Assembly (NCBI GenBank): GCA_021555105.2
Contig: CP134604.1
Location: 3,448,501-3,512,500 of the forward strand
DNA length: 64,000 bases
Source of the DNA: Thalassospiraceae bacterium LMO-JJ14
GTDB taxonomy: Bacteria; Pseudomonadota; Alphaproteobacteria; Rhodospirillales; Casp-alpha2
Direction of reading: 5' to 3'
A model generated the notes under the pieces. The model had not been told where the DNA came from and did no database searches. It saw nothing but the letters and a program-made list of their open reading frames with translations. Both the position numbers and the translations under genes were made by a program. The stretch's first letter is position 1. Each line of letters begins with the position of its first letter. Positions 1 through 64,000 of this stretch are shown in pieces.

Positions 1-850
1 GAAACTCGAAAAACAGGGTCGGTCGCACCGGATAGTCGAGGCCGGAGTACTTGTTGCAGGCATCCATCTGCACATCGTCCAGAAGCTCGATGCGCGCCAC
101 CGGGACGCCGGACTGAATGGTCAGGATGACCGTGTTGACGGCGCTTTCCATATCCGGAAACGAACATACCGCCGCCGACATGGCTTCGGGAATGCCGTAA
201 AGCCGCAGCGTCACTTCGGTAATCACGCCAAGCGTGCCTTCGGAGCCGACGAACAACCGTGTCAGATCGTAGCCGGCGGAGGTTTTCTTGGAGCGTCTGG
301 CGGTACGAATAACCCGTCCGTCTGCCATGACGACTTCAAGCGACAAAACGTTCTCGCGCATCGTGCCGTAGCGCACCGCATTGGTCCCCGACGCCCGGGT
401 CGCGGTCATGCCGCCCAGCGACGCATCGGCGCCGGGGTCGATCGGAAAGAAAAGCCCCGTATCGCGCAGGTATTCATTCAGCTGCTTGCGCGTGACGCCG
501 GGCTGTACGCGGCAATCCAGATCCTCGGCATGCACTTCCAGAACCCGGTTCATCTGTGAAACGTCGATGCTGACGCCGCCTTCGAGAGCCGCGACGTGGC
601 CTTCCAACGAAGTGCCGGTGCCGAAAGGAATGATCGGCACGCCGCGTTCGGCACAGGCGCTGACGACCCTTGAGACCTCATCGGTGGAATGCGCGAAGAC
701 CACCGCATCGGGCGGAATACAGGGGTGGAACGACTCGTCGCGGCCATGCTGCTCGCGGATCGCGTCGGCCGTCGTCACCCGCTCGCCGACAATCTGACGC
801 AGCACGCCCAAAAGCGCATCGTCGAACCGGCTTTGCACGGCTGTTTTCAT
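1..850 (-). CDS. FAD-linked oxidase, D-lactate dehydrogenase (cytochrome)-like, C-terminus cut by window edge
   Basis: About 283 N-terminal residues are visible, reading from ATG at 850 down past base 1, so the gene is partial. They form the FAD-binding (PCMH/VAO-type) half of a flavoprotein: [11 protein letters not shown] and [19 protein letters not shown], followed by [19 protein letters not shown], are the pyrophosphate and FAD contacts typical of the D-lactate dehydrogenase (Dld1/LDHD) branch rather than GlcD. The family oxidises 2-hydroxyacids and passes electrons to cytochrome c or quinone. No partner gene is visible upstream; a small membrane-protein gene is divergent. The substrate is unknown. 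The family call is firm and the D-lactate specificity is inferred. Confidence 0.85.
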
Positions 851-938
851 CGAAAACCTCTCCATTCGCAGTGTTGCGCCCCAATTTAGGGCGCGCGCGG
901 GGATTCCGCAAAGCCCGATCACATGTTAGCGTGCGCAA

Positions 939-1178
939 ATGCTGTATTTGATCCTCGCCGTACTGTGGCCGCTTGCCTTTGTCGGGCTGTATTTCGGCTA
1001 TCCGCTGGTCTTTCCGGACAAGACGCCGCCGGACGAGGCGATTTTGTTCATCGCGGCACTGCTCGGCATGGCGGCATTCACCTTCGCCGGTGCCTTGCGC
1101 ATACTGGGCTTTCTGCGCGACGACAAGATGCGGCGGGAGAAATCCCGCGACGACGCCGCCAACGACGGGCCCGGCTGA
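939..1178 (+). CDS. Small two-helix membrane protein, unknown function
   Basis: A 79-residue protein with two hydrophobic segments, roughly residues 2-23 and 34-58, joined by a short acidic loop (FPDKTPPDEA) and ending in a charged tail rich in D, R and K. That is the layout of a small inner-membrane protein. It lies in the 370-base gap between the divergent FAD oxidase and the convergent TPR gene, with no operon partner. I do not recognise a family. The frame is supported by amphipathic/hydrophobic organisation rather than by homology, so existence is likely but not certain. Confidence 0.55.
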   Translation: MLYLILAVLWPLAFVGLYFGYPLVFPDKTPPDEAILFIAALLGMAAFTFAGALRILGFLRDDKMRREKSRDDAANDGPG

Positions 1179-1221
1179 TCCCCGTACCCGCTAATACCGT
1201 GCAAATACCGTTTTGGCATAC

Positions 1222-1773
1222 TCAGGTTTTCTTGGCGGCGATGATGTCGCGCAGTTCGCGCATCCGTTCATCGAGACCGGGCATGCCGGGATAGATTTCC
1301 TTGACCTGGATCAGTACGTCGAGCGCCTGTGCTTCCAGGCCGATAGTCTGATAGATCAGCGCCAGGCCCGACAGGGCGCCGAAATGACGCGGCTCAAGCG
1401 AGAGGGTTTTGCGGATGTCGAGCACCGAACCTTCATAATCGCCAAGGTAATAGGCGACCGTTGCCCGCTTGTTCCAGCCTTCGGCGAAATCCGGTGCCGT
1501 TTCGATGACGTTACTGAACAGTGCGCGGGCCTGTTTCAGCTTGCCCTCGTTCATCGAAATCACCCCCTGCGCGAAAGGGATGCTTGCCTTGCGGTTATCG
1601 GGAAGGCTCCAGATCCGCCAGATCTGACGCTCCGTATCGGCGACAGCGACGGGATCGGTCACGATTTGCAGTTGCTTGAAAAGTCCGGCCAGCATCGGGC
1701 TCTTCTGATCGGCACCGGCTGTACCGGCGCTGAACAGCAGAAGCATGAGACCCGTGAAAAAGAGAGTGCGCAT
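1222..1773 (-). CDS. Exported TPR-repeat protein
   Basis: 183 residues. An N-terminal signal peptide (about 1-20, LLLFSAGTAGA then A/D) targets it to the periplasm. From about residue 65 there are three tetratricopeptide repeats, visible as A/G-rich helical pairs such as GKLKQARALFSNVIETAP, GWNKRATVAYYLGDYEGSV and FGALSGLALIYQTIG. Such repeats bind partner proteins. It is 44 bases downstream of a sensor kinase gene on the same strand, so the two are probably co-transcribed, but a functional link is only inferred. No catalytic motif is visible. Confidence 0.8.
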   Translation of the reverse strand: MRTLFFTGLMLLLFSAGTAGADQKSPMLAGLFKQLQIVTDPVAVADTERQIWRIWSLPDNRKASIPFAQGVISMNEGKLKQARALFSNVIETAPDFAEGWNKRATVAYYLGDYEGSVLDIRKTLSLEPRHFGALSGLALIYQTIGLEAQALDVLIQVKEIYPGMPGLDERMRELRDIIAAKKT

Positions 1774-1817
1774 TTTCCTGATATGGGAACTCCGGTTTTT
1801 GCGGCAACACCCCCAGC

Positions 1818-3797
1818 TTACACGTTTTGGCGTGGCAGGGTGACCGTAACCCGGGTGCCGACACCGGGTGCGCTTTCAATCGACAACCGCCCGCTGTGCG
1901 CTTCGACAAGCGACTTGACGATCGTCAATCCGAGTCCGGTACCGGTCCCGGCAATATGCGGATTGCTGTGCGTTTGCGAAAACGGCTCCGTAATCGTCGC
2001 CAGATTCTCGGTGGCAATACCGATACCCGTATCGCTCACACTGAATGAAAAATTCTTATCGTCGTACGATGCTTCAACGGTGACACTGCCGCCCGGTTCG
2101 GTGAACTTTACCGCATTCGACAGAAGATTGAGAACAATCTGATAGACAGAACGTTTGTCGGCGTGGACATCGGGCAGATCGGCGGGCAGGTCCTGATTCA
2201 GGGTCAGGTTCTTCTGTTGCGCCTGGGTTTCCACATTGCGAATACCGTCCCTGAGGATGCCCGCAAAGGAGAAATTTTCCATCAACATCTGCCGCTTCGA
2301 CGCCTCGATCGCCGAGAAATCGAGGATGTCGTTGACGAGGTCCAGCATGTGCTTGCCGCTGCGATGGATGTCCGCCGCGTAATCGAGATAATTCTGGGCG
2401 CCAAGCTTGCCGAAGTATTCCTCCTTGAGCATTTCGCTGAAACCGATAATCGCATTCAACGGTGTGCGGAATTCATGGCTCATGGTCGCCAGAAATTCGG
2501 ACTTCGCGCGGTTCGCCTCTTCCGAAGCGACCAGGGCGTCATTCAGGGCTTTCTGGTTGGTCCTGCGCTCGGTGATGTCCTGACCGACGCCACGGTAACC
2601 GATAAAGTCGCCGTTTTCGTCATACGCCGGCCTGCCGCTGATCGATATATAGGTTTTAATACCGTTGGGTTTGATGCGGGAATGCTCGAAGTCACGGAAC
2701 GGCAGGCGGTGCTGCATGTTGTCGAGCATCGCCTGATACTGATAGGGATCGGCTTCCGGCGCCCCCACTTCCTCGCGCGTCTTGCCGATAAAGCGGACCG
2801 GTTCCACGCCTGAAACTTCCTCGAAACGGGACGAGAAATACGAGAAGCGCAGTTTGTTGTCCGTTTCCCAGAACCAGTCGGAGCTGATATCCGCAAAATC
2901 GGCAAGCCGGCGCTGGGTGGCGCGAAGTTCGGCGTTCCGGCGCAACAACTGAAACAGAATCAATGGCAGCAACAACGAGAAAACAAGACCGAACAGCAAG
3001 ATGAGATTGTTGCTGGCGGTTGAATAATCACTTCGGCTCAGGACGGTCGGCGCTGTCGAGATTGTCCAGGTCCGGGTGCCCACTGCGAAGCTCTTGAGAT
3101 GCGGCTCGATTATATGCGTCGCCTTGTGATTCTCATAAACGAGCTTGTCCCCGTCATAAATGTGCAGGTCGAAATCCTGTTTCCCATCGACGGGCAGGGC
3201 GGAACGGATAAAAGCCTCGGCACGAAACACCATGTTGATGAAGCCCGTGATGCTTCCGCCGTCGATAACCGGCACGTAAATCACGAAACCGCGTCCGCCC
3301 TGGGCAAGTTCGAACGGTGCCGTGATCTGCGGCACGCCGGTACGTTCCGCATTTCTGAGTGCGGCGTTCGGCACGGCAAGCTTGCGAATATCCAGGCCCA
3401 GCGCCCCCTCGTTGCCCTGCAGGGGATTAACCCAGCGGATGACGCCATCGGCACTGACCCAGTTGATGGCCTGAAAATCCATGAAGCGCTGCAGCTTGGA
3501 GTTGACGATCGCCGTGAATGCCTCGGGAGTATGCAAGTAGGAATCGAGCCATTCCTGTCGGATCAGTTCGCCAATAACCAACCTGACATCCAGATGCGCC
3601 TCAAGGTGCGCCGAGACGAATTCAAGGGACCGGTTGGCGTCGGAAACCTGCTGCGCGAGATGATATTTCTTTACCTCCAGCCAGACATACCCGGTTGCCG
3701 ACAGCAAAAGCACGAACACCACGACCGGCACCAGCACCATGTGCTGAACCATTCTCGTGAAAAGGCGTCTGTCTTTCAGCCCTTCCGCACTTTTCAT
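1818..3797 (-). CDS. Membrane sensor histidine kinase, periplasmic sensor + PAS
   Basis: 659 residues. One membrane segment at about 19-41, a roughly 220-residue periplasmic sensor region (CHASE/Cache-like length, family not certain), a second membrane segment at about 264-286, a PAS domain with PAC-type end at about 300-412, then a HisKA dimerisation domain with phospho-accepting His441 (TMSHEFRTPLN) and a HATPase domain with N box at Asn561, G1 DTGIGI at 589 and G2 GTGTGLGL at 617. All catalytic motifs are intact. There is no receiver domain and no response regulator next to it, so the partner is unknown. The TPR gene follows in the same direction. Confidence 0.9.
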   Translation of the reverse strand: MKSAEGLKDRRLFTRMVQHMVLVPVVVFVLLLSATGYVWLEVKKYHLAQQVSDANRSLEFVSAHLEAHLDVRLVIGELIRQEWLDSYLHTPEAFTAIVNSKLQRFMDFQAINWVSADGVIRWVNPLQGNEGALGLDIRKLAVPNAALRNAERTGVPQITAPFELAQGGRGFVIYVPVIDGGSITGFINMVFRAEAFIRSALPVDGKQDFDLHIYDGDKLVYENHKATHIIEPHLKSFAVGTRTWTISTAPTVLSRSDYSTASNNLILLFGLVFSLLLPLILFQLLRRNAELRATQRRLADFADISSDWFWETDNKLRFSYFSSRFEEVSGVEPVRFIGKTREEVGAPEADPYQYQAMLDNMQHRLPFRDFEHSRIKPNGIKTYISISGRPAYDENGDFIGYRGVGQDITERRTNQKALNDALVASEEANRAKSEFLATMSHEFRTPLNAIIGFSEMLKEEYFGKLGAQNYLDYAADIHRSGKHMLDLVNDILDFSAIEASKRQMLMENFSFAGILRDGIRNVETQAQQKNLTLNQDLPADLPDVHADKRSVYQIVLNLLSNAVKFTEPGGSVTVEASYDDKNFSFSVSDTGIGIATENLATITEPFSQTHSNPHIAGTGTGLGLTIVKSLVEAHSGRLSIESAPGVGTRVTVTLPRQNV

Positions 3798-3975
3798 ACC
3801 CCAGGCCCTCTAGAGGTTGCTTGCCCGTATACGGTTCGTTTCAGGTCAAATCACTGGTAACGGCCGGATAAAGGCAATCGTGCCACGATTCGGCATAAAT
3901 GACCATGTTGTGGAAATCCGAGCCCCCGGACACCAATGCGCAGGCATACGCGAGGCAGAGGCTGCCGACCCGGCG

Positions 3976-5283
3976 TTAACGGACTGAAAGCATTGCCGGT
4001 TTCGGCCCGCCCGTGGCCCAGTCGAGAAGCTCGACCGTGTGCAACACCGGCGGATCCCCGGCATCCGACATGGCCGAGGAGATCTGCGTCAGGCAGCCGA
4101 TGTTGCCGGTGGCGATACAGGCCGCGTCCAGGTCCCTGAGATGCCCGGCCTTGCGCGCACCGAGTTCCGCTGCCCATGACGGCTGCATGATGTTGTAGGT
4201 CCCGGCCGAGCCGCAACACAGATGCGATTCCGCCGGTTGCACGACGTCGAAACCGGCGGCACGGAGAAGCTCGACCGGTTCCGTCTTCAACTGCTGGCCA
4301 TGCTGCATGGAGCATGCCGAGTGATAGGCAACCTTCGGCCGTGGCTCGCCGGTCAGATCCTTGAGACCCAGTTGCAACAGCACCTCGCTGACGTCGCGGG
4401 TCTTGGCCGAAATCGCGGCCGAACGCGCCGCCCAGCCCGCTTCGTTCCTGAGCATCCAGCCGTAATCCTTGACCGTGGTGCCGCAGCCCGACGCGTTGAT
4501 GACGACGGCGTCGATGGCGCCATGAGCCTTTTCGGCATTTTCCCACGCCGTGATATTGCGTTTCGCCGCATCGTGACCTTGTCGTTCCAGCCCCATGTGA
4601 TGTACCAGCGCGCCGCAGCAGCCCATGTTCTCGGCGATCACCACCTCGCAGCCGAGCCGGGTCAGCAGCCGGACCGTGGATTCGTTGATCGACGGGCGCA
4701 GCACCTGCTGCGCACAGCCCGACAGCAGCGCGACCCGCATCCGCGGCGCGCCTTCGGGGCGGAACACGCCGGGACGGTCGGCATCACTCGGGCTCGTCAC
4801 ACTGGCCGGCGCCAGTTCCAGCATGGCACGCAAGCGGCCCGGCAACAGCTTGCGGAACGGCCGCCCGAGCCGGGCGCCGATCAGCGACAGCCGGAACATG
4901 CCGGGATACGGCAGCACCTTGGCCAGCACCCAGCGCAGCAGTGTATCGTGCAGCGGACGGCGGTAGGTTTCAGCGACGAAGGTGCGGCCGTAATCGACCA
5001 GATGCATGTAATCGACGCTGGCCGGGCACGTCGTCATGCACGACAGGCACGACAGGCAGCGATCCAGATGCTTGGCCAGTTTCGGCGTTGCCGGCCCCCC
5101 GCTCTCGAACGCTTCCTTCATCAGGTAGATGCGCCCGCGCGGACTGTCCAGTTCGTCGCCCTTGAGCACGAACGTCGGGCACGTCGCCGTACAGAATCCA
5201 CAGTGCACGCATTTGCGCAGGATATCGTTGGCGGCCGCGAGGTTCGGATCGGCCAGTTGCGCGATGGAAAAGTTGGTTTGCAT
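3976..5283 (-). CDS. glcF: Glycolate oxidase iron-sulfur subunit GlcF
   Basis: 435 residues. GlcF is the electron-transfer subunit of the membrane-associated glycolate oxidase that turns glycolate into glyoxylate. Two 4Fe-4S ferredoxin-type motifs are seen near the N-terminus (CVHCGFCTATCP about 22-33, CLSCLSCMTTCP about 75-86), followed by two CCG domains (NMGCCGALVHH and SHLCCGSAG) that bind a further cluster or cofactor. The open frame extends upstream into glcE, but the ATG at 5283 gives the normal family N-terminus MQTNFS and lies 8 bases after the glcE stop, so I use it. Last gene of glcDEF. Confidence 0.95.
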   Translation of the reverse strand: MQTNFSIAQLADPNLAAANDILRKCVHCGFCTATCPTFVLKGDELDSPRGRIYLMKEAFESGGPATPKLAKHLDRCLSCLSCMTTCPASVDYMHLVDYGRTFVAETYRRPLHDTLLRWVLAKVLPYPGMFRLSLIGARLGRPFRKLLPGRLRAMLELAPASVTSPSDADRPGVFRPEGAPRMRVALLSGCAQQVLRPSINESTVRLLTRLGCEVVIAENMGCCGALVHHMGLERQGHDAAKRNITAWENAEKAHGAIDAVVINASGCGTTVKDYGWMLRNEAGWAARSAAISAKTRDVSEVLLQLGLKDLTGEPRPKVAYHSACSMQHGQQLKTEPVELLRAAGFDVVQPAESHLCCGSAGTYNIMQPSWAAELGARKAGHLRDLDAACIATGNIGCLTQISSAMSDAGDPPVLHTVELLDWATGGPKPAMLSVR

Positions 5284-5291
5284 GGTGCGGC

Positions 5292-6530
5292 TTAAACCCC
5301 CGGATACATACGACCGGGGTTGAGCACCGCTTCCGGGTCGAAGCCTTCCTTGATTTTCGCCGCCACCGTCATCTCGGCATCCGACAGCGGCTGGAATACT
5401 TGAACCTCGGCGCGGATATCCGCCGGCGCGCGGAGCAGCGTCGCATGCCCACCGACGGTGGATACATGGGACCGCACGATATCGGCACCGGCATCGGCGA
5501 CCGCAGCCAGCGCCAGCCACACCTGCCCGCCGCCCCAGTCGTAGAACACTTCGCCCTTGAGATCTTCGAGGATCGACAGCGCGACCTTGGCGCCCGATGC
5601 CGGCGGCACCGACAGCCGCCACACATAAGGAAGCTCGGCCCGGCCTACGAACGGCTTGACGTCACGGACCTCGCGCCAAAAGGTTTTCGAGTTGCTGGTA
5701 TGCAGTTCTTCGATCGCGCTGAATTCAGCGATCTCGGACTTCAGCGCCGCTGTCCGGTGTTCGACCGACGGTGCCGGTCCTTCAATTCTCAGCGCCGTCA
5801 CCCCGCCGCCGCTGCCCGACACATAATCGACCGCCGATGTGCCCGCCGCAATCGCCGGCAGGTGCGCCGCTGCGGACACGTCGTGCGCGCTGCCCAGCGC
5901 TTTCGACATGACCTTCATGGCGCCGTGATCGTAGACCCCGTCGGCACGCCAGCGGACCAGCAGCGTGCGGACCTTTTCCGGTTGCGGCAGGGTTTTCAGC
6001 GTCACTTCAGACATCACCGCCAGCGTGCCGAACGAGCCGGCCAGCAGTTTCGACAGATCGAAGCCTGTGACGTTCTTGACCACCGTGCCGCCGGACTTGA
6101 AAACCTCGCCCCGCCCCGATACCGCATGAAAGCCGAGCACATGATCGCGCGCCGCGCCTTCCTTGATGCGCCTGGGGCCTGCCAGGTTGGTGGCGACGAT
6201 CCCGCCGATCGTCGCCTTGTCCGCGTCCGCGCCCAGCAACGGCCCGAAATCGGGCGGCTCGAACGACAGATGCTGGTTGGCCTCATCGAGCGCCTTGTTG
6301 ACCGCCGCCATCGGCGCGCCGGCCGCAAGCGTGATGAACAGCTCTTCAGGTTCGTACACCTTGATCGCCGACATCGCCGACATATCCAGCGTCGCCGCCG
6401 TCTGCATCGGCCGTCCGAAGGCGCGCTTGGTGGCACCGGCAACGATCTCCAGCGGTTTCTTCTCGCCAACCGCCCACTTGACGGCCTCAAGAAGCTGATC
6501 TTCGGTTTCGGGCTTCAGGGTATCGGTCAT
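5292..6530 (-). CDS. glcE: Glycolate oxidase FAD-binding subunit GlcE
   Basis: 412 residues, the usual size for GlcE. An FAD-binding PCMH domain occupies the first half (VAGATKRAFGRPM, GGIVATNLAGPRRIKEGAARDHVLGF, KNVTGFDLSKLLAGSFGTLAVMSEVT). The C-terminal part is a shortened oxidase domain ending in the characteristic DPEAVLNPGRMYPG. It works with GlcD and GlcF in glycolate oxidation. It starts 9 bases after the glcD stop and is followed by glcF after 8 bases, so the three form a single transcription unit. Confidence 0.95.
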   Translation of the reverse strand: MTDTLKPETEDQLLEAVKWAVGEKKPLEIVAGATKRAFGRPMQTAATLDMSAMSAIKVYEPEELFITLAAGAPMAAVNKALDEANQHLSFEPPDFGPLLGADADKATIGGIVATNLAGPRRIKEGAARDHVLGFHAVSGRGEVFKSGGTVVKNVTGFDLSKLLAGSFGTLAVMSEVTLKTLPQPEKVRTLLVRWRADGVYDHGAMKVMSKALGSAHDVSAAAHLPAIAAGTSAVDYVSGSGGGVTALRIEGPAPSVEHRTAALKSEIAEFSAIEELHTSNSKTFWREVRDVKPFVGRAELPYVWRLSVPPASGAKVALSILEDLKGEVFYDWGGGQVWLALAAVADAGADIVRSHVSTVGGHATLLRAPADIRAEVQVFQPLSDAEMTVAAKIKEGFDPEAVLNPGRMYPGV

Positions 6531-6539
6531 GGGCAGGTT

Positions 6540-8045
6540 CTAGAATCTCGGAATGTCGGGGAACGGCAGCTTGCCGTGGTGCACGTGCATCTTGCCCAGC
6601 TCGGCGCAGCGGTGCAGCTCGGGATAGACCTTGCCGGGATTGAGCAGATGGCCGGGGTCGAAAGCGCATTTGAGCCGCTGCTGCTGCTTCATGTCGTCTT
6701 CGGTAAACATCGCGCCCATCAGGTCGCGTTTTTCGACGCCGATGCCGTGCTCGCCGCTGAGCACGCCGCCGACCTCGACACACAAGGTCAGAATTTCGCT
6801 GCACACGGCTTCCGCAGCTTCAAGCTCGCCGGGCACGTTGGCGTCGAACATCACCAGCGGGTGCAGGTTGCCGTCCCCGGCATGGAACACGTTTGCGACA
6901 CCCAGCCCGTGCTTGTCGGAAATGCCCTGCATACGGTGCAGTACCTCGGCCAGCTTCGTCCTGGGGATCGTGCCGTCGACGCAGATGTAGTCGGGCGAGA
7001 TACGGCCGATGGCGGGGAAAGCGTTCTTCCGTCCGGACCAGAAACGCAGGCGTTCCTCCTCGCTTTCGCTGATCCGGATGGTGCTGGCGTTGGCTGCCTC
7101 GGCGATGGTCCGGACCCGTTCGACCAGGTAGGCCACCTCGGCCTCGGGACCGTCCAGCTCAACGATCATCAGCCCCTCGACATCCAGCGGATAGCCGGCG
7201 TGCACGAAATCCTCGGTGGCGTGAACGATCTGTTTGTCCATCAGTTCCATGCCGCCCGGAATGATCCCCGCCGCGATGACGTCGGCAACGCACTGCCCGG
7301 CATCGACCATGGTCGGGAAACCGATCAGCAGGGCGCGCGCCACTTCGGGTTTACGGAGAATCCGTACCGTCACTTCCGTAATCACGCCGAGCAGACCCTC
7401 GGAGCCCGTAATCACCCCCAAAAGGTCATAGCCGCCGGCATCCAGATGCTTGCCGCCGAGACGGATGATATCGCCGTTCATCAGCACCAGTTCGACGCCG
7501 AGCACGTTGTTGGTGGTCAGTCCGTACTTCAGGCAATGCACGCCGCCGGAATTTTCCGCCACATTGCCGCCGATGGAACACGCAATCTGCGACGACGGGT
7601 CGGGCGCGTAATAAAAGCCCGCATGCTCGACCGCCTGTGTGATACCCAGATTTGTCACGCCGGGCTGGGTCACGACGCAGCGGTTCTCATAATCGATTTC
7701 GAGGATTTTCTTGAATTTGCTGAGGCCCAGCGTGATCGCATCGGCGAGCGGCATGGCGCCGCCGGAAAGGCCGGTTCCCGCGCCGCGCGGCACGATCTTG
7801 ACGTTGTTGGCGTGGCAGTATTTGAGGATCTCGGAAACCTGCTCTGTGGTTTCCGGCAAGACCACGATCAACGGCAACTGCTTGTAGGCCATCAGCCCGT
7901 CGCAATCAAAGGCGCGCAGTTCCTCGTCGGTATCGATGACACCTTCGCCCGGCACGATCCCGCGCAATGCCTGGGCCAGTTCGGCGCGGCGCGCGATGAC
8001 GCTTTCGTCAGGTTTGGGCATCTGCATGGCAACGGCTTCCCGCAA
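6540..8045 (-). CDS. glcD: Glycolate oxidase catalytic subunit GlcD
   Basis: 501 residues, the flavoprotein subunit that oxidises glycolate (also D-lactate in vitro in known members). Visible are the FAD motif PRGAGTGLSGGAMPLADAI, the IACSIGGNVAENSGGVHCLKYG segment, [19 protein letters not shown], and the C-terminal FAD-oxidase domain with HAGDGNLHPLVMFD and SGEHGIGVEKRDLMG, ending in DPGHLLNPGKVYP. First gene of glcDEF. An alternative start at MQMPKPDES six codons in is possible. A second, more distant flavo-oxidase lies at the window start. Confidence 0.95.
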   Translation of the reverse strand: MREAVAMQMPKPDESVIARRAELAQALRGIVPGEGVIDTDEELRAFDCDGLMAYKQLPLIVVLPETTEQVSEILKYCHANNVKIVPRGAGTGLSGGAMPLADAITLGLSKFKKILEIDYENRCVVTQPGVTNLGITQAVEHAGFYYAPDPSSQIACSIGGNVAENSGGVHCLKYGLTTNNVLGVELVLMNGDIIRLGGKHLDAGGYDLLGVITGSEGLLGVITEVTVRILRKPEVARALLIGFPTMVDAGQCVADVIAAGIIPGGMELMDKQIVHATEDFVHAGYPLDVEGLMIVELDGPEAEVAYLVERVRTIAEAANASTIRISESEEERLRFWSGRKNAFPAIGRISPDYICVDGTIPRTKLAEVLHRMQGISDKHGLGVANVFHAGDGNLHPLVMFDANVPGELEAAEAVCSEILTLCVEVGGVLSGEHGIGVEKRDLMGAMFTEDDMKQQQRLKCAFDPGHLLNPGKVYPELHRCAELGKMHVHHGKLPFPDIPRF

Positions 8046-8313
8046 ATTTTCTTATACGTGATTATTGGTGCCGCAGTGTGCCACGTAAAAAGCGTGCCGT
8101 CACCCGTGCAAAGGCATTATCGGAAGTGTGCCCCGCCATGATACAGCGGTAAATCCGGGCACCGCGAATCAGCGAATAATTGTCACCGGTAACATTCGAC
8201 CGATGCGTTCATGGTGCACGATTTCAAACTGCAAGTTTGACGCTACATTTGACTTAATGATTGATTTTAATGCAGTCTTTCTACTTTTAATGGTCATACA
8301 GAAAGGAAGATCG

Positions 8314-8550
8314 ATGGCCTTATACAAACACAGTGAGTATTTGGAGAAAGTAGACGACGAAGGATTTGATGAGGAATATTCACCCGGAACGGATGCACCG
8401 TATTCCGGCATTTACCGATGCATGGGGTGCAATAAGGAGGTTGCCTCTAATGAAGGCGAACCATTGCCGCCGCAAAACAGCGACCAGCATTCCCCATCCC
8501 AAGGAAAGGTAAGGTGGCGGTTGGTTGTTTATGCTGATCACGAAGGTTAA
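8314..8550 (+). CDS. Small zinc-ribbon-like protein ('protein L' family)
   Basis: 78 residues. The frame is open further upstream, but ATG 8314 has a Shine-Dalgarno run (gaaaggaag, 8301-8309) and gives the N-terminus MALYKHSEYLEKVD seen in this family of short bacterial proteins. A GIYRCMGCNKEVAS knuckle supplies two cysteines and is followed by the family signature LPPQNSDQHSPSQGKVRWRLVVYADH. Function is unknown; metal binding is inferred from the Cys pair. Base composition is clearly more A+T-rich than its neighbours, and the 5' flank is as well, which suggests transfer or unusual constraint. Confidence 0.75.
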   Translation: MALYKHSEYLEKVDDEGFDEEYSPGTDAPYSGIYRCMGCNKEVASNEGEPLPPQNSDQHSPSQGKVRWRLVVYADHEG

Positions 8551-8621
8551 TTGGGAAACAGCGTTTCCAGATACCGGAGCACTTAAGATTCGCCGGATTA
8601 ATTTCGATCCCATGGCGCAGA

Positions 8622-8657
8622 CAAACGAAAACCGCGCCCATGTCCGCATGGGCGCGG
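8622..8657 (-). terminator. Intrinsic terminator after rpmJ
   Basis: On the minus strand an 11-bp perfect stem (arms 8632-8642 and 8647-8657, loop of 4) is followed by TTTTCGTTT. It sits 38 bases beyond the rpmJ stop codon and has no competing gene on that strand. Confidence 0.85.
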
Positions 8658-8694
8658 CCAGAGGATCGCTCAGACGCGGGTCAGACCCGGCTAA

Positions 8695-8820
8695 TCACCC
8701 TTGGCGGGCTTTGAAACGCGGGTTGCGCTTGTTGATGACGTAGACCCGGCCACGGCGGCGCACAATACGGCAGCCTTTTTCACGCAGCTTGGCCGACTTC
8801 AGCGAGTTTCTGATTTTCAT
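8695..8820 (-). CDS. rpmJ: 50S ribosomal protein L36
   Basis: 41 residues starting at the ATG ending at 8820. It has the conserved L36 sequence [20 protein letters not shown], then [21 protein letters not shown]. This is the zinc-free type: only one Cys remains of the four zinc ligands of the other L36 form. It is a structural protein of the large ribosomal subunit. The open frame runs further 5', but the family length fixes the start. It is a single-gene unit with its own strong promoter and terminator. Confidence 0.97.
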
Positions 8821-8899
8821 AACTCGATCCCCGGCAAACAAAAAATGGCGATACAAACAAATACGCCCCCCAGACCACCCGGGAGACGAAAGCGCGCGG

Positions 8900-8928
8900 A
8901 ACATACGGTCCGCATCGGGCACTGTCAA
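8900..8928 (-). promoter_or_regulatory. Near-consensus sigma-70 promoter of rpmJ
   Basis: On the minus strand TTGACA (8928-8923), a 17-base spacer, and TATGTT (8905-8900). The spacing is ideal and the -35 is perfect. The predicted transcript would start near 8893, leaving a leader of about 70 bases before rpmJ. Confidence 0.75.
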
Positions 8929-8975
8929 CGGGGAAAGCGTGCTTTTAGCACCCGAAAACCCTTAAATTCGGCGTC

Positions 8976-9003
8976 TTGCATCGGCCAAACCGTCAGCTAT
9001 GCT
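8976..9003 (+). promoter_or_regulatory. Possible sigma-70 promoter of the DMT exporter
   Basis: TTGCAT (8976-8981), 16-base spacer, TATGCT (8998-9003), 26 bases before the ATG at 9030, with GGAGG just upstream of the start. The two promoter boxes are moderate matches only. Confidence 0.4.
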
Positions 9004-9029
9004 GACCTTCGATCCCCGGAGGACCCTGT

Positions 9030-9989
9030 ATGTCAGACCCGACGCCCGCCACGCCAGACGCCGGGAACACGGCCAGCAATGAAGAAAAGAAGGCGGCTGA
9101 GAATCTGCGCGGGATACTCTGGATGCTCGGTTCGACGCTCTGTCTGGCCTCGATGCACACCACGATCAGTTATGTCTCCGACACCGTGCACCCGTTCGTG
9201 GTGGTGTTCTGCCGGCTTCTGTTCGCACTGATCGTCGTCATTCCGTTTTTCGTCAAACAGGGGACCGCGCCACTCAAGACCGGCCGGCTCGGCTTTCTGA
9301 TCCTGCGCGGCGTCCTGAATTTCTGCGCCATGCTGGCATTTTTCACCGCGCTCAGCCTGTCGCCGATCGCAGATGTCACGGCGCTGTCGTTCACGGCGCC
9401 TATTTTCGCCACCCTGCTTGCCGTGGTCCTCCTCAAGGAACGGCTCGGCTGGCGGCGCATCGCGGCCATCGTCGCCGGATTCGTCGGCACCATGATCGTG
9501 CTCAGGCCGGGATTCGAGGAAATCGGCACCGGCAATGTCCTGGTCCTGATCGCCACCATATTCTGGGGTGCGTGCGTGATCATCATCAAAAGCCTGAGCA
9601 AAACCGAATCCTCGGTCACCATCACCACCTATATGTCGCTGGTCATGGCGCCGCTGGCGCTGGTCCCGGCGCTGTTCGTGTGGTCATGGCCGAGCACCAC
9701 CGATCTCGCCTTGCTTGTTCTGCTCGGTCTGTTCGGCGGCTGCGGCCAGTTGATGGTCTCGCAGGCGCTCAAGCACGCCGAGACCCATGTCGTCATGCCG
9801 TTCGATTTCGTGCGTCTGGTCTGGGTTTCGATCAGCGGCTACATCCTGTTCGGGGAAATCGCCGATATCTATGTCTGGAGCGGCGGCGTGCTGATCTTTG
9901 CATCGACCGCCTACATCACCATCCGCGAGCACCAGAAACGCCAGCGCATCAGCGCTGCGGTCTCGGCCAGTGACGAGGTTATCCGCTAG
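9030..9989 (+). CDS. DMT-superfamily (EamA) exporter
   Basis: 319 residues. After a hydrophilic N-terminus of about 30 residues come ten hydrophobic segments arranged as two EamA repeats. Family hallmarks are the first repeat end PIFATLLAVVLLKERLGWRRIAAI, then VGTMIVLRPG, and GYILFGEIADIYVWSGGVLI in the second. Such proteins export metabolites such as amino acids or purines; the substrate cannot be told. Its stop codon lies inside a 19-bp inverted repeat shared with the convergent amidoligase gene. Confidence 0.9.
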   Translation: MSDPTPATPDAGNTASNEEKKAAENLRGILWMLGSTLCLASMHTTISYVSDTVHPFVVVFCRLLFALIVVIPFFVKQGTAPLKTGRLGFLILRGVLNFCAMLAFFTALSLSPIADVTALSFTAPIFATLLAVVLLKERLGWRRIAAIVAGFVGTMIVLRPGFEEIGTGNVLVLIATIFWGACVIIIKSLSKTESSVTITTYMSLVMAPLALVPALFVWSWPSTTDLALLVLLGLFGGCGQLMVSQALKHAETHVVMPFDFVRLVWVSISGYILFGEIADIYVWSGGVLIFASTAYITIREHQKRQRISAAVSASDEVIR

Positions 9990-10043
9990 AGCGTGATGAA
10001 GTCAGTCGGTCAGAATGGTTCAACCTGACTTCATCACGCTCTA
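9987..10043. repeat. Perfect 19-bp inverted repeat between convergent genes
   Basis: Arms 9987-10005 and 10025-10043 are exact reverse complements (core AGAGCGTGATGAAGTCAG) with a 19-base spacer. The left arm contains the DMT stop codon and the right arm contains the amidoligase stop codon. There is no T-tract on either side, so it is not a standard intrinsic terminator. It may be a REP-like element recruited as a bidirectional 3' end. Confidence 0.85.
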
Positions 10044-10993
10044 AGCTCGTCCAGCCATGCACGGGTTCTGAGCGCAAGGCGTTCGAGAAAATCGTCCGGG
10101 TTACGGCTGAGGAACGTTTCCGCCAGATTTTTGCGGCGCTCGCCGTCGGCCGCCAACCGCTCGACGATCACCCAGCGGTTCCATTCGACAACGGCGCCCC
10201 AGCCGGGATCGGTGAAGTTGGTATTCGGCAGGCGGTAGTGATAGGTCGGACGGGCCTTGATCAGCGGATCGTCCAGCCGGGCGCGGACCCGGTCCTCGTC
10301 GAGATGCGCGAACAGCGGCAGCATGTCGAGTTCGCGGTTGCGGGTCGGATTGCCGCTCAGATAGTCATCGATCAGCGCGGCGATATCCGGTGCATAGTCC
10401 GGATCGAGAATCTTACGCGCATAGGCCAGCGGGAACGGATCGACATAAGGCAGCAGCCGGCGCATCGGATCGACGTCGATGCGTCTTCGCAGCAACGGCG
10501 ACATCAGCACATACGCCTGCAGGGTGGCGAGAATATCGCCGGCGTCGAGCGACGCCACTTCCGGGTTGAGTTGCAGCCCGAAGGCATAACTGATGCCGTC
10601 CTGCGTGCCCTCGGCCCCGGCCTTGCGGAGTGCATCGATCAGCCGGTCGAAATCGTCCAGCGATTGCAGCGGCGCCGGCGGACCGACGATCTCCGTCGGC
10701 ACGAAACCGCTCGACAGATCCCCCGCCAGTTTACGGGCCTTGCGTTCGATTTCGTCGTCTTCCGACTTGGGGTGCACAAGCTGCGCATCCAGTTCGATCC
10801 CGAAGTCGCCGATCCCGGTCCCGCGGACAGCGCGGACATGCGCACTGGGCGCGCCGATCTCGCCACCGAAAATTGCACGGACCAGTCCGGCCGCCTGGTC
10901 GAGGTCGATGCCGCCGAATTCGATCTCGACGCCGATGCGGCGCGGTTCGCCTTCGGCGTTGGTGGTTTTCGGTGGTTCGCGCCGTTCCGTCAT
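10034..10993 (-). CDS. Amidoligase-family enzyme (COOH-NH2 ligase fold)
   Basis: 319 residues from ATG 10993 (MTERREPP); the frame is open further 5' but that part overlaps the divergent gene. RRIGVEIEFGGIDL near residue 20, then DFGIELDAQLV and the later SYAFGLQLNPEV are the glutamate-rich ATP/metal sites of the amidoligase family (glutamine-synthetase/GCS-like fold, PF12224), enzymes that join a carboxyl to an amine. Members usually sit beside a glutamine amidotransferase. Here the only close neighbour is a divergent PLP enzyme, 63 bases away. Substrate unknown. Family call good, role open. Confidence 0.8.
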   Translation of the reverse strand: MTERREPPKTTNAEGEPRRIGVEIEFGGIDLDQAAGLVRAIFGGEIGAPSAHVRAVRGTGIGDFGIELDAQLVHPKSEDDEIERKARKLAGDLSSGFVPTEIVGPPAPLQSLDDFDRLIDALRKAGAEGTQDGISYAFGLQLNPEVASLDAGDILATLQAYVLMSPLLRRRIDVDPMRRLLPYVDPFPLAYARKILDPDYAPDIAALIDDYLSGNPTRNRELDMLPLFAHLDEDRVRARLDDPLIKARPTYHYRLPNTNFTDPGWGAVVEWNRWVIVERLAADGERRKNLAETFLSRNPDDFLERLALRTRAWLDELRA

Positions 10994-11056
10994 GGCCCGA
11001 CTATACAGGGACAGGCACGGACTCGACAGCCCCCCCGAACCTGCATAACGTGACGC

Positions 11057-12217
11057 ATGGACACAGCATCCCCGCCTCTCGGCAGCCAACGCCACCTGTT
11101 CGACATCGAAGATGGCGTCGTGTTTCTCAATGCCGCGTCGAAATCGGCATTGCTGAAAGCCTCGCTCGAGGCCGGACGCATCGGAGTCGGCGCCAAGGGC
11201 CGGCCATGGGCCATCGACGAGCCGGCCCGTTATGTTCAGGCCGACGATATTCGCGAACGCTTCGCCAGCCTGATCGGCGCCACGGGCGACGACATCGCCA
11301 TTCATCCCGCCGCCAGTTACGGCATTACCACGGCGGCGAAGAACCTGAAACCCCGGGCCGGGTCGCGGATTCTGGTGATCGAGGGACAGTTTCCCTCAAA
11401 CGTCTATGCCTGGCAGCGTCTGGCCGCGGCCTCGGGCGCCGACCTCGTGACGGTGCCCTGGCCAGAAGACGGCGACTGGACAGCCGCCGTGCTCGCTCAG
11501 ATAGACACCGACGTTGCCATCGCCGCGCTGCCGCCATGTCACTGGACCGACGGGTCGCTGCTCGATCTTTCGCGGATCGGCCCGGCGCTGAAGGATGCCG
11601 GTGCGGTGTTCGTCGTCGATGCCACGCAGTGGGTCGGCGCATTGCCGATCGATGTCAACGAAATCCATGCCGACTATCTGGTGTGTGCCGCCTACAAATG
11701 GCTGCTCGGTCCTTATGGCCTGTCGTTCATGTACGCCGCCCCCAAACACCAGGACGGCCTGCCGCTCGAAGATCACCTGTTCAACCACGGCGGTGTCGAC
11801 AGCATCACCGGCGGGCTCGGTTATCCGCAAGGTTTCACCAAGGGGGCGCGGCGCTACGATGCCGGCGAATACCTGAGCCTGATCACCCTGCCGATGATAC
11901 AGGTCGCCCTGAAACAGCTTCAGGACTGGCGGCCGGAACGGATTTCCGCCGCGCTGGCGCCGCTCACGGCACGCATCGCCGAGGGCGCGGCTTCGCTGGG
12001 GCTGCGCATCGCACCGGCCGAATTCCGCACGCCGCATATTCTCGGGCTGCGCCTGGACGGCGGTTTTCCGGCCGATATTCTGGCCCGCCTTGAAGCCGAA
12101 AAGGTTTACGTCAGTTCCCGTGGCGGCGCGATCCGGGTCAGTCCGCACCTGTGCAACGACTTGGCCGACGCGGATGCTTTCGTGGCGCGAATCGGTAAGG
12201 TGCTGCACAACACCTAG
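11057..12217 (+). CDS. PLP-dependent class V aminotransferase / cysteine-desulfurase-like enzyme
   Basis: 386 residues. The class V fold is indicated by GVVFLNAASKSAL at the N-terminus, HPAASYGITTAAKNL, the PLP-ring Asp in VFVVDATQWVGALPIDV, and the Schiff-base lysine Lys214 in CAAYKWLLGPYG. The sequence is closest in style to the isopenicillin-N-epimerase/selenocysteine-lyase-like subgroup; there is no Cys-containing catalytic loop that would mark a true desulfurase. Reaction unknown. It is transcribed away from the amidoligase gene with a shared 63-base promoter region, which hints at a joint pathway. Confidence 0.85.
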   Translation: MDTASPPLGSQRHLFDIEDGVVFLNAASKSALLKASLEAGRIGVGAKGRPWAIDEPARYVQADDIRERFASLIGATGDDIAIHPAASYGITTAAKNLKPRAGSRILVIEGQFPSNVYAWQRLAAASGADLVTVPWPEDGDWTAAVLAQIDTDVAIAALPPCHWTDGSLLDLSRIGPALKDAGAVFVVDATQWVGALPIDVNEIHADYLVCAAYKWLLGPYGLSFMYAAPKHQDGLPLEDHLFNHGGVDSITGGLGYPQGFTKGARRYDAGEYLSLITLPMIQVALKQLQDWRPERISAALAPLTARIAEGAASLGLRIAPAEFRTPHILGLRLDGGFPADILARLEAEKVYVSSRGGAIRVSPHLCNDLADADAFVARIGKVLHNT

Positions 12218-12365
12218 ATCGGCCGCCCTTTACGCTTATTTAACCCTGTTTTCTAATTCCACATACTTCGAATGGCCATTTTTATTAGTTTTATCAATAT
12301 GTTAAATGATCGAGAATTATTCTCATAATGTGATATGGCGCACAGCCAAACGACCGGGGAAATAC

Positions 12366-12515
12366 TATAAATGGTGTCATCAAGGTTCGGGATGGCATAT
12401 ATCCCCGGGACCACGAACAGGCAAACCGCCGGCGACGGCGGGGCGCAAAGCCACCGGCCTCAAAAACAAAAAGAAATGAGGCAGCGGAGCTACCGAAGGG
12501 AAAGGGAATTTGAAA
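12366..12515 (+). promoter_or_regulatory. Cyclic-di-GMP-I (GEMM) riboswitch and 5' leader
   Basis: The core at about 12411-12500 matches the GEMM-I consensus: GGCAAACC, a P2 hairpin (12426-12431 with 12436-12441) capped by the GNRA tetraloop GCGA (12432-12435), the conserved GGCGCAAAGCCACCGG (12442-12457), a P3 stem (12457-12462 with 12477-12482), and the conserved 3' element GCTACCG (12489-12495). A TATAAA box at 12366-12371 could serve as -10. The aptamer ends next to a purine-rich Shine-Dalgarno (AAGGGAAAGGG, 12496-12506) and no terminator is seen in the leader. This favours control of translation of the following gene. The core assignment is strong; expression platform and on/off sense are inferred. 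Confidence 0.9.
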
Positions 12516-12971
12516 ATGTGGATATCCGACATCATCTCATCGAAGCGCTGGTTCATCATAAGCCTTCTCATCACGCTCATGATCCCGGGCGCGGTCCTGG
12601 CGACACTCAGCTTTTATGCCGAGGACATGACGCAGGAAGAAGCGCTGGAGGTCGCCGCCGTCGCGGTCAAGAATTACATCGACGAGAACCCGCCCCGTCA
12701 GGGCTGGCAGGCGACCAACATCTACATCAACGAGGACATGAACCTGATGGTCGACGTTCATGTGCCCCGGTTCGATCATGCCGAAGTCATCCGCACCCGA
12801 TCGGAGCGGATTCGCTATTCGTACCTGAAACTGGCCTGTCCGCCGGCAGACGCCTGGGTTTATGAATGGCTGCACGGCCGTGACCGCATCTGGATCAACC
12901 TGCACCACCACGGCAAGTCCCTGATGCAGGCCCCGTGCCCGAGCAACAACAAGAACAGCTTCTTTTCCTGA
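12516..12971 (+). CDS. Membrane-anchored or exported protein of unknown function, riboswitch-controlled
   Basis: 151 residues from ATG 12516. An in-frame TTG at 12510 is too close to the Shine-Dalgarno. Residues about 11-31 (RWFIISLLITLMIPGAVLA) form a membrane anchor or signal peptide, leaving a soluble domain of about 120 residues outside the cytoplasm. That domain holds two cysteines that could form a disulfide (LKLACPPADAW and MQAPCPSNN), and a Trp/His-rich stretch, YEWLHGRDRIWINLHHHGKS. I do not recognise the family. It is a single gene behind a c-di-GMP riboswitch and closed by a strong terminator, so a role in surface behaviour (adhesion, motility, biofilm) is inferred. Confidence 0.8.
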   Translation: MWISDIISSKRWFIISLLITLMIPGAVLATLSFYAEDMTQEEALEVAAVAVKNYIDENPPRQGWQATNIYINEDMNLMVDVHVPRFDHAEVIRTRSERIRYSYLKLACPPADAWVYEWLHGRDRIWINLHHHGKSLMQAPCPSNNKNSFFS

Positions 12972-12998
12972 CCGCCTGTCAAAAGAGGCCCGAGACTG

Positions 12999-13032
12999 AA
13001 AAGGTCCGCTGAACCGTAGCGGGCCTTTTTCG
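12999..13032 (+). terminator. Intrinsic terminator of the riboswitch-controlled gene
   Basis: An 11-bp stem with one G-U pair (13000-13010 with 13018-13028), a 7-base loop, and a T-run from 13026. It lies 28 bases after the stop at 12971. Confidence 0.88.
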
Positions 13033-13100
13033 TGCGCGTCCGGCATTGCCTAAGGACCGGGAGACGGGCTTATATGTCGACCTGACAGAAAGGACGGCAC

Positions 13101-14126
13101 ATGCGCGCAATGGTATTCAAGACCCCGGACGGCCCCGATGCCCTGACGGCGATCGACAAACCGATGCCCGAGCCCGGCCCCGGCGAGGTACTGGTCAGGA
13201 TCGGCGCGGCGTCGATCAATTACCGTGATCTGCTGATCGCCAAGGGCGGCTACCGCTCGCGCCAGAAACAGGCCGATCTGGTGCCGCTGTCGGACGGCGC
13301 CGGCACGGTCGAAGCCGTCGGCGCGGGCGTGCATGAATTCAAACCAGGCGACCGTGTCACAGCTTGCTTTTTCCTCGACTGGCCGACCGGCACCGCAACC
13401 GAACACGCCATGGAAAGCGACAGCGGCCGTGCTGTCGACGGCATGCTGCAGGAATACCGGGTGATCCCGGTTTCCGGTCTGGTGCACACGCCCGCCCACC
13501 TGAGCGACGCCGAAGCGGCAAGCCTGACCTGCGCCGGGTTGACGGCATGGTCGGCCATCGTGCGGCTGGGCCGGGCCGAGCCGGGCGACGCCATCCTGAC
13601 ACAGGGTACCGGCGGGGTGTCGCTGTTCGCGCTGCAATTTGCCAAAATGAACGGTTGCCGGGTGTGCGTCACCTCGTCATCGGACGCCAAGCTGGAACGC
13701 GCCCGGACCCTCGGCGCCGATCACGGCATCAATTACGCCACGACCCCCGAATGGGGGCCCGCGGGCAAGGAATGGGCCGGCGGTGACGGCGTCGACAACG
13801 TGATCGAACTGGGCGGCACCCAGACCATGAAACAATCGCTGATCGCCGTCCGTCCGGGCGGCACGTTGAGCCTGATCGGGGTGCTTTCCGGCGCCACCAC
13901 GGGCAATGTCCTGCTGCCGTTCATCGTCAGCCGCGATGTGCGCCTGCAGGGCGTCACCGTCGGCCCCAGGGACGCCATGCAGCAAATGTGCAAGGCGATC
14001 GAGGCGGACGGCATGAAACCGGTCATCGACAAGGTTTTCGCCTTCGAAGATGCCGCCGAAGCTTACCGCTACCTGCAATCGGGCGCGCATTTCGGCAAGG
14101 TCTGCATTTCCGTTTCGCAAAGCTGA
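13101..14126 (+). CDS. NAD(P)-dependent alcohol dehydrogenase / quinone-oxidoreductase-like (MDR family)
   Basis: 341 residues. It has the GroES-like N-terminal domain (PGPGEVLVRIGAASINYRDLLIAKG), PLSDGAGTVEAVGAGV, and the Rossmann domain (GDAILTQGTGGVSLFALQFAK, then GADHGINYATTPEW). The structural-zinc cysteine cluster of classical ADHs is absent and the position after NYRD is LLIAKGGY, not a zinc-ligand Cys. It therefore belongs to the zinc-free quinone-oxidoreductase/enoyl-reductase branch. Reduces enones, quinones or aldehydes; substrate unknown. It runs directly into the DMT gene, whose GTG start is 6 bases after this stop. Confidence 0.88.
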   Translation: MRAMVFKTPDGPDALTAIDKPMPEPGPGEVLVRIGAASINYRDLLIAKGGYRSRQKQADLVPLSDGAGTVEAVGAGVHEFKPGDRVTACFFLDWPTGTATEHAMESDSGRAVDGMLQEYRVIPVSGLVHTPAHLSDAEAASLTCAGLTAWSAIVRLGRAEPGDAILTQGTGGVSLFALQFAKMNGCRVCVTSSSDAKLERARTLGADHGINYATTPEWGPAGKEWAGGDGVDNVIELGGTQTMKQSLIAVRPGGTLSLIGVLSGATTGNVLLPFIVSRDVRLQGVTVGPRDAMQQMCKAIEADGMKPVIDKVFAFEDAAEAYRYLQSGAHFGKVCISVSQS

Positions 14127-14131
14127 GCCGC

Positions 14132-15040
14132 GTGGACGCACCGGCCCCCTTCGTCCAGCGCCAGTTACGCGGCGCGCTTTTCATGCTGGCCGCCGCGGCG
14201 CTGCTCGCGGCCACGTCGATGCTGGCGAAATTGCTCGGCAACGACCTGTACGGTCCCGCCCTGCATCCGCTGCAGGTGTCTGCCGGGCGTTTCGCGTTCG
14301 CCTTCGCGGCGTTGCTGATCGTCGCGCCGTTCATGAAATTGCGTCTCGACAGGACAACGCCGTATCGCTGGCATTTCCTGCGCTCGACCCTGGGCTGGCT
14401 CGGCGTCAGCTGCACCTTTGCCGCGGCGGCGCGGATGCCCCTCGCGGAAGCCACCGCGATCAGCTTTCTGAGTCCGATCTGCACGATGATCTTCGCGATC
14501 CCGTTTCTCGGCGAGAAGGTCGGGCCGGTGCGCTGGTCGGCGGCCGCCATCTCGATGCTCGGCGCGCTGATCCTGATCCGCCCCGGCACCGATGCCTTTC
14601 AGGTCATCGCCCTGGTGGCGCTGGCGTCGGCGGTGCTGCTCGGCCTCGAGATGGTGGTGATCAAGCGCCTTTCGGGCGCAGAACCGGCGATCCGTATCCT
14701 GTTCATCAACAATGCCTTCGGGGCCACCATATCGATCACGGCGGCAACCTTCGTCTGGGTCCCGCCGAGCCCCGATCAATGGCTTTTGCTGATCGCGCTC
14801 GGCCTGATCATGGTGAGCGCGCAATCGTGTTTCATTCAGGCCATGAAATCGGCGGACGCCAGCTTCGCCGTGCCGTTTTTCTATATGACACTGGTTTTCG
14901 CCGCAGCTTACGATTTCGGCCTTTTCGGCGTGATCCCGGAAATGCTGAGCTGGATCGGTGCCGCCGTGATCATCGCCGGTGCATTGTTCCTGGCTTATCG
15001 GGAACGCCAGCTCGCCATGCGCCGGAATGTTTGCGGCTAA
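14132..15040 (+). CDS. DMT-superfamily (EamA) exporter
   Basis: 302 residues from GTG 14132, the first start after the upstream stop; the longer open frame lies inside the dehydrogenase gene. Ten hydrophobic segments form two EamA repeats (AEATAISFLSPICTMIFAIPFLGEKVG in the first, FAVPFFYMTLVFAAAYDFGLFG in the second). Tight coupling to the dehydrogenase suggests co-transcription. It is convergent with, and overlaps by 4 bases, the sensor kinase on the other strand. Substrate unknown. This is one of three DMT exporters in the window. Confidence 0.88.
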   Translation: MDAPAPFVQRQLRGALFMLAAAALLAATSMLAKLLGNDLYGPALHPLQVSAGRFAFAFAALLIVAPFMKLRLDRTTPYRWHFLRSTLGWLGVSCTFAAAARMPLAEATAISFLSPICTMIFAIPFLGEKVGPVRWSAAAISMLGALILIRPGTDAFQVIALVALASAVLLGLEMVVIKRLSGAEPAIRILFINNAFGATISITAATFVWVPPSPDQWLLLIALGLIMVSAQSCFIQAMKSADASFAVPFFYMTLVFAAAYDFGLFGVIPEMLSWIGAAVIIAGALFLAYRERQLAMRRNVCG

Positions 15041-16416
15041 CGCCCGTTGGGCTTCGGAAAATCGATGCGGACGGTCAAGCCGGGGGCATTGTCGCCCAGG
15101 CTCAGCGTCGCCTGATGCAGCTTTGCGACGGCGGCGACCAGCGACAGGCCGAGACCACTGCCCGGTGTCGAGCGACTGCCTTCCAGCCGCACGAAGCGGT
15201 CCAGCACGCGGTCGTGTTCGGCAGGCGGAATGCCGGGGCCGCTGTCGCTGACGGAAACGAACGGCTGGTCGCCTTCAACCCCCGCCTCGATACAAACCCT
15301 GCCGCCCTTCGGTGTGTACTTGAGGGCATTGTCGAGCAGATTGACGACCGCCTGCGAGATCAGGTTCGGGTTGCCCCGCACGCCAAGCCCGTCGGCGATA
15401 TGCGCTTCCAATATCAGGTCGGCTTCTTCCGCCGCCGGTTCGTACAGTTCCACCACATCGCCGAGCCGTGTCGTGAGGTCGACCCATTCCAGCTTCGAGC
15501 GGTCGAGACCGGATTCCGCCTCGCCGATCAGCAATAACGCGTTGAAGGTTTTCAGAAGCTCGTCGGTTTCCGCCATGGTTTCGCTCAACGCATCGCGGTA
15601 GACCTGATTGTCCTGATCCGACATCAATGTCACTTCAAGGCGCGTCCGCAACCGGTTCAGCGGCGAACGCAGGTCGTGTGCAATGTTGTCGGTGACCTGG
15701 CGGAGGCCGGTCATCAGCGCCTCGATGCGATCCAGCATGTCGTTCAGATTGCGCGCCAGACGGTCCAGTTCGTCGTCGGTACCGCTCAGCGGCACGCGTC
15801 TGGACATATCGCCGTCCATGATCTCGCCGGCCGTCTTGTTGACGCTGTCGACACGGCTCAGCCAATGCCGGGCCATCAGAAGCCCGCCGCCCAGACCGAG
15901 CACCAGCGCCAGCGCACCGATCCAGATCATCGAATGGCGCATGCGCTGTTCGAGCCGCACCTGGTCCTGCACGTCATAGCCGACCAGCAGGTGAAATCCG
16001 CCCGGCAGCACCAGATGACGCGCATGCGCGCGGTGCTCGACGACGGCGCTGCCGATCGGGCGCTGATAATCGAAATCCAGCCATTCGCCGGGTTGCGTAT
16101 TGGCCGGCCAGGAATTCAGGTTGCCGGCGATCGGGCGCCGGTTCGGATCGGTCAGCAAATACAGACTGAGCCGCTGCCCCTGGGAGCGTTCCTGAATGAC
16201 CTCGGTCAGTCCGAACAGCCCGGCCTGGCGGTAATGCTCGGCAAGGCCGGTGATTTCGGCCTCGATGGTTTCCTCGGTCTGCTCGGCGACGAATACCGCC
16301 GTGTTCCAGTACAGAAACGCGAACAGCATGGTCACGGAAACGATGGAAAGGACCGCATAACCGAGCGCCATGCGAAACCATGACGTGCGGATCAGGCGCG
16401 CGTTAATCAGGCGCAT
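15037..16416 (-). CDS. EnvZ/PhoQ-type sensor histidine kinase with HAMP domain
   Basis: 459 residues from ATG 16416, which overlaps the end of the response-regulator gene by 14 bases. Membrane segments at about 16-38 and 163-183 bracket a periplasmic domain of about 120 residues. Then come a HAMP linker (about 180-235), HisKA with His247 (DNIAHDLRSPLNRLR), and a HATPase with N box NLLDNALKY at 359, G1 DSGPGIP and G2 SGLGLSL. All catalytic residues are present. With the regulator it forms a complete OmpR-type two-component system; the stimulus is unknown. Confidence 0.92.
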   Translation of the reverse strand: MRLINARLIRTSWFRMALGYAVLSIVSVTMLFAFLYWNTAVFVAEQTEETIEAEITGLAEHYRQAGLFGLTEVIQERSQGQRLSLYLLTDPNRRPIAGNLNSWPANTQPGEWLDFDYQRPIGSAVVEHRAHARHLVLPGGFHLLVGYDVQDQVRLEQRMRHSMIWIGALALVLGLGGGLLMARHWLSRVDSVNKTAGEIMDGDMSRRVPLSGTDDELDRLARNLNDMLDRIEALMTGLRQVTDNIAHDLRSPLNRLRTRLEVTLMSDQDNQVYRDALSETMAETDELLKTFNALLLIGEAESGLDRSKLEWVDLTTRLGDVVELYEPAAEEADLILEAHIADGLGVRGNPNLISQAVVNLLDNALKYTPKGGRVCIEAGVEGDQPFVSVSDSGPGIPPAEHDRVLDRFVRLEGSRSTPGSGLGLSLVAAVAKLHQATLSLGDNAPGLTVRIDFPKPNGR

Positions 16417-17077
16417 GCAACCTGTATCCGGCGCCGCGCACCGTTTCCAGCAGGGGCTGGTCGAATCCCTTGTCGATCTTGCCGCGCAGGCGGCTGATAT
16501 GCACATCGATGACGTTGGTCTGCGGATCGAAATGATAATCCCAGACGTTTTCCAGAAGCATCGAGCGGGTCACCACACGCCCGGCGTTCCTGAGCAGGTA
16601 TTCGAGCAGTTTGAATTCCCGGGGCTGCAGATCGATCTTCGTGTCTGCACGCACCACTTCGCGGGCAATCAGATCCATTTCCAGATCGCCGCACACCAGT
16701 TTGGTCTGCGTTTCGGGCGCCCCCTTGCGCCGGCCCAGTGCTTCGACACGGGCCAGCAGTTCCGCCATGGCGAACGGTTTGACCAGATAATCGTCACCGC
16801 CCGCGCGCAGACCGGCAACCCGGTCATCGACCTTGCCGAGCGCGCTGAGAAACAGCACAGGCGTCGCAACACCCTGGGCACGGAGCTGTTCGACCATCTG
16901 GATGCCGTCGAGTTTCGGCATCATGCGATCGACGATCATCACCTCGTGCGCCTCGTTTGCGATCGCCAGCGCATCCTCGCCATTGCCGGCGACGTCGACC
17001 ACGTGGCCCGCCTCGCCCAGCGCCTTGGCGATAAACGTTGCCGCATCCTTATCGTCTTCGACTACCAGTATCCGCAT
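16403..17077 (-). CDS. OmpR/PhoB-family response regulator
   Basis: 224 residues from ATG 17077 (MRILVVEDDKDA), preceded by AGGAA at good spacing; an upstream in-frame ATG would add nine charged residues. The receiver domain has acidic pocket EDD, phospho-acceptor Asp50 (MIVDRMMPKLDG) and switch lysine in YLVKPFA. The C-terminal winged helix (about 130-222) ends with VWDYHFDPQTNVIDVHISRLRGKID and VRGAGYRL, typical of DNA-binding OmpR members. It is first in the operon with the sensor kinase and lies 211 bases downstream of degP on the same strand, separated by a terminator. Confidence 0.95.
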   Translation of the reverse strand: MRILVVEDDKDAATFIAKALGEAGHVVDVAGNGEDALAIANEAHEVMIVDRMMPKLDGIQMVEQLRAQGVATPVLFLSALGKVDDRVAGLRAGGDDYLVKPFAMAELLARVEALGRRKGAPETQTKLVCGDLEMDLIAREVVRADTKIDLQPREFKLLEYLLRNAGRVVTRSMLLENVWDYHFDPQTNVIDVHISRLRGKIDKGFDQPLLETVRGAGYRLHAPD

Positions 17078-17164
17078 CGAATTTTCCTGTTCTTCCTTAA
17101 ACATTTAGGCCGATTGACGCCGCAGCGCCAAGCTTGAAAGCAAAATAATGGCCCCGGGCACGAT

Positions 17165-17213
17165 AAAAAAAGAGATGAGCGGCGCCGGCAAACCTGACCG
17201 GACGCCGCCCATC
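17165..17213 (-). terminator. Intrinsic terminator after degP
   Basis: On the minus strand a long GC-rich stem with mismatches (17213-17198 with 17188-17174) is followed by TCTTTTTTTAT. A second hairpin without T-run (17234-17246 with 17256-17268) lies between it and the degP stop, so the 3' end is doubly structured. Confidence 0.85.
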
Positions 17214-17287
17214 TTCGGGGGAGGAGAAACTACGGGGCCGACTGAACGGGGGGAATTCAGCCGGCCCCCAGGGGAGAGGCCGCCTCT

Positions 17288-18835
17288 TCAAGCGGCCCCT
17301 ACGGGGAGAGCGACAAAGCGTTGTTCGGTGCCGCGTTTGACCAGGGCGAGAACGGATTTCCGGCCGTCCTTGCGCGCCTGATCGAGACGCTCGGCAAGCT
17401 CGCCGGGCGAGGCGATATCCCGGCCGCCGGCCTTGGTCACCACGTCACCGCGGCGAAGGCCTTTTTCTTCCGCCGGGCTGCCCGGCTTGACCTCGACCAC
17501 GACCACGCCCTTGGTGTTTTCCGGCATGCCCAGCTCACGGGCGATATCCGGATTCAACTCCTGCAGCGCGAGGCCGACCTGATCGGTGGACGTTTCGGAC
17601 GGCGTCGCGGATGCGATTTTCTTGCTCGCCGGCTGCGTGCCGATTTTCACATCCAGGCTCTTTGAGGAGCCGTCGCGCCAGACCGTGACGTCGCTTACCT
17701 TGCCGGGATCGATATCGGCGATCAGACGCGGCAGTTCTTTCAGTTCCTTGATGGTCCGGCCATCGACGGCAAGGATCACGTCGCCTACCTTCATGCCCGC
17801 CTTGCTGGCCGGGCTGTCGGCGTTCACATCGGCGACCAGGACACCCTCGGTGGATTTCAGACCCAGTCCCTCGGCGATATCATCGCTGAGCGACTGAATG
17901 CTGACACCGAGCCAGCCGCGTTCGACCGTGCCGTTGGTCTTGAGTTCGGCAACCACCTTCGCGGCGATTTCAGACGGGATTGCGAAACCGATCCCGACGT
18001 TGCCGCCGTTGGGCGAGAAGATCGCCGAATTGACGCCGACCACGTTGCCGCTGACATCGAAGGCCGGGCCGCCCGAGTTGCCGCGGTTGATCGGCGCATC
18101 GATCTGCAGGAAATCGTCATACGGTCCGGCGCCGATGGTCCGGCCGCGTGCCGATACGATGCCGACGTTGACCGAATGGCCAAGGCCGAACGGGTTGCCG
18201 ACGGTCAGCACCCAGTCGCCGACGCGCACGTCATTCGACTTGCCGAAATTCACATACGGCACCGGTTTGTCGGAATCGATCTTGAGCAATGCCAGGTCGG
18301 TCTTGTCGTCGAGACCGATCAGCCGCGCCTTGGCCGACGTGCCGTCCTTGAAGGTCACGGTAATCTCGTCGGCGTTATGAACCACGTGCTCGTTGGTGAC
18401 GATATGGCCTTCGGCGTCGATCACGAAGCCGGAACCGGCACCGATACGTTTTTCACCCTGCCCGCGTCCGTCGGGCGCGCCGAAGCGCTTTGCGCCGGGT
18501 TGATCGGGCATGTTGAAATAACGCTCGAAAAATTCACGCATGTTCGCGGGTGCGTCCTGCATCTGCGTCATCACCGGACTGGCATGCGACGTCACCTGAA
18601 TATTGACCACCGCCGGCGAAACCCGTTCGACGATGTCTGCGAAGCTGGCCGGCAATACGCTGTCGGTCTTTCCCAACTGAACAGGGCTTGGGGGCGTTTT
18701 TGCCTGCAACGGCACCGAGAATGCGCTTGCGACCATAACCGCCGCACCCAGCGCCACGACCGCGACAATGCGCTTCTTGTAGCGGCGGCGCGGGTGTAAT
18801 GCCGGTCCTTTTTGCTTATTCTTATATGCCAACAT
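17288..18835 (-). CDS. degP: DegP/HtrA-type periplasmic serine endoprotease
   Basis: 515 residues from ATG 18835, preceded by AAGGAAG; the open frame goes 23 codons further without a ribosome site. A basic N-terminus and membrane/signal segment (about 22-46) direct it to the periplasm. The trypsin-like domain has the triad His150 (TNEHVVHN), Asp180 (KTDLALLK) and Ser254 (RGNSGGP). Two PDZ domains follow, at about 300-390 and 415-510. The layout and length match Do/DegP proteases that degrade or refold damaged envelope proteins. It lies upstream of an OmpR-type regulator/kinase pair on the same strand; that the pair controls it is possible but not shown. Confidence 0.95.
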   Translation of the reverse strand: MLAYKNKQKGPALHPRRRYKKRIVAVVALGAAVMVASAFSVPLQAKTPPSPVQLGKTDSVLPASFADIVERVSPAVVNIQVTSHASPVMTQMQDAPANMREFFERYFNMPDQPGAKRFGAPDGRGQGEKRIGAGSGFVIDAEGHIVTNEHVVHNADEITVTFKDGTSAKARLIGLDDKTDLALLKIDSDKPVPYVNFGKSNDVRVGDWVLTVGNPFGLGHSVNVGIVSARGRTIGAGPYDDFLQIDAPINRGNSGGPAFDVSGNVVGVNSAIFSPNGGNVGIGFAIPSEIAAKVVAELKTNGTVERGWLGVSIQSLSDDIAEGLGLKSTEGVLVADVNADSPASKAGMKVGDVILAVDGRTIKELKELPRLIADIDPGKVSDVTVWRDGSSKSLDVKIGTQPASKKIASATPSETSTDQVGLALQELNPDIARELGMPENTKGVVVVEVKPGSPAEEKGLRRGDVVTKAGGRDIASPGELAERLDQARKDGRKSVLALVKRGTEQRFVALPVGAA

Positions 18836-18946
18836 GTTCTGTCTTCCTTGCATCTGGTTCGTGGATTTCTTCACCACACATCGAGAAAATAGCGAGGCCG
18901 ACATTACGAGGGTATTTCCAGAGCATTAATTCTCGTTCATGTTCCC

Positions 18947-20686
18947 ATGATGCAGGAACTGGAAGGCGTACTCGGCGCCACAACAATCGTCGTTCTGTCC
19001 GCGCTCGGGCTGCAGTTCTGGACCCTTGTCCGGTCCGCGAGGCATCTCGAGGACAAGGTTTCACTGACTTTGTTTGCGGCATCGGCGGCGCTGGCGGCCC
19101 GGGGCATTGCCGCGCTCTCAGGCGTACTCGCGGTCGAAATGATGGGCGATATCCTGATTCTGGCGGTCTCGGCGGCGCTGCTGGCTGTAAGTTATCTGCA
19201 TAAATCCGCCATCGTCGATCTGGACTATTTGGCCCGCACCCTGATGGACAGGTCACCCAATCCGATCATGATCAAATGTGCCGACGGCACCTATGAATAC
19301 ATCAACCCCGCCTTCGAGACGGCATTCGAGGTCTCGCACGCCGATGTCATCGGACGCAAAGCCGAAGAGATCTGGGACGACCAACTGAGCAATGCCGCGA
19401 TTGAAGCAGATCAGCGTGTGATCGAAACGCGTGCGCCGTCGATCCACAAGGTCCAGTTCCAGACGTCCGATGCTCAGGTCAAGGACTGGCTGGTCTCGAA
19501 ATTCGCGATGCCGATGCCCAGCGGCTTGCTGTGCATTGCCACCGTCTATACGGATTTCTCGGAACATGTCGAACTTGAAAAACGGCTGGCGGAGAGTGAA
19601 ACGCGCATTCAGACGCTGCTCGATAACTCGCCGGCGCCGATTTATTTCAAGGATCAGAACTTACGCTTCATCATGGCCAACCGCCGTTATCTGGAAGTCT
19701 ACGGCGTCACCCTCGAACAGATACGCGGCAAGACATCCCTCGAAGTGTTCGACGATAGCTGGGGCCCGGCATTCATTGCCCATGACCGGGAAATCCTCGA
19801 GAAACGCCGGCTGATCATGCACGAGGAGAGTATCAATAAAGCCACATTCCTGACCGCCAAGTTCCCGATCATCAACAATAGCGGCGAGTTGATCGGTGTC
19901 GGCGGCATCGAAACCGATATCACGGACCGCGTTGCCGTGGAGCGGGCATACCGCAAGGCCCGCGACGAGGCGGAAATGGCGAACCGGTCGAAATCCGCGT
20001 TCCTCGCCAACATGTCGCATGAATTACGCACGCCGTTGAATTCGATCATCGGCTTCTCGGACAGCCTGCTGGCCGGCACGCTGGGCAACGTCGAGAACCC
20101 GTTGCATCGTGAATATCTCGAGATCATCCGCACCGGCGGCGAGCATCTTCTGCAGTTGATCAACGATATTCTGGATCTGTCGAGAATCGAGGCCGGCAAG
20201 CTGAAACTCGAGGAACAGCCGACCGACCTGCATGTCGTGTTCAGCGACTCGATCCGCCTGACCGCCGAACACGCGGGAGCCGAGGGCATCTTCATCGACA
20301 ACCGCATTCCCGACGATCTGCCCCTGCTAATGGCGGACGAGCGGCAATTGCGTCAGGTGCTGATCAATCTGCTGTCCAACGCGATCAAGTTCACCGATCC
20401 CGGTGGCAAGATTACGGCGACGGCCAGACGCATGGAAGGCGGCGGTCTGGAAATCAGGATCGCCGACACGGGCGTCGGCATCGACCCGGAAAATCTGAAA
20501 CTGGTCCAACAGCCGTTCGTTCAGGTCGCCGATGCCCTGACCCGTAAACACAAGGGCTCAGGCCTCGGTCTGGCCATCGTGCAGTCGATCGTCACATTGC
20601 ATGGCGGCACCTTCACCCTTGAAAGCACGGTGGGCAAGGGGACGGCGGCAATCATCGCCCTGCCGCCCGAACGCGTTCTGCCATAA
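18947..20686 (+). CDS. PAS-domain sensor histidine kinase
   Basis: 579 residues. Three hydrophobic segments within the first 85 residues anchor it in the membrane with little periplasmic exposure. Two PAS domains follow (about 92-205 and 217-330), then HisKA with His358 (NMSHELRTPLNSIIGF) and HATPase with Asn478 (NLLSNAIKF), G1 DTGVGID and G2 GSGLGLAIVQS. Catalytic motifs are complete; no receiver domain. Divergent from degP with a gap of 111 bases. The partner regulator is not adjacent. The kinase domain is close in sequence style to the kinases at 1818 and 22612, suggesting paralogues. Confidence 0.9.
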   Translation: MMQELEGVLGATTIVVLSALGLQFWTLVRSARHLEDKVSLTLFAASAALAARGIAALSGVLAVEMMGDILILAVSAALLAVSYLHKSAIVDLDYLARTLMDRSPNPIMIKCADGTYEYINPAFETAFEVSHADVIGRKAEEIWDDQLSNAAIEADQRVIETRAPSIHKVQFQTSDAQVKDWLVSKFAMPMPSGLLCIATVYTDFSEHVELEKRLAESETRIQTLLDNSPAPIYFKDQNLRFIMANRRYLEVYGVTLEQIRGKTSLEVFDDSWGPAFIAHDREILEKRRLIMHEESINKATFLTAKFPIINNSGELIGVGGIETDITDRVAVERAYRKARDEAEMANRSKSAFLANMSHELRTPLNSIIGFSDSLLAGTLGNVENPLHREYLEIIRTGGEHLLQLINDILDLSRIEAGKLKLEEQPTDLHVVFSDSIRLTAEHAGAEGIFIDNRIPDDLPLLMADERQLRQVLINLLSNAIKFTDPGGKITATARRMEGGGLEIRIADTGVGIDPENLKLVQQPFVQVADALTRKHKGSGLGLAIVQSIVTLHGGTFTLESTVGKGTAAIIALPPERVLP

Positions 20687-20768
20687 CCTTTCCGCAACAC
20701 CCGGGTGCGCGCCGTGACGATTTCGTCGCTGCAGCAATCCGAACCGCATAAGCGCACGTATCAGGGGC

Positions 20769-21581
20769 ATGCAAACACGCAGCCGGCATATCATGACATT
20801 CGCGGTCCCTGTTGCGGCGGTCTTGATGACTGTGCCGGCACTGCCGGGACATGCCAGCATCAATCAGCCCTGGCAAGACGCCCCGGCGCGCGCAACCGTC
20901 CCGTTTGACCCCATCGAAGCATATGGCGAAGAGATCATCTTCGATGTTTACCGCAAGGGCGAACGGATCGGCAGCCACACCGTCCAGTTCGTGCAAGATG
21001 ACGCCTTGTTAACCGTGACCAGCCTGTTCGACATTTCCATCCGCCTCCTCGGCCTTTCTCTATATGCCTACAGCTACACCTCACGTGGTTCGTGGCGTCA
21101 CGGTGAACTTGTCGCGATTGAAGCAGAAACCAATGATGACGGCACTGTAAGCCGTGTGGTCGCCGGGCTGCGCGATGATGCGCCCGGCGAAAGCATGCTG
21201 AGCGTATCCGGGCCGGACAGTCAGTCCCAGGTTCCTGCCGGTATATATCCGACTACGCATTGGAATCCGGGCGTGATCGGCGCCACGAAAATCCTGAATA
21301 CGATCACCGGTCATGCAAACACCGTCTCTATGTCGGATCTTGGTGTCGAGGTTGTTGAAACCGGTGGGGCACAACGCCGGGCCCGGCATTACGCTTACCG
21401 GGGGGAGCTTGAAAACCACGTATGGTACGATAGCAAAGGACGCTGGGTAAAAATGCGCTTCCCGGGGAAAGATGGTATCGACATAGAATACAGATGCCGT
21501 AAATGCGGCGCAGATATACCGCCGCATCATTCCGAAACGAACGCCGGACACCGGCAAACTCAGGGGCAGGCTTCGCGATGA
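20769..21581 (+). CDS. DUF6134-family exported protein
   Basis: 270 residues with a signal peptide of about 30 residues (VAAVLMTVPALPGHA). The body has hallmarks of an alphaproteobacterial family of unknown function: YGEEIIFDVYRKGERIGSHTV, LLGLSLYAYSYTSRGSWRHGELVAIEAETNDDG, PTTHWNPGVIGATKILNTITG and KGRWVKMRFPGKDG. The predicted fold is an all-beta periplasmic domain. It overlaps the next gene by an ATGA junction, so the two are translationally coupled. The last 25 residues are polar and may be disordered. Function not known. Confidence 0.8.
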   Translation: MQTRSRHIMTFAVPVAAVLMTVPALPGHASINQPWQDAPARATVPFDPIEAYGEEIIFDVYRKGERIGSHTVQFVQDDALLTVTSLFDISIRLLGLSLYAYSYTSRGSWRHGELVAIEAETNDDGTVSRVVAGLRDDAPGESMLSVSGPDSQSQVPAGIYPTTHWNPGVIGATKILNTITGHANTVSMSDLGVEVVETGGAQRRARHYAYRGELENHVWYDSKGRWVKMRFPGKDGIDIEYRCRKCGADIPPHHSETNAGHRQTQGQASR

Positions 21582-22000
21582 CAGCGGGATTTGACACATA
21601 CTGCGATTATCTGCAGCGCATGGATGGCACGAACGTCGGCGAGTTGACGGACCACGTGTCGCCCGGCGTGCATTTCAAGGACCCGTTCAACGATGTGCAC
21701 GGCGCCGGCGCCATGCGCGCCGTCTTCATCGACATGTTCGAACATCTGCACGATCCGGACTTCACCATTCACCACCGCATGAACGACGGCGACATCTGCG
21801 TCATTGTCTGGACCCTGTCCGGGCGCCTGATGAACCGAGACTGGTCGGTGGACGGTGCCAGCCAGCTCCGCTTCGACCAGCAGGGCATGCTCAGCGAACA
21901 CATCGATCACTGGGACGCGGCATCCGGATTGTACGAAAAAATCCCCGCCGTCGGCTGGTTCATACGATACCTGCGAAAACGGCTTGAGGTCGCCCGCTGA
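21578..22000 (+). CDS. NTF2-like (SnoaL-fold) protein
   Basis: 140 residues from ATG 21578, overlapping the stop of the DUF6134 gene. VHFKDPFNDVHGAGAMRAVFIDMFEHLHDPDF and LRFDQQGMLSEHIDHWDAASGLYEKIPAVGWFIRYLRKRL match a SnoaL/NTF2-like group that I associate with lipid-modification or photooxidative-stress operons (with short-chain dehydrogenases and cyclopropane-fatty-acid synthase-like enzymes) in other proteobacteria. Those partners are absent here. Probably a small-molecule-binding or isomerase-type cone fold; function unknown. Its stop abuts that of the convergent regulator gene. Confidence 0.78.
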   Translation: MTAGFDTYCDYLQRMDGTNVGELTDHVSPGVHFKDPFNDVHGAGAMRAVFIDMFEHLHDPDFTIHHRMNDGDICVIVWTLSGRLMNRDWSVDGASQLRFDQQGMLSEHIDHWDAASGLYEKIPAVGWFIRYLRKRLEVAR

Positions 22001-22615
22001 TCAGCCAGGGCCGTGCAACATGATATGCTTCTTGATGAGGTCCGCCAGATTGCGGGCTTTCATTTTTTCCATGACCTTGGCGCGGTGCACTTCGACGGTC
22101 CGCTGCGAGATATTCAGATCATAGGCAATCTGCTTGTTCATCGCGCCATTGACGACGAGCCGGTAAACGTCGATTTCGCGCGGGGTCAGCGATTTGTAAG
22201 CTGCCGTTGCCTGCGCTTCTTCCTCGGCCTCCAGGGCCTGCGCCTTGCGTTGTTCCAGCGCGCGGTTGACGCTTTCAAGAAGGGCCTGGTTGTTGATCGG
22301 CTTTTCGTGAAAATCGAAAGCCCCCTGTTTCATGGCCTGAATAGCCATCGGCACATCGCCGTGCGCGGTCGCCAGAATAACCGGCACACGAATGCCGTCT
22401 TCATTGAGTTTTTCAAGCAGCTGCAGACCGCTCATCCGAGGCATCCGGACATCGAGAATCAGGCACCCGGCCGGTTCCGGGTCGAAATTTTCAAGGAATT
22501 CGATGGCGCTGACGTGGCTTTCCCAGGGCAGGTCGACGGAGTCCATAAGGTCCTGAAACAACTCCATATTGGCCTTATTGTCTTCGACAATGTGAACGAT
22601 AAATTCTGTATTCAT
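22001..22615 (-). CDS. FixJ/NarL-type response regulator
   Basis: 204 residues. The receiver domain (1-122) has acidic residues EDN, phospho-acceptor Asp55 (CLILDVRMPRMSG), and lysine in DFHEKPIN. A LuxR-type helix-turn-helix lies at about 140-200 (LTPREIDVYRLVVNGAMNKQIA, then ISQRTVEVHRAKVMEKM). The receiver has the FixJ-like layout. It overlaps the stop of the upstream hybrid kinase gene by four bases (ATGA), so the two are translated together and are very likely cognate partners. Confidence 0.93.
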   Translation of the reverse strand: MNTEFIVHIVEDNKANMELFQDLMDSVDLPWESHVSAIEFLENFDPEPAGCLILDVRMPRMSGLQLLEKLNEDGIRVPVILATAHGDVPMAIQAMKQGAFDFHEKPINNQALLESVNRALEQRKAQALEAEEEAQATAAYKSLTPREIDVYRLVVNGAMNKQIAYDLNISQRTVEVHRAKVMEKMKARNLADLIKKHIMLHGPG

Positions 22616-24036
22616 AAAAGCTTGCCCAACCGTTGGTCCAGCACCTCGTTCACGGCACCGAGAAATTCATTCACCTTGAACGGTTTGGCAAAAAATTTGT
22701 CGATCCCGGCCTTTTCGCAGCGCTCCTGGGTGGTTTCCTGAACATCGCCGGTCAACACGAAGATCGGAATGTTCCTGATCGATGCGACATTGCGGATATA
22801 GCGGGTTGCGTCGATACCGTTCATGCCGCTCAGGTTCAAATCCATGATAATCAGATCGGGAAGCTGATCCAACGCCATGGCGATACCCTCTTCGGCCGTC
22901 GGCGCGGTCAAAACCTGAACGTCGGTATATTCGCTCAGCATGTCTTCCATCAAAAGCACGTTGGAAGCGATATCCTCGATATACAAGACCAGCCCCTGCG
23001 GTCGTTTGCCCAGATTGACCGGCGTCATTTCAAGCTGGGCATCGGCTTCAGCCGGTTTTTCCGTGATCGGCAGGTCGAACCAGAAGCGCGATCCCTCACC
23101 TTCCCTGCTTTCGAAATCCAACACCCCTTCCATGGCGTGAACAAGCAGCCGTGTCAGCACCAGCCCAACGCCACTGCCTTCAATATCGGTTTCTTCGCGA
23201 CCGAGGCGGGAAAACGGCCGAAACAGTTCATGGTGTTTGTTTTCAGGGATGCCGAGACCACTGTCGCCGACCGTGATCCGCAGCCATTGATCCTTGAAAA
23301 CCCGAGCGTCGATCCAGACCTTGCCGTCCGGCTTGTTGTACTTGCAGGCATTGCTCAGTAAATTGATCAGACACTGCTTGATGCGCAGGAAATCGCCCAA
23401 CGCACCGGGCATATCGAACCCGGGGTCGATGCGGTTTTCGAAGGTCACGCCGCCTGTGCCGATCAGCGGCGAAATCATCTGCAGGCTTTCGGTGATCACC
23501 ACCTCCATGTCGACGGCTTCGATATTGAGATCCAGATTGCCGTTTTCGATTTTCGACAGATCGAGGACATTGTTGATCAGCCCGAGCAGATGCCGGCCGC
23601 CGCGCAGAATATGGCGGACCTGTTTTCCCTGCCGCTCGCTCAGGACTTCTTTCTTGCTGTCCAGCAGCAGTTGCGAAAAACCGATGATCGAGTTCAGCGG
23701 CGTCCTCAGTTCGTGGCTCATCTCGGCCAGGAATTTGCTTTTCGCCGTGCTGTTCAATTCGGCTGTAATTCTGGCGTGTTCAAGCTCGGCGGTGCGCTGC
23801 TGGATCAGCATGTCCAGATCGCGGTTGGCATCTTCCAGCCGGACGACGGAACTGCGCGCATTGCCGAGGACATTGTTGATCTGTGCTGCCAGCAACCGGA
23901 TCGCGGGGTCGTCCGTCTGCGGGTCGACACGCATGAGGCGCCCGTCAAGCTGCGTCTGCCGCAACTGCTCGGCAAGGTCCTCGATCCCGGCGCTCAGGCT
24001 GCCAGTCACATTATCCATGTCGGCAACGTCGCTCAT
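22612..24036 (-). CDS. Soluble hybrid histidine kinase with C-terminal receiver
   Basis: 474 residues from ATG 24036; a few extra codons upstream lack a ribosome site. There is no membrane segment. The N-terminus (1-100) is helical and ends in a coiled coil (EDANRDLDMLIQQRTAELEHA). Then come HisKA with His108 (AEMSHELRTPLNSIIGF), HATPase (NLLSNACKYNKP, GDSGLGIPE, GSGVGLVLTRLL) and a receiver domain from about 350 with Asp in LIIMDLNLSGMNG and KPF near the end. The receiver may act in phosphate transfer or feedback toward the coupled FixJ-type regulator. The input signal is unknown. Confidence 0.9.
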   Translation of the reverse strand: MSDVADMDNVTGSLSAGIEDLAEQLRQTQLDGRLMRVDPQTDDPAIRLLAAQINNVLGNARSSVVRLEDANRDLDMLIQQRTAELEHARITAELNSTAKSKFLAEMSHELRTPLNSIIGFSQLLLDSKKEVLSERQGKQVRHILRGGRHLLGLINNVLDLSKIENGNLDLNIEAVDMEVVITESLQMISPLIGTGGVTFENRIDPGFDMPGALGDFLRIKQCLINLLSNACKYNKPDGKVWIDARVFKDQWLRITVGDSGLGIPENKHHELFRPFSRLGREETDIEGSGVGLVLTRLLVHAMEGVLDFESREGEGSRFWFDLPITEKPAEADAQLEMTPVNLGKRPQGLVLYIEDIASNVLLMEDMLSEYTDVQVLTAPTAEEGIAMALDQLPDLIIMDLNLSGMNGIDATRYIRNVASIRNIPIFVLTGDVQETTQERCEKAGIDKFFAKPFKVNEFLGAVNEVLDQRLGKLL

Positions 24037-24159
24037 TGGCGCGTATCCCTGCGAAGGCTTGCACACACGGCGCCACGCCGGCACCGCAAGACGAATATTC
24101 TAGCAAGGATTGCCGCAACAACAACTTATGGGTGATGCAGGGGCTTTATACGCCGGCTC

Positions 24160-24382
24160 CGCGCCCGCGCGCTTATGCGCGCAAAATTGAATACCCGCGC
24201 TTATGCGCGCTCACATCCATATTTGTCGTGCCCACAAGAAAACAAAAACCCAGGCTTTTGGCCTCATACAATGACATTGGGTTTTTCATGGTGGGCACGC
24301 CCGCGCGCTTATGCGCGCTCTCATCCATATTTGTCGTGCCCACAAGAAAACAAAAACCCAGGCTTTTGGCCTGGGTTTTTCA
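24160..24382. repeat. Duplicated, palindrome-rich flank of tRNA-Val
   Basis: The gap of about 345 bases between the hybrid kinase start and the tRNA holds two near-identical direct repeats, 24196-24299 and about 24303-24396, the second running into the tRNA. Each contains a GCGC-TTAT-GCGC palindrome, the segment CATCCATATTTGTCGTGCCCAC, a terminator-like arm and the sequence GGTGGGCACG copied from the tRNA 3' end. A third palindrome copy lies at 24167-24182. In the first repeat the terminator stem is broken by a 14-base change (24265-24278). Nothing coding is seen. Confidence 0.85.
24347..24381 (-). terminator. Intrinsic terminator of tRNA-Val
   Basis: On the minus strand, directly after the CCA end, the stem AAAACCCAGGC/GCCTGGGTTTT closes a CAAAA-type loop and is followed by a T-rich run. 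Outside it, GTCGTGCCCAC and GTGGGCACGAC form an extra 11-bp inverted repeat that includes the tRNA 3' end. Confidence 0.85.
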
Positions 24383-24457
24383 TGGTGGGCACGACTGGGA
24401 TTGAACCAGTGACCCCCTCGATGTCAACGAGGTGCTCTCCCGCTGAGCTACGCGCCC
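24383..24457 (-). tRNA. tRNA-Val (anticodon GAC)
   Basis: 75 nucleotides including an encoded CCA (24383-24385). The acceptor arm GGGCGCG pairs with CGTGCCC (one G-U), discriminator A. D arm AGCTCAGCGGGAGAGCA, anticodon stem CCTCG/CGAGG with loop TTGACAT giving anticodon GAC (24423-24425), and T loop GGTTCAATCCC are all canonical. Reads GUC/GUU valine codons. Confidence 0.97.
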
Positions 24458-24791
24458 TTCAAACCGCTCTAAAACAACGATTTTTCGGAATGTATGCCGC
24501 GAAGGCACACTTCGGGCACACGTTGTACTGAAATGCCTCCGGGAAAACAAGCCGTTAGATTTGAAAAGTGGCCTGTCACCATCCCCGTCAAGTGGGAACG
24601 CACGGGATTGGCACACATCGTATCACGCAGGCATCTTATATCGGCACAACTTATACGCCATTCTTGAAATCGGCCCTTCTTGGAACGTAAGATTGATCTT
24701 CATACACGTTAACCCGTTTCGGTTGCGAACGGTGTATTATGCTTACGTCCATGGCTCTTTCTTTTAAGGGTTTGAAAACAAGGAGGGTTCA
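24458..24791. other. 334-base intergenic region between divergent tRNA-Val and lipoprotein genes
   Basis: No convincing ORF is present. It must hold the promoters of both flanking genes, but I see no clear pair of -35/-10 boxes. A GGAAC...CGTT pair (near 24680-24710) is spaced too widely (20 bases) for a confident EcfG-type promoter. A strong Shine-Dalgarno (AGGAGGG, 24781-24787) precedes the lipoprotein ATG. Confidence 0.5.
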
Positions 24792-25346
24792 ATGCTTAAA
24801 AAAACTGTCTGCGTCGGTTTGCTCACGGCAACTTTAGCCGCTTGCCAAACCACGGGCGGCTATGAACCGGTATCGGATAAGCTTGCGTCACTGTCCGTTG
24901 CCTTGGCCGATCAGGCCTGGACCGGCGGACAAATTCCGGATGGACAGCAGTGCAAGAAATTCGGCGGTAACGGCGCAACGCCGGCGTTGACGGTTTCCGG
25001 TATTCCCGCCGGCGCGAATGCAATCATCGTCGAATTCAATGACGAGTCATATACCCCCCTGAGCACGAACGGCGGTCATGGCAAGATCGGCTTTTGGATA
25101 AAAGGCGGCAGCACCGCTCAGCTTCCCTCGGTGCCGGGCGCCACCGATACGCTGACGGGCAATGCTTTTGTCGAAGCAAGAAACCGTGCGACGGGTTCCT
25201 ACACATCTGCCGGATATCTGCCGCCGTGTTCGGGCGGCAGAGGCAACACCTACTCGGCGGATGTTAAGGCTGTCTATAAAGCCAAAGCCGAAGGTGAGAA
25301 ATCCAAGCTTCTGGCAAAGGGCTATATCGTCATCGGTAAATATTAA
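24792..25346 (+). CDS. Lipoprotein, possibly PEBP-like
   Basis: 184 residues with a lipoprotein signal: basic start MLKK, hydrophobic core, and lipobox LAAC with Cys17, so the mature protein would be lipid-anchored. The body carries LTVSGIPAGANAIIVEFNDESY, GHGKIGFWI, and GYLPPCSGGRGNTYSADVKAVY. These recall phosphatidylethanolamine-binding-like (YbhB/YbcL) proteins, but I cannot confirm that family. Two further cysteines (CKKFGG, PPCSGG) could form a disulfide. Single gene with a strong ribosome site. Function unknown. Confidence 0.75.
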   Translation: MLKKTVCVGLLTATLAACQTTGGYEPVSDKLASLSVALADQAWTGGQIPDGQQCKKFGGNGATPALTVSGIPAGANAIIVEFNDESYTPLSTNGGHGKIGFWIKGGSTAQLPSVPGATDTLTGNAFVEARNRATGSYTSAGYLPPCSGGRGNTYSADVKAVYKAKAEGEKSKLLAKGYIVIGKY

Positions 25347-25516
25347 AGCCGGGGCCAGTGTCACCTCTGCGCGACGGTGGAAAGAAAATCATCCGATCTT
25401 GCCAGTCCGCGGCGAGGGCGGTTTAATTGTCGGCGATTCCGTCCCGGGCATTTCGCGCCTTGCTGTACCGGGGACGTTCTTGGACCAAATAACCAGCAGA
25501 GCGGACGGCCCCACGC

Positions 25517-26428
25517 ATGAGCGGTGACGACATACAGCCCAGCCATTTCGACGACGCGCTGACGCCCGGTTTCGACATCCAGCGCCCGGATGTGCTGGGA
25601 TCGCCGGTGATCTTCGCCTCGCCGCATTCCGGCCGGCGCTATCCCGTGGATTTCCTCAAGGCGTCCCGGCTCGACAACCGGGCGATCCGCCGCTCCGAAG
25701 ACGCCTTCGTCGACGAGCTGTTCGCCGCCGCCCCCGAATTCGGCGCGCCGCTGTTGCGCGCACACTTCCCGCGCGCCTATGTCGACGTCAACCGCGAGCC
25801 GTACGAGCTCGACCCCGGCATGTTCAACGCCGCATTGCCGGGTTGGGTCAACACCACCTCGCCCCGGGTCGGCGCCGGGCTCGGCACGGTCGCCAAGATT
25901 GTCGCCGGGGGCGCCGAGATCTATGACCGCAGGCTCGATTTCGAGGACGCGGTGCAGCGCATCGAGACCCACTACAAGCCCTATCACGCGGCCCTGCAGG
26001 GGCTGATCGACGAGGCGCTGGACGCGTTCGGGCGCTGCCTGATCGTCGATTGCCATTCGATGCCGTCGATGGCGCTGCCCAGCGCCAACACCAGCTTCGG
26101 CAACCCCGACATCGTGCTCGGCGACTGTCACGGTTCGTCATGCGTGCGTGAAATCACCCACATCGCCGAACAGACGCTGCGCGATCTGGGCCTCAGCGTA
26201 CAGCGCAACAAGCCCTATGCCGGCGGCTTCACGACGCGCCATTACGCCCGCCATCACGCCGGCGTGCAGACCCTGCAGATCGAAATCAACCGCGCGCTTT
26301 ACATGGATGAAGTGCATATCCGCCGGACTGCCGGTTTCGACCGTCTGGCCGAACGCATGCGGCTTTTGATCGCGCGCCTCAGCGATCTGGCGAGCGATGT
26401 CCTGGCGCCGCCGCTGGCCGCCGAATAA
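25517..26428 (+). CDS. N-formylglutamate amidohydrolase family protein
   Basis: 303 residues. The metal-hydrolase motifs of the FGase family are present: SPVIFASPHSGRRYP near residue 30, RSEDAFVDELF, FPRAYVDVNREPYELD, LIVDCHSMPS with the metal-binding DCHS, and the late RHHAGVQTLQIEINRALYMDE. Known members hydrolyse N-formyl- or N-acyl-amino acids (N-formyl-L-glutamate in histidine breakdown). No hut genes are nearby, so the substrate is open. A second, more distant family member lies at 51009. The GNAT gene follows 11 bases later, probably in the same operon. Confidence 0.88.
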   Translation: MSGDDIQPSHFDDALTPGFDIQRPDVLGSPVIFASPHSGRRYPVDFLKASRLDNRAIRRSEDAFVDELFAAAPEFGAPLLRAHFPRAYVDVNREPYELDPGMFNAALPGWVNTTSPRVGAGLGTVAKIVAGGAEIYDRRLDFEDAVQRIETHYKPYHAALQGLIDEALDAFGRCLIVDCHSMPSMALPSANTSFGNPDIVLGDCHGSSCVREITHIAEQTLRDLGLSVQRNKPYAGGFTTRHYARHHAGVQTLQIEINRALYMDEVHIRRTAGFDRLAERMRLLIARLSDLASDVLAPPLAAE

Positions 26429-26439
26429 CGGCCCCGGCC

Positions 26440-26973
26440 ATGCAGCCCCCGCTTATTCGCCCGCGCACCGATGCCGACATGGCGCAGATCACCGCGATCT
26501 ACACGCATCATGTCCTGCACGGCGCATCGAGCTGGGAACTGACGCCCCCGGATGAAATCGAAATGATCAGGCGCGCGCACGCCATCGAAGACGCCGGATA
26601 TCCGTATCTGGTCGCCGAACGTGACGGCGTGGTCGCCGGATATGCCTATGCAAGCGCCTACCGGCCCCGCCCGGCGTACCGTAATACCGTCGAGTTATCG
26701 ATCTATATCGACGACACGCAGCGCCGCGCCGGCATCGGCAGCGCCCTCATGACAACCCTGATCGACACCTGCACCGACATGGGATTCCGCCAGATGATCG
26801 CCATCATCGGCGATTCGCAGAACCGCCAATCCATCGATTTCCACGAGAAAATGGGTTTCGTTCACGTCGGCAAGGTTCACGAGATCGGCTACAAGTTCGG
26901 CCGCTGGATGGATCAGATCATCATGCAGCGCCCGCTCGGCGCGGGTGCCTCAACGCCGCCGGACAGGCCCTGA
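26440..26973 (+). CDS. GNAT N-acetyltransferase, phosphinothricin-acetyltransferase-like
   Basis: 177 residues. The GNAT fold is shown by ITAIYTHHVLHGASSWE at the N-terminus, GYAYASAYRPRPAYRNTVELSIYIDDTQRRAGIGSALM with the acetyl-CoA-binding R-x-x-G-I-G, and NRQSIDFHEKMGFVHVGKVHEIGYKFGRW near the C-terminus. This is the pattern of the PAT/MddA group that acetylates amine groups of methionine sulfone-type compounds or phosphinothricin; the natural substrate here is unknown. It follows the amidohydrolase gene closely. The pairing of an acyl-amino-acid hydrolase with an N-acetyltransferase may reflect one pathway. Confidence 0.88.
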   Translation: MQPPLIRPRTDADMAQITAIYTHHVLHGASSWELTPPDEIEMIRRAHAIEDAGYPYLVAERDGVVAGYAYASAYRPRPAYRNTVELSIYIDDTQRRAGIGSALMTTLIDTCTDMGFRQMIAIIGDSQNRQSIDFHEKMGFVHVGKVHEIGYKFGRWMDQIIMQRPLGAGASTPPDRP

Positions 26974-27075
26974 ACGGCGCCTGAGATCCCCCTGGACACC
27001 TGTCCGCCCCGTATTCGGCAATAATCCGTACTAAGTGCGCCTTCAGGGCCCGCAGAAGATCATCTATACCGCAGC

Positions 27076-27182
27076 GCAAAAAAGGGCCGTGCCTACGGCA
27101 CGGCCCGAGTATTTGGGAGGAAACATCCAAGTTTGCAGCAGCTTACCGACAATATGAAATCACCAGTTCGTTGCTGCAATGC
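27076..27182 (-). ncRNA. Candidate small RNA with exposed UUUCCUCCC and intrinsic terminator
   Basis: In the 464-base gap 26974-27437 the minus strand shows a compact RNA-like unit. A stem TTGCAGCA/TGCTGCAA (27179-27172 with 27140-27133) is followed by a mainly single-stranded section carrying TTTCCTCCC, an anti-Shine-Dalgarno-type motif in a small TTGG/CCAA loop. A perfect 10-bp stem with 3-base loop (27106-27097 with 27093-27084) then runs into TTTTTT. A -10-like TTTAAT with upstream TTGTTT lies just before the first stem. There is no ORF. The architecture matches alphaproteobacterial trans-acting RNAs that bind ribosome sites. Inference only. The rest of the gap holds the SLT promoter and nothing else that I see. 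Confidence 0.6.
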
Positions 27183-27392
27183 ACAAATTAAAGGCTTTTC
27201 TCGCAGATGCAAACAAAAAAGTCATTTTTTTTAAATCTGCATATTCATCCCGTACCGATGTGACGTTTTTGCCACGCAATTTCTACCTAGCGCGCCGCTC
27301 TTTGCCGGTGTTATTTCCGCCCGCCTTCACCCGCACGTTAATAGTTCCTTGATTTTATTGCGCGATTCTTGGTTAACGCGGCGATGCGCACT

Positions 27393-27408
27393 TGGCATCG
27401 CTCTTGCT
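27393..27408 (+). promoter_or_regulatory. Sigma-54 (RpoN)-type promoter of the lytic transglycosylase
   Basis: TGGCAT-N5-TTGCT, with the invariant GG (27394-27395) and GC (27406-27407) at the required 11-base spacing. The transcript would start near 27420, just before the Shine-Dalgarno AAGGAG (27425-27430) and the GTG at 27438. A half-matching CtrA-like site TTAA-N7-TTGA lies at 27338-27352. Confidence 0.6.
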
Positions 27409-27437
27409 TCGTTCGGGGTGGGTTAAGGAGCGGGACA

Positions 27438-28436
27438 GTGAGATTCAACAACGAAACACGGCCCTGGCTGATTTTGTTCAGCGCCACCGTCGGCGCCGCC
27501 ATCATGATCCTGGTCACGGCATCGGTCGCTTTGTCGGACACCAACCTGTCGGCGAACGCCGAAGAGCGGGCATTCGCCGTCTGCGAGCGCGCCACGACCC
27601 GCTGGGAGCGGATTTCCGAGGTGCCGGACAGGCTCCTGCAGGCCATTTCACTGGCCGAATCGGGCCGCTGGTCGAAGACCCGTAAGCGCGTCCGGGCCTG
27701 GCCGTGGACCGTCACATCGGGCGGGCCCGGCAATTATTTCGCAAGCAAGGCCGAAGCGATGGCCGAGGTGCGGCGCCTGCAGGCCGCCGGTGTCGAAAAC
27801 ATCGACGTCGGCTGCATGCAGGTGAACCTGCATTTCCACGGTCACAACTTCAACAATGCCGCCGAGGCCATGGACCCGGATATCAACGTCGCCTATGCGG
27901 CGCAATTCCTGACGGCGCTGCGCGACAGTGCCGAAAACTGGGGCGAAGCCGCCGGCTATTATCATTCCAGAACCCCGGAACGCACCGATTACTACCGCGG
28001 CAAGGTCGAGAAATTCTGGGCCGAGCTGACCGATGGCCGGTCCGCCGAGACCAGCGTCGCCGCCCGCAGCCCCCGCAGCGAACCCGCCCCGGCGCCCGAT
28101 GTTTACAGAATTACCCCCATCGACCGCAGCCGTACGGCGGCGCTGAACGCGCGTTTCACAAAGCTCAAAACGGCGGCACGCAAGCTGCGCGACGACCTCG
28201 ACCCGGAACTGCGGCGCCAGAAGCAGCTTGAAGCCTGGCGCACCGCGCGCGGACGTGCCGAGCAGCTCCAGCATCTGCTGGCGGTCCGCAAGGCGGAACT
28301 GGAGGACAAACGCAAACGGGAACTGGAAAGCGCCTTCAAAAGAGACCGCGCGTCCAGGTTCTCGGAAAACCGCCGCCGCCAGCTCGCCGAATGGCGTGAA
28401 CGGGTCACATCGGGCGTCCTGCCGATCCCGAATTAA
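27438..28436 (+). CDS. Lytic transglycosylase (SLT domain) with charged C-terminal coiled coil
   Basis: 332 residues from GTG 27438, chosen for the Shine-Dalgarno AAGGAG at ideal spacing; the longer open frame has no ribosome site. A membrane/signal segment spans about residues 9-33. The SLT domain (about 45-200) has catalytic Glu in LLQAISLAESGRW and the typical IDVGCMQVNLHFHGHNF and AAGYYHSRTP motifs; it would cleave peptidoglycan glycan strands. Residues about 235-325 are a highly charged helix rich in R, K, E and A, unusual for the family. The sigma-54-type promoter hints at a flagellar or other envelope-spanning assembly role. Confidence 0.87.
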   Translation: MRFNNETRPWLILFSATVGAAIMILVTASVALSDTNLSANAEERAFAVCERATTRWERISEVPDRLLQAISLAESGRWSKTRKRVRAWPWTVTSGGPGNYFASKAEAMAEVRRLQAAGVENIDVGCMQVNLHFHGHNFNNAAEAMDPDINVAYAAQFLTALRDSAENWGEAAGYYHSRTPERTDYYRGKVEKFWAELTDGRSAETSVAARSPRSEPAPAPDVYRITPIDRSRTAALNARFTKLKTAARKLRDDLDPELRRQKQLEAWRTARGRAEQLQHLLAVRKAELEDKRKRELESAFKRDRASRFSENRRRQLAEWRERVTSGVLPIPN

Positions 28437-28444
28437 CGCAGCAC

Positions 28445-28588
28445 CGTCATCCCGGGCACGACTTTCGTCCGATCAATGATCGGCAAGGAAAGTCAGCGAC
28501 CCGGGACCTATTCCTACGATGGGCACCGGTATGTCCATGGGTCCCGGCTCTCCCCCGGATCTTGACCGGGGTTCGGCCGGGATGACGG
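28445..28588. repeat. Dispersed CGTCATCC...GGGATGACG palindromic element, copy 1
   Basis: Begins CGTCATCCCGGG and ends CCGGGATGACGG, with internal inverted segments (GATCAATGATC, CCCCCGGATCTTGACCGGGG). It lies between the lytic transglycosylase and a convergent acyl-CoA dehydrogenase. One of five related elements in the window (also 30459, 32264, 60828, 62963). Confidence 0.8.
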
Positions 28589-28596
28589 GTGGGGGA

Positions 28597-29763
28597 CTAG
28601 AAAGACCGGGGCATGCCGAGCACGTGTTCGGCTATATACGACAGGATCAGGTTGGCCGAGATCGGCGCCGTGCGGTACAGCCGTGTTTCGCGGAACTTCC
28701 GCTCGATATCGTATTCCTCGGCAAAGGCGAAACCGCCGTATGTCTGCATGCAGGTATCCGCCGCGTGCCACGATGCGTCGGCGGCTAAAAGCTTGGCCAT
28801 GTTGGCCTCGGCGCCGCACGCCTCGCCGGCATCGAACAGATCGGCGGCCTTGGCCGACATCAGCGCGGCGGCTTCGGTGTTCGCGTAGGCCTGCGCGATC
28901 GGAAACTGGATGCCCTGGTTCTGGCCGATCGGCCGGTCGAACACGACCCGCTCTTTCGCATAGGTGCTGGCCTTTTCGATGAACCAGCGCGCATCGCCGA
29001 TGCATTCATGTGCGATCAGGATGCGTTCCGCGTTCATGCCGTCGAGGATATAACGGAACCCCTTGCCTTCCTCGCCGATCAGGCTGTCTGCGGGAATACG
29101 CATGTCGTCGAAGAACACTTCGGTCGAGTTGTGGTTGAGCATGGCGCGGATCGGCTTGATCGTCAGCCCCTTGCCCAGAACTTCGCGCATATCGACAAGA
29201 AAGATCGACAGCCCGTCGTGCGGCTTCTTGCCTTCGTCGCGGGGCTGCGTGCGCGCCAACAACAGCATCAGATCGGAATGCTCGGCGCGCGACGTCCAGA
29301 CCTTCTGGCCGTTGACGATAAAGTCGTCACCGTCGCGGACGGCGGTGGTGCGGATGCGCGACGTGTCGGTGCCGCTGGTCGGTTCCGTCACGCCGAATGC
29401 CTGCAGACGCAACGCGCCAGACGCGATGTCCGGCAGATAGGTCTGTTTCTGCTCTTCCGAACCGTGCCGCAGCAGCGCACCCATGATGTACATCTGCGCG
29501 TGGCACGCGGCGCCGTTGCCGCCCGAGCGGTGCACGGTTTCCAGTATCGCGGCGGCTTCGCGGATGCCGAGGCCCGAACCGCCGTATTGCTCGGGGATCA
29601 GGCAGCCCAGATAACCGGCATCGGTCAGCGCTTGGACGAACGCCGTCGGATAGCCCCGTTCGCGGTCCAGTTCACGCCAGTATTCGCCGGGAAAATCCGC
29701 GCACAGCTTTTCGACACTGTCACGGATCGCTTGTAATTCGTCGTTCAAGTCCTGATCTTTCAT
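28597..29763 (-). CDS. Acyl-CoA dehydrogenase
   Basis: 388 residues, normal family length. FAD/substrate motifs are present: LQAFGVTEPTSGTDTSRIRTTA, VNGQKVWTSRAEHSDL, FDRPIGQNQGIQFPIA and QTYGGFAFAEEYDIERKFRETRLYRTAPISANL. The usual catalytic Glu near the C-terminus (in IYEGT) is replaced by RTAPIS. A glutamate at NAERILIAHECIG occupies the place of the alternative base known in long-chain and isovaleryl-CoA dehydrogenases, so the enzyme is probably still active. Oxidises an acyl-CoA thioester to the 2-enoyl-CoA; chain specificity unknown. Single gene, divergent from the GST gene. Confidence 0.9.
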   Translation of the reverse strand: MKDQDLNDELQAIRDSVEKLCADFPGEYWRELDRERGYPTAFVQALTDAGYLGCLIPEQYGGSGLGIREAAAILETVHRSGGNGAACHAQMYIMGALLRHGSEEQKQTYLPDIASGALRLQAFGVTEPTSGTDTSRIRTTAVRDGDDFIVNGQKVWTSRAEHSDLMLLLARTQPRDEGKKPHDGLSIFLVDMREVLGKGLTIKPIRAMLNHNSTEVFFDDMRIPADSLIGEEGKGFRYILDGMNAERILIAHECIGDARWFIEKASTYAKERVVFDRPIGQNQGIQFPIAQAYANTEAAALMSAKAADLFDAGEACGAEANMAKLLAADASWHAADTCMQTYGGFAFAEEYDIERKFRETRLYRTAPISANLILSYIAEHVLGMPRSF

Positions 29764-29844
29764 GCAACCGGTTTACACCACGCGTCCCCTCATGGAAACT
29801 GGGGACAACGCATTCGATAGCGACACGATAACGAGGAAACATCC

Positions 29845-30453
29845 ATGCTGAAACTCTATGATGTGCCGGTTTCCGGCAATTGCCACAAAGTCCGCCTGAT
29901 GCTGTCCATTTTGGGCATCGATTACGAAAAAGTCCCGGTCAATCTGATGGAGGCCGAGCAGAAAACGCCCGAATACCTTGCCATCAACCCCGTCGGCAAG
30001 GTGCCCGCCATCGACGACGACGGCACCGTGATCTGGGACTCACAGGCGATTCTCGTCTATCTCGCCAGCAAATACGGTTCGACCGACTGGTATCCAGATG
30101 ACGCCGAGCAACGCGGCCAGGTGCAGCAATGGCTGTCCCTCGCCGCCAACGAAATGTTCAACGGCCCGGCCATTGCCCGCGCCATCGTGATCTTCAACCG
30201 CGAAGGCGATCAGGAAAAAGTGCGCAAGGCCGGCGAAGCGACGCTGGCCATCCTCAACGGCTGGCTGGAAAACCACGACTGGCTGGCGTGCGGCCGCCCG
30301 ACCATCGCCGATATCGCCGTCTATCCGTATGCCGCCATGGCCTGGGAAGGTCACGTCGACATGTCGGCCTATCCGGCCATGAACGCATGGATCGAGCGGG
30401 TCGAGGCACTGCCCGGCTACGTCGGCATGAAGAATATGCCAAGACCGGCGTAA
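29845..30453 (+). CDS. Glutathione S-transferase family protein
   Basis: 202 residues. An N-terminal thioredoxin-like domain has the active-site region YDVPVSGNCHKVRLMLSILG, a cis-Pro in INPVGKVPAIDDDG and the glutathione-binding DSQAILVYLASKYG. The C-terminal helical domain has the N-capping motif PTIADIAVYPYAAMA. Conjugates or reduces substrates with glutathione in the cytoplasm; substrate unknown. The ATG is preceded by GAGGAAA. The gene is followed by a short hairpin repeat and the convergent ABC exporter. Confidence 0.92.
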   Translation: MLKLYDVPVSGNCHKVRLMLSILGIDYEKVPVNLMEAEQKTPEYLAINPVGKVPAIDDDGTVIWDSQAILVYLASKYGSTDWYPDDAEQRGQVQQWLSLAANEMFNGPAIARAIVIFNREGDQEKVRKAGEATLAILNGWLENHDWLACGRPTIADIAVYPYAAMAWEGHVDMSAYPAMNAWIERVEALPGYVGMKNMPRPA

Positions 30454-30458
30454 CAAAC

Positions 30459-30490
30459 GTCGTCATTCCCGCCTGCGCGGGGGTGACGAC
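30459..30490. repeat. Short CGTCATTCC...GGTGACGAC hairpin element, copy 2
   Basis: GTCGTCATTCCCGC-CTGCG-CGGGGGTGACGAC forms a compact hairpin between the convergent GST and ABC permease genes. It is the shortest member of the dispersed family and may act as a bidirectional 3' end. Confidence 0.75.
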
Positions 30491-30500
30491 TTAAGCTGCT

Positions 30501-31258
30501 TTAGTCCTTCAACCGATATCCGGTTTTGAAGATCCACGCGATCAGCGCCAGACAGATACCGAGGAACACCACCGACATGGCGACGCTGGCAAGAATGCTG
30601 ACGTCGCCTTTGTCATAAAAGGCCCAGCGGAAACCGCTGATCAGGTAGACGACCGGATTCAAGAGGCTGATTTTCTGCCAGATCGGCGGCAGCATATCGA
30701 TGGAATAGAAGGTGCCGCCCAGGAACGTCAGCGGCGTGATGACCAGAAGCGGCACGATCTGCAGCTTCTCGAACCCATCCGCCCAGATACCGATGATGAA
30801 CCCCAAAAGCGAGAACGTGACCGAGGTCAGCAAAAGAAAGCCCAGCATGGCGAACGGGTGGGCGACCTGCAGCGGCACGAAGAAGCCCGCCGTCGCCAGA
30901 ATGATCAGGCCGAGGATCACCGATTTCGTCGCCGCCGCGCCGGCGTAGCCGATGACGATTTCCAGATACGACACCGGTGCCGAGAGAATTTCATAGATGG
31001 TGCCGGAAAAGCGCGGGAAATAAATCCCGAACGACGCGTTCGACACGCTTTGCGTCAGCAACGACAGCATGATCAGGCCCGGCACAATGAACGAGCCGTA
31101 ACTGACGCCGTCGACCTCGGTGATGCGCGACCCGATGGCGGCGCCGAAGACGACGAAATACAGGCACGTTGAAATTACCGGCGAGACGATACTTTGCATC
31201 AGCGTGCGGGCCGTGCGCGCCATTTCGAAGCGATAGATTGCGAGGATGCCGCGGACAT

Positions 31259-31262
<4 letters not shown>
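30501..31262 (-). CDS. ABC-2 type exporter permease (YadH-like)
   Basis: 253 residues with six predicted membrane segments. Typical ABC-2 permease features are [45 protein letters not shown] and [37 protein letters not shown]. It pairs with the ATPase encoded just upstream, whose stop codon overlaps this start (ATGA). Length and motifs match the YadG/YadH type; the exported substrate (polysaccharide, lipid or drug) is not known. Confidence 0.9.
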
Positions 31263-32200
<938 letters not shown>

Positions 32201-32263
32201 GAGGGGTTAATTAATCCCTCAAACCGTGGATGGAAAGCCCTTGGATAGAAAACACCATTAATT

Positions 32264-32388
32264 CGTCATCCCCGCGAATGCGGGGACCCATCAGCGTTCA
32301 GTTGCCTGACGTTTCCATGGGTCCCGGATCGCAAGCCTTGCCGCCGAAATCCAAAGGATTTCGGGCGCGGCTACCGTCCGGGATGACG
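32264..32388. repeat. Dispersed CGTCATCC...GGGATGACG element, copy 3
   Basis: Begins CGTCATCCCCGCGAATGCGGGGA and ends CCGTCCGGGATGACG, with an internal arm GATTTCGG. It occupies the gap between dgcA and the start of the ABC ATPase gene, where a promoter of the latter would also be expected. Confidence 0.8.
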
Positions 32389-32396
32389 ACGTGAGG

Positions 32397-33380
32397 TTAG
32401 CCCCAAAGCTCGGGTTTCGGCGGATGGATCATGCCGCCGGTGAAGTCGAGGCCGGGTGTGCGGTCTTGCTTCAGCAACAGCGGCCCGTCGAGATCGACGA
32501 TTTTCGCCCCCTGCGCGACCAGCACCGCCGGGGCCATGGCCAGCGACGTGCCGACCATGCAGCCGACCATGATGCCGAAGCCCATGCTTTCGGCCCGGGC
32601 CTTGAGCGTCAGCGCCTCGGTCAGGCCGCCGGTCTTGTCGAGCTTGATGTTGACCATGTCGTACTTGCCCTTGAGACCTTCGAGGTCCGCCGAGGTATGC
32701 AGCGCTTCGTCGGCGCACAGCGCGACCGGGCTATCGATCCCGCGCAGACCCTCGTCATCGCCGGCGGGCACCGGCTGTTCCAGCATTTCGACACCGATCC
32801 GTTTCAGGTATTCGCCCTTGGCGGCAACGATCTCGGCGCTCCAGCCTTCGTTCGGGTCGACGATCAGCCGCGCCGCCGGCGCCGACGCCTTGATCGCATC
32901 GAGGCGGGCTTCGATGTCGTTGGCGTCCATCTTGATCTTGAGCAACGGCGCATGCGACAGCTCCGCCGCCCGTGCACCCATCTCGCCGGGCGTGCCGATG
33001 CCGATGGTCTCCGCCGTGATTTCCGGCCGCAACGCACCCAGTCCGCACAAATCCGCGACCGAGGCATGCGCTTCCTTGGCGCGCAGATCCCACAGCGCAC
33101 AATCAACGGCGTTGCGTGCCGCCCCGGCGGCCATCAACTCCTGCAGGGTCGCGGGCTGGATATCGCCCTCGACGGCGCGGCGCACGGCTTCAATCTCGGC
33201 GACGACGCTTTCGGTGGTTTCGTTGTAGCGCGGATAGGGCACGCATTCGGCCCAGCCGCGCGTCCCGTTCTCGACGATCTCGACGACGACCACGTCGGCC
33301 GCCGTCTTGACGCCGCGCGAGATGGCAAACGGACGCGCCAGCGGCCAGCTTTGCACCGTTACGGTGAGTTCACGCGCCAT
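32397..33380 (-). CDS. dgcA: Enolase-superfamily dipeptide epimerase / N-acetyl-D-glutamate racemase DgcA
   Basis: 327 residues. Muconate-lactonizing-enzyme subgroup: general acid/base lysines in LKIKMDANDIEARL and MVNIKLDKTGGL, and metal ligands in RLIVDPNEGW, EQPVPAGDD and LCADEALH. Together with DgcN it is known to convert D-glutamate to L-glutamate: DgcN acetylates D-Glu and DgcA racemises the N-acetyl form. The gene follows dgcN after two bases, matching the described operon. An alternative is an L-Ala-D/L-Glu epimerase, which the context makes less likely. Confidence 0.85.
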   Translation of the reverse strand: MARELTVTVQSWPLARPFAISRGVKTAADVVVVEIVENGTRGWAECVPYPRYNETTESVVAEIEAVRRAVEGDIQPATLQELMAAGAARNAVDCALWDLRAKEAHASVADLCGLGALRPEITAETIGIGTPGEMGARAAELSHAPLLKIKMDANDIEARLDAIKASAPAARLIVDPNEGWSAEIVAAKGEYLKRIGVEMLEQPVPAGDDEGLRGIDSPVALCADEALHTSADLEGLKGKYDMVNIKLDKTGGLTEALTLKARAESMGFGIMVGCMVGTSLAMAPAVLVAQGAKIVDLDGPLLLKQDRTPGLDFTGGMIHPPKPELWG

Positions 33381-33382
33381 GA

Positions 33383-34381
33383 TCAGTCGAGCGTATCGAC
33401 GATTTTGGCAACACCCGTGCGCACCGCATCGACGGTCGGCAGACCGAGACTGTCCTCGGTATCCTTCATCAGTTTTTCCGCCGCTGCGTCATCCAGACTT
33501 TTGGTATTGATCGAAATCCCCACCACCTTGGCGTCGGGATTGACGTTACGGGCCGCCCACAACCCGGCGTCGATGACTTCCTGGAAGCTCGGCAACCCCT
33601 TGTCGCCGAGCCCGCGCGCCGTCTTGCGGGCCGCATCGTGACAAATCACCAGTGCGTCCGGCTGCGAGCCGTGGATCAGGCCCAGCGTCACGCCCGCATA
33701 GGACGTGTGATACAGCGAGCCCTGCCCCTCGACCACGTGCCAGTGATCCGCGTCGGCGTCGGGCGACAGCCACTCGGCGGCCCCGGAAATAAAGTCGGCG
33801 ATCACCGCATCGACGGAAACCCCGTCGCCGCCGATGAAGATGCCGGTCTGCCCGGTGGCGGCGAAGGTCGCCTTTCTCCCCCGGTTTTCCAGCTCACGCC
33901 AGATCGCCAGCGACGTGTACATCTTACCGACCGATACATCCGTGCCGATGGTCAGCAGCCGCTTGCCGGTCCGCTTCTTGCCGCTGGCAACGTCGAAGTC
34001 GCGCGTCGGGTGACGCACATCGGTCAATGTACGGCCATGCTTTTCGGCGGCTTCGGCGATTTTCGGATTGCTTGCCAGCTTGCGGTGCAGACCGCTCGCC
34101 ACGTCCATGCCGTTTTCGATGCACTGTACGATCGGGTCGACCCAATTGTCGGGAATGATGCCGCCGCGGTTGGCGATACCGACGATCAACGTGCCGCAAC
34201 CGGCCTGGGCGGCATCGGCGGGTGTCATCTCAGGCAACCCCAGATCGGCCTTGCATCCGTCGAGCCGAAGCTGGCCGACGCACCATTCCGGTCGCCAGTC
34301 CTTGACGCCGATGGCGGTTTTGGCGGCCAGTTCATCCGGCGCGTCCCCCAGGAACATTAAATACGGTGTGCGAAATGCCAT
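33383..34381 (-). CDS. dgcN: DUF1611-family protein, D-glutamate N-acetyltransferase DgcN
   Basis: 332 residues with the two-domain DUF1611 layout. An N-terminal Rossmann-like part (GCGTLIVGIANRGGIIPDNW, then GMDVASGLH) is followed by a C-terminal P-loop domain with GTDVSVGKMYTSLAI, GQTGIFIGGDGVSVDAVIADF, WHVVEGQGSLYHTSYAGVTLGLIHG and DALVICHD. The family was long annotated NAD-dependent epimerase and later shown in marine bacteria to acetylate D-glutamate. Its position directly before dgcA supports that role; the acetyl-donor site cannot be verified by eye. Confidence 0.85.
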   Translation of the reverse strand: MAFRTPYLMFLGDAPDELAAKTAIGVKDWRPEWCVGQLRLDGCKADLGLPEMTPADAAQAGCGTLIVGIANRGGIIPDNWVDPIVQCIENGMDVASGLHRKLASNPKIAEAAEKHGRTLTDVRHPTRDFDVASGKKRTGKRLLTIGTDVSVGKMYTSLAIWRELENRGRKATFAATGQTGIFIGGDGVSVDAVIADFISGAAEWLSPDADADHWHVVEGQGSLYHTSYAGVTLGLIHGSQPDALVICHDAARKTARGLGDKGLPSFQEVIDAGLWAARNVNPDAKVVGISINTKSLDDAAAEKLMKDTEDSLGLPTVDAVRTGVAKIVDTLD

Positions 34382-34527
34382 GCCTCGTCCTCTCCTCTAC
34401 GCGATTGCTGTTTCGGCGCAGTGTGTCGGATTGCCCCTGCCCCGTCCAGAGTCCAGTCTGCGAGCATTGTTGGTATCAATGCATGAACGACATTGACCCG
34501 GCGGTGAAATACGGAGATAAAAAGCTC

Positions 34528-35226
34528 ATGGTAAATGTCATCAAAATTCCCGAACCCGTCACCATTCCGGTCGCCGGTTCGGACGATTCGTTTCCCGTCC
34601 ACCGCATCTTCTGCGTGGGCCGGAACTACGCCGAACACGCCCGTGAAATGGGTCACGACCCGGACCGCGAGCCGCCGTTCTTTTTTGAAAAACACACCAG
34701 CTCTTTGCTGTTCGCGCCGATGCCGGACGGGGCCGAATTCCCCTATCCGCAGCAGACATCGGACGTACATCACGAAGTCGAGCTTATCGTCGGCCTGGCC
34801 AAGGGCGGCAACGACATATCCGTCGAGCATGCCTTCGATCATGTCTGGGGTTATGCGGTCGGCATCGATATGACACGCCGCGACCTGCAGGGCGTTGCCA
34901 AGAAAATGGGCCGCCCCTGGGAAGTCGGCAAATCGTTCGACAATTCGGCACCCATCGGCATGTTCCATTCGATCGCCGAAGCCGGCCATATGAGCGAGGG
35001 GCATATCCGTCTCGACGTCAACGGCGAACGCCGTCAGGACGGCAACATGGATGCGATGATCTGGAAAATCCCCGAGACGATCAGCTATCTTTCCGGCCTG
35101 TTCACGCTGCAGCCGGGCGATCTGATCATGACCGGCACCCCCGCCGGCGTCGGCCCGGTTCAAAAAGGCGATGTCCTTGAAGGCCATATCGAAGGGCTGA
35201 GCAGCATCAAGATCACCGTCACCTGA
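34528..35226 (+). CDS. Fumarylacetoacetate-hydrolase-family protein
   Basis: 232 residues from ATG 34528; longer in-frame starts lack a ribosome site. Family motifs: RIFCVGRNYAEHAREMG, PFFFEKHTSSLL, HHEVELIVGLAKGG with metal-binding His-Glu-x-Glu, GIDMTRRDLQGVAKKMGRPWEVGKSFD, and IMTGTPAGVGPVQKGD. This size class covers acylpyruvases (fumarylpyruvate or acylpyruvate hydrolase) and oxaloacetate decarboxylases. It is divergent from dgcN, a weak hint of a link to amino-acid turnover. Confidence 0.9.
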   Translation: MVNVIKIPEPVTIPVAGSDDSFPVHRIFCVGRNYAEHAREMGHDPDREPPFFFEKHTSSLLFAPMPDGAEFPYPQQTSDVHHEVELIVGLAKGGNDISVEHAFDHVWGYAVGIDMTRRDLQGVAKKMGRPWEVGKSFDNSAPIGMFHSIAEAGHMSEGHIRLDVNGERRQDGNMDAMIWKIPETISYLSGLFTLQPGDLIMTGTPAGVGPVQKGDVLEGHIEGLSSIKITVT

Positions 35227-35318
35227 TTTAAGTCCGGCCGCGCGGCTTCCGCCCCGGGCCGGTAATATTTCAGCCACGCCGGTTTCCAGAAACGGCGCAC
35301 CGACAAGGAACTGCATAC

Positions 35319-37238
35319 GTGAACAATCATCACAGAGACCGATCGCGTCTTGGTGTCCTTGTCCCGATTTCGATTACGTATCTTGCCATAACCTTCCTCA
35401 TACGACTCAGCCTGCTGGTTTTCGAAGGCAACTGGGCGCTGTTCTCGCCCCTGCCGCTGGCACGGATCTTTTCCATCGGCCTGCTGTACGATGTCGCCGC
35501 GCTGTCGTGGATTCTGATCCCCTTCGTCATCAATGCGCTTGTCTGGCCGGATCGTCCGTGGGGCCGCAAGGCGCATACCAGTGTGGCAATCTTCCTGGTC
35601 ATGACGGGGGCCGTTATTTTCGGCGCCAACACGATCGGCGAATTTCTTTTCTGGAACGAGTTTTCCGCACGCTACAATTTCATCGCCGTCGACTACCTGA
35701 TTTATACCCGTGAAGTCACCGGCAATATTGCCCAATCATATCCGATGGTCTGGCTGGTGCTGGCCTGTGCCGGGATTATCCTGGTCATGATGTTTGTGAC
35801 CCTGCCGTATGTCTGGCGGCGCGCGCGGGGTGCGGCGCCCGCTCTGAAACGGCGCGCGATCATCGCCGTCGGTTATGTATTTCTGTTGTGCGGCGTCTTT
35901 TTCGGCGTCAATGAAACCCCGCACACCTGGATGCACGGGGCGGCCGAGAAGGAACTGGCAAGCAACGGTCACTATGCGCTTTTCCGCGCCTTCCGGAACA
36001 ACGATCTCGACTATGAAAAGTTTTACGCAACGCTCCCCGAAGACGCGGCATTCGCAACGCTGCGCCGGCAGTTGAAGAATACCGGCCTGACGCCCGATGA
36101 AACCGCGCAAAACAACGGCTTTGCCCATGTGGTCGAGCAGACAGGGACGCCGAGCGGTAAAAACATCGTCATGGTGACGATTGAAAGCCTTGGCGCCGAC
36201 TATGTCGAAGCATTTGGCGGGGCCAAGGGGATAACGCCTTATCTGAGCGCATTGGCCGATGAAAGCCTGATCTTCAGTAATTTCTTTGCAACCGGTCTCA
36301 GGACCGTGCGCGGGCTGGAAGCCGTCACGCTGTCGATGCCGCCGACCCCCGGCCGTGCGGTGCCGATCCGCAAAAACAACAAAGGCCTCATGTCGCTGGG
36401 ATCGGTGCTCGAAGAGAACGGCTATGAAAACCTCTACATTTATGGCGGTTACAGCTATTTCGACAACATGAAGGATTTCTTCGGCGGCAACGGTTACGAG
36501 GTTCTGGATCGCACCGACATCGACGACAAGGACATCCATCACGAGACCATATGGGGAGTCGCCGACGAGGATCTGTTCACGCTGGCACTCAACACGCTCG
36601 ATGAAAGAACCAAGGCGAGCCGCCCGGTTTTTGCCCATATCATGACGACCAGCAACCACCGGCCCTATACCTATCCGGAAAACCGGATCGATGTCCCGTC
36701 AGGCAGCGGGCGTGGCGGTGCCGCCAAATATACAGACTGGGCAATCGGGAATTTCCTCGAACAGGCCAAAACCAAGCCCTGGTTCAAGGATACGATCTTC
36801 GTGATCCTCGCGGATCACACCAGCCACGGACGCGGTCGCACCGACCTGCCGCCGGAGCATTATCAAATCCCATTATGGATCTATGCTCCTGGAATGATTG
36901 CGCCAGGAAATATCAAGCAGTTGTCTTCGCAAATCGATGTGCCGCCAACTATTCTGGGTCTGCTCAATATCGGCTACACGTCATCGTTCTTCGGCCAGGA
37001 CATTCTCAGGGAAGGGCAGCAGAATGAACGCGCTTTCATGGCCAATTACCTGACCGTCGGTTATATGAAAGACGGTATGATTGTCGAACTTGCACCGCAG
37101 GGACGTGTCAAAACCGTCCGCGCCAATGACGGCCGCCTTGTCGACGCCGACGACCCGGCGGTAAAGCAGATTGTCAAAGAAGCGATCAGCTACTATCAGA
37201 CCGCTTCGCATGAGATTAAACGGCTGACGCGCCCCTGA
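35319..37238 (+). CDS. LTA-synthase-like membrane sulfatase/phosphotransferase
   Basis: 639 residues from a GTG start. Five hydrophobic segments lie in the first 200 residues, then a large periplasmic alkaline-phosphatase-superfamily domain from about 285. KNIVMVTIESLGADYVEAFGG carries metal-binding Glu, GLRTVRGLEAV the likely nucleophile Thr, HIMTTSNHRPYTYPE and VILADHTSHGRG further metal ligands. The layout matches LtaS/OpgB-type enzymes that transfer phosphoglycerol or phosphoethanolamine to envelope glycans. In an alphaproteobacterium osmoregulated glucan or lipid modification is more likely than teichoic acid; this is inference. Confidence 0.87.
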   Translation: MNNHHRDRSRLGVLVPISITYLAITFLIRLSLLVFEGNWALFSPLPLARIFSIGLLYDVAALSWILIPFVINALVWPDRPWGRKAHTSVAIFLVMTGAVIFGANTIGEFLFWNEFSARYNFIAVDYLIYTREVTGNIAQSYPMVWLVLACAGIILVMMFVTLPYVWRRARGAAPALKRRAIIAVGYVFLLCGVFFGVNETPHTWMHGAAEKELASNGHYALFRAFRNNDLDYEKFYATLPEDAAFATLRRQLKNTGLTPDETAQNNGFAHVVEQTGTPSGKNIVMVTIESLGADYVEAFGGAKGITPYLSALADESLIFSNFFATGLRTVRGLEAVTLSMPPTPGRAVPIRKNNKGLMSLGSVLEENGYENLYIYGGYSYFDNMKDFFGGNGYEVLDRTDIDDKDIHHETIWGVADEDLFTLALNTLDERTKASRPVFAHIMTTSNHRPYTYPENRIDVPSGSGRGGAAKYTDWAIGNFLEQAKTKPWFKDTIFVILADHTSHGRGRTDLPPEHYQIPLWIYAPGMIAPGNIKQLSSQIDVPPTILGLLNIGYTSSFFGQDILREGQQNERAFMANYLTVGYMKDGMIVELAPQGRVKTVRANDGRLVDADDPAVKQIVKEAISYYQTASHEIKRLTRP

Positions 37239-37294
37239 TCAGGTCCGGTGTTTCCCGTTTCGACCGATCAGGCATCCGAAAGGTAACGGCCCCG

Positions 37295-38578
37295 ATGCAC
37301 AACCGTGAGCAGATATTTCCCTCCGAACAGCCGTTCCCGCTGGGCCGGCTGTTCCGGCGCCGTTTCATCCCCGCGTTTCTCGGCTTTACCGGATTGTTTC
37401 TGGTTCTGCTGGGGATTACGGCCAGGCATGTCATCGAAGAGATTTACCTGGAACAGGCGCAACGCCGCGCCCAGACCATCGCCCGCGCCGTCGCTGACAT
37501 CGCGCCCGCGCCTTGGGCGCACCTGATGGCCGGGACGACCCTGGCCGAACTGCAGAACTCGACCGATGCGGCTGTCCTATCCAAGGCATTCACCGATGAA
37601 GTCCGCGAAATGAACCTGCCCGAGCTTAAGGTTTATGACATGGAGACACGGGTACTGTTCGCAACCAAAGCCGGTGAAATCGGCTCCACCGAACCCGCGC
37701 AGGCGCTGCGCAACACCATCGACAATTCGACATCGAGCATCGTCACCAAAAAACTGCCGGACGGGACCAGTCAGTATGAGCTGTATGTTCCGGTGTTTGA
37801 CGATAAGCACAACGTGCGTACGGTTTTCGAGCTATACGAGCCGGTGACGTACCTCAACGCCATCCTGATCAACGCCGCGATCCCGACGATGGCTGTCCCG
37901 GCGGGCCTTTTGCTGCTGTTGATCTTTGCCCTGAATGTGCTGGTCGGCCGTGCGCAACGCGATATCGATGCCCGGACATCGGCACTGAAGGCATTGCAGG
38001 ACAGGCTTTCGTCGTTCGTCTCGTCAACAGCGATCAGCGCCGCCCGCAGCGCCGGCCAGGACGGCGGCATCAAATCGCAAAAGGTCGAGACGACCCTGTT
38101 CTATTCGGATATTCGCGACTTCACAGGGTTTTCCGAACAGAATCCGGCGGAAACCGTGGTCAGCTTCCTGAACGACATCATGACCCTGCAGGTCGATGCC
38201 ATCAAAAAACACGGCGGCGATGTCGACAAGATGATCGGTGACGCCGTTCTGGCCCGCTTCGACGGCGACGACGGCGATGCCCGCGCCATTGCCGCGGCGC
38301 GTGAAATCCAGAGCGCGATCAAGGCAGGCAACTACCCGCGCAAGCTTGGTATCGGGATTCATACCGGCGAGGTTATCTCCGGTGCCATCGGCCCCGAAGA
38401 CCGCCGCGATTTCACCGTCATCGGTGATGCGGTGAATATTTCCGCGCGGCTGTGCGCGCTGGCCAAGGCCGATGAAATCGTCGTCGATGCGGATATGGCC
38501 GATGACGCTTTCAGTACGTCCGAAACCGTCCAGGTCAAGGGCCGGGTTCAAGGCATCGCCATCAGAAGACTCGGCTGA
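37295..38578 (+). CDS. Membrane class III adenylate cyclase
   Basis: 427 residues. Membrane segments at about 27-49 and 193-213 enclose a 140-residue periplasmic sensor region. The catalytic domain (about 260-425) has metal-binding aspartates in LFYSDIRDFTGFSE and GGDVDKMIGDAVLARFDG, and RRDFTVIGDAVNISARL with transition-state Asn/Arg. These are the class III cyclase residues, so it should make cAMP from ATP. No HAMP motif is obvious, though a short linker helix precedes the cyclase domain. It follows the LTA-synthase-like gene by 56 bases and precedes a DMT gene by one base. Confidence 0.9.
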   Translation: MHNREQIFPSEQPFPLGRLFRRRFIPAFLGFTGLFLVLLGITARHVIEEIYLEQAQRRAQTIARAVADIAPAPWAHLMAGTTLAELQNSTDAAVLSKAFTDEVREMNLPELKVYDMETRVLFATKAGEIGSTEPAQALRNTIDNSTSSIVTKKLPDGTSQYELYVPVFDDKHNVRTVFELYEPVTYLNAILINAAIPTMAVPAGLLLLLIFALNVLVGRAQRDIDARTSALKALQDRLSSFVSSTAISAARSAGQDGGIKSQKVETTLFYSDIRDFTGFSEQNPAETVVSFLNDIMTLQVDAIKKHGGDVDKMIGDAVLARFDGDDGDARAIAAAREIQSAIKAGNYPRKLGIGIHTGEVISGAIGPEDRRDFTVIGDAVNISARLCALAKADEIVVDADMADDAFSTSETVQVKGRVQGIAIRRLG

Positions 38579-38579
38579 G

Positions 38580-39515
38580 ATGACCGACCACGAGCAGCCG
38601 TCCGCGGGACAAGTCAGCATTGCCACAGCCATGCTGATCATGACGCCCCTGTTCTGGGCCGGGCACAGCGTCGTCGGGCGGATCATCGCCAATGAAATCC
38701 CGACATTTACGCTGGTCAGCATGCGCTGGCTCATGGCCTTCGCGATCCTGATGGTCTTCATCGCACCCAAAGTCTGGGCCGAACGCTGGCTGCTGATCAA
38801 GCACTGGCGCTATGTCCTGCTGACGGGATTGATCGGCCCGGCGCTGTTCCCGTGCCTGCTGTACACCGGGCTGAAGACGACAACCGTCACCAACACCTCG
38901 ATCATCCAGACATCGGTGCCGGGGCTGGTGCCGTTCATCGCCTGGCTGTTGCTCAAGGAACGGGTCGCGCTGCAACAGGTGATCGGCATCGGTATTTCCA
39001 GCATCGGCGTCGCGCTGATCGCCACGCAGGGTAACCTTCTGGCCATTGCCGAGGTTGAATTCGTACCGGGCGACCTGGTGATCCTCTGCGCGTTTACCGC
39101 CTGGGCGATCTATACGGTGGTCATCCGCCTCAAGCCCCGGCAGATGCATGCCAATACACTGCTGGCATCGAGCATGGCGATCGGCGGCCTTGCGACGCTG
39201 CCGTTATGGCTGTGGGAATTATCCGAAGGTAAAACCTTCCCGGTCACCGAACAGTCGATGTGGGCTTTCGGCTACATCATGCTGTTCCCGACCCTGCTGG
39301 CGTACTTCTTCTATAATCACGCCATCAACATCGTCGGTCCGACCAAGGCCGGGCTGGCCTCGCATCTGGTGCCACCGCTCGGCATCTGCCTCGGCGTGAT
39401 CTTCCTGGGCGAAAATTTCGAAATCTTCCATGCCGTCAGTTTCGCGGCGATCCTGAGCGGCGTCGTTCTGGTTATTCGGGGCGGGCACGCTTCAGGAAAG
39501 CCAAAACCCGCGTAA
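38580..39515 (+). CDS. DMT-superfamily (EamA) exporter
   Basis: 311 residues from ATG 38580, one base after the cyclase stop. Ten hydrophobic segments form two EamA repeats. Typical features are LMIMTPLFWAGHSVVGRII, TNTSIIQTSVPGLVPFIAWLLLKERVALQQVIG and SHLVPPLGICLGVIFLGENFEIFHAVSF. Co-translation with the adenylate cyclase is likely. The last 44 bases overlap the convergent DUF2927 gene. Substrate unknown. Confidence 0.9.
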   Translation: MTDHEQPSAGQVSIATAMLIMTPLFWAGHSVVGRIIANEIPTFTLVSMRWLMAFAILMVFIAPKVWAERWLLIKHWRYVLLTGLIGPALFPCLLYTGLKTTTVTNTSIIQTSVPGLVPFIAWLLLKERVALQQVIGIGISSIGVALIATQGNLLAIAEVEFVPGDLVILCAFTAWAIYTVVIRLKPRQMHANTLLASSMAIGGLATLPLWLWELSEGKTFPVTEQSMWAFGYIMLFPTLLAYFFYNHAINIVGPTKAGLASHLVPPLGICLGVIFLGENFEIFHAVSFAAILSGVVLVIRGGHASGKPKPA

Positions 39516-40221
39516 GCGTCTCGTTGCGGGACATACCCGGCGTGATGTCCTTTTGATACAACGCCCGCAACAACCAGCGGTCATGCTCCGTCAGTTCGAA
39601 ATAACGGCTGGAATCGTTGAAGATCGAAGGTTTGACGGCATTCGAGTCGTTCGGCAGCCCGAGGATCTGGGTGATTTCCTCGACCGCGCAGGCGCGAAGG
39701 TAGCTTTCCGGGTGGCGTGACGGAAAAACGATGACGGCGGCAACGATCTCGCCCTTGCGGGTAAAATAATTGGCGAAGCAGGTCGAATTCTGCACCATCC
39801 AGCGGACTTTTTCCTGATCGCCTTTCCAGTACTTCGCCAGCGCCGCAGGAATTTCCTCGTCACTCATGTAATACAGAATGACGTTGACGTTGTTCCGGTC
39901 GAAATCGGCCGGCAGTTGTTTTGCCTTCTGTTTGGCAAAAGAATAATACAGCTCGATCCGGTGTCCCGTCAGTTGGTTCAGGTCATGCGCCACGTCATCG
40001 ATGAAGGCTTCCAGATGGGCCGGATAGTTCTTGCCTTGAATGCCCATCAGCATCGGCTTCGCCCACTTGCGAACGATGTCGTACTTCTTGCCGGTATATT
40101 CGTTGCCGAACGCGATGACGTCGAAATTACGCAGCAGATCGGCGTTGGAGAAATCCTCGTCGGCATGGGACGGGACAGCGGATAAAAGCAGGGAAAGGAC
40201 GAATAGAATACGCTTCATCAT
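39472..40221 (-). CDS. DUF2927-family exported protein
   Basis: 249 residues with a signal peptide (about 1-20, LSLLLSAVPSHA). The domain matches DUF2927: LRNFDVIAFGNEYTGKKYDIVRKWAKPM, VILYYMSDEEIP, and the late RACAVEEITQILGLPNDSNAVKPSIFNDSSRYFELTEHDRWLLRALYQKDITPGM. The CAVEEITQ segment resembles the HExxH-like position of metzincin-type peptidases, but the histidines are missing (VEEIT), so catalysis is doubtful. Function unknown. An alternative start is one codon in. Confidence 0.85.
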   Translation of the reverse strand: MMKRILFVLSLLLSAVPSHADEDFSNADLLRNFDVIAFGNEYTGKKYDIVRKWAKPMLMGIQGKNYPAHLEAFIDDVAHDLNQLTGHRIELYYSFAKQKAKQLPADFDRNNVNVILYYMSDEEIPAALAKYWKGDQEKVRWMVQNSTCFANYFTRKGEIVAAVIVFPSRHPESYLRACAVEEITQILGLPNDSNAVKPSIFNDSSRYFELTEHDRWLLRALYQKDITPGMSRNETLTRVLAFLKRARPE

Positions 40222-40337
40222 CCGAATTTGCCCTATTTATCAGGCACATGCCAGCACATTGAGAAGTTTATTACGGCCCCGCCTGCCTGCAAATTGACGC
40301 CAAATTGCCTTATTCCGACCCGCAAATCGCCACACCC

Positions 40338-40410
40338 GGAGGCGAGCCTTGTCATGGGTAAACAAGCGTCCCCCGCGCTTGGTTTCTCCATCTCTCCCCC
40401 AACCGACTGA
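40338..40410 (+). CDS. 18-residue ORF with ribosome site, overlapping a terminator
   Basis: ATG 40354 to TGA 40410 encodes MGKQASPALGFSISPPTD. A GGAGG (40338-40342) lies 11 bases upstream. The stop codon falls inside the first arm of a strong intrinsic terminator. The 250-base gap between two minus-strand genes has no other plus-strand gene, so a short transcript must exist to need this terminator. It may be a leader-like or stand-alone micropeptide, or the RNA may act as a small RNA. I recognise no family. Confidence 0.45.
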
Positions 40411-40443
40411 GGGGATCGCCAAACGGCGGTCCCCTCTTTTTTT
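40409..40443 (+). terminator. Strong intrinsic terminator
   Basis: 12-bp stem with one G-U pair (40409-40420 with 40425-40436), 4-base loop, T7 run (40437-40443). It is oriented for the plus strand, where the only candidate gene is the 18-codon ORF it overlaps. Confidence 0.9.
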
Positions 40444-40471
40444 AGGCGTACCGAGCGAGCCGGATGAAGGC

Positions 40472-41266
40472 TTAGCGCGCCAGTTCCAACAACAGCTTCG
40501 CCACTTCGCGCGGGCGTTCGATCATCATCATGTGGCCGGTTTCCGGCAACACCGTCAATGCCACGTCCTTGAGCGCGTCGGCCAACGGCCGGGCGTTCTT
40601 GAGCGGTGTCATCTTGTCTTCGTCGCCGGATATCAGCGCCACCGGCGCATCGATTTTCGCCGCCGCCGTCAGCGCATCCTTATAGGCATCGCAGGCCTTC
40701 AGATCGACGGCCAGCGCACCCGGCCTGGCATCCGCCAGCAATCGTTCCGCGGCGCCCATCGCCCACAATCCGGGCAATAGATGCCCACCCGTGTGCGCGA
40801 TCGTGCCGAAGCCCCAGTCGGTGATCAGTTCCGGGGCCAGCATGCCGCCGTCTTCCGCCGCCTTGATCAGATCCGGGTGCACCGGCATTTCCGCCGCCGC
40901 GCCCAACAAGCCGACCGCGCGCACCTTTTCCGGATAGCGCGCCGCGAAATCCAGCGAGATCAGCGCCCCCATGGAATGCCCGGCCACGCTGGCGGTCTCG
41001 ACGCCTGCCGCGTCCATGAAGGCGGCGATCCAGTCCGCCATGTCGGCGATACTCGCCAGCGGATCGCCGTCGGAATGACCGTGCCCGGGCAGATCAACGG
41101 CCAGCACCCTGATGCCCCGGTGCGCGATATAGCGGCTTTGCAACTGCCAGACCGTGCCGTCCATGCCCGCACCGTGGATCAGGATCAATACCGGCGCTTC
41201 GTCGCCGCCCATTGTGGTGCCGCCGGTGACGGCATGCGCCTTAAGGCCGTTTACCTTCGTTTCCAT
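40472..41266 (-). CDS. Alpha/beta-fold hydrolase
   Basis: 264 residues. The fold is shown by oxyanion region LILIHGAGMDGTVWQLQ, nucleophile elbow AGHSMGALISLDF (Ser), acid in LISGDEDKMTP and His in VLPETGHMMMIERP. Resembles esterases/lactonases of the MhpC/PcaD group. It follows metY after three bases and is likely in the same operon, but it is too short and lacks motifs for a homoserine O-acetyltransferase, so its role there is not clear. Confidence 0.9.
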   Translation of the reverse strand: METKVNGLKAHAVTGGTTMGGDEAPVLILIHGAGMDGTVWQLQSRYIAHRGIRVLAVDLPGHGHSDGDPLASIADMADWIAAFMDAAGVETASVAGHSMGALISLDFAARYPEKVRAVGLLGAAAEMPVHPDLIKAAEDGGMLAPELITDWGFGTIAHTGGHLLPGLWAMGAAERLLADARPGALAVDLKACDAYKDALTAAAKIDAPVALISGDEDKMTPLKNARPLADALKDVALTVLPETGHMMMIERPREVAKLLLELAR

Positions 41267-41269
41267 GGC

Positions 41270-42565
41270 TTAACCCCGCTGCGAGGCGCGCAGCCCCGCC
41301 TTCAGATCGGCAATGATATCGCCGGCGCTTTCGATGCCGACCGACACGCGGATCAGGTTTTCGCCGATCCCCGCCGCGTCGAGCGCCTCGGCGCTCATCT
41401 GCTGGTGCGTCGTCGAGCCGGGGTGAATGACCAGCGTCTTGGCGTCGCCGACGTTGGCCAGATGCGAGGCCAGCTTGACGTTCTCGATAAACTTGCGCCC
41501 GGCTTCCCTGCCCCCCTTGATCCCGAAGCTGAGGATCGCGCCCGCGCCCTTGGGCAACAGTTCCTTGGCCAGTTCGTGATCCGGGTGTGACGGTACCGAC
41601 GGGTGATTGACCCATTCGACTTCTTCCGCCGCATCCAGAAACGCCGCAACCTTGAGCGCATTTTCCACATGCCTTTCCATCCTGAGCGGCAGGGTTTCCG
41701 TCCCCTGTATCAGATGAAAGGCGTTGGCCGGGCTCATGCAGGCGCCGAAATCCTTCATGCCCTCGGCGCGCATCCGCATGATCAGCGCCTGGGTGCCGAA
41801 TTCCTCGGCAAAGTCGATCCCCGCATAGCCGTCGTAAGGCTCGGTCAGGGTCGGGAACTTGCTGCCCGCTTCCCAGTCGAACGCACCGGAATCGACGACA
41901 ATCCCGCCGATGGCGACCCCGTGCCCACCGATGAACTTGGTCAGCGAGTGCATGACGATATCGGCACCGTGTTCGAACGGCTTCATCAGGTACGGCGTCG
42001 CGAAGGTGCTGTCGATCATCAACGGCAGACCCGCATCGTGCGCGATATCGGCGATGACGGGAATATTCAGCACCTCGATCCCCGGATTACCCAGGGTCTC
42101 GCCGAACACCAGACGCGTCTTGTCGGTGATCGCCGCCCGGAAAGCATCCGGGTCGCGCGGATTGACGAACGTGGTCTCGATCCCGAAGCGCGGCAGCGTG
42201 TAGCTGAACAGGTTGTGCGTGCCGCCGTACAGCGAACCGCTTGAAACGATATGGCCGCCCTTGTCCATCAGCGTCGCGATGGCGAGGAAGATCGCCGCCA
42301 TGCCGCTGGCCGTCGCGACCGCACCGACGCCGCCTTCCAACGCGGCGATGCGTTCTTCGAGCACGGCCACCGTCGGGTTCGACAGCCGCGAATAGATATG
42401 CCCCGGCTGTTCCAGGTTATACAGCGACGCCGCATGGTCCGTATCGTCGAACACATACGATGTCGTCTGATAGATCGGCACGGCGCGCGAGCCCGTTTCC
42501 GCATCGGGTTTGTGACCCGCATGCAGGCTGAGCGTCTCGAAGTCGTAGAATTTCGGCTGGACCAT
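41270..42565 (-). CDS. metY: O-acetylhomoserine sulfhydrylase
   Basis: 431 residues from ATG 42565, preceded by AGGGGGG; the open frame upstream is an artefact through the divergent gene. Cys/Met-metabolism PLP fold: FETLSLHAGHKPDAETGSRAVPIYQTTSYVF, SNPTVAVLEERIAALEGG, PLMIDSTFATPYL, and the PLP lysine in DIVMHSLTKFIGGHG. The long form of about 430 residues is typical of O-acetylhomoserine aminocarboxypropyltransferase, which makes homocysteine from O-acetylhomoserine and sulfide. I looked for a SAM-II-type leader upstream and saw none. Confidence 0.93.
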   Translation of the reverse strand: MVQPKFYDFETLSLHAGHKPDAETGSRAVPIYQTTSYVFDDTDHAASLYNLEQPGHIYSRLSNPTVAVLEERIAALEGGVGAVATASGMAAIFLAIATLMDKGGHIVSSGSLYGGTHNLFSYTLPRFGIETTFVNPRDPDAFRAAITDKTRLVFGETLGNPGIEVLNIPVIADIAHDAGLPLMIDSTFATPYLMKPFEHGADIVMHSLTKFIGGHGVAIGGIVVDSGAFDWEAGSKFPTLTEPYDGYAGIDFAEEFGTQALIMRMRAEGMKDFGACMSPANAFHLIQGTETLPLRMERHVENALKVAAFLDAAEEVEWVNHPSVPSHPDHELAKELLPKGAGAILSFGIKGGREAGRKFIENVKLASHLANVGDAKTLVIHPGSTTHQQMSAEALDAAGIGENLIRVSVGIESAGDIIADLKAGLRASQRG

Positions 42566-42661
42566 GGTCCCCCCTTCGTCGCAATGGACTTTACAAAATC
42601 TGTCCTCCTCATTAGGCAGAAGCTTCGGAACCGTCAAACGAAAGTCCTGAAAGAGAAAAAC

Positions 42662-43963
42662 ATGAGCCGTGAGATCAAATCCGTCGCCGTTCTGGGCGCG
42701 GGCACCATGGGCACCGGCATCGCCGGGCTGGCCGCCGAAAAGGACTGCAAGGTCCTGTTGCTGGACGTCTCGATGGAAGCCGCCGAAAAGGCGCTCGATA
42801 AAATCGTCAACGGCCGCCCGCCGGCCATCGACACGCCGGGCAAGGAAGCCAACATCACGCTCGGCACGCTGACGGACGATCTCGAAAAAATCGCCGACTA
42901 CGACTGGATCTGCGAAGCGGTGATCGAGGATGTGGCCACCAAGCGCAAGCTGTTCGAGCGTTTCGAGCCGCTCAGGAAGGACGGTTCCGTGGTCTCGACC
43001 AACACGTCGGGCATTCCGCTCAGGGACATCACCGAAGGCATGCCGGACCGGTTGCTGAAGGACGTCGCGGTGACGCACTTCTTCAACCCGGTGAAGATCA
43101 TGAAGCTGTGCGAACTGGTGCCGGGCGAAAAGACCGACGCCGACGTCATCGACGCCTTCCGCGCTTTCCTCGGCGGCGAAATGGGCAAGGGCGTGGTCAA
43201 CGCCAAGGACACGGTCAACTTCATCGGCAACCGCATCGGCTGTTTCTGGATGCTGCGCGGTCTGCACGCGGCGACGGACGCACGCGCTGCAGGGTTGTCG
43301 CAGGAACGCATCGACGCGCTGATGTCGGCACCGATGGGGCTGCCGCCGACCGGGCTTTACGGGCTGATCGATCTTATCGGTCTGGATATCATGGATTTCG
43401 TCGGCAAGAACCTCGCCATCAACCTGCCGAAAGGCGACATGGGCGAAGCCTTTACCAAGTTCCCGGCCGCCGAACAGGCGATGCTGGAAGCCGGCCAGCT
43501 CGGCCGCAAGACCGGCGGCGGGTTTTATAAAATGATCAAGCTCGACGACGGATCGCGGAAAAAGGAAACCTTCGATCTGAACACCGGCGAATGGCGCGAT
43601 GGCCTCGACGTTGCCGTCGATGTTTCCGCCGATGTGATGTTCGCGGACAGTGCCGATGGGAAGTTCTGCTGGGACATCATGGGCTCGACGCTGGCCTATG
43701 CCGCCGATTTAATCCCGGAAATTTCCGACGATATCGTCAACGTGGATCGCGCCATGCGTTGGGGCTTCGCGTGGGGCAAGGGGCCGTTCGAGCTACTGGA
43801 TGCCGTCGGGCCGAAACGCTTCGCCGAGAAATGCCGCGAAGGCGGTGCGGTGCCGAAGATGCTCGACGTGCTGGAAAATGCCGGCGCCGAGACGTTCTAT
43901 CGCAACGGCGGGTCTGAATACCTTGGCCTCGACGGCGCATATCACCCGGTGCCTGCGGAATAA
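42662..43963 (+). CDS. 3-hydroxyacyl-CoA dehydrogenase, lacking the usual enoyl-CoA hydratase half
   Basis: 433 residues from ATG 42662. An NAD-binding domain (AVLGAGTMGTGIAGLAA), then the HCDH N-terminal domain (TNTSGIPLRDI, VTHFFNPVKIMKLCELVPG, FIGNRIGCFWM) and two C-terminal helical domains (LPPTGLYGLIDLIGLDIM; VDRAMRWGFAWGKGPFELLDAVG). Related proteins of about 780 residues continue into an enoyl-CoA hydratase domain. This one stops at GAYHPVPAE, exactly at the domain border, next to a palindromic repeat. Beta-oxidation enzyme, converts 3-hydroxyacyl-CoA to 3-ketoacyl-CoA with NAD. Confidence 0.9.
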   Translation: MSREIKSVAVLGAGTMGTGIAGLAAEKDCKVLLLDVSMEAAEKALDKIVNGRPPAIDTPGKEANITLGTLTDDLEKIADYDWICEAVIEDVATKRKLFERFEPLRKDGSVVSTNTSGIPLRDITEGMPDRLLKDVAVTHFFNPVKIMKLCELVPGEKTDADVIDAFRAFLGGEMGKGVVNAKDTVNFIGNRIGCFWMLRGLHAATDARAAGLSQERIDALMSAPMGLPPTGLYGLIDLIGLDIMDFVGKNLAINLPKGDMGEAFTKFPAAEQAMLEAGQLGRKTGGGFYKMIKLDDGSRKKETFDLNTGEWRDGLDVAVDVSADVMFADSADGKFCWDIMGSTLAYAADLIPEISDDIVNVDRAMRWGFAWGKGPFELLDAVGPKRFAEKCREGGAVPKMLDVLENAGAETFYRNGGSEYLGLDGAYHPVPAE

Positions 43964-43968
43964 TAAGC

Positions 43969-44052
43969 CCCCTCTCCCGGCTCACTCCGTTCGCCACCCT
44001 CTCCCAAGGGAGAGGGGAAGTGCGATCCTGCCCTCTCCCTTGGGAGAGGGCG
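43969..44052. repeat. CCCTCTCCC/GGGAGAGGG palindromic repeats
   Basis: Three CCCTCTCCC-type cores, two of them forming perfect hairpins (CCCTCTCCCAAGGGAGAGGG near 44009-44029 and CCCTCTCCCTTGGGAGAGGG near 44031-44050). They lie between the convergent hydroxyacyl-CoA dehydrogenase and APH-type kinase genes. A degenerate second copy is at 51790-51866. Confidence 0.85.
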
Positions 44053-44054
44053 CG

Positions 44055-45404
44055 TTACCCCAACGCCCGGGGATTGCTCTCCGTGAGGGTGGCGCGGACT
44101 TGGGCGAGTAACAGAGCATGATCTACGGCCGTTCCTTCGCCTGAGCGGATTCTTGACGCCAGTGCCGCCGCATCCGCGTTGCCGGCGCTATCCGCGCCCC
44201 CGATCTGGCGCATGACGATGCCGAGCGCGTTGGCCGCCATCAGCGCCTTGTAGCGCGCCTCTCCGTCGAGCACGTTGGCCAGATCGCCGCGCACGATGTC
44301 CCGCGCAATTCCCAGCAACGCATCCAGCGACGGCTGTGGGCGCACCGGTTCAATGCCATCCGGCAACCGCGCCGGGTCGGCGGGGGCGGTCTCGGATAAA
44401 ATCTCCAACTCAAGCTCGGGCACGATGTGCGCCGTCAGCGCCAGTTCCAGATTGCGCTCGCCGCCGCTGACGAAACGGTCGGCTTGTTGTAGCGCGATCA
44501 CCGCCCAGCGCATGGTCGCCATGACCTGCCAGTAGCCGACCATATCGCGGTCGACCGTGCGGCCGCTTTCCGCCTCGTAGCCTTCGATCAGCGCATCCAA
44601 GGAGCCGACACCACCGCAAACGCGGTCATTGGCACCGAAGCGCCAGCACTTCGCCGTCAGCCAGCCGATATCCTCCATCGGGTCGGACCAGCCGGCGAAT
44701 TCCCAGTCCAGCACCGCCGTCAATTTGCCGTCGGCGACCATGTAATTGCCGGTGCGGTAATCGCGGTGACAGAACACCGTTGCCGAATTTTCAGGCGCGT
44801 TCTCTTCGAGCCAGCGCAGACCCCATTCCAGCGCCGGATGCGACCCCGGCAGCGCGTCCAGATGGCGACGGTATTCGGCGACCGACGATGTTGCCGGCGG
44901 CCCGTCGGGCTTGTCGACGAAGGCCAGATCGGGGGCGTCGGCAATCGTGTGGATGCGCGCCAGATTACGGCCCAATTCGGCGGCGAGCGCGTCGTTGGCA
45001 TCCATCTTCGCGAGCTTGTGACCGGCCGCCGTGCCTTCGGCGCGGTGCATGATGAAGAACGGCGTGCCGAGCACGTCCAAATCCTCACACAGTACACACG
45101 GCACCGGCACCGTAACCCCGGCTTCATGCGCGTGTTTCAGGATCGTGAATTCCTCGGCGCGGCCATGCGAAACGGCGACGTTCGACGGTGCGTCCTTGCG
45201 CAACACCAGATCGTGCGACCCCGGCCAGTCGCCGCCGTCCAGGTCCAGCTTCAGCGCCCAGTTTTCCTGAATGGCGCCGCCGGAAAGCTGTTTCAGGTCG
45301 CGCACCTGCGCGCGGCCGCCGGACTGGCGCGCCAGCCAGACCTCGAGCCGTTTGATGGCGTCCCGGTCCATGTTGGTGACGGCGTCGTCGTTGCGCCCGC
45401 TCAC
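44055..45404 (-). CDS. APH-family kinase, ACAD10/11- or LvaA-like
   Basis: 449 residues. The aminoglycoside-phosphotransferase fold is shown by QLSGGAIQENWALKL, catalytic loop VFCHRDYRTGNYMV and metal site LTAVLDWEFAGWSDPMEDIGW. Members coupled to acyl-CoA dehydrogenases phosphorylate the hydroxyl of 4-hydroxyacyl-CoAs (ACAD10/11 in animals, LvaA in Pseudomonas levulinate catabolism) rather than antibiotics. The start overlaps the stop of the acyl-CoA dehydrogenase gene by four bases. A C-terminal extension of about 110 helical residues is present. The 4-hydroxyacyl role is inferred. Confidence 0.85.
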   Translation of the reverse strand: MSGRNDDAVTNMDRDAIKRLEVWLARQSGGRAQVRDLKQLSGGAIQENWALKLDLDGGDWPGSHDLVLRKDAPSNVAVSHGRAEEFTILKHAHEAGVTVPVPCVLCEDLDVLGTPFFIMHRAEGTAAGHKLAKMDANDALAAELGRNLARIHTIADAPDLAFVDKPDGPPATSSVAEYRRHLDALPGSHPALEWGLRWLEENAPENSATVFCHRDYRTGNYMVADGKLTAVLDWEFAGWSDPMEDIGWLTAKCWRFGANDRVCGGVGSLDALIEGYEAESGRTVDRDMVGYWQVMATMRWAVIALQQADRFVSGGERNLELALTAHIVPELELEILSETAPADPARLPDGIEPVRPQPSLDALLGIARDIVRGDLANVLDGEARYKALMAANALGIVMRQIGGADSAGNADAAALASRIRSGEGTAVDHALLLAQVRATLTESNPRALG

Positions 45405-46612
45405 TGTTCAGGCTTTCCCCATGACCAGAAGTCCATGCCGCGTTCCTTAAGCGCACCCGCCAACACCATCTTGTGCACCTCGGACGCGCCGTCGACCAGC
45501 TTCGCCTGACGGGCGTAACGGTAAATCCATTCCAGCACCGTGTCCTTGGAATAACCGCGCGCACCGTTCAACTGGATCGCCGTGTCGACCGCCTTGAACA
45601 GCACATCGGCGACGGCGACCTTGGCCATCGAGACCTCGGTCCGCGCCCGCGATCCCTGATCCAGCGCCCACGCCGCCTTCATGGTCAGCAGACGCCCGAC
45701 CTCGATATCCATGGCCGCATCGCCGAGCAGAAGCTGCACGCTTTCACGCTTCGACAGCTTCATGCCGAAAGCTTCGCGGTTGGAAATATACTCGTCGGCG
45801 ATTTCGAGCGAGCGCTTGGCCAGCCCCAGCCAGCGCATGCAGTGCGTGAGGCGTGCCGTGCCGAGACGTATCTGTACGCACTTCATCCCTTCGCCGACGC
45901 CCATCAGGCGGTTCTCGTCGGGGATTTCCATGCCGTTGAACATCAGCTCGCAATGCCCGCCGTGTTCCTCCGGCCCCATGATCGGGATGCGCCGTTCGAT
46001 TTCCCAGCCGGGGGTGTCCTTGTGGAAAAGAAATGCCGTCAGGTTGCGGCGATCTTCGTCTGACGTGCGCGCCAGCAAAATGAAATGATCGGCGACACCG
46101 GCCCCGGTGATGAACCACTTGCGGCCCTGGATGACCCATTTGTCGCCTTTCTTCGTGGCGCGGGTCAGCATCATGCCGCCAGGATCGGAACCGCCGCCCG
46201 GCGCCGGTTCGGTCATGACGATGGACGATTTCACCTTGCCGTCGATGATCGGCTGCAGCCACTGTTCCTTTTGCGCGTCGGTGGCGACCTTGTTCAGCAC
46301 GTACATGTTGCCGTCGTCGGGGGCGGCGGCGTTGAAGCACACCGGGCCGAAGATCGAACGGTTCATTTCCTCGTAACACGCCGCCATGCCGACGGTATCG
46401 AATCCGCGCCCGCCCCGCTCCTTCGGCATCGACAGGCACCACAGGCCGGCAGCACGGGCATCCGCCTGTATCTGCTTGGCCAGATCGAGACGGATGTTCT
46501 CGTGATCGTCATAGCTGGCGGGGTCGTCTTCCAGCGGCAGAATGCGCTCGGCGACGAATTTACGGATGGCGAGGCGCGTTTCCTCGACCTCGGGCGATAA
46601 TGTGAAGTCCAT
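45401..46612 (-). CDS. Acyl-CoA dehydrogenase, ACAD10/11- or LvaC-like
   Basis: 403 residues. MTEPAPGGGSDPGGMMLTRATK, IQGRKWFITGAGVADHF, TARLTHCMRWLGLAKRSLEIADEY and DTAIQLNGARGYSKDTVLEWIYRYARQAKLVDGASEVHKM fit the ACAD10/11-like branch. In the known pathway this enzyme acts on the 4-phospho-acyl-CoA product of the partner kinase. Translationally coupled (ATGA) to the APH-type kinase gene. It lies in a five-gene minus-strand operon with an acyl-CoA synthetase, SDR and hydrolase. Confidence 0.9.
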   Translation of the reverse strand: MDFTLSPEVEETRLAIRKFVAERILPLEDDPASYDDHENIRLDLAKQIQADARAAGLWCLSMPKERGGRGFDTVGMAACYEEMNRSIFGPVCFNAAAPDDGNMYVLNKVATDAQKEQWLQPIIDGKVKSSIVMTEPAPGGGSDPGGMMLTRATKKGDKWVIQGRKWFITGAGVADHFILLARTSDEDRRNLTAFLFHKDTPGWEIERRIPIMGPEEHGGHCELMFNGMEIPDENRLMGVGEGMKCVQIRLGTARLTHCMRWLGLAKRSLEIADEYISNREAFGMKLSKRESVQLLLGDAAMDIEVGRLLTMKAAWALDQGSRARTEVSMAKVAVADVLFKAVDTAIQLNGARGYSKDTVLEWIYRYARQAKLVDGASEVHKMVLAGALKERGMDFWSWGKPEQ

Positions 46613-46683
46613 ATTGTCCTCTCAGGGCGGTGTTACCTGATTTTGGCCCGCGCGCGTCGGGGTCTCAAGGCAAAGCCGCGCGG

Positions 46684-47559
46684 CTAACGCGGCCCGATCC
46701 CCGCATAATTGCCGTCAAAGGCTTCGCGCACCGGCCACACACCGGCGCGGGTCTGTTTCAGGAAGTCGTCGATCTCGGCGTTGAAGGTCGCCGGGTCTTC
46801 AAGATTGATCAGATGGCCCGACTTCGGAAATACCCTGAGTCCCGCCGTCGGCATGGCGCGCTTCAGCCATACGTTCACATCGAGACACACATCGTCCTCG
46901 TCGCCGACCATCAACAACGTCGGCACCGGGCAGGCGTTGAACTCGGCCTCGAAATCATACAGCGACGGGCGCTCGCCCTGCACGTGGCGCAGCGTATAGG
47001 CGGCGCCGATGGCCGGGTGTTCGGCCAATTGATCGCGGAACTCCGTCCAGCCGCGGATGTCCTTGCGCTTCAACTGGGTGCGCGTCGGGCCGTTGGCGAA
47101 CGGGTCCGCCAGCATCTTGCCGGCGTCGAGGTATTCTTCCGAGCGCGCATAGGCCTCGTCATGGAAAACCTGCTGCTGCTCGCGCGGCGAGCCGGCACCG
47201 CCCGAGGCCGCGACCAGCGCCGTGACGCGGTCCGGATGATGAATGGCCAGCCTGAGCCCGGTGTAGGCGCCCATGGAAAGCCCGATCACGGTGGCCTCGG
47301 CAAGGCCCACCGCATCCATCACGGCGATGGCGTCGGCGTTGGCATGATCCTGACCGTAGAGGGATTCGTCTTCCGGCACGTCGGACGGCGGATAGCCGCG
47401 CGAACACATGACGATGCAGCGGTGATCGCGGGAAAAATGCCGCACCTGCGGCTCCCAACTGCGCTTGTCGCCGCCGTATTCGTGCAGGAACAGGATCGGC
47501 GCACCGCTTCCGGTTTCCTCGTAATAGATATTCACCCCGTCACGGTCTGCGTATGCCAT
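46684..47559 (-). CDS. Alpha/beta-fold hydrolase
   Basis: 291 residues. Oxyanion/lid start APILFLHEYGGDKRSW, nucleophile elbow VIGLSMGAYTGLRLA (Ser), acid VGDEDDVCLD and His SGHLINLEDP are present. Size and motifs match lactonase/esterase members such as 3-oxoadipate enol-lactonase. Within this operon a role in opening a lactone or hydrolysing an ester before CoA activation is conceivable but not shown. It starts 13 bases after the SDR stop. Confidence 0.88.
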   Translation of the reverse strand: MAYADRDGVNIYYEETGSGAPILFLHEYGGDKRSWEPQVRHFSRDHRCIVMCSRGYPPSDVPEDESLYGQDHANADAIAVMDAVGLAEATVIGLSMGAYTGLRLAIHHPDRVTALVAASGGAGSPREQQQVFHDEAYARSEEYLDAGKMLADPFANGPTRTQLKRKDIRGWTEFRDQLAEHPAIGAAYTLRHVQGERPSLYDFEAEFNACPVPTLLMVGDEDDVCLDVNVWLKRAMPTAGLRVFPKSGHLINLEDPATFNAEIDDFLKQTRAGVWPVREAFDGNYAGIGPR

Positions 47560-47572
47560 TCGTTCGATCTCC

Positions 47573-48334
47573 CTAAAGCGTGTTCACCAGATGCCCGCCA
47601 TCAACGGGAATGACCGCGCCGCTCATGTAGCTCGAGGCATTGGACGCCAGCAAAAGCAACGGCCCGTCGAGATCGTGCAGCCGTCCGCAGCGGCGCATCG
47701 GGATACGCTTGATCATCGTCTGTCCGGCATCCGATTGCAGGTAATCCTCGTTCAGGTCGGTTTCGATATAGCCCGGCGCCAGCGCGTTGACGCGGATCTG
47801 ATAGCGCGCCAGTTCCAGCGCCAGAACCTTGGTCATCTGGATGACGGCGGCCTTGGATATGGCATAGGGCGCGACCCCCGCCGATACGCGCAATCCCAGG
47901 ATCGACGCCGTGTTGACGATGTTGCCACCGCCGTTGTCACGCATCCGGCGCGCGGTTTCCTGGGCCACGATCCACGCCCCTTCGAGGTTGGTGTCGATGA
48001 CCTTGCGCCAGTCGGCATCGGTGACGTCGAGGGCCGGGCCGCCCGCCGCGACCCCGGCGTTGTTGATCAGCACGTCGGGGACGGCCAGATCGGTGGCGAT
48101 TTCATCCAGGGCCGCGGTGACGCTGTCACGGTCGGTGACGTCCATGCCGACGGCCAGCGCCGTGCCCCCGGCTTCGGCGATTTCGGCGGCGAGATTTTCC
48201 AGCCGGTCGCGGCGCCGGGCCGTCACGGCAACCCTGGCCCCGGCCGCCGCCAGGACGCGGGCAAAGTGCAGGCCCAGCCCCGAGGACGCGCCGGTGACCA
48301 GCACCGTCTTGCCGCCCATCAACATGGAAGTCAT
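47573..48334 (-). CDS. Short-chain dehydrogenase/reductase
   Basis: 253 residues. Classical SDR: cofactor motif VTGASSGLGLHFARVLAAAG, NNAG in INNAGVAAGG, and catalytic Ser-Tyr-Lys with APYAISKAAVIQM. The acidic/basic pattern after the second strand (TARRRDRLE) suggests NADP(H). The start immediately follows the acyl-CoA synthetase stop. By analogy with LvaD it could reduce a 4-oxoacyl-CoA, or act as a 3-hydroxyacyl-CoA dehydrogenase. Substrate unknown. Confidence 0.9.
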   Translation of the reverse strand: MTSMLMGGKTVLVTGASSGLGLHFARVLAAAGARVAVTARRRDRLENLAAEIAEAGGTALAVGMDVTDRDSVTAALDEIATDLAVPDVLINNAGVAAGGPALDVTDADWRKVIDTNLEGAWIVAQETARRMRDNGGGNIVNTASILGLRVSAGVAPYAISKAAVIQMTKVLALELARYQIRVNALAPGYIETDLNEDYLQSDAGQTMIKRIPMRRCGRLHDLDGPLLLLASNASSYMSGAVIPVDGGHLVNTL

Positions 48335-50020
48335 CTAGTCGTCCTTCTCGTCAGCAATGTCAGCGGCGATTTCCCTGGCCCGCTCACGCAACACGAATTT
48401 CTGGATTTTGCCGGTCGAGGTTTTCGGCAGCGGACCGAATTCGACGCGCGTCGGCGCCTTGAAGCGTGCCATGCGGTCCTTGCAGAAATCGATCAGTTCC
48501 TTGGCGTCCAGCGCGCCTTCGGCGGCGGCGGTCGTGGTGACGAACGCCAGCGGGGTCTCGCCCCACTTTTCCGACGGCATGGCGACCACGGCGCAATCCA
48601 TCACGCCGGGGTGCTTGTACAGACATTCCTCGACCTCCAGCGACGAGATGTTCTCGCCGCCCGAGATGATGATATCCTTGGCCCGGTCCTTGACCTCGAT
48701 ATAGCCGTCCGGGTGCTGCACGGCCAGATCGCCGGTGTGATACCAGCCGCCCCGGAACGCGTCCGCCGTGGCCTTTTCATTTTTCAGATACCCGCGCATG
48801 ACGGTGTTCGACTGGAACATGATCTCGCCGATGGTCTCGCCGTCTTCGGGTACAAGTTCCATTGTCTCGGGGTCGCGCACCGACTGATGGAACTGGGTCG
48901 GATAGCGCACGCCCTGGCGCGCCATCTTGGTGGCTTTTTCTTCGAGCGGCAGATCGGCCCATTCGTCCTGGAATACGCACACCGTCGACGGCCCGTAGGT
49001 TTCGGTCAGGCCGTAAAGATGCGTCACGTTAAAGCCCATATCCGCCATCCGCGATATCACGGTGGACGGCGGCGCGGCGCCGCCGGTGGCGACCTCGATG
49101 GAGTGAGTGAAGGTGCGTTTTACGCTGTCCGGCGCATGCACCAGCATGTTGAGCACAATCGGCGCACCGCACATGTGCGTCACCTTGTGTTCTTCGATCA
49201 GCGGAAAGATCAGCGCCGGATCGACATCGCGCAGGCAGACGTGCGTGCCGCCGACCGACGTCACCGCCCAGGTGTAGGTCCAGCCGTTGCAATGGAACAT
49301 CGGCAGCGTCCACAGATAGACGCTTTCCGGGCCGAGGCGGAATACCAGCGCATTGCCGAGCGCATTCAGATAGCCGCCGCGATGATGATAAACGACACCC
49401 TTGGGGTTGCCGGTGGTGCCGGACGTGTAATTCAGGCACATCGCCTGCCATTCGTCGGCGGGCGGCTGCCAGACATGATCCGGATCGCCCTCGGCCAGCA
49501 ACTCCTCGTAGGTTATCTCGCCGAAAAGCTGCCCCCCCTTGGCCAGCGGATCGTCGACGTCGACAACCAGAAGATCCGGATTATCGAGGATCGTCACCGC
49601 GTCCTTCATCACATCGGCATACTCGCGGTCGGTGATTAGCACCTTGGTTTCGGCATGTTTCAGGATAAACGCGATGGTCTCGGCATCGAGCCGGTAATTC
49701 AGCGCGTTCAGCACGCCGCCCGACATCGGCACGCCGTAATGCGCTTCCAGCATCGCCGGCGCGTTCGGCGACATCACCGACACCGTATCGCCGACGCCGA
49801 TGCCGCGTTTTTGCAGCGCGCTCGCCAGACGGCGGCAGCGGACATCGAACTCGGCCCAGGTGAACCGGTGCGGCCCATGGATCACCGCGGTCTTCGACGG
49901 GAAAACGCGCGCCGCCCAATCGAGGTACGACAGCGGCGTCAGCGGCTGGTAATTGGCCGCGTTCTTGTCCAGTCCCTGCGTGAATATGTTTTCATCCGAA
50001 GATGCGTCGGACATCCCCAT
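48335..50020 (-). CDS. AMP-binding acyl-CoA synthetase
   Basis: 561 residues. Adenylation motifs A3 NYTSGTTGNPKGVVYHH, A5 HLYGLTETYGP, A7 GGWYHTGDLA and A8 VKDRAKDIIISGGENISSLEVE, and A10 lysine region LPKTSTGKIQKF are all present. The enzyme activates a carboxylic acid to its CoA thioester through an acyl-AMP. It resembles medium-chain/methylmercaptopropionate-type ligases. First gene of the five-gene operon down to 44055. The first ATG (MGMSDAS) and one two codons later are both possible starts. Confidence 0.93.
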   Translation of the reverse strand: MGMSDASSDENIFTQGLDKNAANYQPLTPLSYLDWAARVFPSKTAVIHGPHRFTWAEFDVRCRRLASALQKRGIGVGDTVSVMSPNAPAMLEAHYGVPMSGGVLNALNYRLDAETIAFILKHAETKVLITDREYADVMKDAVTILDNPDLLVVDVDDPLAKGGQLFGEITYEELLAEGDPDHVWQPPADEWQAMCLNYTSGTTGNPKGVVYHHRGGYLNALGNALVFRLGPESVYLWTLPMFHCNGWTYTWAVTSVGGTHVCLRDVDPALIFPLIEEHKVTHMCGAPIVLNMLVHAPDSVKRTFTHSIEVATGGAAPPSTVISRMADMGFNVTHLYGLTETYGPSTVCVFQDEWADLPLEEKATKMARQGVRYPTQFHQSVRDPETMELVPEDGETIGEIMFQSNTVMRGYLKNEKATADAFRGGWYHTGDLAVQHPDGYIEVKDRAKDIIISGGENISSLEVEECLYKHPGVMDCAVVAMPSEKWGETPLAFVTTTAAAEGALDAKELIDFCKDRMARFKAPTRVEFGPLPKTSTGKIQKFVLRERAREIAADIADEKDD

Positions 50021-50141
50021 TCCTCCCAGATTGGCGCCATTGGATCATTGGTAACACTTGCAACGCCTTGCCGAAAGTTTAGCGCGGCTGGACAGCTTCG
50101 CAACGTCATGATTAAACGAAGCGACGAATGGGAGTGCAGAA

Positions 50142-50993
50142 ATGACCGATACCTTCAAGATCGCCCTGGTGCAGACTTCGGCACAGGCAGATATGCATAC
50201 GACGCTGGACCGCGCCGGTGAAATGGCCCGCGACGCGGCCGCCCAGGGCGCGAACATGCTGCAGTTCGCGGAATTCTTCTCTTGCTACAATGTCGACGAA
50301 AAAGGCATTCACACGGGCCCCCTGCCCGAGGAATCGCATCCGGCCATCGTGCAGTTCTCGAAACTTGCGGACGAACTGAAGGTCTGGATCAACTTGGGCT
50401 CAATCACCGTGCCGGCGCCGGATGGGCGGGCCTATAACCGGCAATACATGATCGACGATCAGGGTATCGTCCGCGCCACGTACGAAAAGATTCACCTGTT
50501 CGACGTCAATCTCGCCGACGACGACCGCTACCGCGAAAGCGCCAGCCTTTGCCCCGGCGAGCGCGCCGTCATCGTCGACACGCCGTGGGGCAGGACGGGC
50601 CTCACGATCTGTTACGACGTGCGCTTTCCGCACCTGTACCGCGACCTCGCCAAGGCCGGCGCGGATTTCCTGACCGTGCCGGCGGCGTTCACGCACCGCA
50701 CCGGACAGGATCACTGGCACGTCCTGCTGCGTGCGCGGGCGATTGAGACCGGTTGTTTCGTCTTTGCCACCTGCCAGTCGGGCAAGCACGGCAAGGCCCG
50801 GACCTACGGCCATTCGCTGGTCGTCAATCCGTGGGGCGAAATCATCGCCGAAGGACCGGAAGACGACGAAGCAATTGTCATCGCCGAAATCGATCCCGCA
50901 GAGGTGGCCCAGGCACGGTCCCGCATTCCGGCACTGGAGCACGACAGACCCTATGCCAAACCCGCCCCGGCCAGCGCAGACGCCGCCGAATAA
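50142..50993 (+). CDS. Carbon-nitrogen hydrolase (nitrilase superfamily, Nit-like)
   Basis: 283 residues. The catalytic triad is visible: Glu in MLQFAEFFSCYN, Lys in ATYEKIHLFDV and Cys in GLTICYDVRFPHLY. Size and motifs match the Nit1/Nit2 branch, which hydrolyses omega-amides such as deaminated glutathione or 2-oxoglutaramate. It precedes an HutG-like deformylase by 15 bases and is probably co-transcribed with it. Divergent from the acyl-CoA synthetase operon. Substrate not certain. Confidence 0.9.
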   Translation: MTDTFKIALVQTSAQADMHTTLDRAGEMARDAAAQGANMLQFAEFFSCYNVDEKGIHTGPLPEESHPAIVQFSKLADELKVWINLGSITVPAPDGRAYNRQYMIDDQGIVRATYEKIHLFDVNLADDDRYRESASLCPGERAVIVDTPWGRTGLTICYDVRFPHLYRDLAKAGADFLTVPAAFTHRTGQDHWHVLLRARAIETGCFVFATCQSGKHGKARTYGHSLVVNPWGEIIAEGPEDDEAIVIAEIDPAEVAQARSRIPALEHDRPYAKPAPASADAAE

Positions 50994-51008
50994 CGACTGA
51001 CAGGCATC

Positions 51009-51797
51009 ATGGACATATTTGACTTTCTGCCCGGCACCTCACCGCTGCTGATCAACGCGCCGCACCCCGGCACGCATATCCCGGACGACATCAAAGCGCG
51101 CATGACCGAAGAGGCGCTACGCGTGCCCGATACCGACTGGCATATTCCGATGCTGTACGACTTCGCGCCGGCCATGGGGGCGCACTTCCTGGCGGCGACG
51201 CACAGCCGGTTCTGCATCGATCTGAACCGCCCGCCGGAGAATATCAACCTGTATCCCGGTCAGGACACCGAGGGGCTGGTGCCGCTGAAAACCGGACAGA
51301 ACGAGCCGCTCTACAAACCGGGCCAGGAGCCGGACGACGCCGAAATCGCCGAGCGCACCGAGCGCTATCACGCGCCGTATCACGCCAAGCTGGCCGAGAC
51401 GCTGGACGCTATTAAGGCCGAACACGGCTATGCGCTTTTGTGGGACGCGCATTCGATCAAGAGCGAGCTGCCGCGCTATTTCGACGGCAAGCTGTGGGAC
51501 ATCAACCTTGGCACCAACAACGGCGCAAGCTGTGCTCAGCGTCTGCAGGACGACCTCGAAGCCGTTGCCGGTGAGGCGGCGGGATATACGTGGAAAATGA
51601 ACGGCCGTTACATCGGCGGCTATATCACGCGCCACTACGGCGATCCCGAGAACAACGTGCATGCGGTGCAGCTCGAGCTGAGCTGGGCGACATATATGGA
51701 CGAGATTTATCCTTACAGCTACCGCGAGGACTTGGCAGCGGGCATACGCCCGGTGCTGCAGCGCTTCATCCAGACGATGCTGAATTTCCGGGGTTAA
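51009..51797 (+). CDS. N-formylglutamate deformylase-like hydrolase (HutG type)
   Basis: 262 residues, the usual HutG length. SPLLINAPHPGTHIPDDI, DTDWHIPMLYDF, FCIDLNRPPEN, YALLWDAHSIKSELPRYF with metal-binding DAHS, NGRYIGGYITRHYG and HAVQLELSWATYMDE are the family motifs. HutG converts N-formyl-L-glutamate to glutamate and formate in one histidine-degradation route. The other hut genes are not in the window; only the nitrilase is linked. More canonical than the family member at 25517. Confidence 0.88.
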   Translation: MDIFDFLPGTSPLLINAPHPGTHIPDDIKARMTEEALRVPDTDWHIPMLYDFAPAMGAHFLAATHSRFCIDLNRPPENINLYPGQDTEGLVPLKTGQNEPLYKPGQEPDDAEIAERTERYHAPYHAKLAETLDAIKAEHGYALLWDAHSIKSELPRYFDGKLWDINLGTNNGASCAQRLQDDLEAVAGEAAGYTWKMNGRYIGGYITRHYGDPENNVHAVQLELSWATYMDEIYPYSYREDLAAGIRPVLQRFIQTMLNFRG

Positions 51798-51866
51798 CAC
51801 CCCTCTCCCTGTCCCTCTCCCTGGGGAGAAGGTGGCGAACGCAGTGCGCCGGGATAGAGGGCTTAA
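51790..51866. repeat. Degenerate CCCTCTCCC palindromic repeat
   Basis: CACCCCTCTCCCTGTCCCTCTCCCTGGGGAGA and the downstream GGTGGCGAACGCAGTGCGCCGGGATAGAGGG match the element at 43969 (CTCCCGGCTCACTCCGTTCGCCACC). It lies between the convergent HutG-like and SDR genes. Confidence 0.75.
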
Positions 51867-52603
51867 ACCCTGCCGCCCGCGACCGGCAGCACGCAGCCGG
51901 TGATGTACGACGCCTCGTCGGTACACAGCCAGTAGATGCCCGCCGCCACTTCTTCGGTGGTGCCGATGCGGCCCAGCGGGACTTCGTGGCGGAACTGCTC
52001 GAAGCGCGTCGCGATCTGTCCGGCGATGGACATTTCCGTCAACGTGTAGCCGGGCGCCACGGCGTTGACGCGAATACCCTCCTCGCCGACCTCGCGGGCC
52101 AGCCCCTTGGTCATGATATCGATGGCGCCCTTGCCCGCCGCATAGTCGATCCACTGGTTTGGACTGCCCTGCAGCGTCGCCGTCGACGACAGGTTGACGA
52201 TGGCCCCACCCTTGCCGCCGTGCACGGTGGACATGCGTTTGACGGCTTCGCGGCACATAATGACGCTGCCCGCGACGTTGACGCGCAGAACGTCCATCAC
52301 CGTATCCCATGTGGCTTCGTCCAAGCGCCGCTTGGGGCCGGTGATGCCGGCATTGTTGACGACGGCGTCGACATAAATGCCGTCGTCATCCAGCGCCTTG
52401 AACAGGGCCAGAATATCCGCTTCGGCGCCGACATCGCCCTTGATGGCGCGGGCCCCGGTCTCGTCGGCGATCTTTCCCGCCGCGTCATCGTTCGAGACAT
52501 AAGTGAAGATCACGCGCCAGTCCTCGGCGGCGAAGCGCTGCACGACGGCGGCGCCGATGCCCCGGGACCCGCCGCTGACCAAAACCGTCTTTGGCGCGCT
52601 CAT
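51863..52603 (-). CDS. Short-chain dehydrogenase/reductase (FabG-like)
   Basis: 246 residues from ATG 52603, which overlaps the aldehyde dehydrogenase stop (ATGA); 15 extra upstream codons lie inside that gene. Motifs: VSGGSRGIGAAVVQRF, VNNAGITGPKR, IVNLSSTATLQGSPNQWIDYAAGKGAIDIM with catalytic Ser, Tyr and Lys, and APGYTLTEM. Oxidoreductase of 3-hydroxyacyl or sugar-like substrates. Last gene of the operon starting at tctC. Its exact substrate may follow from the decarboxylase pathway upstream but is unknown. Confidence 0.9.
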   Translation of the reverse strand: MSAPKTVLVSGGSRGIGAAVVQRFAAEDWRVIFTYVSNDDAAGKIADETGARAIKGDVGAEADILALFKALDDDGIYVDAVVNNAGITGPKRRLDEATWDTVMDVLRVNVAGSVIMCREAVKRMSTVHGGKGGAIVNLSSTATLQGSPNQWIDYAAGKGAIDIMTKGLAREVGEEGIRVNAVAPGYTLTEMSIAGQIATRFEQFRHEVPLGRIGTTEEVAAGIYWLCTDEASYITGCVLPVAGGRV

Positions 52604-54087
52604 CTCATGATGAACGGGTTGGGCGTTTCCGTCGCATACGACATCCACACGGATTTGGTCTGCATGAATTCATAGATCGCGTCCTGACCGTTTTCACGCC
52701 CGACACCGGACTGCTTGTAGCCGCCGAACGGCGCCATGTAGCTGACGGCGCGGTAGGTATTGACCCAGATCGAGCCGGCGCGAAGTTGCTGCGACATCGT
52801 GAAGGCGCGGCGCATGGACTGGGTCCAGACCCCGGCGGCAAGGCCGTAAACCACGTCGTTGCCGACATGCAGCGCCTCTTCCTCGTCCTTGAAGGGGATC
52901 ACCGACAGAACCGGGCCGAAAACCTCTTCCTGGGCGATGCGCATCCGGTTGTTGACGCCGGTGAAGACCGTCGGCTCGACGAAATAGCCGTCGCCGCATT
53001 CCGGGCGTTCGGCCTTGGCGCCGCCCATGCGGACCTCGGCGCCCTCGTCCTTGGCAATGTCGATGTAGCTGAGGATCTTCTCGTACTGCGGCACCGTGGT
53101 GACGGGGCCGACCTGCGTGTCCATCAGCATCGGATCGCCCATCTTCGCCGTCTTCGCCAACTGGATCAGCTTGTCGACGAACTCGTCATGGATGCTTTCC
53201 TGCACCAGCAAGCGCGAACCGGCGATACAGGTCTGCCCGGTCGCCGCGAAGATGCCGGAAATCGCACCCTTGACCGCATTTTCCATGTCGCAGTCGTCGA
53301 ACACGATGTTCGGCGACTTGCCGCCAAGTTCCAGCGAAACACGCTTCAACTGTGACGCGCCTGTGGCATAGACCCGCTTGCCGGTTTCCGGGCCGCCGGT
53401 GAAGGTGATCTTGTCAACGCCCGGATGCTCGGTCAGCGCCGCGCCGACCTCGTGGCCGAAGCCGGTGACGACATTGACGACACCCGGCGGGAAGCCCGCT
53501 TCCTCGAACAGGCGCGCGTATTCGAGCGAGGACGCGGAGGTGAATTCGGACGGCTTGAGAACCACCGTGTTGCCGGCCGCCAGCGCCGGGGCCAGCTTCC
53601 ATGCCGCCAGCAACAGCGGCGAGTTCCACGGCGTGATCGCCGCCACAACGCCGAGCGGCTCGTGGCGCGTGTAATGGAAGTGATCGGGCTTGTCGATCGG
53701 TGTGACGCCGCCTTCGATCTTGTCGGCGAGACCGCCGAAGTAATAGTACCACTGCGGCACGTACTTGAGCTGCATGCCCATTTCGGCAAGCAGCTTGCCG
53801 TTGTCGCGGACCTCGGTTTCAGCCAGCGACTCCGCATGCTGCGCCACCAGATCGCCGAGCTTCCTGAGCAGGTGTCCGCGCTGCGTCGCCGTCATCTTCG
53901 GCCAGTCGCCCGTGGTAAACGCCTTGCGGGCCGCCGCCACGGCGCGATCGGCATCGTCCGCCGTGGCGCGCTGGAATTCAGCCCAGTTCCGACCGGTATA
54001 GGGGTTCATGCTTTCGAATGTCTGACCGCCGGACGCGTCGACCCATTCGCCACCGATCAGCATTTGATATTTTTTGAGGTCGCTCAT
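52600..54087 (-). CDS. NAD(P)-dependent aldehyde dehydrogenase
   Basis: 495 residues. All ALDH motifs are present: TPWNSPLLLAAWKLAPALAAGNTVVLKPSE, catalytic Glu in SLELGGKSPNIVF, catalytic Cys in ATGQTCIAGSRL, EEVFGPVLSVIPF and the C-terminal PFGGYKQSGVGRENG. Oxidises an aldehyde to the acid. In this operon a natural substrate would be the aldehyde released by the 2-oxoacid decarboxylase pair (sulfoacetaldehyde or phosphonoacetaldehyde are examples). Coupled to the SDR gene by a 4-base overlap and 22 bases after the NTF2-like gene. Confidence 0.93.
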   Translation of the reverse strand: MSDLKKYQMLIGGEWVDASGGQTFESMNPYTGRNWAEFQRATADDADRAVAAARKAFTTGDWPKMTATQRGHLLRKLGDLVAQHAESLAETEVRDNGKLLAEMGMQLKYVPQWYYYFGGLADKIEGGVTPIDKPDHFHYTRHEPLGVVAAITPWNSPLLLAAWKLAPALAAGNTVVLKPSEFTSASSLEYARLFEEAGFPPGVVNVVTGFGHEVGAALTEHPGVDKITFTGGPETGKRVYATGASQLKRVSLELGGKSPNIVFDDCDMENAVKGAISGIFAATGQTCIAGSRLLVQESIHDEFVDKLIQLAKTAKMGDPMLMDTQVGPVTTVPQYEKILSYIDIAKDEGAEVRMGGAKAERPECGDGYFVEPTVFTGVNNRMRIAQEEVFGPVLSVIPFKDEEEALHVGNDVVYGLAAGVWTQSMRRAFTMSQQLRAGSIWVNTYRAVSYMAPFGGYKQSGVGRENGQDAIYEFMQTKSVWMSYATETPNPFIMR

Positions 54088-54109
54088 GCTTCTTCTCCCC
54101 CGGATTGAT

Positions 54110-54511
54110 TTAAGCCGCCGATTGTTCGGCGTGATCCTTGATCATGACGCATGTCTTGGAAATGATCTGCCACGTCCCGTCGAGTTTCAAAACCGACAGG
54201 TAGTCGACGAATTCGCGGGTGCCGACCAGCACCTCGACCTTGACCATGACCGTATCCGGCCCGGCCTCGTCCATGGAAACAATGCGTTCGCGCCGCTCGG
54301 CCCCGGAGGCCTTGGGTGACGGACGGCTTTCGATGACCTTGCGGAAGTCGTCCATCGGCCAGTCGACGAAACCGCCGCCCAGATTGGCGGCATAAAGGTG
54401 TGCATTCGGATGAAACACCGAGCCCATCAGCAAATCGGTGTCGCCGCTGTAAAGTGCTTCAAAATAGTTCTGGATGCATGCCTCGACGGCACTCATGTCC
54501 TGAGCGTTCAT
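54110..54511 (-). CDS. NTF2-like (SnoaL/lumazine-binding-type) protein
   Basis: 133 residues from ATG 54511, preceded by AGGGAGGG; the open frame upstream has no ribosome site. The cone-like NTF2 fold is suggested by VEACIQNYFEALYSGDTDLLMGSVFHPNAHLYAA, SRPSPKASGAERRERIVSMDEAGPDTVMVKVEVLVG and TREFVDYLSVLKLDGTWQIISKTCV. This subgroup often occurs beside transporters and dehydrogenases in catabolic operons. Role unknown; a dehydratase, isomerase or binding function is possible. Confidence 0.85.
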   Translation of the reverse strand: MNAQDMSAVEACIQNYFEALYSGDTDLLMGSVFHPNAHLYAANLGGGFVDWPMDDFRKVIESRPSPKASGAERRERIVSMDEAGPDTVMVKVEVLVGTREFVDYLSVLKLDGTWQIISKTCVMIKDHAEQSAA

Positions 54512-54579
54512 GATACCCTCCCTGTTTGATCGGCGCATGCTAGCGCATCTGGCACCGGATTCCAGTATCTGCTGCAATT

Positions 54580-54631
54580 CATCCTTCGAGGCGCGGCCCA
54601 AGAAAGTTTCGGGGTGCTCCTCAGGATCAGG
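54580..54631. repeat. CATCCTTCGAGG...CTCCTCAGGATCAGG dispersed-type repeat
   Basis: Imperfect inverted repeat with ATCCTTCGAGGCGC and GTGCTCCTCAGGAT as arms, in the 128-base gap between the TPP-enzyme subunit gene and the NTF2-like gene. It resembles dispersed elements common in alphaproteobacterial chromosomes. Single copy in this window. It splits the long minus-strand operon into two parts. Confidence 0.6.
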
Positions 54632-54639
54632 ACGGAATG

Positions 54640-55239
54640 CTAAACCGCGCCCGGTCCCAGCAGTTCGGCACGGAAGCGGTTCTTGAGGTGCACCCCGTCC
54701 TTCGACGGCAAAACGAAATCGAGCGGCTCGGCACGCACCTTGATGACCCGGAACACCGGGCCTTCCGCATTGACGATGGCATCCAGATTGGCGGCGAGCG
54801 CATCCTCGTCGGCGATCACCTGGGCGTTCTTGATGCCGAGCCCCTGCGCCGTCAGCGCCAGATCGGCGACGGATGCGGTGTGCGTCGTCTGCATCCCGGT
54901 TTCGCCGTAACGTTCATTGTCGAACACACAGATGGCGAGGTTCTTCGGCGCCTGCACGGCAACCGTCGCCAGTGCGCCGATGCCCATCAGCATCTCGCCG
55001 TCGCCGGTGCAGACCAGCACGCGTTTCGACGGCTGCGCCAGGGCAAGCCCCAATCCCATCGGCACGGCGCCGCCCATGGCGCCCCACAGCGGAAAGATGC
55101 GCGCGCAATCGCCGGCGGCGGTAAAGTCCCAGTTGGTGGAGCCGAGACCGGTGACGATCAGTGAATCGTCGCGGGCATTCAAAAGCGTCTTGGCGACGTC
55201 GCGGCGGTGAAGCGGAAAACTCTCTGCACGGTCACTCAT
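54640..55239 (-). CDS. TPP-dependent 2-oxoacid decarboxylase, C-terminal (PP-domain) subunit, ComE/Ppd-like
   Basis: 199 residues. The thiamine-diphosphate-binding motif is seen as LVCTGDGEMLMGIGALATVA, ending in CVFDNERYGETG, plus GAMGGAVPMGLGLALAQ. It corresponds to the beta subunit of two-gene decarboxylases such as sulfopyruvate decarboxylase (ComDE) and the C-terminal half of phosphonopyruvate decarboxylase. It starts 10 bases after the alpha subunit gene. Works only with that partner. Which C3 2-oxoacid is used cannot be told from the sequence alone. Confidence 0.87.
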   Translation of the reverse strand: MSDRAESFPLHRRDVAKTLLNARDDSLIVTGLGSTNWDFTAAGDCARIFPLWGAMGGAVPMGLGLALAQPSKRVLVCTGDGEMLMGIGALATVAVQAPKNLAICVFDNERYGETGMQTTHTASVADLALTAQGLGIKNAQVIADEDALAANLDAIVNAEGPVFRVIKVRAEPLDFVLPSKDGVHLKNRFRAELLGPGAV

Positions 55240-55249
55240 GATTTCTTCC

Positions 55250-55759
55250 TCACTTGCCGAAGGTTTTGACGGGCACGAGGCGCTGGCTCAACAACAGCAC
55301 AGCCGACTGCTGACCGACGAAGGCCTTGTGCAACGTCGCCGCCGCCTTGGCGCCGACATCGGCCGGGTCCTCGACCTCGTCGACGAGGCAGCCCGCCGTT
55401 TCCAGCGCCTGCTTTGTCGTTGTGCCCATCGGCATCTGCCACGGATTGAACTCGTGCCACTGGCCGCGCATGGTGACGAAGGCAGCGAACGGGAAGCGGC
55501 AGGTCTCGATCAGCGACAGCATGTTGATGCAGTTGCCGACACCCGACGACTGCATCAGCATCACGCATTTCTCCCCGCCGAGCCAGGCACCGGCGCTCAC
55601 CGCCACGCCTTCTTCCTCGGTCGTCAGCGAGACCGCCTTGATGTCATTGTCGGCGATACAGGCATTGATCAAAATCTTATGACCGGCATCCGGCACATAC
55701 GCGACCTGACAGACACCGGCGTCCTTGACCGCCTTGTAGATATCGTTACCCCACTCCAT
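55250..55759 (-). CDS. TPP-dependent 2-oxoacid decarboxylase, N-terminal (Pyr-domain) subunit, ComD/Ppd-like
   Basis: 169 residues forming the pyrimidine-binding domain. VAYVPDAGHKILINACI is followed by SLTTEEEGVAVSAGAWLGG, which has the glutamate that activates thiamine diphosphate, and by LMQSSGVGNCINML and FVTMRGQWHEFNPWQMPMG. This is the layout of sulfopyruvate decarboxylase alpha (ComD) or phosphonopyruvate decarboxylase. It follows tctA after three bases, which ties the transporter substrate to this reaction. Confidence 0.87.
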   Translation of the reverse strand: MEWGNDIYKAVKDAGVCQVAYVPDAGHKILINACIADNDIKAVSLTTEEEGVAVSAGAWLGGEKCVMLMQSSGVGNCINMLSLIETCRFPFAAFVTMRGQWHEFNPWQMPMGTTTKQALETAGCLVDEVEDPADVGAKAAATLHKAFVGQQSAVLLLSQRLVPVKTFGK

Positions 55760-55762
55760 GAA

Positions 55763-57448
55763 TTATCCTTCCGACAAACGATGGCCTTCCGCATCCGCTG
55801 GATCGACTTTCCAGCCACGGCGGTGAATTTTGAACAACATATAAGCTGCGATGAGAAGTAGCAGCCCCCCCAGAATCGGCCGGACGGTGCCGACCATCAT
55901 GAACATTGGCAGTGCCAGCGCCGCGAGCAAGCCCGGCGTGAAAAAAAGCGTCCAGGTTTTGCGTCCGCGCTGTGCCTGATAGCCCGAGAAAAACAGCGAA
56001 AACACCGACAGGATCAAAAAGAACAATGACCATGGATGCGTGAAGAAAGGTGTGATCTCGGTCGAAATCGCGGTTGCGCGCGAAAGCCACAATTCAGCAA
56101 TCCGGCCCAGCACCACACCGAGGATCATCGGCGCCAGCGGGAAACCCAGATTGCGCATGACGTAGCCGACAATCCCGAACCAGAACAGCGTCCACATATC
56201 GAACGTGACGTTGTTGAGCGCAAAAATACCGATGCCGCAGTAGGCGAGGATGATCGATGCCAGAATATACATCCGGACCTTGGTCACGAGAACAAACAGC
56301 CTGAGCGCACCCGACTGCAATATCAACATCATGAAATTGGCAACGAAGAAGGCGATAAAAATCGAGTACGCCAGCACCGGTGTATCGCTGATGAAGCTCG
56401 GGCTCGGGATCACATCATGAATCAGCAGCGCCCCCAGCATCACGGCGGTCACGATGTCGCCCGGGATACCCAATGCCATCATCGTAATCAGCGCACCGCC
56501 GGCCGTCGCATTGTTGGCGGATTCCGGCGCGATGATCCCCTCGGCATGCCCCGTGCCGAACTTTTCCGGTGTCTTCGATGCTTTCTTCGCCTGATCGTAG
56601 GCAAGGATATTGGATATCGTGCTGCCGGCAGCGGGCAGGATGCCGGTAAAGACTCCGATGAAAGATGAACGGAAAAGATTAACCCAGTTTTTCAGCACCA
56701 TGACAGCCGCCTTGCGGTGCTCGATCCTGGCGCTGACGGCTCCGGTTTCCGTCAGGGCCTTGCGGGCACGGACCCGGTCTTCGATATCCGACAGCAACTG
56801 TGAAAAGGCGAACAACCCGATCAGAACCGGCAGGAAATCGAAGCCCTGCAGCAGCGCATCAGAGCCGAAATTGAATCGTGCTATGCCGTTGATACTGTCT
56901 TCGCCGATGGTCGCAACCAACAGCCCAAAGGCGGCCGCCAGCAATCCCTTGATCAGGTTCTCGCCCGCCAGACTGGCGGCAATGGTGAGCGCGAACATGA
57001 TCAGTGCGAAATAATCCCAGGGCTGGAATTCAAGCCCGATGCGGGCCAGTTGCGGCGCCAGCGTCACCAGCAACACGGCCGAAATCGTCCCCCCGAAGAA
57101 CGAGGCCCAGACCCCAAGCCCAAGCGCCAGTCCCGGATTCCCCGACCGCGCCATCGGGAAACCGTCGAATGTCGTCGCGACGGAACTCGGCGTGCCTGGA
57201 ATGCCGATCAAAATCCCCGACATCAAACCGCCAGACAGCCCGCCGACGAAAACCCCGATCATCGTTGCCAGCCCCTGCGCAGGCGGCATGCCGAATGTGA
57301 ACGGCAACGTCAGAACCACGGCCATGGCAATGGTAAAGCCGGGAATGGCACCTGCGATCAGGCCGGCGATCGTCCCGACGGCCATCAGCAGAACCGTTTT
57401 GATGGTCGCCAGTTCCTGAACCGCAGCGAGAATATTTTCCAAAATCAT
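55763..57448 (-). CDS. tctA: Tripartite tricarboxylate transporter large permease TctA
   Basis: 561 residues with about 11-12 membrane segments. Family motifs are seen as GTIAGLIAGAIPGFTIAMAVVLTLPFTFGMPPAQGLATMIGVFVGG, SGILIGIPGTPSSVATTFDGFPMA and the second-repeat GVFTGILPAAGSTISNILAYDQAKKAS, IIAPESANNATAGGALITMMALGIPGD. The C-terminal 80 residues add two or three extra hydrophobic segments beyond the usual length of about 500. Takes up a carboxylate delivered by TctC. Lies between tctB and the decarboxylase genes. Confidence 0.93.
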   Translation of the reverse strand: MILENILAAVQELATIKTVLLMAVGTIAGLIAGAIPGFTIAMAVVLTLPFTFGMPPAQGLATMIGVFVGGLSGGLMSGILIGIPGTPSSVATTFDGFPMARSGNPGLALGLGVWASFFGGTISAVLLVTLAPQLARIGLEFQPWDYFALIMFALTIAASLAGENLIKGLLAAAFGLLVATIGEDSINGIARFNFGSDALLQGFDFLPVLIGLFAFSQLLSDIEDRVRARKALTETGAVSARIEHRKAAVMVLKNWVNLFRSSFIGVFTGILPAAGSTISNILAYDQAKKASKTPEKFGTGHAEGIIAPESANNATAGGALITMMALGIPGDIVTAVMLGALLIHDVIPSPSFISDTPVLAYSIFIAFFVANFMMLILQSGALRLFVLVTKVRMYILASIILAYCGIGIFALNNVTFDMWTLFWFGIVGYVMRNLGFPLAPMILGVVLGRIAELWLSRATAISTEITPFFTHPWSLFFLILSVFSLFFSGYQAQRGRKTWTLFFTPGLLAALALPMFMMVGTVRPILGGLLLLIAAYMLFKIHRRGWKVDPADAEGHRLSEG

Positions 57449-57457
57449 CTGCGGCTC

Positions 57458-57946
57458 CTACAAGGTTGTGAAGATCATGCCCTGAGGCAAAATCACGCCA
57501 AGCGCATAGGTGAAAAGCGCCCACATGCCGGTTATCGACACCACCGCAATGACAGCATGTATAAGCAGATCGCGCGGTGTTCTTTCGCCGAGAACCGTCA
57601 ACAGGCAGAAAACCAGTGCAACACCGCCGATCAGCATGCCGAGAACCGGCAGCGTCAGCAAAAATAGGAAATAAAGCGCATAGCACCAAAGCGGGTTGTG
57701 ATATTTGCGGAGCCAGCCCCGAACCGTGAAAGGCTCATCCGCAACCGCATCCGGCCCGGCCTTGATACTTTGAAAAAGATAGACTGCCGTCAGGACAAAA
57801 AGGATAATCAGGATACCGCGCGGCCACACCTCGGCCCCCATGGTACCGTAGTCGATTTGACGAAAATCGAAACTGGCCCAAAAAAAGACAGACCACACTA
57901 TCATCAAGAGTATTGCGATAAATGTATCGCGATTAATCCGGCTCAT
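57458..57946 (-). CDS. tctB: Tripartite tricarboxylate transporter small permease TctB
   Basis: 162 residues with four hydrophobic segments (about 9-25, 40-62, 84-118 and 131-155), and the N-terminal motif WASFDFRQIDYGTMGAEVWPRGILIILFVLTAVYLFQSI typical of TctB. Forms the membrane complex with TctA. Located 9 bases upstream of tctA and 81 bases downstream of tctC, separated by a hairpin. Confidence 0.9.
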   Translation of the reverse strand: MSRINRDTFIAILLMIVWSVFFWASFDFRQIDYGTMGAEVWPRGILIILFVLTAVYLFQSIKAGPDAVADEPFTVRGWLRKYHNPLWCYALYFLFLLTLPVLGMLIGGVALVFCLLTVLGERTPRDLLIHAVIAVVSITGMWALFTYALGVILPQGMIFTTL

Positions 57947-57948
57947 AG

Positions 57949-57985
57949 CCGATCACCCGGAAATGTTTAGAGGAAAGGTGATCGG
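57949..57985. repeat. 9-bp inverted repeat between tctC and tctB
   Basis: CCGATCACC (57949-57957) and GGTGATCGG (57977-57985) are perfect reverse complements with a 19-base loop and no T-tract. Such intercistronic hairpins downstream of binding-protein genes often protect that part of the message and allow more binding protein than permease; that role is inferred here. Confidence 0.7.
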
Positions 57986-58027
57986 GGATGGCCAATCCGC
58001 CACCCCCGACCCAGGTTGCTAACCGGC

Positions 58028-59008
58028 TTACTTCTTGTACATGCCGATCTTGACGGCGACACGCTCGTGGTCATCATATTCCTTTTTGAACCACGCAGCA
58101 TAATCCTTGGGACCAAGCCACTTAACGTTCGTTCCCTTGGCGTCCAGCTGCTTCTTCAAATTGGCGTTTTCGGCAGCCTTTTTGAAGACCTGCGACCAGT
58201 GATCGATAATGTCGGCCGGTGTTCCCTTCGGTGCGACGACACCGCGAACCAAGGCATAGTTCATATCGACGCCCAGTTCCTTCAGCGTTGGCAGGTCCGG
58301 CAGGAACTTGGAACGCTCGTCGTCGGCAATAGCATAGGCTTTCAGCTCACCGGATTCGATGTACTTGCGGCCCGATGCAACGTTGATGGTGCCGAGATCG
58401 ACCGTGTTCGACAACAGTGCCGTCATGCGTTCACGCGTCCCGTCAAAGGGCACATACTTGAACTTCATACCGGTCAGGTCTTCGAGAAGCAGCCACATGA
58501 ACTGGCTGGTCGAACCGAACGTCGCGCCGGTTTTGGCTTCGCCGGGGTTTTCAATGCCGAACTTCTTGAATTCGGCGAAATTTTTCCACGGCGCCTTGCC
58601 CGACGCACCCAGAATTTCCGGGGTCGAGGTGACTTGCGCCACCATGTCGAACGCATCCCAGGTGAAATCGACGCGACCGTTCAGATAGCTGACGATGGCG
58701 CTCTGGTGAATGGCGAACAGCGTGCAACCATCGGGCTTTGAGCTTTTTGCTTCCTTGGCCCCCTTGTTGCCACCCTGGCCGCCAATCGTCACGACCTGGA
58801 TTTTCGGTTCGGCTTTCACCTCGTTATTTATGATGTTTTCAAAAATATTGAAGATCACCGCGGTGCCGCCACCAGCTTTCCACGGCACGATCAGTTTTGC
58901 TGTCGAACATGGAATCTTGGTTGCCGCTTCGGCGCTTCCCGGTGCAATCGCACCGAATGCACCGATAAGGGCAGCGGCACAGATACTGCTAAGGACTGAC
59001 TTTCTCAT
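58028..59008 (-). CDS. tctC: Tripartite tricarboxylate transporter substrate-binding protein TctC
   Basis: 326 residues from ATG 59008, giving a clean signal peptide (about 1-28, cut after GSAEA). The frame extends 11 codons upstream without need. Periplasmic two-lobed binding fold: KLIVPWKAGGGTAVIFNIFENIIN, IQVVTIGGQGGNKGAKEAKSSKPDG, ALVRGVVAPKGTPADIIDHWSQVFKKA and the C-terminal KEYDDHERVAVKIGM. Binds the transported carboxylate. First gene of the tct-decarboxylase-dehydrogenase operon. Divergent from the ggt gene. Confidence 0.92.
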   Translation of the reverse strand: MRKSVLSSICAAALIGAFGAIAPGSAEAATKIPCSTAKLIVPWKAGGGTAVIFNIFENIINNEVKAEPKIQVVTIGGQGGNKGAKEAKSSKPDGCTLFAIHQSAIVSYLNGRVDFTWDAFDMVAQVTSTPEILGASGKAPWKNFAEFKKFGIENPGEAKTGATFGSTSQFMWLLLEDLTGMKFKYVPFDGTRERMTALLSNTVDLGTINVASGRKYIESGELKAYAIADDERSKFLPDLPTLKELGVDMNYALVRGVVAPKGTPADIIDHWSQVFKKAAENANLKKQLDAKGTNVKWLGPKDYAAWFKKEYDDHERVAVKIGMYKK

Positions 59009-59096
59009 AAGGCTATCTCCCTGAAGTTTGATCATCGACACAACAACCGGACGCCCGGCTGAATTTTCTTATTGAAGAAACTTTAACTCAGGAATT

Positions 59097-59124
59097 TTGA
59101 CCTCGCCAGCCCAGTGACGATAAT
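59097..59124 (+). promoter_or_regulatory. Possible sigma-70 promoter of the ggt gene
   Basis: TTGACC (59097-59102), 16-base spacer, GATAAT (59119-59124), about 82 bases before the ATG at 59206, with AAGGA just upstream of the start codon. Confidence 0.45.
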
Positions 59125-59205
59125 AAATACCCTTGGCAATCACTTTGTTCTCACTACATACAAGAATTGGTCTTTTTATCGATCCCACTAACTTAAGGAA
59201 TCCCT

Positions 59206-60804
59206 ATGCGCGATTTGGAGAAACCCGGCCGGTCACCGGCATACGGCAAACACGGCATGGTCGCCACATCTCATGCGATTTCGACCGCTGTCGGTCTCGA
59301 CATCCTTCGCCGGGGCGGCAACGCCATGGACGCCGCTGTCGCGGCGTGCGCCGTGCAGTGCGTCGTGGAGCCTGAATCGACCGGGATCGGCGGCGATAAT
59401 TTCTGCATCTACGCCCCTGAAGGCTCGATCAAGGACATGGTCACCTTTAACGGGTCGGGCCGCGCGCCTGCCCGGGCGACGCCGGAATGGTATGCAGATC
59501 AGGGCATCACCGAGATCGCGCGCCAGTCGCCGCACGCGGTCATCGTGCCGGGTGTGATCGATGCGTGGGAAACCCTGATCAGGGACCACGGGTCCATGGA
59601 TTTCGGCGAATTGCTGCAGCCGGCGATTGAGTATGCCCGTGACGGCTATCCGGTCTCGTCGCGGGTATCGGTCGATTTCGCGAGCCAGATCGAACTGCTC
59701 AAGGGCGATCCCAATGCGTCGCGTGTGTTCATGCCGAACGGCAAGACGCCTGCTGCCGGGGAAATGCATTCCCAGCCGGAACTGGCGACGACACTCTCGA
59801 AGATCGCCGAACAGGGCCGCGATGCGTTCTACACCGGCGACGTCGCCGAGGACATGGTGTCCTATCTGCAGTCGCTCGGCGGGCTGCATACCCTGGACGA
59901 TTTCAAGAACGCCAAAGGCGAATACGTGCAGGCGATTTCGACCAATTACCGCGGCTACGACATTTACGAATGCCCGCCGAACGGTCAGGGCATCATCGCG
60001 CTTTTGCTGCTGAATATGCTGAAAGACGTACCGACGGACGGCGTCGATCCGCTGTCGGTCGAACGCCTGCACATGGAAATCGAGTACGGCCGCCTCGCCT
60101 ATCAGGACCGCAATTTCTATTGCGCCGATCCGAACCAGGCCGATGTCCCCATCGACTGGCTGCTGTCCGATGCGCACGCCAGGGAACTGGCCGCACACTT
60201 CGACCCGGCGAAAGCGCTCAATCCGCTGCCGCCGGTATCGGCACCGGTCAACGAAAGCACGGTCTATATCTCGGTCGTCGACAAGGACCGCAACGCGTGC
60301 AGTTTCATCAACACCCTGTTCTCGAATTTCGGCACCGGTCTGATGGCGCCGAAATCGGGTGTCATGCTGACCAACCGCGGCCAGGGCTTCACACTGGAAC
60401 AGGGGCATATGAACTGCATCGCACCGAACAAGCGGCCGATGCACACCATCATCCCCGGCATGCTCGGCGACGGCGACAAGGCGGTGATGCCGTTCGGCGT
60501 CATGGGCGGCCAGTATCAGTCGTTCGGCCACATGCAGTTCCTGACCAAGATGCTCGATTTCGGCATGGACATTCAGGAAGCGCAGGATGCGCCGCGGGTG
60601 TTCCCGATCGCCAACACCATGGACGTCGAGATGGAAGGCACACTGCCCGCCGAGACCATCGCCGCGCTTGAAAAGCTCGGTCACAGGCGCATCAAGCCCG
60701 CCAAGCCGATCGGCGGCTCGCAGGCGATCTGGATCGACTGGGAACGCGGTGTGCTGACAGGCGGCTCGGAACCCCGCAAGGACGGCTGCGCGGTCGGCTA
60801 CTGA
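59206..60804 (+). CDS. Gamma-glutamyltransferase-family protein (Ntn hydrolase)
   Basis: 532 residues. The family N-terminus KHGMVATSHAISTAVGLDILRRGGNAMDAAVAA and ESTGIGGDNFCIY are followed by the likely self-processing site: the nucleophilic Thr in NESTVYISVVDKDRNACSFINTLFSNFGTG (about residue 350), which would start the small subunit. PFGVMGGQYQSFGHMQFLTKMLDFGMDIQEAQDAPR is also typical. No signal peptide is seen, so it is probably cytoplasmic, unlike classical Ggt. It may hydrolyse gamma-glutamyl or related amide bonds; an acylase role is also possible. Lies between the tct operon and the ectoine genes. Confidence 0.9.
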   Translation: MRDLEKPGRSPAYGKHGMVATSHAISTAVGLDILRRGGNAMDAAVAACAVQCVVEPESTGIGGDNFCIYAPEGSIKDMVTFNGSGRAPARATPEWYADQGITEIARQSPHAVIVPGVIDAWETLIRDHGSMDFGELLQPAIEYARDGYPVSSRVSVDFASQIELLKGDPNASRVFMPNGKTPAAGEMHSQPELATTLSKIAEQGRDAFYTGDVAEDMVSYLQSLGGLHTLDDFKNAKGEYVQAISTNYRGYDIYECPPNGQGIIALLLLNMLKDVPTDGVDPLSVERLHMEIEYGRLAYQDRNFYCADPNQADVPIDWLLSDAHARELAAHFDPAKALNPLPPVSAPVNESTVYISVVDKDRNACSFINTLFSNFGTGLMAPKSGVMLTNRGQGFTLEQGHMNCIAPNKRPMHTIIPGMLGDGDKAVMPFGVMGGQYQSFGHMQFLTKMLDFGMDIQEAQDAPRVFPIANTMDVEMEGTLPAETIAALEKLGHRRIKPAKPIGGSQAIWIDWERGVLTGGSEPRKDGCAVGY

Positions 60805-60827
60805 TCCGTCCGGCCATTTGCTTCCAT

Positions 60828-60914
60828 CGTCATCCCAAACTTGATTTGGGATCCATAGCACCCGTGCACTCTTCGCGTGTTGCTTATGGACCCTGAAACA
60901 GGTTCAGGGTGACG
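60828..60914. repeat. Dispersed CGTCATCCC...GGGTGACG element, copy 4
   Basis: Two hairpins in tandem, CCCAAACTTGATTTGGG and CCCTGAAACAGGTTCAGGG, framed by CGTCATCC and GGTGACG. Nearly the same sequence recurs at 62963-63048. Located between ggt and doeB. Confidence 0.88.
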
Positions 60915-60958
60915 AAAGGAGTATTGAATGGTTAGGCCGATTCCCCCACACTCCGCCC

Positions 60959-61978
60959 ATGAGTGACGAGGAATTTTCCAAGATATCCTGCGACATCGAT
61001 CTTGATGCCGAGGGCAAGCACCATGGCGCGCTGATCGTGCCGTGGTCGCGCGACGAATCGTCGTGGGGATCGATCCCGCTGCCGATCACCGTCATCCGCA
61101 ACGGTGACGGCCCGACGGTGCTGTTCACCGGCGCCAATCACGGCGATGAATACGAAGGGCCGATTGCGCTGACGAAACTGCGCGCCAGCCTGCAGGCCAA
61201 GGACATCCGGGGCCGCGTCATCATCGTCCCGGCGCTGAACCTGCCGGCGTTCCGCGCCGGTGCACGCACGTCCCCCATCGACGGCGGCAACATGAACCGC
61301 GCCTTTCCGGGGGATGCGCGCGGCACCATCACCGACATGATCGCGCATTTCGTCACCACCCGGCTGATCGCCCGCGCCGATGTCGTCGTCGATATTCACG
61401 CCGGCGGACGGTCCATGAACTTGCTGCCGATGGGTATCATTCACGACCTGCCCTACCCCGCCCAGATGGCCGCGACGCTGGCCGCGCTGAAAGCCTTCGG
61501 CGCGCCCTACGGCATGATCCTGACCGAACTCGATGCCGTCGGCATGATCGATACCGTGGTCGAGGAAGCGGGCAAGGTTTTCGTCTCGACGGAACTCGGC
61601 GGCGCCGCATCGTCAACGGTCGAAACCATCGAAATCGCCGAGCGCGGCGTGATGAACATTCTCAAACACACCGGCGTCGTTGCCGGCGAACCGGATATTC
61701 CCGAACCGTCGCAGCTTATACACACGCCAAAGGGCGGCTGCTTCATCAGTGCGCGTACCGAAGGCCTGTTCGAAATCTGCAAGGACCTCGGCGCGCACGT
61801 CGCCGCCGGAGACGTCATCGCCCGCGTGCATTATCTTGAAGACCCGGACCGCGAACCGGCACATCTGATCGCCGAGATTCCCGGGCAGATCGTCTGCCGG
61901 CATGTGCCGGGTCTGATCCGCCGCGGCGACTGTGCCGCCGTCCTCGCCGAGCCGTGGCCGAACCAAGGGTCCGGCTAG
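60959..61978 (+). CDS. doeB: N-acetyl-2,4-diaminobutyrate deacetylase DoeB (M14/AstE family)
   Basis: 339 residues. Zinc-binding succinylglutamate-desuccinylase/aspartoacylase fold: VLFTGANHGDEYEGPIAL with zinc ligands His and Glu, RTSPIDGGNMNRAFPGD, VVVDIHAGGRSMNLLPMG with the third ligand His, and VFVSTELGGAASST. The combination with SRDESSWGSIPLPITV at the start matches DoeB (EutE), which removes the acetyl group of acetyl-diaminobutyrate after ectoine ring opening. Followed after two bases by eutB, supporting this role. doeA (ectoine hydrolase) is not in the window. Confidence 0.88.
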   Translation: MSDEEFSKISCDIDLDAEGKHHGALIVPWSRDESSWGSIPLPITVIRNGDGPTVLFTGANHGDEYEGPIALTKLRASLQAKDIRGRVIIVPALNLPAFRAGARTSPIDGGNMNRAFPGDARGTITDMIAHFVTTRLIARADVVVDIHAGGRSMNLLPMGIIHDLPYPAQMAATLAALKAFGAPYGMILTELDAVGMIDTVVEEAGKVFVSTELGGAASSTVETIEIAERGVMNILKHTGVVAGEPDIPEPSQLIHTPKGGCFISARTEGLFEICKDLGAHVAAGDVIARVHYLEDPDREPAHLIAEIPGQIVCRHVPGLIRRGDCAAVLAEPWPNQGSG

Positions 61979-61980
61979 TC

Positions 61981-62952
61981 ATGGCGGCCCAGCGACCGGT
62001 CACGCTCAGCGATATCCGCGACGCGGCCGGGCGGATTGCCGGATGTGTCACACGCACCCCGCTCAGGCTGTCACCGTACCTGAGCGAAAAGCACGACCAT
62101 CCGGTACGGCTCAAGCTCGAAACCATGCAGGATACCGGGGCCTTCAAGCTGCGGGGCGCGACGAACGCCCTGCTGGCCTTAAGCGAAGGCGACCGCAAAA
62201 AAGGGGTCATCGCCGTTTCGACGGGCAATCACGGACGCGGCGTCGCCTATGCGGCACAACAGCTCGGCATCGCATGCGCCGTCTACATGTCGGCACTGGT
62301 CCCGGCGGTGAAGGTCGATGCCATCCGCGCGCTCGGCGCCGAGGTGGTGATCACCGGCCGCTCGCAGGACGAAGCAGAGGCCGAGGCCATGGCGCGGATC
62401 GAAAAGGACGGCCTTATATACATTCATCCCTTCGACGATCCCGCCGTGATCGCCGGACAGGGCACCATCGGGCTGGAAATTCTCGAAGACATGCCGGACG
62501 CCGCCAACGTTATCGTGCCGCTTTCCGGGGGCGGGCTGTTCGCGGGCATCGCCACCGCCGTCAAGACCATGAAGCCCGATACGCGGATGTTCGGCGCGAC
62601 GATGGAGAACGGCGCGGCGATGATCTCGTCCCTGAACGCAGGCAAGCCGGTCCCGGTCGAGGAAGTCGAGAGCCTCGCCGACAGTCTGGGCGGCGGCATC
62701 GGCCTTGAAAACGCCTACACCTTCGACATCACGCGCAAGCTGATCGACGGCACCTTGCTGCTCAGCGAAGCCGAAATCGCCGCCGCCATGCGCACGCTGT
62801 TTCTGCACGACCGCATCGTCGCCGAAGGCGGCGCGAGCGTCGGCGTCGGCGCCCTGCTGTCGGGCAGGCTCGATCTGAAGCCCGGGCCGACCGTCATCAT
62901 CGTCTCCGGCTGCAATGTCGATATGCAGCGGTTTCTTGAAATTGTCGGGTGA
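61981..62952 (+). CDS. eutB: Hydroxyectoine-utilisation dehydratase EutB (threonine-dehydratase-like)
   Basis: 323 residues from ATG 61981, two bases after the doeB stop; a start nine codons earlier overlaps doeB. Fold type II PLP enzyme: PLP lysine Lys56 in DTGAFKLRGATNA, VIAVSTGNHGRGVAYAAQ, and the phosphate-binding glycine loop VPLSGGGLFAGIA. GATMENGAAMISSLNAGKPVPVEEVESLADSLGGGIG and the late VIIVSGCNVDMQRF are typical of EutB rather than biosynthetic IlvA. Thought to act on hydroxylated diaminobutyrate derivatives; the exact reaction has been proposed, not firmly shown. Confidence 0.88.
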   Translation: MAAQRPVTLSDIRDAAGRIAGCVTRTPLRLSPYLSEKHDHPVRLKLETMQDTGAFKLRGATNALLALSEGDRKKGVIAVSTGNHGRGVAYAAQQLGIACAVYMSALVPAVKVDAIRALGAEVVITGRSQDEAEAEAMARIEKDGLIYIHPFDDPAVIAGQGTIGLEILEDMPDAANVIVPLSGGGLFAGIATAVKTMKPDTRMFGATMENGAAMISSLNAGKPVPVEEVESLADSLGGGIGLENAYTFDITRKLIDGTLLLSEAEIAAAMRTLFLHDRIVAEGGASVGVGALLSGRLDLKPGPTVIIVSGCNVDMQRFLEIVG

Positions 62953-62962
62953 TCGTTTCAGG

Positions 62963-63048
62963 CGTCATCCCAAACTAGATTTGGGATCCATGGGCCAGCA
63001 GCACCAAAGCCGGTATTTTATGGACCCTGAATCAAGTTCAGGGTGACG
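62963..63048. repeat. Dispersed CGTCATCCC...GGGTGACG element, copy 5
   Basis: Two tandem hairpins (CCCAAACTAGATTTGGG and CCCTGAATCAAGTTCAGGG) with the same frame as the copy at 60828, placed between eutB and eutC, inside what would otherwise be one operon. Confidence 0.88.
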
Positions 63049-63079
63049 GTGAACGAATTATGTTAGGGTTGTCCGCACA

Positions 63080-64000
63080 ATGAGCGAAGAAAACACACCT
63101 CTCGTCATCGGCGAGACTAAACTGCGCGAGGCCATTCCCCTCGATACCGCCGTCATCGATTGCATCGCCGATGCCTTCAGCGCGCTCAATGCCGGCAAGG
63201 TCGTCATGCCGCCGATTCTGCGGCTCGACATCCCGGATAAAAACGGCGAGGTCGACATCAAGACCGCCTATATCGACGGCTTCGATTGTTTCTGCGTCAA
63301 GATGAGCACCGGGTTTTTCGACAACCCGGAGCGGGGCTTGCCGTCGCTGGGCGGGATGATGACCGTGCTCGATGCGAATACCGGGCATGTCCGGGCCGTG
63401 CTGCTGGACAACGGCTATCTGACCGATATCCGGACCGCCGCCGCGGGCGCCGTGGCGGCCCGGCATCTGGCCCCGGAAGGGCCGGTGCGCGCCGGAATCA
63501 TCGGCACCGGGGTGCAGGCACGGTTGCAGTTGCAGGCGCTCGCCCTTGTCCGCGATCTGGCCGAGGTGCGCGTCTGGGGGCGCGATCCGGCCAAGGCGGA
63601 AAGCTTTGCCGCCGAGTTGCCGTTCGAAATCGAGGTCTGCACCGACATCGACGCCCTGGTCGGCACCAGCAACGTCATCGTCACGACGACACCGGCAACG
63701 GCGCCGCTGTTCGAGCGCGCCGGCGTGCAGCCCGGCACGCACATCACCGCCATGGGATCGGACGCACCCGGCAAGAACGAGCTGGACCCGGTCATCTTCC
63801 TCAGCGCCAATCTGGTGGTCTGCGACAGTCCGGTTCAGTGCGCCGAGTACGGCGAGCTTCGCAGCGCTCTCGATGCCGGGTTTGAAGACAGCATCGTCGA
63901 ACTGGGCATGATCACCGGCGGCGGACATCCGGGCCGCACCGACACGAACCAGATCACCGTCTGCGATCTGACGGGGTGCGGCGTCCAGGATACGGCAATT
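63080..64000 (+). CDS. eutC: Ectoine-utilisation protein EutC (ornithine cyclodeaminase/mu-crystallin family), cut by window end
   Basis: 307 residues visible from ATG 63080; the frame is open to the last base. Ornithine-cyclodeaminase fold: IKTAYIDGFDCFCVKMSTGFFDNPERGLPSLGGMMTVLDANTG, LTDIRTAAAGAVAARHL, NAD-binding AGIIGTGVQARLQLQAL, and GTHITAMGSDAPGKNELDP. In hydroxyectoine clusters this enzyme acts with EutB. A repeat element separates it from eutB by 127 bases, so it may have some independent expression. Confidence 0.88.
   Translation, partial: MSEENTPLVIGETKLREAIPLDTAVIDCIADAFSALNAGKVVMPPILRLDIPDKNGEVDIKTAYIDGFDCFCVKMSTGFFDNPERGLPSLGGMMTVLDANTGHVRAVLLDNGYLTDIRTAAAGAVAARHLAPEGPVRAGIIGTGVQARLQLQALALVRDLAEVRVWGRDPAKAESFAAELPFEIEVCTDIDALVGTSNVIVTTTPATAPLFERAGVQPGTHITAMGSDAPGKNELDPVIFLSANLVVCDSPVQCAEYGELRSALDAGFEDSIVELGMITGGGHPGRTDTNQITVCDLTGCGVQDTAI

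Follow-up and report, generated by a model that had tools for sequence, protein, structure and literature searches.

In Thalassospiraceae bacterium LMO-JJ14 an uncharacterised gene is preceded by a c-di-GMP-I riboswitch, and upstream of the riboswitch lies a CRP-type dyad at class II promoter spacing. This single-gene unit is likely to integrate two nucleotide signals, by way of its CRP-type promoter and its c-di-GMP riboswitch. In the proposed mechanism a CRP-family activator, probably the CRP-like protein encoded at genome positions 1593539-1594234, would bind the dyad at 12329-12344 and, once bound, turn on transcription from the class II promoter. The transcript, beginning at about 12378, would bear an aptamer ending at the ribosome-binding site; c-di-GMP binding would stabilise the aptamer and most likely block ribosome loading, and in the absence of ligand a 5' hairpin may, within the genus, hold the 5' strand of helix P1. 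The product is predicted to be a small membrane-anchored periplasmic protein that folds like AspS and PA3611 and perhaps assists an envelope secretin or a pilus. New here are the target family and the stacked arrangement; the riboswitch itself adds a member to a known class.

The aptamer and the gene it precedes

Comparison of the window (the whole 64,000-nucleotide stretch analysed) with all 4227 Rfam families by cmscan gave a full-length match to the c-di-GMP-I model RF01051 at 12410-12497 on the + strand (model positions 1-87 of 87; 57.2 bits, E 1.5e-8, gathering score 35), with a single tRNA as the sole other Rfam match. No second RF01051 match was found in the genome, a single contig of 3.89 Mb. 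A preliminary description had recognised a riboswitch here and named an Infernal search with RF01051 as its check; the riboswitch stands, but the extent given, 12366-12515, does not, the aptamer occupying 12410-12497 of a leader that runs from about 12378 to 12515. The conserved GEMM-I blocks it had listed are all in place: P2 (12426-12441) with its GCGA loop (12432-12435), GCAAAGCCACCGG from 12445, and CTACCG ending at 12495. With the Vc2 numbering placed along the window aptamer sequence, a correspondence that we assume, G12420, A12447 and C12493 are the predicted equivalents of G20, A47 and C92, and alignment to the consensus makes C12444/G12484 the interhelical C-G pair. In Vc2 those three bases contact c-di-GMP (PMC4744006).

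By its sequence the RNA belongs to the c-di-GMP-I class, and binding of the ligand is predicted. The G20 equivalent reportedly becomes A in variants specific for c-AMP-GMP, an observation attributed to Kellenberger and Nelson in 2015. Such rare c-di-GMP-I variants are known and fit the same covariance model (PMC7266159), but the base at 12420 is G, and it is extremely unlikely that this RNA senses c-AMP-GMP instead. The upper part of P3 is altered: its pairs are broken by three mismatches in the RF01051 alignment and replaced by an A-rich loop (12462-12477), so that the usual tetraloop receptor is absent from the window aptamer and from those of its nearest congeners; the GNRA loop of P2 is present. 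CCTAA is kept in the congeners L007 and L008 and missing in the window and in L003-L005. The missing pairs and receptor could lower ligand binding by the window aptamer. P1, which lies outside the Rfam model, could form from flanking nucleotides through two to three CC/GG pairs beside the core; it is weak in the window's genus (2-4 pairs) and does not appear in the free consensus fold of the congeneric leaders (RNAalifold). The congener L006 has changes in the base equivalent to C92 and also in the reading frame of the target, which may reflect joint decay or an assembly error. The genome has eight GGDEF matches and eight EAL matches (five of the latter above the cut-off), all of them outside 3448501-3512500, and thus the window is free of GGDEF and EAL genes, as had been noted.

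The target gene (12516-12971, + strand) encodes a 151-aa protein with an N-terminal membrane anchor, a periplasmic domain and two conserved cysteines, C108 and C141, that are invariant in 24 family sequences. Its ATG at 12516 is conserved; the mechanical listing of open reading frames begins 6 nt earlier, at a TTG. Searches of Pfam and NCBIfam with the protein found no match, in agreement with its earlier description as uncharacterised, and a profile search found no sequence match among PDB chains. A dN/dS of 0.11-0.18 between the window target and four relatives identifies it as a real protein under purifying selection. Of eight congeneric genomes seven have a homologue, as do other genera of the GTDB family, the relatives that carry names being Rhodospirillales and Rhodospirillaceae metagenome-assembled genomes. 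Among the 13 close homologues with upstream sequence (L013, which begins at a contig end, is left out), 12, from four genera, keep the riboswitch next to the gene; the exception, L015, has no aptamer even at relaxed thresholds. Since an uncharacterised family stays beside the riboswitch across four genera, the suggestion that it is a new output of c-di-GMP signalling is plausible. Homologues at greater distance, from other families, are for the most part riboswitch-less lipoproteins. The gene neighbourhood of target homologues is not conserved between genera and gives no functional hint. This, together with a strong intrinsic terminator downstream (13000-13030, + strand; hairpin of -21.9 kcal/mol, z -4.1, followed by a U run), makes the target probably a single-gene transcription unit; the terminator is absent from the + strand list of a simple terminator scan. 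One relative (L078, genome G055) carries the family domain behind a longer N-terminal part, as a fusion. A riboswitch-controlled 352-aa protein in genome G090 (L096) has, by eye, an N-terminal motif like that of the fusion; it was rejected as a family member because its C-terminus lacks the family motifs.

Structural models give some indication of what the protein may do. The AlphaFold2 model of the window protein has a pLDDT of 82, with residues of about 40-140 confidently placed (block means 88-95), and that of a lipoprotein relative a mean of 90.2. Among the matches listed by structural alignment, the top three solved neighbours of both models are PA3611, AspS and EpsS, with Z scores of 7.3, 7.2 and 6.9, respectively, for the window protein and 7.5, 8.5 and 7.9 for the lipoprotein relative; the next neighbour has a Z of 5.7. 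The best Foldseek E values for the two models, 0.028 and 0.007, are weak, both lying above 0.001. Like the AspS and EpsS pilotins and PA3611 (PDB 4ftf, 6i2v and 3npd), the target has a small periplasmic domain with two conserved cysteines, and a conserved disulfide is found in both AspS and PA3611 (C74-C111 in AspS; PMC3542185). Unlike them, the target has no profile sequence match to PDB chains and, in the window's genus, is membrane-anchored rather than lipidated: a lipobox is present in the distant homologues and was found neither in the window protein nor in its riboswitch-controlled relatives. The modelled resemblance is no more than suggestive. Given the weak Foldseek values and the lack of a lipoprotein signal, we do not file the window protein as an AspS pilotin, and that it works like one is doubtful.

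A putative CRP-type promoter paired with the riboswitch

The preliminary description took the riboswitch to be the sole visible control of the gene, and here it was mistaken, because a CRP-type site lies upstream of the aptamer. The dyad TGTGATATGGCGCACA (12329-12344, + strand), resembling TGTGA-N6-TCACA, is the one match in the window, where 0.22 were expected, and its centre falls at about -41.5 from the predicted transcription start. Exactly 21 nt past it is the -10 box TATAAA (12366-12371, + strand). CRP-type activators of class II promoters bind at just this distance from the -10 box, and the sequence upstream of the target is thus that of a putative class II CRP-family promoter. This -10 box is not in the list of a general sigma-70 scan, in which a -35 box is required. 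The transcript probably starts near 12378, as predicted from the -10 box, and on this prediction the leader spans about 12378-12515.

The arrangement recurs across the order Rhodospirillales. When 46 c-di-GMP-I leaders of the order were scored for their best dyad, 9 had one without mismatches, 36 one with at most one mismatch and 41 one with at most two; dinucleotide shuffling gave expectations of 0.01, 0.23 and 3.14, and a downstream control region gave 0, 0 and 1. A TANNNT -10 sequence stands exactly 21 nt past the dyad in 33 of the 41 dyad-bearing leaders, and at any other single offset in four leaders at most; the TATAAA of the window is one of the few that do not fit TANNNT. Upstream of 143 generic open reading frames from the same genomes only six dyads with at most one mismatch were found, four of them before riboswitch genes. 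The pairing is seen in about 17 of 19 genera, as counted by hand. It belongs mainly to this order, since in other orders of the class a dyad with at most one mismatch occurs in just 4 of 30 c-di-GMP-I leaders. The dyad also accompanies the riboswitch, for the distant riboswitch-less homologues have no close match to it; riboswitch-less L015 retains a weak dyad. A genome-wide search with the dyad plus TANANT was set aside: the pattern does not fit the TATAAA of the window, and its one other match equals the control.

With 36 of 46 leaders bearing a close dyad before differing targets, CRP-type transcriptional control and c-di-GMP translational control seem to be systematically stacked. The dyad and riboswitch might instead be linked by common descent of one duplicated leader, with no joint function, and many of the loci are indeed congeneric, so that a leader could have travelled as one piece. 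That account is improbable, because the pairing stands before unrelated targets and its spacer and flanks have diverged, the dyad, the offset and the -10 box alone being kept.

Several of the other riboswitch targets were noted along the way. For the majority of the other c-di-GMP-I riboswitches in the order, the gene that follows encodes a small conserved membrane protein of about 50-90 aa with the motif LW..W..LF..(L/I)P.GDPY.A (L024-L032, L035, L036, L038, L041, L042, L048, L084, L086, L088-L090 and L092), and in several genomes a PilZ-like reading frame, so named by eye, lies directly 3' of it. A ParA-type ATPase (ASQKGGSGKTTL...DTDPQGSL..WWN) is a recurrent target across the class (L083 and L097; at class level L117, L119, L123, L124, L126-L128, L131 and L136). 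Aptamers also stand 11-14 nt 5' of a Flp-type pilin gene (L091) and of flagellin genes (L093-L095), again named by eye, and these leaders bear CRP-type dyads too.

The genome encodes four CRP/FNR proteins above the cut-off. Only one, the protein at 1593539-1594234, is CRP-type by its recognition helix (RETVAR); the other three are FNR/FixK-like, FtrB-like and without a type. Relatives of the CRP-like protein occur in 14 of 14 genera of the family, and the RETVAR helix and a cyclic-nucleotide motif, FGEL...PRSA, are kept in nearly every readable copy. Class III nucleotide cyclase domains number eight in the genome, one of them at 38084-38500 of the window (+ strand) and another 63 bases beyond the window's end. 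The cyclic-nucleotide pocket motif and the class III cyclases make cAMP or cGMP the likely co-signal. An activator that itself senses c-di-GMP, in the manner of Clp or Bcam1349, would bring c-di-GMP to bear at both levels; CRP-family sensors of this kind are known from Xanthomonas and Burkholderia, in work cited in PMC4545359, and the specificity of the dyad for c-di-GMP riboswitches, with no close match at the distant riboswitch-less homologues, would suit it. The best candidate, however, retains a pocket motif of the cyclic-mononucleotide type (FGELSALDGQPRSA), has cAMP-CRP as its best NCBIfam match (under that model's cut-off), and is found in genera without the riboswitch as well, all of which makes a c-di-GMP-sensing activator distinctly unlikely here.

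Translational control and its direction

Translational control, as first proposed from the position of the aptamer at the ribosome-binding site, is borne out as likely. Between the end of the aptamer and the ATG at 12516 there are 18 nt; the corresponding gap is 12-19 nt in all 12 riboswitch-gene pairs, and in the other c-di-GMP-I leaders of the order it measures 10-19 nt with few exceptions. So short a gap to the start codon leaves no room for a terminator, which excludes a riboswitch acting by transcription termination and makes the control probably translational. In the window a first GGG (12498-12500, + strand), the possible 3' strand of P1, touches the aptamer and is followed by the Shine-Dalgarno-like AAAGGG (12501-12506, + strand); GAAGGGAAAGGGA is invariant in the seven congeneric leaders. 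In the distant pairs AGGAG directly adjoins the aptamer core and could form P1 with a UCCU on the 5' side of the core. In the window's genus it is GGG that adjoins the core, and the second, better-spaced AAAGGG comes after the strand that P1 would use; P1 would thus leave this Shine-Dalgarno copy uncovered.

A 5' hairpin, P0 (GGTTCGGG ... CCGGGACC; 12384-12412, + strand), was found in the RNAalifold consensus of the seven congeneric leaders and folds in the window sequence too. Three of its pairs show changes on both sides that keep the pairing, a covariation seen within the genus only, and it is on this covariation that P0 rests, the energy z-scores of single sequences being mostly not unusual; an arm-swap test discriminates for L006 and L008 only. 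The CC that could serve P1 as its 5' strand is part of the 3' arm of P0, which suggests that P0 and P1 compete for the shared strand, although shielding of the mRNA 5' end would be an equally good role for P0. Sequestration of a Shine-Dalgarno copy by a UCCC of the hairpin is seen in some congeners, is absent in L007 and L008, and was rejected as a conserved mechanism.

We infer the direction of the switch, for the competition of P0 with P1 is suggested and yet protection of the 5' end would explain the hairpin equally well. With modest confidence, c-di-GMP probably turns translation off. Switches of the c-di-GMP-I class vary in sign, and Vc1, together with Vc2 in a heterologous host, has been reported as activating (PMC4744006, PMC4545359); moreover, free folding pairs most of the Shine-Dalgarno region in some congeneric leaders, as would fit a switch in which c-di-GMP exposes the ribosome site by opening, for example, the 5' hairpin or some other structure of the free state. 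Such an ON switch is nonetheless the less likely reading, since in the distant pairs AGGAG lies right against the core, where it can pair with UCCU as P1, and since no conserved anti-Shine-Dalgarno strand was found outside the aptamer. Accessibility of the ribosome site in the free state, computed from the partition function, is uninformative on the sign.

Known systems and the regulon

Compared with Vc2 and Vc1 (GEMM-I, RF01051), the window aptamer is alike in its covariance model, P2 GNRA loop, P3, contact bases G, A and C, interhelical C-G pair and leader position. It differs in lacking a tetraloop receptor and the upper pairs of P3, in an expression platform of just 18 nt and in its new target family. 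One earlier description of a CRP site combined with a c-di-GMP-I riboswitch was found in the open-licence literature, that of Vibrio cholerae gbpA, where a CRP site lies upstream of the Vc1 riboswitch (PMC4545359) and transcription starts 244 bp upstream of the coding sequence (PMC4744006). There, as here, the CRP site is 5' of the riboswitch in one leader; gbpA, though, is one gene with a long leader, whereas the present arrangement is fixed across an order, keeps class II spacing and has only a very short platform. What is new is this order-wide, fixed pairing of CRP dyad and riboswitch before unrelated targets, together with the conserved target family.

On balance, by a narrow preference, we consider that nearly the whole c-di-GMP riboswitch regulon of the order is gated twice, with a cyclic-nucleotide-responsive CRP licensing transcription and c-di-GMP deciding translation. 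Such a regulon would span the flagellin, Flp pilin and PilZ operons, the small membrane protein, the ParA-type ATPases and the pilotin-like gene. Riboswitches for c-di-GMP are usually described one gene at a time; if the double gating holds, the fixed pairing would define a regulon that combines two second messengers on each transcript, at the levels of transcription and translation. The pairing also singles out a small set of uncharacterised envelope proteins, for which roles in surface attachment, pili or secretion may now be looked for.
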